Part shown: piece after piece, positions 1-12,909 of the stretch
Numbering within the stretch: the stretch's first letter is position 1
Layout: each line of letters starts with the position of its first letter
Source of the DNA: Nevskiales bacterium
GTDB lineage: Bacteria; Pseudomonadota; Gammaproteobacteria; Nevskiales; Nevskiaceae
Assembly (NCBI GenBank): GCA_022616655.1
Contig: JAKEEJ010000127.1
Location: forward strand, 1 to 12,909
Reading direction: 5' to 3'
Length of the DNA: 12,909 nucleotides
Notes under the pieces: generated by a model
What the model was told of the DNA's origin: nothing
The model's input: the letters and a program-made list of their open reading frames with translations, nothing else
Databases searched by the model: none
Translations under genes and position numbers: made by a program

Positions 1-136
1 AAGGCGCTGAACCCGGCGTGGGCCGTCGCCTTCTTCGCCAAGAACGGCCTGTTTTCGGGGCGCCACGGTGCTTTGCCCGGTTACTACATCCTCGGCTCGG
101 TGGTGCTGTGCATCACCGGCGGCGAAGCGCTTTACG

Positions 137-145
<9 letters not shown>
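1..145 (+). pseudogene. KUP-family potassium transporter, internal fragment
   Basis: Reading frame 1 is open from the window edge. It contains a NPAWAVAFF segment, then a hydrophobic stretch ending in GGEALYADL at about nt 121-144. That matches the conserved KUP/HAK/KT core, where the usual continuation is GEALYADMGHFG. Known family role: inner-membrane K+ uptake, usually about 600 residues with roughly 12 membrane segments. After ADL the frame loses all KUP similarity, reads basic nonsense and stops near nt 327, so the C-terminal half of the transporter is absent. The 5' part lies outside the window. The junction with the next fragment falls inside nt 137-145. This is either a genuine deletion fusing two same-strand transporter genes or an assembly join. 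The family call is confident for so short a piece because the motif is highly specific. Confidence 0.75.
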
Positions 146-445
<300 letters not shown>

Positions 446-450
446 CCGTT

Positions 451-458
451 GGAGGAGA
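451..458 (+). promoter_or_regulatory. Strong Shine-Dalgarno for the M2 peptidase
   Basis: GGAGGAGA lies 6 nt before the ATG at 465 and is the best ribosome-binding site in the window. It fixes the start of the lipoprotein gene and also its signal peptide. Confidence 0.85.
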
Positions 459-464
459 ATCACA

Positions 465-2423
465 ATGTATAGAACGTACCGATCGCCGTATTTCATTCTG
501 GTCCTGGCCCTGCTCGCCGCCTGCGAAAAATCTCCCCCGGCACCGCCGGTCGCACCGACCGGCCCGACGGCCGCCGAGGCCGACCGGTTCATCGCCGGCA
601 TCAACGACGAGCTGCGGAAAAAACTGCCGCTGCTCAACGCCGCCAACTGGCTGCAGGCCACTTACATCACCGACGACTCGCAACGCATCGCGGCGAAGTT
701 CAACGAGGAATTCCTGGGGTATCAGGCGGCCAGGATCCAGGAATCGAAAAAATTCATCAGCCTCGGCGAACTTTCCGGCACCACGGCACGCAGCCTGCTG
801 CTGCTCAGGAATGTCAGCGCCCCCGCGCCGGCCGACGCCGGCCGGCAGGCGGAGCTGGCGAAAATCCTGTCGCGGATGGAAGCCCATTACGGTTCCAGCA
901 AGTGGTGCCGCAAGGACCTTGCGGGCAACGAGCAGTGTCTGACCCTGCCGGAGATCGAAAAAATCATCAACAACGTTGAGTTCCAGTACACGCCGGCGGA
1001 AATCGCCGAGGCCTGGGCCGGCTGGCACGCCATCGGCCGGCCGCTGCGCGCGGAGTACCGGCGCTTTGTGGAAATTGTCAACGAGGGCGCACGCGAGATG
1101 GGCTATGCCAACACCGGGGAGGTCTGGCGCAGCGGTTACGACATGAGTCCGACAGAATTCGAGGTGGAAACCGAACGTCTGTGGAACCAGGTCCAACCGC
1201 TGTACGAACAGATGCACTGTTACGTGCGTCGCCGCCTCAACCAGAAATACGGCGACGCCGTGGTGCCCAAAACCGGCCTGATCCCATCACACCTGCTGGG
1301 CAACATGTGGGCCCAGCAGTGGAGCCATCTTTATCCCCTGGTGGAACCCTTCCAGGACGCCGGCAGCCTCGATGTGACGACCGCTTTGAAAGCGCAGCGC
1401 GAGGCTGAATACGTCCGGCTGGCCGGCGACTTCAAGGGCAATCCCACCCCCGCGGATCTGGCCGAGCTCTCACACCGGGCCGACGCGGCGCAGGCGGTCA
1501 AAATGACCCGCATGGCGGAGGATTTCTACACTTCGCTGGGATTTCCCGCGCTGCCCGAATCGTTCTGGAAAAAATCCATGCTGATGCAGCCGCGCGACCG
1601 CGACGTGGTCTGCCACGCCAGCGCCTGGGACATGGACCTGCTCGGCGACGTGCGCATCAAACAATGTGTCGAGCCGGACGAGGATCACCTGATCACGCTG
1701 CACCACGAGTTGGGCCATATTTACTACGACCTGATGGTCAACCCGTTGCCGCCGCTGTTCCAGAGCGGCGCACACGACGGCTTTCACGAAGCCATCGGCG
1801 ACACCATCACCCTGTCGCTGACGCCGGCCCACCTGCACAAAATCGGGCTGATTCCGTCGCAAACTCCCGATCCGCGCGCCACCCTCAATGCCCAGATGAA
1901 GCTGGCACTGGACAAGATTGTGTTTCTGCCCTGGGGCAAACTCGTGGACCAGTGGCGCTGGAAGGTGTTTTCCGGCGAGATCCCGTCGGACCGGTACAAC
2001 GCGGGCTGGTGGAAACTGCGCGAGTACTACCAGGGCGTCGCCGCGCCCCTGGCGCGCACCGAGGAGGATTTTGATCCGGGCGCGAAGTACCACATTCCGG
2101 GGAACACCCCGTACACCCGTTACTTCCTGGCGTTTGTGCTCCAGTTCCAGTTCTACAAGGCCCTGTGCCAGGCCGCGGGCCATCAGGGTCCGCTGCACGA
2201 ATGCGACTTCTACGGCAACCCGGAGGCGGGCACGCGCTTCATGGAAATGTTGCGGCAGGGCGCCGCCCAGCCCTGGCCACTGACGCTGGAAAAGCTCACC
2301 GGCACCCGCCAGATGGACGGCTCGGCTCTGATTGAGTACTTCGCGCCGCTGCTGGCCTGGTTGCGGGAACAGAACCGGGACCAGGCGTGCGGCTGGACGG
2401 CACCGGGAACCGCCGTACAGTAA
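465..2423 (+). CDS. Peptidase family M2 (ACE-like) peptidyl-dipeptidase, predicted lipoprotein
   Basis: 652 residues. It is a zinc metallopeptidase that removes C-terminal dipeptides from oligopeptides, like angiotensin-converting enzyme and the bacterial ACE homologues. The N-terminus (MYRTYR, then a hydrophobic run) ends in lipobox LAAC with Cys20. Residue +2 is Glu rather than Asp, so outer-membrane anchoring facing the periplasm is expected. Catalytic residues are all present: HELGH with H414, E415 and H418, and third ligand E442 in GFHEAIGD, 24 residues after the second His exactly as in ACE. The VVCHASAWD and RIKQC segments keep the cysteine pair next to the active site. K541, H543, Y550, R552 and Y553 (KYHIP then YTRY) correspond to the ACE substrate- and chloride-binding residues. 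The C-terminus (FQFYKALCQAAGH) is also very ACE-like. The fragment upstream is a dipeptide transporter and a prolyl oligopeptidase lies two genes downstream, which supports a role in peptide nutrition. Start set by a strong SD. Confidence 0.95.
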   Translation: MYRTYRSPYFILVLALLAACEKSPPAPPVAPTGPTAAEADRFIAGINDELRKKLPLLNAANWLQATYITDDSQRIAAKFNEEFLGYQAARIQESKKFISLGELSGTTARSLLLLRNVSAPAPADAGRQAELAKILSRMEAHYGSSKWCRKDLAGNEQCLTLPEIEKIINNVEFQYTPAEIAEAWAGWHAIGRPLRAEYRRFVEIVNEGAREMGYANTGEVWRSGYDMSPTEFEVETERLWNQVQPLYEQMHCYVRRRLNQKYGDAVVPKTGLIPSHLLGNMWAQQWSHLYPLVEPFQDAGSLDVTTALKAQREAEYVRLAGDFKGNPTPADLAELSHRADAAQAVKMTRMAEDFYTSLGFPALPESFWKKSMLMQPRDRDVVCHASAWDMDLLGDVRIKQCVEPDEDHLITLHHELGHIYYDLMVNPLPPLFQSGAHDGFHEAIGDTITLSLTPAHLHKIGLIPSQTPDPRATLNAQMKLALDKIVFLPWGKLVDQWRWKVFSGEIPSDRYNAGWWKLREYYQGVAAPLARTEEDFDPGAKYHIPGNTPYTRYFLAFVLQFQFYKALCQAAGHQGPLHECDFYGNPEAGTRFMEMLRQGAAQPWPLTLEKLTGTRQMDGSALIEYFAPLLAWLREQNRDQACGWTAPGTAVQ

Positions 2424-2473
2424 TTGTGAAGAGACTCTAAACTCCGCCGCCATGACCCCGACCACGGCCGCCG

Positions 2474-4243
2474 ATGGATTTGCGTTCCGTCCTCGCTGAA
2501 AGCGTACTGTTCGCCACTCTTCCGCCGCCGGCCCTGGATGCACTGGCGGCCATTGCGGTGCCGCGGCTGCTGAAAAGCGGCGAACAGCTGTTTGCCAAAG
2601 ACGATCCGGCGGAACACCTCTACGTCGTTGCGGCGGGCCGGTTGCGGGCCACGCTCGATGACGGTTTTGTCGCCGGCTACATCGGGCCGCTGGAGCCGAT
2701 CGGTGAAATCGGTCTGCTGTCCAGCGAAAATCGCACGGCGACCGTGCACGCCCTGCGCGACAGCCTGCTGATCCAGATCCGCCGCGACCGGCTGATGGAA
2801 GTGCTGATCGCCCATCCCCTGTCGCTCGTCGCCATTACCCGGATCCTGATCGGCCGGCTGCGGCAGAACCAGCGTCAGCTCAAGCTCAATTCCGTGCGCG
2901 GCGCACACACCTTCGCCGTCATCCCCGCCACGCCGGAGATCGACAGCGTCGGTTTTGCGCAGGCGCTGCATCGCCAGCTCTCGGGGTTTGACACCTGTCG
3001 CTCGCTGACCGCGGCCGACGTGGACGCGGAGCTGGGCGAAAGCATGGCCCACACGCCCTATGAAAGCGACCCGAATACCCGGCTGATCGAATGGCTGAAC
3101 CGCCAGGAGCGAAATCACCGCTACCTGATCTATGCGGCCGGCAGCAGTCCGGACCCCTGGGCGCGCCGCTGCATGCGCCAGGCGGACCGGGTGCTGGTGG
3201 TGGCGGACGCCACCACCCTGCCGCTGGCCACACCCATGATGGACGCCCTGCGCCGCTCCGGCATTCTCGCCACGGTGGCGCTGGTGCTGCTGCGTCCGGC
3301 ACAGACCGACGGCGGAGACGTGCTGGCCTGGAAGGACCAGACCGGCGCGGGGACACACCACTTCGTACGACCGGGAAACTCCGCGGACATGGAGTCTCTG
3401 GCCCGCCAGTTGACCGGCCGCGCACTGGGTCTGGTGCTGGGCGGGGGCGGCGCCCGCGGCTTCGCCCACGTCGGATTGATCCGCGCACTGGAAGAACTGC
3501 GCATCCCGGTGCACGTGGCCGGAGGTTCGAGCATGGGCGCCTTCATCTCCGCGCTGCTGGCGTCGGGCTACACCAGCCACGAGATGCTGCACCTGCTGCG
3601 CGAAACGTTTGTCACGCACAACCACCTGAACGATTACATGTTTCCGCGCATCGCTCTGATTCGCGGCCGCAAATTTCTGCGGCGGCTGCAGGCCATCTTC
3701 GGCGACCGCCGCATCGAACACCTGCGGCTGCCGTGGTTCTGCGTGTCCACGAATCTCACGCGCGGCACGGCGATGGTGCACGATCACGGTTCGCTGGCCC
3801 TGTGGGTCGCGACCAGCATGGCGGTGCCCGGCATCGCGCCGCCGATGATCTACAAGGGCGAGCTGCTGGCCGACGGCGCCGTGGTCAACAGCCTGCCGAC
3901 CGACGTGATGCAGAGTCTGGAACGTGGACAGATCATCGCCTCGGACGTGAGCACCGAGGGCGACATCCGTGCCCCGGGCATCGAGGGTCCGGATCCGGAA
4001 GGCCTGCTGCACTGGGCCGGTCCGGGCGAACCGCCGAACCTGCGCGACATCCTGTTCCGCACCGCCACGCTGACCAGCGAAAGCGGCGTCCGGCGCCGCG
4101 CCGCCAGTTCCGACCTGTACCTGCGCATGCCGGTGGGCGGGATCCGCATGCTCGAGTGGAAACGGCTGGATGAAATCGTGGAACACGGTTATCGGCTGGC
4201 CATCGAAAAGCTCACGGAGGCACGCGAGCGGCTTCTGCGATAA
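2474..4243 (+). CDS. Cyclic-nucleotide-binding domain/patatin-like phospholipase (NTE class)
   Basis: 589 residues. Residues about 8-135 form a cyclic-nucleotide-binding domain with a phosphate-binding cassette (GEIGLL, then ENRTATVHA) that keeps the Gly-Glu and Arg. A linker domain covers about 140-310. The patatin domain runs from about 318: oxyanion-hole GGGGARG at 323-329, nucleophile elbow GSSMG at 351-355 with Ser353, and the dyad partner in DGA with Asp467. This is the architecture of neuropathy-target-esterase-like lysophospholipases, so ester hydrolysis of (lyso)phospholipids, perhaps modulated by a cyclic nucleotide, is inferred. No signal peptide and no clear membrane helix, so the protein is probably cytoplasmic or peripheral. 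The ATG at 2474 is the only start after the in-frame stop at 2453, and there is no recognisable SD. The gene begins 50 nt after the peptidase, probably in the same transcript. No functional tie to peptide metabolism is evident. Confidence 0.93.
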   Translation: MDLRSVLAESVLFATLPPPALDALAAIAVPRLLKSGEQLFAKDDPAEHLYVVAAGRLRATLDDGFVAGYIGPLEPIGEIGLLSSENRTATVHALRDSLLIQIRRDRLMEVLIAHPLSLVAITRILIGRLRQNQRQLKLNSVRGAHTFAVIPATPEIDSVGFAQALHRQLSGFDTCRSLTAADVDAELGESMAHTPYESDPNTRLIEWLNRQERNHRYLIYAAGSSPDPWARRCMRQADRVLVVADATTLPLATPMMDALRRSGILATVALVLLRPAQTDGGDVLAWKDQTGAGTHHFVRPGNSADMESLARQLTGRALGLVLGGGGARGFAHVGLIRALEELRIPVHVAGGSSMGAFISALLASGYTSHEMLHLLRETFVTHNHLNDYMFPRIALIRGRKFLRRLQAIFGDRRIEHLRLPWFCVSTNLTRGTAMVHDHGSLALWVATSMAVPGIAPPMIYKGELLADGAVVNSLPTDVMQSLERGQIIASDVSTEGDIRAPGIEGPDPEGLLHWAGPGEPPNLRDILFRTATLTSESGVRRRAASSDLYLRMPVGGIRMLEWKRLDEIVEHGYRLAIEKLTEARERLLR

Positions 4244-4279
4244 TTCCGCGTTCTTGGATCGCGTTGCAAAATTCAAGCA

Positions 4280-4337
4280 GGGCCGTTCGTGGTGAGCCCG
4301 TCGCCTGCCTGCTGCAGGCAGGAACCCTGAACGGCCC
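4280..4337 (+). repeat. Dispersed palindromic repeat, copy 1, interrupted by a 19-nt palindrome
   Basis: Outer arms GGGCCGTTC (4280-4288) and GAACGGCCC (4329-4337) are perfectly complementary. Between them runs GTGGTGAGCCCGTCG, then a 19-nt palindrome (4304-4322), then AACCCT. The unit CCGTTCG...TGAGC..GTCGAA...GAACGG also occurs inverted at 4351-4400. I recall such intergenic units from many proteobacterial genomes, but cannot search. The inner palindrome splits the GTCG/AACC word that is intact in copy 2, so it looks like a later insertion. Confidence 0.65.
4304..4322. repeat. 19-nt perfect palindrome nested in repeat copy 1
   Basis: Arms CCTGCCTGC (4304-4312) and GCAGGCAGG (4314-4322) flank a single T, a perfect 9-bp inverted repeat. 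The same 8-nt arms (CCTGCCTG/CAGGCAGG) recur in the prolyl oligopeptidase gene at 5768-5788 with a different centre. Two instances about 1.5 kb apart with matching arms suggest a small mobile palindrome family. Confidence 0.7.
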
Positions 4338-4350
4338 ATGATGGTCCGGA

Positions 4351-4400
4351 GGGCTTGCCCGTTCACCCGTTCGACAGGCTCAGGGCGAACGGGCGAGCCC
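4351..4400 (-). repeat. Dispersed palindromic repeat, copy 2 (inverted)
   Basis: Arms GGGCTTGCCCGTTC (4351-4364) and GAACGGGCGAGCCC (4387-4400) pair over 14 positions with one mismatch. Read on the minus strand, the centre is GCCCTGAGCCTGTCGAACGG, the same order of words as copy 1 but without the inserted palindrome. Copies 1 and 2 could form separate hairpins between two converging or diverging transcripts. No T-tract follows, so neither is a convincing terminator. Confidence 0.65.
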
Positions 4401-4439
4401 CACGCAATTTCGCAACATGCTTTTTAATCATTGCCTCAT

Positions 4440-4443
4440 GAGG
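4440..4443 (+). promoter_or_regulatory. Shine-Dalgarno of a probable original start upstream of the prolyl oligopeptidase
   Basis: GAGG (within TGAGG, 4439-4443) stands 5 nt before a TTG at 4449. This TTG is in frame with the oligopeptidase and begins a signal-peptide-like reading (Leu/Met-Lys-Arg-Leu, TGA, then WVVAGTAAAAAAA). The TGA at 4461-4463 interrupts it. The annotated GTG at 4470 has no SD of its own, so this site probably marks the ancestral start. Confidence 0.5.
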
Positions 4444-4469
4444 TCTGCTTGAAACGCCTGTGATGGGTC

Positions 4470-6629
4470 GTGGCGGGAACCGCCGCTGCAGCGGCAGCCG
4501 CGTTCGAGTATCCCCCGAGTCCGCGCGGTACGGTGGTGGACGATTACCACGGCACGAAAGTGGCGGACCCCTACCGCTGGCTGGAAGAAACCGATTCCAG
4601 CGAGACGGTCAACTGGGTCAAGGCGCAGAACCGGCTGACGTTTTCGTTTCTGGAAGACCTGCCCGACCGCGGGCCGCTGCGCCGGCGACTGACGGCGCTG
4701 TGGGATCACGAGCGCTACGGCGTTCCGCAACGCGAGGCGGGCCGGCTGTTTTTCACCCGCAACAACGGCCTGCAGAACCAGTCCGTGTTGTACGTCCAGG
4801 ATTCGGAGCAGGCGCAACCGCGCGCGCTGCTGGACCCCAACGAGCTGTCCCGTACCGGCACCGTCGCGCTGACACAATGGAAAGTCTCGCCCGACGCGCG
4901 TTATCTGGCCTACGGCCTGGCCCAGTCGGGCTCCGACTGGAACGAATTCAGGGTGCGCGAGGTGGCCAGCGGCCGTGACACCGGCGACCGGTTGACGCGC
5001 ATCAAATTTTCCAGCATCGCCTGGACCCGCGACAGCCGCGGCTTTTACTACTCCCGTTACCCGGAGCCTTCCTCGGACAACCCGACGGCCGGCCCCTTCG
5101 AAACCCTCGCCCACCAGAAACTCTATTACCACCGCCTCGGCACACCCCAGAGTGAGGACCGGCTGATTGTCGAGCGACCGGACGAACCGCACTGGGGATT
5201 TTCCGCCGAGGTGACCGACGACGGGCTGTTCTGCTTTATCACGATTGAACAGGGCACCGACCGCCGCAACCGTCTGTACTACCAGTATCTCGGCCCGAAC
5301 CCCAGAACCCCCAAAGTGGACAGCCCGGTGGCCAAACTGGTGGATGCTTTCGAGGCGTCCTACACGCGGGTGGGCAACGAAGGGCCCGTCGTGTACCTGC
5401 TGACGGACAAGAATGCGCCCAACAAACGCGTCATCGCGGTAGACCTGCGCGCTCCGGCGCCCCAGTACTGGATCACGCTGATTCCCGAAGGCCCGGACCC
5501 GATCCGGGCCGCTCTGCACGCCGGCCGGCAATTCGTGGTGGTCGCCCTGCACGACGCCAGTCACCGGCTGCGACGCTACACCCTGGACGGTCAGCCGCAA
5601 CCGGAACTGAAAATGCCAGGGCTGGGTTCCGTCACGGAAACATCCTCCGAAGGCCTTTACCTCCACGGCCAACCGGGGAGTTCGGAATTGTTCTACAGCT
5701 TCACCTCGTACCACCAGCCGCCCACCAATTATCGCTGCGACCTCGCGCGCGGGCGCTGCGCGGCGTTCCTGCCTGCCGGACAGGCAGGTCAAACTCCGGT
5801 ACTCGGTTTCAAGCCTGCCGACTACGTCACCGAACAGGTGTTCTACACCTCAAAGGATGGCACACGCATCCCCCTGTTCATCAGTCACAAAAAAGACTGG
5901 ACGCCGTCGCAGGGACCGCGGCCGACGCTGCTCTACGGATACGGCGGTTTTGAACAGGCGCTGACGCCCTCGTTTTCCGTACCCGCGCTGGCGTGGATGG
6001 AACAGGGCGGACTCTATGCCGTGGCCAACCTGCGCGGCGGCGGCGAATACGGCAGCGCCTGGCACAGCGGCGGCATCCGCGAACGCAAACAGAACGGGTT
6101 CGATGACTTCATCGCCGCGGCCGAACACCTCATCGGACGTCGCTACACCACGTCACAGCAGCTCGCGGTTCACGGCCGGTCCAACGGCGGCCTGCTGGTG
6201 GGCGCGGTCCTGAACCAGCGGCCGGAGCTGTTCGCCGCGGCGCTGCCGGCCGTGGGCGTGATGGACATGCTGCGCTTCCACACGTTCACCATCGGCTGGG
6301 CCTGGACCGACGACTATGGCTCTCCCGACAACCCGCAAGACTTCAAAACCCTGCGGGCCTATTCGCCGTATCACAACGTCAAATCCGGCACGAAGTACCC
6401 GGCGGCGCTGATCACCACCGCGGATCACGACGACCGCGTCGTGCCGGGGCATTCATTCAAATACGCCGCCGCCCTCCAGGCGGCGCAGGCGGGCGACAAG
6501 CCGGTGTTGATCCGCATCGAGACCCAGGCCGGGCACGGCGCGGGCAAACCCACCACCAAGCTGATTGAAGAATGGACCGACCAGCTGGCCTTCATTACAC
6601 ATTTCACGCGCGTCCGGTCCGCTCAATAG
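4470..6629 (+). CDS. Prolyl oligopeptidase (S9A serine peptidase)
   Basis: 719 residues from GTG 4470. It cleaves short peptides after proline. Residues about 12-430 hold the N-terminal region and seven-bladed propeller (YPPSPRGTVVDDYHG, then VADPYRWLE). The alpha/beta-hydrolase part follows, with GYGGFEQALTPSFS and NLRGGGEYG. Catalytic triad: Ser571 in GRSNGG, Asp654 in DHDDRVVP (Arg656 is the expected substrate-binding Arg), and His689 in AGHGAGKPT. Length is normal for the family. Two oddities. First, the Ala-rich N-terminus resembles the end of a signal peptide whose beginning (TTG 4449) is separated by TGA 4461-4463, so the protein as annotated lacks a complete export signal. Second, residues 434-440 (LPAGQAG) are encoded by a 21-nt palindromic insert just where the propeller returns to the catalytic domain. 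Its role with the M2 peptidase in peptide degradation is inferred. Confidence 0.95.
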   Translation: MAGTAAAAAAAFEYPPSPRGTVVDDYHGTKVADPYRWLEETDSSETVNWVKAQNRLTFSFLEDLPDRGPLRRRLTALWDHERYGVPQREAGRLFFTRNNGLQNQSVLYVQDSEQAQPRALLDPNELSRTGTVALTQWKVSPDARYLAYGLAQSGSDWNEFRVREVASGRDTGDRLTRIKFSSIAWTRDSRGFYYSRYPEPSSDNPTAGPFETLAHQKLYYHRLGTPQSEDRLIVERPDEPHWGFSAEVTDDGLFCFITIEQGTDRRNRLYYQYLGPNPRTPKVDSPVAKLVDAFEASYTRVGNEGPVVYLLTDKNAPNKRVIAVDLRAPAPQYWITLIPEGPDPIRAALHAGRQFVVVALHDASHRLRRYTLDGQPQPELKMPGLGSVTETSSEGLYLHGQPGSSELFYSFTSYHQPPTNYRCDLARGRCAAFLPAGQAGQTPVLGFKPADYVTEQVFYTSKDGTRIPLFISHKKDWTPSQGPRPTLLYGYGGFEQALTPSFSVPALAWMEQGGLYAVANLRGGGEYGSAWHSGGIRERKQNGFDDFIAAAEHLIGRRYTTSQQLAVHGRSNGGLLVGAVLNQRPELFAAALPAVGVMDMLRFHTFTIGWAWTDDYGSPDNPQDFKTLRAYSPYHNVKSGTKYPAALITTADHDDRVVPGHSFKYAAALQAAQAGDKPVLIRIETQAGHGAGKPTTKLIEEWTDQLAFITHFTRVRSAQ
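5768..5789. repeat. Palindromic insert inside the prolyl oligopeptidase gene
   Basis: Arms CCTGCCTG (5768-5775) and CAGGCAGG (5781-5788) enclose CCGGA. Removing 5769-5789 (21 nt, 7 codons) joins Phe to QTPVLGFKPADY. That restores the usual spacing seen in mammalian prolyl oligopeptidase between the Phe and the ASDY/ADY segment. The insert is therefore in frame and probably recent. Its arms match the intergenic palindrome at 4304-4322. Confidence 0.65.
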
Positions 6630-6682
6630 AACCCGTGCCAAATCCAGGAACCGCCGCGCCATACGCCGGTCTCGCCGGACCC

Positions 6683-7591
6683 ATGAACCGGATCGCGGCG
6701 AGCATCAAACCGACGCGCCTCACGCCGGAAGCATTGGCCGACACGCCGGGACCCGACCCGACCCGGCCGTGGATTCCTCAAGAATTGGTGCCGCTACACG
6801 GTTCCGCGTCCGACACGACGCTCACCCCCGCGCAACGCCTGCGCTACAACCACTATTACGCGCTGTTCGTGGCCGAACAGTTCATCTGGTTCGAACGACA
6901 GCTGGTTCTGCGACCCCTTGAGATACTTTTGCGCGGCCGTGTGCAGCCCCTGGAACTGCGTCCACTCCTGGAATCCTTTGTACACGATGAAATCGCCCAC
7001 AACGCCGCGCTGTGGGCACTGTTGCGCCGTGCGGCCCCGGCCCTCTACCCGCAGGCGCGCCACGCGCTGTTCCGCCCACCGCTCTCCGTACGCGCCTGGA
7101 TGCTGTTCGCCACGGCCTTTCCCCGCCGGCTGCCGGGCTGGGTGATGTTCATCAACGTTCTGGAGGAACACACCCTCCTGACCGGCCGCCGTTACCAGAA
7201 ATCCACGGACTGCGACCCGCTCTTTATCCGTGCGCACGTCCTGCACGCCCAGGACGAGGCGCGGCATTGCCGCATCGGCACGTTATTGTGCGACACGTGG
7301 ATCGCTCCGCTGAGGCCCCTCGCGCGGGCCGCCAGTGCCTACCTGCTGCGTACTTTGTTCCTGTCGTACTACGACACGGCCTGGGGCCACGACCGGCCGG
7401 TGGATTATCTGATCCGCGATTTTCCGGAACTCGCGCCGCGGCGCTCACACCTGATTGCGGCCGTCGTGGACGGCCGCGACCGCGCCTTCTGCCGGCACTT
7501 GTTCAGCGTCGAGAGTTCGCCCGGCACGGCACGGCTGGCCCGGCGTTATCCGATGCTGGCGCGCGCCATCGCCAGCGTCGCCGGGGCATAG
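6683..7591 (+). CDS. AurF-like non-heme di-iron oxygenase
   Basis: 302 residues from ATG 6683, all-helical ferritin-like fold expected. The ligand pattern matches AurF (p-aminobenzoate N-oxygenase): an early helix Glu (E65 in AEQFIWFE, or E71), E103..H106 in HDEIAH, E162 (or E161) in VLEEHT, then H188...E192..H195 in HAQDEARH. The last triplet has the AurF-type extra histidine four residues before the Glu, which distinguishes this family from ordinary ferritin-like di-iron proteins. AurF relatives oxidise amines to hydroxylamines, nitroso or nitro groups; the substrate here is unknown. Alternative start GTG 6635, only 5 nt after the oligopeptidase stop, would add 16 residues. Neither start has a clear SD. 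A longer ORF back to 6572 would overlap the oligopeptidase by 58 nt and is unlikely. First gene of a three-gene operon. Confidence 0.85.
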   Translation: MNRIAASIKPTRLTPEALADTPGPDPTRPWIPQELVPLHGSASDTTLTPAQRLRYNHYYALFVAEQFIWFERQLVLRPLEILLRGRVQPLELRPLLESFVHDEIAHNAALWALLRRAAPALYPQARHALFRPPLSVRAWMLFATAFPRRLPGWVMFINVLEEHTLLTGRRYQKSTDCDPLFIRAHVLHAQDEARHCRIGTLLCDTWIAPLRPLARAASAYLLRTLFLSYYDTAWGHDRPVDYLIRDFPELAPRRSHLIAAVVDGRDRAFCRHLFSVESSPGTARLARRYPMLARAIASVAGA

Positions 7592-7596
7592 GGTCC

Positions 7597-8232
7597 GTGC
7601 CGATCTTCGCAACGCGGCGTTTGTACCTCTATCGAAGCGATCTCACGGAAACCGGCTGGTACCGGCGCGCCGCGCCGCCGCCGGCTCCGGCGCTGCCGGA
7701 CGGAATCACCCGACAGTGGCTGACGCGCGAACAGTGGGAACAGACTCCCGCCGTGCTGCCCACAGCGGCGGCACGTGTGACGGAGCGTTACACGGAGGGC
7801 GGTCGTTGTCTGATTCTGCAACACGCAACGGCGGGAACCGTTTACCACCTCTGGCTTTCCACCGCGGGGGCCTGGATGGACTGGATCGGTGCGCGCATTA
7901 CGCCGCCATCCGGACACGGCCTGGTGTTCGACGTCTGGGCCCACCCCGACTGGCGCTCCGGCACCCTGCACCGTATCGGCGCCGCGCAGGCCTGCCAGAC
8001 ACTGCGGCAGCTTGGAATGCAGGGCGTAGCCGCGGGCGTCGAAGCACACGAGATACTGCCGTTTGCGCACGTGTACGCGCGCGCCGGACTGGGCTTCATC
8101 GTGCCGTATGAGGTCCGGGTGTGGCATCGCTGGATCGGATTGTCCTGGCACCGCCAGGCCTCCGCACCCCGCCAGCTGATCGAAGGCTGTGCGATGCTGA
8201 GACGCCAATACGAAAAAAACGTGCTGACATGA
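7597..8232 (+). CDS. GNAT-fold acyltransferase-like protein
   Basis: 211 residues from GTG 7597, which lies 5 nt after the oxygenase TAG in the same TAG-N5-GTGCC arrangement seen before the oxygenase's alternative start. The C-terminal half reads as a GNAT core: strand VFDVWAHPDWRSG (110-122), helix with AAQACQTLRQLG, strand VAAGVEAHE, then VYARAGLGFI, the usual last motif. The acetyl-CoA pyrophosphate loop is degenerate: WRSGT instead of the R-x-x-G-x-G/A consensus. It may therefore use another acyl donor or have a modified function. No signal peptide. The open frame extends upstream to 7012 but that part is a shadow of the oxygenase. Coupling to both neighbours suggests a shared pathway, where acyl transfer onto the oxygenase substrate or product is a reasonable but unproven idea. 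Confidence 0.75.
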   Translation: MPIFATRRLYLYRSDLTETGWYRRAAPPPAPALPDGITRQWLTREQWEQTPAVLPTAAARVTERYTEGGRCLILQHATAGTVYHLWLSTAGAWMDWIGARITPPSGHGLVFDVWAHPDWRSGTLHRIGAAQACQTLRQLGMQGVAAGVEAHEILPFAHVYARAGLGFIVPYEVRVWHRWIGLSWHRQASAPRQLIEGCAMLRRQYEKNVLT

Positions 8233-9269
8233 ACGCGCCACTGCCCGAAGTTCTGATCGCGCTGGGCGTGCCCGACGACTTGGCCGGCACGGCCGCCGCG
8301 CCGGAAGGCGAATCCCTTGCACTGCGCGGCAATACCGGCCTCAGCGCCGCGCTGATTGAAACCCTGCGCGCGCGGAAATGGCCGGTGCGCATCGTTCTGT
8401 TGCGGCCGGGCACGACGCTGAAACCTGACAAGGCCGGCCTCCTGATCAATGCCGTGTGCGAGCCGATTCTGCACCGGCGCTCGCTGCGACAGCTGGCCCA
8501 GTGGCAGCTGCACACCGGCTTGCCGGTGCTCAACCCCTGGTGGGTGATTGCCCACAGCGGGCGGCAGGCGGTCGCACGGCGACTCGCCTGGCAGGACGGC
8601 GTGCGGATCCCGCACTGCACCGTGTTCCGCCGCGGCAACGTGCCGCTGGTCGAGCACATCGCCCGACACGGTCACCGCTACCCCGTACTGCTGCGGCCGC
8701 TGGGCGCACACGGCAGTCACGGGCTGGTTCGTGTGGACGACGGTGCGGCCGCCGCGCAGCAGGAAGCCGACTTTGCCGCCGGTCACGTCACCGATTTCGT
8801 AGAGTTCAAATCACCCGACGGCCTGTACCGGAAATACCGTTTCGTCTTCGTCAACGACACGCCGTTCCGCCGCCACGTGCTGATGGACCGTGAATGGAAT
8901 CTCACCGGCCAGGCGCGTCATTACATGCGCGAGCATCTGGAATGCGTGGCTGAAGAAAAGATCTGGATGTCACAACCGGTCAAGCCAGAAACCGATCCCG
9001 TGGCACGGCGCGTACTGCACCAGTTCCGCGCTCTGCAACTGGATTTCGGCTCGGTGGACTTCGGCCTCCTGTCCGACGGGACGGTGCTGATTTTCGAGAT
9101 CAACGCCTGCGTTCAACTCACCGGCAGCATTCCCCCGAACCTTCCCTTTGACTGGTCGTACCTGGAAGCCAACAACGGCGCCATCCTGGACGCGCTGCTG
9201 GACCAGATCCGGCGCCGGGCCGCGAGGCCCCAGCCGGCTGCACCAATCCCGGGGAATCTCCGTGTGTAG
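8229..9269 (+). CDS. ATP-grasp ligase-like protein
   Basis: 346 residues. The ATG overlaps the preceding stop as ATGA (8229-8232), typical translational coupling. Residues about 1-110 look like a pre-ATP-grasp domain. An ATP-grasp core follows, with a glycine-rich loop RPLGAHGSHG (156-165), an adenine-side segment around TDFVEFKSPDG, and the Mg2+ site D277 (GSVDFG), E290 and N292 (FEINA). In many ATP-grasp enzymes a Lys precedes the loop (KP.G); here it is Arg156. ATP-grasp enzymes activate a carboxylate as acyl phosphate and join it to an amine or thiol. Substrates cannot be read from sequence. It is not an obvious match to D-Ala ligase, RimK or glutathione synthetase as I know them. Context suggests it condenses a product handled by the oxygenase and GNAT protein. 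An upstream in-frame ATG at 8121 would lie within the GNAT gene and is rejected. Confidence 0.82.
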   Translation: MNAPLPEVLIALGVPDDLAGTAAAPEGESLALRGNTGLSAALIETLRARKWPVRIVLLRPGTTLKPDKAGLLINAVCEPILHRRSLRQLAQWQLHTGLPVLNPWWVIAHSGRQAVARRLAWQDGVRIPHCTVFRRGNVPLVEHIARHGHRYPVLLRPLGAHGSHGLVRVDDGAAAAQQEADFAAGHVTDFVEFKSPDGLYRKYRFVFVNDTPFRRHVLMDREWNLTGQARHYMREHLECVAEEKIWMSQPVKPETDPVARRVLHQFRALQLDFGSVDFGLLSDGTVLIFEINACVQLTGSIPPNLPFDWSYLEANNGAILDALLDQIRRRAARPQPAAPIPGNLRV

Positions 9270-9521
9270 GAGTCGACCAGGGCAATTTTGGCTGCGGGCA
9301 AAGATGCTCACGTGTAATTTTGGCCAGGGGCAAAAATGCCGGCGGCCTCTGGACTTTCCCGAGCCCTTCCTCTCCGGAAGCGAGACCGAAACCCGTCGCT
9401 GCTGGCAGTACTCGTGTGATGCGACGGTGAAGTTCGGCGGTTTCGGATGGAGGGATCGTGCCGGATTTCCGTGCTAGATTGCTCAGCACGGTGCGGCATT
9501 CAACATGACACACATCCGCGG
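9270..9521. other. Intergenic gap between the ATP-grasp operon and fadL-like gene
   Basis: 252 nt without a convincing gene. It contains two imperfect direct repeats (9283-9339), and beyond that moderately GC-rich sequence. No clear terminator follows the ATP-grasp gene. A TAGATT at 9475-9480 could be a -10 element for the porin gene, but I find no -35 at the right distance. In-frame ATG 9447 would extend the porin upstream but would destroy its signal peptide. Confidence 0.5.
9283..9339. repeat. Pair of ~25-nt direct repeats, possible insertion-sequence end remnant
   Basis: CAATTTTGGC... at 9283-9307 and TAATTTTGGC... at 9315-9339 match at 20 of 25 positions; both end in GGGCAAA(G/A)ATGC and start 32 nt apart. 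Repeated AATTTTGG/GGGCAAA words near an element end recall the multiple terminal repeats of IS21-type elements, which bind transposase. No transposase is present, so this would be a relic. Family assignment is tentative. Confidence 0.35.
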
Positions 9522-10775
9522 ATGACAACCGAAAAAAAGCAGGTCGGGAACGTGTGGCTTGGGATTCTGATCCTCGTATGCTGCAATCCCGTGCAGGCCT
9601 CGGGCTATGCCGTGTTCACGCACGGGGCCGGCGCGCTGGGAGAAGGGCTTGCGAACACGGCGCACGGGAGCACGCCGGCGGTCATTTTTTACAACCCCGC
9701 CCTCATCAGCCGGCTGGAAGGCACGCAGGTCGAGAACGGCGTGACGTTCATAGCCCCGCTGCACGATTTTCACAGTGCGCTGGGCAGTCCCTCGGCAGGA
9801 ACGGAACACGAGGTGTTTTTCCCCGGGACGTTTTATCTGACACACCAGCACAGCGAGAAAATTTCCCTGGGTGTGGGTCTCTTCAGTCCGTTTGGACTGG
9901 GCACCGAGTGGCCCGCGGACTGGGAAGGCCGCTACATCACCACCCGCTCGGAGCTGCTGACGGTGAACCTCAATCCGGTGATCTCTTTTGAGCTCACGCC
10001 TTCCACCGCGTTTGCCGTGGGTCTGGATTTTCTGCTGGCGGAGGCCAGCCTGGAAAACAAGCTGAATTTGTCCACCCTGGCGCAGCCCGACGGTAATCAG
10101 AAGTTTTCCGGCCATGGCTTCGGCCTGGGGTTCAATCTCGGGTTCTACTCCGAATGGACACCGACGGTGGCTTTCGGCGCTTCTTACCGGAGTGAAGTCG
10201 GGATGGACATTGATGGCGACGCCGAGTTTGAGCTTCCGGATGCATCTCTGGCTTCAATATTTCCCAATACCGGCGCGAGCACCGACATTACCTTTCCCCA
10301 GCAGCTCCACGTGGCGCTGGCGTACAGCGGCATTGACCGGACGACTCTGGAAGTGGGCCTGCGCTGGGAAGACTGGTCCAGTTTCAATGAACTCAGAATC
10401 GAGCTGGAGCAGCCGGTGGCCGGCATGAGCACCTCGATTTCGCCGCGAGACTGGCACGACACACTGACACTCACCACCGGCGGCCGTTACCGGCTCAATG
10501 ACCGGGTCGCTCTACTGGCGGGTTTTGTCTGGGGCGAAGACCCCATACCCGATGAGACCTTTGATCCGACCATCACGGATTCAAATCATTACGCGCTGAC
10601 CTTCGGCACCGAGATCGGAATTCACAAGCACCGCCTGTCCCTGGCGTATTCCTTCCAGAAATGGGCCGACCGGACAAAAAACAACGAGATCGGCAGCGTG
10701 TCCGGTGCGCGTGCCAACGGGAAATACGAATCCAGCTCGCATTTTCTGGCGCTGGGCTTTACCTATGTATTCTGA
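9522..10775 (+). CDS. FadL/OMPP1/TodX-family outer-membrane channel
   Basis: 417 residues. ATG 9522 gives a Sec signal peptide (MTTEKKQ, then VWLGILILVCC, cleavage after NPVQA); the mature protein starts SGYAVFTHG. The mature N-terminus keeps the family pattern of ASG(F/Y)A, ALGEGLANTA (family: LG.A.AG.AA) and a FYNPA motif, here VIFYNPALIS. The body alternates short polar/aromatic strands consistent with a 14-stranded barrel and ends in Phe (FTYVF), the usual outer-membrane-protein C-terminal signature. Length is normal for FadL (about 420-450). Known relatives take up long-chain fatty acids or hydrophobic compounds such as toluene; the ligand here is unknown. The gene overlaps the next one by 11 nt. 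Its position behind an oxygenase/ligase operon hints at a hydrophobic cargo, but a 252-nt gap with repeats separates the two. Confidence 0.92.
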   Translation: MTTEKKQVGNVWLGILILVCCNPVQASGYAVFTHGAGALGEGLANTAHGSTPAVIFYNPALISRLEGTQVENGVTFIAPLHDFHSALGSPSAGTEHEVFFPGTFYLTHQHSEKISLGVGLFSPFGLGTEWPADWEGRYITTRSELLTVNLNPVISFELTPSTAFAVGLDFLLAEASLENKLNLSTLAQPDGNQKFSGHGFGLGFNLGFYSEWTPTVAFGASYRSEVGMDIDGDAEFELPDASLASIFPNTGASTDITFPQQLHVALAYSGIDRTTLEVGLRWEDWSSFNELRIELEQPVAGMSTSISPRDWHDTLTLTTGGRYRLNDRVALLAGFVWGEDPIPDETFDPTITDSNHYALTFGTEIGIHKHRLSLAYSFQKWADRTKNNEIGSVSGARANGKYESSSHFLALGFTYVF

Positions 10776-12168
10776 TTCACAGGGGGGTCCCTCGCCTCCC
10801 CCCTCTCGCCTCCCGCCTCCCGTTTTGTTTGAGGATCTGCCCGCCACGCCCCTGGAAGCTCTGGAAATTTCCGGCGGCCTGCGGTTTGTGCTACGGCTGG
10901 TATCCAGGGCAGCGGACATCTTCGGGTTCTGGGATCGTCCGCTGCGCAAGGCGGCCACTAACTTTGAGGACATGACGCTGCTGGACAAACTGTACTGGGC
11001 GTACAAATGCGCCCACCCGGTCCTCCATCCGGAACGCGGCGCCGACCTCGCCGCCCTGTGTGGACCAAAACCCACCATCGCATTGCCGGCCGGCTTTGAG
11101 AAAGAAAGCACGATCAGCCTGGGCGCGGTCGGGGATTTGATTCCGGCTCAGGGGCTGGAGCACTCCAAAGACATTCTGTACGAACGGGTTGCCGATCTGA
11201 TCTTTGATCGCACGATTTCCTATGCTGCCGCCGAGGCCCCGCTCACCCGGCAGAAACTGAAAAAAGAAATCATCAGCGACAAAGAAAGCCCGATTGAGTG
11301 CTGTTCCCGGGAGCAGTTCGACGCGCTGAAGGGCCACCGGGGAAAAAACTTTACGGTGATCCACACGGCCAGCAATCACATGTTCGACATGGGCACCGAG
11401 GGCGTGCAGACGACACTCGATCAATTTGAGCGCGACGGGATCATTGACGTCGGCACGAACCGCGAGCCTGCAGAATACGGCCAGGGCCGGATTCTGGAAC
11501 GCAACGGCATCAAAATCGGATTCGTCTCCGCCACGTTCGGACTGAACGGCCGGAATCCGCCGCCGGACCAGGCGTACCGGATCCACGTTGCGAAGCTGCT
11601 GCCCAAACGCGGCGCGCCGGACCTTTCCCTGCTCAAACAACAGATTGAGCACTGCCGGCAGCAGGGCACCGACGTGATCATCGCCTCCCTGCACTGGGGC
11701 CATGAATTCGAATTCTTTCCGCGCCGGCGCCAGATCGAAATTGCCCATACCCTGATTGAATGGGGCGCCGACGCGCTGATCGCCCATCACCCCCACGTAA
11801 TCCAGCCCGTGGAGTACTACCGGACGCAACGCGACCCGAAGCGAATGGCCGTCATCGCCTACTCGCTCGGCAGTCTCACCTGGTCATACACTGCGCCGCA
11901 TCTGGCCTTGAGCGTAATCCTGAACCTGTCATTCGCCAGGGGCCGGTACCGCGGCAAACCGGCGACTTTCATCGAAACCGCGTCGGCCACGCCGGTGTTT
12001 CGTTCCCACGAGTGGGACGGCAACGCGGCCGTTACCCGAATTGAAAAACTGGCCGATCACACAGGCCCACAGGAAGATGAAGCCAGGGCGCAATATCTCG
12101 CCCGCATCCGGCACTATGCGGAACTCGTGCTGGGCGACCCAATGGCGCTGGCGCCGTCAAGGAATTAG
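10765..12168 (+). CDS. CapA-like metallophosphoesterase (poly-gamma-glutamate capsule family)
   Basis: 467 residues from ATG 10765, which overlaps the end of the porin gene by 11 nt. The conserved domain begins around residue 118 with GAVGDLIP (D124), then SNHMFDMG (N204, H205, D208), LHWGHEFEF (H310, H313) and AHHPHVIQPVE (H341, H342, H344). These are the metal-ligand motifs of CapA/PGA_cap proteins. Some CapA proteins act in poly-gamma-glutamate capsule export; no capB or capC is present, so a capsule role is not supported and another phosphoesterase job is possible. No signal peptide. The first ~115 residues are unusual and start with a Pro/Ser-rich segment encoded by an imperfect heptamer repeat (10791-10822). 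The true start could instead lie beyond it (TTG 10825 or GTG 10888); none of the candidates has a good SD. Convergent with the XRE gene, 12 nt apart. Confidence 0.85.
   Translation: MYSDSQGGPSPPPSRLPPPVLFEDLPATPLEALEISGGLRFVLRLVSRAADIFGFWDRPLRKAATNFEDMTLLDKLYWAYKCAHPVLHPERGADLAALCGPKPTIALPAGFEKESTISLGAVGDLIPAQGLEHSKDILYERVADLIFDRTISYAAAEAPLTRQKLKKEIISDKESPIECCSREQFDALKGHRGKNFTVIHTASNHMFDMGTEGVQTTLDQFERDGIIDVGTNREPAEYGQGRILERNGIKIGFVSATFGLNGRNPPPDQAYRIHVAKLLPKRGAPDLSLLKQQIEHCRQQGTDVIIASLHWGHEFEFFPRRRQIEIAHTLIEWGADALIAHHPHVIQPVEYYRTQRDPKRMAVIAYSLGSLTWSYTAPHLALSVILNLSFARGRYRGKPATFIETASATPVFRSHEWDGNAAVTRIEKLADHTGPQEDEARAQYLARIRHYAELVLGDPMALAPSRN
10791..10822 (+). repeat. Imperfect heptanucleotide tandem repeat at the CapA-like gene start
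   Basis: Four units of 7 nt plus a partial one: CTCGCCT (10791), CCCCCCT (10798), CTCGCCT (10805), CCCGCCT (10812), then CCCG (10819). The strand is strongly C/T-rich. Because 7 is not a multiple of 3, any gain or loss of a unit would shift the frame relative to ATG 10765. Confidence 0.6.
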
Positions 12169-12180
12169 AGCGTTTTTCGT

Positions 12181-12576
12181 TCAAGTGTTTGATGAAGGAG
12201 TATTCCGGGGACTCGTCGGAGCCGAGAGCGCGACGGCAACGACCGACTCCATCAGCTCGTAGTGCTGCACGGTAAGCCGGTGCTGCTCGTGGGCCTGGCG
12301 CAGATGCTCGAAAATACGGGCCAGACGTGTCGGGATGGGGTTAGGCACCACATAACCCTGCGCGGGTTCTTTGAGCCTGTGAACCGGACCCTGTTCGAGT
12401 TCCGCAGGACTTACGTGCAGAACTTCCGCAATCCGGTGCAATTTGGTAGTCGCGTGCTGATCGCCCCGCTCGATGTCGTAAAGGGTCGAAGCGGCGAGTC
12501 CGGAAGATCGTGCAAGGTCTTTGATGGACATCCGCCGTGCCAGGCGCAGCTTGCGAATGTTCTGGCCGATGGTCAT
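12181..12576 (-). CDS. XRE-family HTH transcriptional regulator
   Basis: 131 residues on the minus strand from ATG 12576. Residues about 3-60 are a classic XRE/Cro-type helix-turn-helix domain: IGQNIRKLRLARRMSIKDLA, then SSGLAASTLYDIERGD, then LHRIAEVLHVSPAELE. The recognition helix lies around SSGLAASTLYDIERG (24-38). The C-terminal half has no motif I recognise and may mediate oligomerisation. It is too short for the cupin domain that some XRE regulators carry. A longer version from ATG 12666 adds 30 residues (MRIRTREDFTVF...) and has an AGAGG 3 nt before it, but would run through the inverted repeats that look like its operator. I prefer the short start, although it lacks an SD. Convergent with the CapA-like gene and divergent from a predicted small RNA. 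Confidence 0.85.
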   Translation of the reverse strand: MTIGQNIRKLRLARRMSIKDLARSSGLAASTLYDIERGDQHATTKLHRIAEVLHVSPAELEQGPVHRLKEPAQGYVVPNPIPTRLARIFEHLRQAHEQHRLTVQHYELMESVVAVALSAPTSPRNTPSSNT

Positions 12577-12591
12577 GAGGAAGGTAGTTAA

Positions 12592-12639
12592 ACGGTTTTC
12601 CGTTACGGAATGCCCTTGAAATGATTTCCGGAAAACCGT
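12592..12639. promoter_or_regulatory. Nested inverted repeats, probable XRE operator
   Basis: ACGGTTTTCCG (12592-12602) and CGGAAAACCGT (12629-12639) form a perfect 11-bp inverted repeat separated by 26 nt. Two shorter palindromes are nested: TTCCG-TTA-CGGAA (12598-12610) and TTTCCGGAAA (12625-12634). The TTCCG/CGGAA half-site thus occurs four times within 48 nt, just upstream of the regulator gene. This is the arrangement expected of an autoregulatory operator bound cooperatively. Binding by this regulator is inferred from position only. Confidence 0.6.
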
Positions 12640-12644
12640 AAAGT
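12616..12644 (+). promoter_or_regulatory. Sigma70-like promoter divergent from the XRE gene
   Basis: TTGAAA (12616-12621), a spacer of exactly 17 nt, then TAAAGT (12639-12644): five and four matches to the -35 and -10 consensus. The palindrome TTTCCGGAAA fills the spacer, so an occupied operator would block polymerase. Transcription would start near 12651. There is no convincing counterpart promoter on the minus strand for the XRE gene. Confidence 0.5.
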
Positions 12645-12650
12645 CTTCTC

Positions 12651-12797
12651 GCGTCCGTATCCGCATGGGCCTCTGGAGGAGACAGGCCGCCTGCGCGCGA
12701 AGCCCCGGCCGGACGAGTCGGGGACCGCTGCGCCGCGGCCGTAGGTATCAGCAATGGACGTTCTTTGGGCGGCCGAAACGGCCGCCCACTCTTTTTT
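12651..12797 (+). ncRNA. Predicted unannotated small RNA, about 147 nt
   Basis: The limits come from the promoter at 12616-12644 and the intrinsic terminator at 12767-12797. Inside are at least two further hairpins: GGCCT/AGGCC around 12669-12688, exposing a loop CTGGAGGAGAC with GGA motifs, and CCCCG/CGGGG around 12703-12723 with loop GCCGGACGAGT. No known riboswitch or RNA family consensus was recognised. One 47-codon ORF (ATG 12665) spans it but runs through the terminator and has no SD. It could alternatively be a regulatory leader of a gene beyond the window with premature termination. Confidence 0.45.
12767..12797 (+). terminator. Strong intrinsic terminator, plus strand
   Basis: A 9-bp perfect GC stem, GGGCGGCCG (12767-12775), AAA loop, CGGCCGCCC (12779-12787), is followed by ACTC and six T (12792-12797). 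On the minus strand no T-tract follows. The nearest plus-strand gene ends about 600 nt upstream with an opposite-strand gene between, so the terminator must end a transcript that begins in the gap. Confidence 0.8.
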
Positions 12798-12909
12798 CCT
12801 GTTCCTGAGCGGATGGACTGACTGGTTGCGGCCATGTTCTTGCTCAGTTGGAAACGTCAAAAAACTTTTCACGCAGAGGCGCAGGGGAGGAAAAGAAAGG
12901 CGCAGAGAA
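12798..12909. repeat. Right-end intergenic sequence with a purine-rich dispersed-type repeat
   Basis: No gene is seen. From 12861 the plus strand runs AAAACTTTTCACGCAGAGGC, then a purine-rich stretch in which GGCGCAG occurs at 12878-12884 and again at 12899-12905. I recall similar CACGCAGAGGCGCAGAG-type units as dispersed repeats in environmental genomes. The element is cut by the window edge. Confidence 0.35.

Follow-up and report, generated by a model that had tools for sequence, protein, structure and literature searches.

The window, a stretch of 12,909 nucleotides forming one contig of a Nevskiales bacterium, carries three tightly packed genes predicted to encode an AurF-like di-iron enzyme, a GNAT-like protein and an ATP-grasp enzyme. 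The sequence confirms the coordinates of this trio, the 5-nt gap and the ATGA overlap reported in a preliminary description of the locus. The relevant features are the following:

6635..7591, plus strand: gene for the AurF-family di-iron enzyme P0001 (318 aa from GTG 6635, or 302 aa from ATG 6683)
6893..6895, plus strand: predicted metal ligand E87, equivalent to AurF E101 (profile alignment to the AurF chain; 13/13 rows)
6986..7000, plus strand: D118-E119-x-x-H122, with predicted ligands E119 and H122 and second-sphere D118 (AurF profile alignment; row conservation)
7166..7168, plus strand: predicted metal ligand E178, equivalent to AurF E196 (AurF profile alignment; row conservation)
7244..7267, plus strand: H204-x-x-D207-E208-x-x-H211, with predicted ligands H204, E208 and H211 and second-sphere D207 (AurF alignment; row conservation)
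7597..8232, plus strand: gene for the GNAT-fold protein P0002 (211 aa; assigned to no family by Pfam or NCBIfam)
7945..7983, plus strand: putative GNAT beta4-alpha3 loop P117-x-x-R120-x-G122-x-L124-H125-x-x-G128 (conservation counts over 25 rows)
8229..8232, plus strand: ATGA overlap of the GNAT stop and the ATP-grasp start (same overlap in L002 and L003)
8229..9269, plus strand: gene for the ATP-grasp enzyme P0003 (346 aa)
8694..8696, plus strand: R156, aligned to K of 3vot, in the place of the ATP-binding Lys of strand 2
9057..9104, plus strand: presumed Mg site D277...E290-x-N292 (D277 in 76/76, E290 in 75/76 and N292 in 75/76 rows)

The GTG codon at 6635 lies 5 nt beyond the stop of an S9 peptidase gene (6629), and the AurF-like gene (stop 7591) is in turn separated by 5 nt from the GNAT-like gene (start 7597). 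The three reading frames are real, as relatives of all three proteins show. Promoter and terminator scans of positions 6200-9600 produced chance-level output only. No counterpart of the FadL gene located downstream turned up in the genus's other genome (79% complete), which therefore offered no insertion site for comparison.

P0001 passes the cutoff of the Pfam AurF model (PF11583; 35.9 bits vs 29.6), and its AlphaFold model (pLDDT 91.8) has a ferritin-like fold with AurF and CmlI as the best fold matches, at 13-14% identity in the structural alignment. These data place P0001 in the AurF family, as the preliminary description had claimed, rather than outside it, and nitrogen oxidation is its predicted activity. 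Nine other AurF relatives, with 39-47% identity, were found among the 7,992 candidates with the most words in common. In the alignment of P0001 with its relatives, the putative ligands E87, E119, H122, E178, H204, E208 and H211, together with D207, are kept in 13 of 13 rows, and D118 in 11, with E instead in L034 and L035; the profile alignment that maps the ligands onto AurF is itself a weak match (E 0.15). P0001 therewith shows the set of three histidines and four carboxylates with second-sphere Asp (DExxH, HxxDExxH). Counted from ATG 6683, the active-site residues listed previously are correct; they comprise six of the seven ligands and leave out E87 (E71 in that numbering). The DExxH form is that of N-oxygenases and QExxH that of CylC-type dimetal halogenases (PMC12101540); P0001 does not fit the latter type, with D118, not Q, in the window protein and in 9 of the 9 other rows of an alignment of its relatives.

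The predicted structure of P0002 has the GNAT fold and so supports the acyltransferase fold assigned earlier. The protein matched no Pfam or NCBIfam family at E<=1, a criterion of the libraries and not a biological one, and a sequence search against solved structures returned nothing. Among 1,114 candidates, 21 other GNAT relatives were identified, and identity to most relatives is 49-57%. The usual acyl-CoA loop of GNATs reads R/Q-x-x-G-x-G/A; in P0002, the loop R120-x-G122-x-L124-H125-x-x-G128 is conserved and departs from the canonical spacing.

P0003 is, judging from its sequence, a member of the ATP-grasp superfamily: among solved structures, its profile matched the L-amino acid ligase BL00235 at E 0.0045 as well as six others, likewise ATP-grasp enzymes, at E 0.017 to 0.88. 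Among 7,999 scored candidates, 88 further ATP-grasp relatives emerged, with identities of 44-57% for P0014-P0086 (73 sequences). In typical ATP-grasps, a strand-2 Lys contacts ATP; here, Arg (R156) occupies this position in P0003 and in every one of 75 aligned relatives (76 of 76 rows). The profile matches support the ATP-grasp superfamily named in the preliminary description. D277, E290 and N292 presumably bind Mg, as in ATP-grasp enzymes. Because the GNAT loop is non-standard and R156 replaces Lys invariantly, the activities of both proteins are in question; R156 casts doubt on the activity of P0003, not on its superfamily membership. The Pfam R2K_3 and R2K_2 models matched P0003 below their cutoffs, and membership in family 3 of the R2K clade was rejected (19.2 bits vs a cutoff of 26.3, with E290-x-N292 in place of ExGD).

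Co-occurrence of the three families beyond this genome, the condition on which the preliminary description had staked its proposal, was found for both adjacent pairs but not for the exact trio, which was detected in one genome only among the sampled genomes; further trios may lie on the metagenome contigs that carry P0014-P0017, the closest ATP-grasp relatives. The AurF-GNAT pair without ATP-grasp is present in three genomes (L032, L033 and L045, all from a single further genus in the class of the window), with no match to the P0003-type ATP-grasp in any of the three. The gaps between the two genes are 5 nt in the window, 13 nt in L032, 9 nt in L033 and 9 nt in L045, given GNAT starts at ATG 8527, GTG 7429 and GTG 7953 in the latter three, respectively. 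In the other genus of the window's class, an AMP-forming ligase is encoded beside the AurF-GNAT pair. Conversely, a Solirubrobacteraceae genome (L002) has the GNAT-ATP-grasp pair with the ATGA overlap and no match to the AurF profile; an ATGA overlap between GNAT and ATP-grasp genes occurs in L003 too, but with a different, Pfam-recognised GNAT. Because the ATP-grasp has no match in the AurF-GNAT genomes and AurF none in the GNAT-ATP-grasp genome, neither pair requires the third member everywhere.

The AurF profile was searched in 274, 398, 376, 117 and 1 genomes (partly overlapping samples), the GNAT profile in 299 and 17, and the ATP-grasp profile in 61, 6 and 399, the GNAT and ATP-grasp searches leaving out the window's own class at large. 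The 274-genome sample contained 19 further AurF-family matches (E 1e-15 to 6e-4), of which 12 loci were checked. As a control, tblastn at a further 12 AurF-family loci in the class of the window gave no GNAT or ATP-grasp match, and 19 flanking ORFs showed neither family by Pfam. Two weak GNAT matches appeared in the 299-genome sample, one of which (L046) lacks an AurF or ATP-grasp relative, and weak ATP-grasp matches were seen in three genomes of the 399-genome sample. Seven distant ATP-grasp relatives (28-34% identity) from the window's family and order had no such AurF or GNAT within loci of 3.4-3.7 kb. In the distant AurF clusters of L034 and L035, the ORFs at 1907-3013 and 665-1768, respectively, belong to no Pfam family, so that no GNAT is demonstrated there; the latter ORF gave four weak, uninformative PDB matches. 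A two-peptide-pattern scan of the whole collection of genome contigs returned two loci, both in one genome.

Across the five genomes with a strong GNAT match in context, AurF lies upstream in four, ATP-grasp downstream in two and both in one; the GNAT gene resembles a hub whose partners can be exchanged. This distribution would suit a mosaic in which AurF-GNAT and GNAT-ATP-grasp units share a GNAT with a general job, their union in the window being incidental and the flanking enzymes serving separate steps or pathways. In the same direction, the window GNAT is closer to that of L002 (52% identity) than to the AurF-paired GNATs of L032 (43%) and L033 (37%). However, both neighbours of the GNAT gene in the window lie close to it, and the trio is uniform in composition (GC 0.660-0.667); we consider such a mosaic somewhat unlikely.

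The reading that we prefer, albeit tentatively and at slightly less than an even chance, is that the trio is a compact NRPS-free biosynthetic unit in which the ligase would form an amide, the GNAT protein would acylate and the di-iron enzyme would oxidise nitrogen. Its observed basis consists of the family assignments, the folds predicted for P0001 and P0002, the conserved metal ligands, the tight packing and the recurrence of the pairs; because the adjacent pairs recur in distant bacteria, the trio probably makes or modifies an N-oxidised molecule. The ATP-grasp enzyme would activate a carboxylate with ATP for coupling to an amine, and the GNAT protein would transfer an acyl (or aminoacyl) group. 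With O2 at its di-iron site, the AurF-family enzyme would oxidise a nitrogen atom in either the substrate or the product, most plausibly to give a hydroxamate (N-hydroxy amide) or a further N-oxidised group. From this basis we infer a common target molecule, the order of the steps, oxidation of N rather than C and a small-molecule product. The control loci, at which neither partner was detected, favour this reading. Against it count the occurrence of the exact trio in one genome only, the pairs that do without the third member, the seven distant ATP-grasp loci without an AurF or GNAT partner and the doubt about the activities of P0002 and P0003; nor is a carrier protein, exporter or regulator encoded within the trio. 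A bolder version, possible but doubtful, is a minimal N-oxygenase pathway built around the Pfam-unknown GNAT, with a carboxylate-activating partner exchangeable between lineages (ATP-grasp in the window and in Solirubrobacteraceae, AMP-forming ligase in the other genus) and with new small N-hydroxy or nitroso/nitro acyl-amides as products of three enzymes.

Among known systems, the ham, pvf and mgo clusters (fragin, valdiazen, leudiazen) are compact pathways that combine an AurF-type N-oxygenase with coupling by NRPS, whereas a Pfam scan of 10 ORFs of the window (one 12.9-kb contig) detected no NRPS, which sets the window apart from a ham/pvf-type cluster. The ATP-grasp may take the place of the NRPS in the trio, as was suggested at the outset. 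The arylamine N-oxygenases AurF and CmlI (PF11583) have PKS/NRPS genes as partners, in contrast to the GNAT and ATP-grasp of the window. The assertion that no known cluster has exactly this trio met no contradiction in searches of the open-licence PMC literature. A precedent of logic for the ATP-grasp/NRPS exchange comes from another class of di-iron enzymes, namely operons that combine a di-iron oxygenase with ATP-grasp ligases and whose sister operons have NRPS instead; this oxygenase is not AurF-type but belongs to the heme-oxygenase superfamily, carries a fused cupin and has a Rieske partner, and the available part of the source names no GNAT (PMC2922099). In matlystatin, actinonin and trichostatin biosynthesis, an ATP-dependent amide-forming enzyme and an AurF homolog (MatA/MatC, ActI/ActJ and TsnB7/TsnB9) are proposed to yield the hydroxamate, which in the case of matlystatin and actinonin is a precedent for the logic of the preferred reading, but the amide enzyme is AsnB-like, not ATP-grasp, the clusters are larger, and no GNAT is named in the available portion of the text (PMC5719088). 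The dob pathway for diazo compounds resembles the window in combining AurF-like Dob3 with the GNAT DobB, but, according to the accessible sections, it also has a lysine N-oxygenase, MetRS-cupin, PKS and carrier protein, none of which are present in the window, and Dob3, 47% identical to CmlI, is far closer to it than P0001 (PMC12154687).

Operons of R2K.3 ATP-grasp and GNAT genes show the same pairing as the window, with ligation followed by acyl capping proposed; however, they have ExGD where the window has ExN (with an R2K.3 score below cutoff), and the word 'AurF' is absent from the text of the source (PMC4431377). Given the weak similarity of P0003 to R2K ATP-grasps, for which GNAT operons and a role in the peptide tagging of proteins have been proposed (PMC4431377, in part), the trio might modify a macromolecule (protein, envelope glycan or lipid), the ATP-grasp adding an amino-acid or peptide tag, the GNAT a cap and the di-iron enzyme an oxidation. 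A GT4 glycosyltransferase gene directly upstream of AurF in the AurF-GNAT genomes (by Pfam in L045 and L033; in L032, judged solely from where the gene lies and from the similarity of the protein ends) fits this scenario, as do GH3 and fatty-acid desaturase genes adjoining a more distant AurF branch. We nevertheless regard it as unlikely: ExGD is absent, the R2K matches are below cutoff, and the lineages seen have no envelope-gene partner in common. Very improbable, finally, is a role in nitrogen metabolism, with the di-iron enzyme oxidising an amide or hydroxylamine in the manner of Dirammox DnfA and the other two proteins handling an amide donor: DnfA is AurF-type, has the same seven-ligand pattern and converts hydroxylamine to N2, but its partners carry other annotations, DnfB that of a ferredoxin-reductase-like protein and DnfC that of a glutamine amidotransferase, neither of which is in the trio (PMC9478400, as far as the source is available).

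If the three enzymes act together in the NRPS-free unit proposed above, this would be about the smallest N-oxygenase pathway that can be written, open to reconstitution from three purified proteins, and AurF-type chemistry would reach beyond PKS/NRPS contexts. The locus is, in addition, a way into a GNAT family without Pfam or NCBIfam model and into an ATP-grasp family that has Arg in place of the strand-2 Lys (76 aligned sequences).

With respect to mobile elements, three scans of viral contigs, one with the alignment of each family, detected no relative, and plasmid records had no AurF protein match. In five plasmid records, a match covers 41-50% of the ATP-grasp (24-31% identity), and the annotations of two of these five regions name no GNAT or di-iron enzyme. 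The GC content of the contig (0.637) is in keeping with the composition of its genome, and its tetranucleotide correlation with 20 other contigs of that genome (a set in which masked L084 yielded no value) is 0.957, compared with a range of 0.946-0.981 for five of those 20 contigs, 8-19 kb long.

In the window, the trio occupies the following positions:

6635-7591, forward strand: AurF-like di-iron enzyme, starting at GTG 6635 or ATG 6683
7597-8232, forward strand: GNAT protein, beginning 5 nt after the AurF-like gene
8229-9269, forward strand: ATP-grasp protein, with an ATGA common to the GNAT stop and the ATP-grasp start

An S9 prolyl oligopeptidase gene ends five nt before the GTG start at 6635. 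Pfam also identifies peptidase M2 and patatin/NTE genes upstream of the trio, alongside that of the S9 peptidase, and genes for an outer-membrane protein of the FadL type and for a CapA-type protein downstream. The source genome of the window (contig C9) is incomplete (1.26 Mb, 76% complete), and the window resembles the 19 other scorable contigs of this genome in composition. The FadL-type and CapA-type genes (window 9522-12168) have GC contents of 0.592 and 0.609 and a GC3 of 0.73, below the other measured window genes; no counterpart of the FadL gene was found in the other congeneric genome, which is 79% complete.

Genes that match the GNAT family strongly were viewed together with their neighbours in five genomes: that of the window, G170, G286, G1028 and the solirubrobacterial G332. 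An AurF gene lies directly upstream of the GNAT gene in four of these, at gaps of 5, 13, 9 and 9 nt that depend on the GNAT starts we chose, and an ATP-grasp gene lies directly downstream in two, both times with the ATGA overlap; both partners flank the GNAT gene in one of the five, the window's. The three other AurF-GNAT genomes, which yielded no match to the window-type ATP-grasp, belong to a single genus from a different order of the window's class, so that the evidence for AurF-GNAT pairing comes from two lineages. In G1028, the GNAT match (L045 7953-8549) is split over two frames next to an open AurF gene, and this GNAT gene looks broken or mis-sequenced. The AurF profile had no match in G332, an empty result that is weak taken alone. 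At the second ATP-grasp locus of that genome (L003 6616-9029), the paralogue follows a BKACE gene and a Pfam-recognised GNAT of another subfamily, again with the ATGA overlap. In L002 of G332 (6373-9029), the GNAT and ATP-grasp genes are preceded by a ROK-family kinase gene at a distance of 12 nt. Additionally, two GNAT/ATP-grasp protein pairs have equal longest-contig sizes (8817 and 15186), which suggests, without proving it, that the members of each pair are linked; apart from the window itself, no AurF relative has a longest-contig size matching the GNAT or ATP-grasp lists.

We tentatively favour a reading of the trio in which the ATP-grasp enzyme would make an amide, the GNAT protein would acylate and the di-iron enzyme would oxidise nitrogen. 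The nearest precedent of this logic, in the excerpted account, is matlystatin/actinonin, for which AsnB-like amidation followed by the action of an AurF homolog has been proposed (PMC5719088). The chief rival, which we consider rather unlikely, is that two separate pairs share a GNAT gene by chance in the window genome. In the GNAT tree, the AurF-paired rows L032 and L033 make up one side of a 100/100 branch and the window row lies opposite, in no well-supported group. The window GNAT is mostly 49-57% identical to rows of its own side (35% for the long-branched P0123), and L032 (43%) and L033 (37%) are farther from it than most of the own-side rows.

The best match of the window ATP-grasp among solved-enzyme profiles is an L-amino acid ligase (E 0.0045); both Pfam R2K_3 and R2K_2 score under the cutoff. 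The presumed Mg residues are conserved in the family alignment (D277 in 76 of 76 rows, E290 and N292 in 75 each), and all 76 rows carry Arg where the L-amino acid ligase has its strand-2 Lys (window 8694-8696), which makes for an odd nucleotide pocket that merits a structure. Among 7,999 candidates scored, at least 88 are related to the window ATP-grasp, and identity is 44-57% for 73 of these; named genome records contributed two loci, which both belong to one Solirubrobacteraceae MAG. A quick tree clusters the window row with the relatives P0014-P0016 (SH-aLRT 97), outside a 71-row clade that contains both Solirubrobacteraceae copies. Seven weaker relatives (28-34% identity) originate from the window's family and order, and their loci of 3.4-3.7 kb contain no AurF or GNAT of the trio families.

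In all three non-window AurF-GNAT genomes, a PaaK-like AMP-binding ligase gene is convergent with the GNAT gene, just downstream:

L032 9175-10614, reverse strand: AMP-binding ligase
L033 5330-6775, forward strand: AMP-binding ligase
L045 8572-10056, reverse strand: AMP-binding ligase

The AMP-binding Pfam model is above cutoff in L032 and L033, and the L032 and L045 ligases resemble PaaK-type and related ligases in NCBIfam, with all scores below cutoffs. A GT4 glycosyltransferase gene is found upstream of AurF (Pfam, L045 and L033). This conserved ligase/GT4 context is weak evidence because the three genomes represent one genus. Two more distant AurF relatives, from two other families of the class, share a similar gene order:

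L034 306-10307: second AurF-containing gene order
L035 3-9431: second AurF-containing gene order

It comprises a GH3-type amide synthetase, a protein of about 369 aa, an NQR2/RnfD-FG-GAP-ASPIC protein, the AurF-like enzyme and a further small protein, plus a fatty acid desaturase in L034; the L034 names come from Pfam, and L035 was equated through matching protein ends. This order may represent a cluster not yet described, whose product is perhaps a lipid. Circumstantially, AurF-type enzymes appear to be accompanied by varying carboxylate-activating enzymes across lineages, which fits a theme of acid activation plus N-oxidation.

In the excerpted literature, AurF-type enzymes are treated in connection with hydroxamates (PMC5719088, PMC10616846), diazo compounds (PMC12154687), Dirammox (PMC9478400, PMC9136411, PMC11160463) and halogenases (PMC12101540, PMC8406957); R2K ATP-grasps are reported in operons with GNAT (PMC4431377), and ATP-grasp or NRPS genes in di-iron/cupin operons (PMC2922099). 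The excerpts of these accounts of AurF-type, R2K and di-iron/cupin systems contain no description of the AurF-GNAT-ATP-grasp trio. Open-licence literature searches for AurF with ATP-grasp, or for combinations with GNAT or acetyltransferase, returned PMC2922099 or nothing.

As a control, we analyzed 12 other AurF-family loci of the window's class (L017-L022, L024-L027, L030 and L031, leaving out L023, L028, L029 and four AurF matches without a locus) with flanks of about 1.5 kb, shorter at the contig ends in L017 and L031. No tblastn match to GNAT or ATP-grasp was obtained at these loci, a search that remote GNATs would escape, and none of 19 flanking ORFs, hand-picked from a mechanical gene list, had a GNAT or ATP-grasp Pfam match (four had no Pfam family at all); tblastn is the relevant half of the control because Pfam would miss a window-type GNAT. 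Within these limits, AurF relatives do not in general pair with GNAT or ATP-grasp. At some of the control loci the AurF-family gene has a DUF945 (L021, L022), DUF1820 (L024, L027) or NAD-epimerase (L026, L030) gene nearby, suggesting a separate AurF branch.
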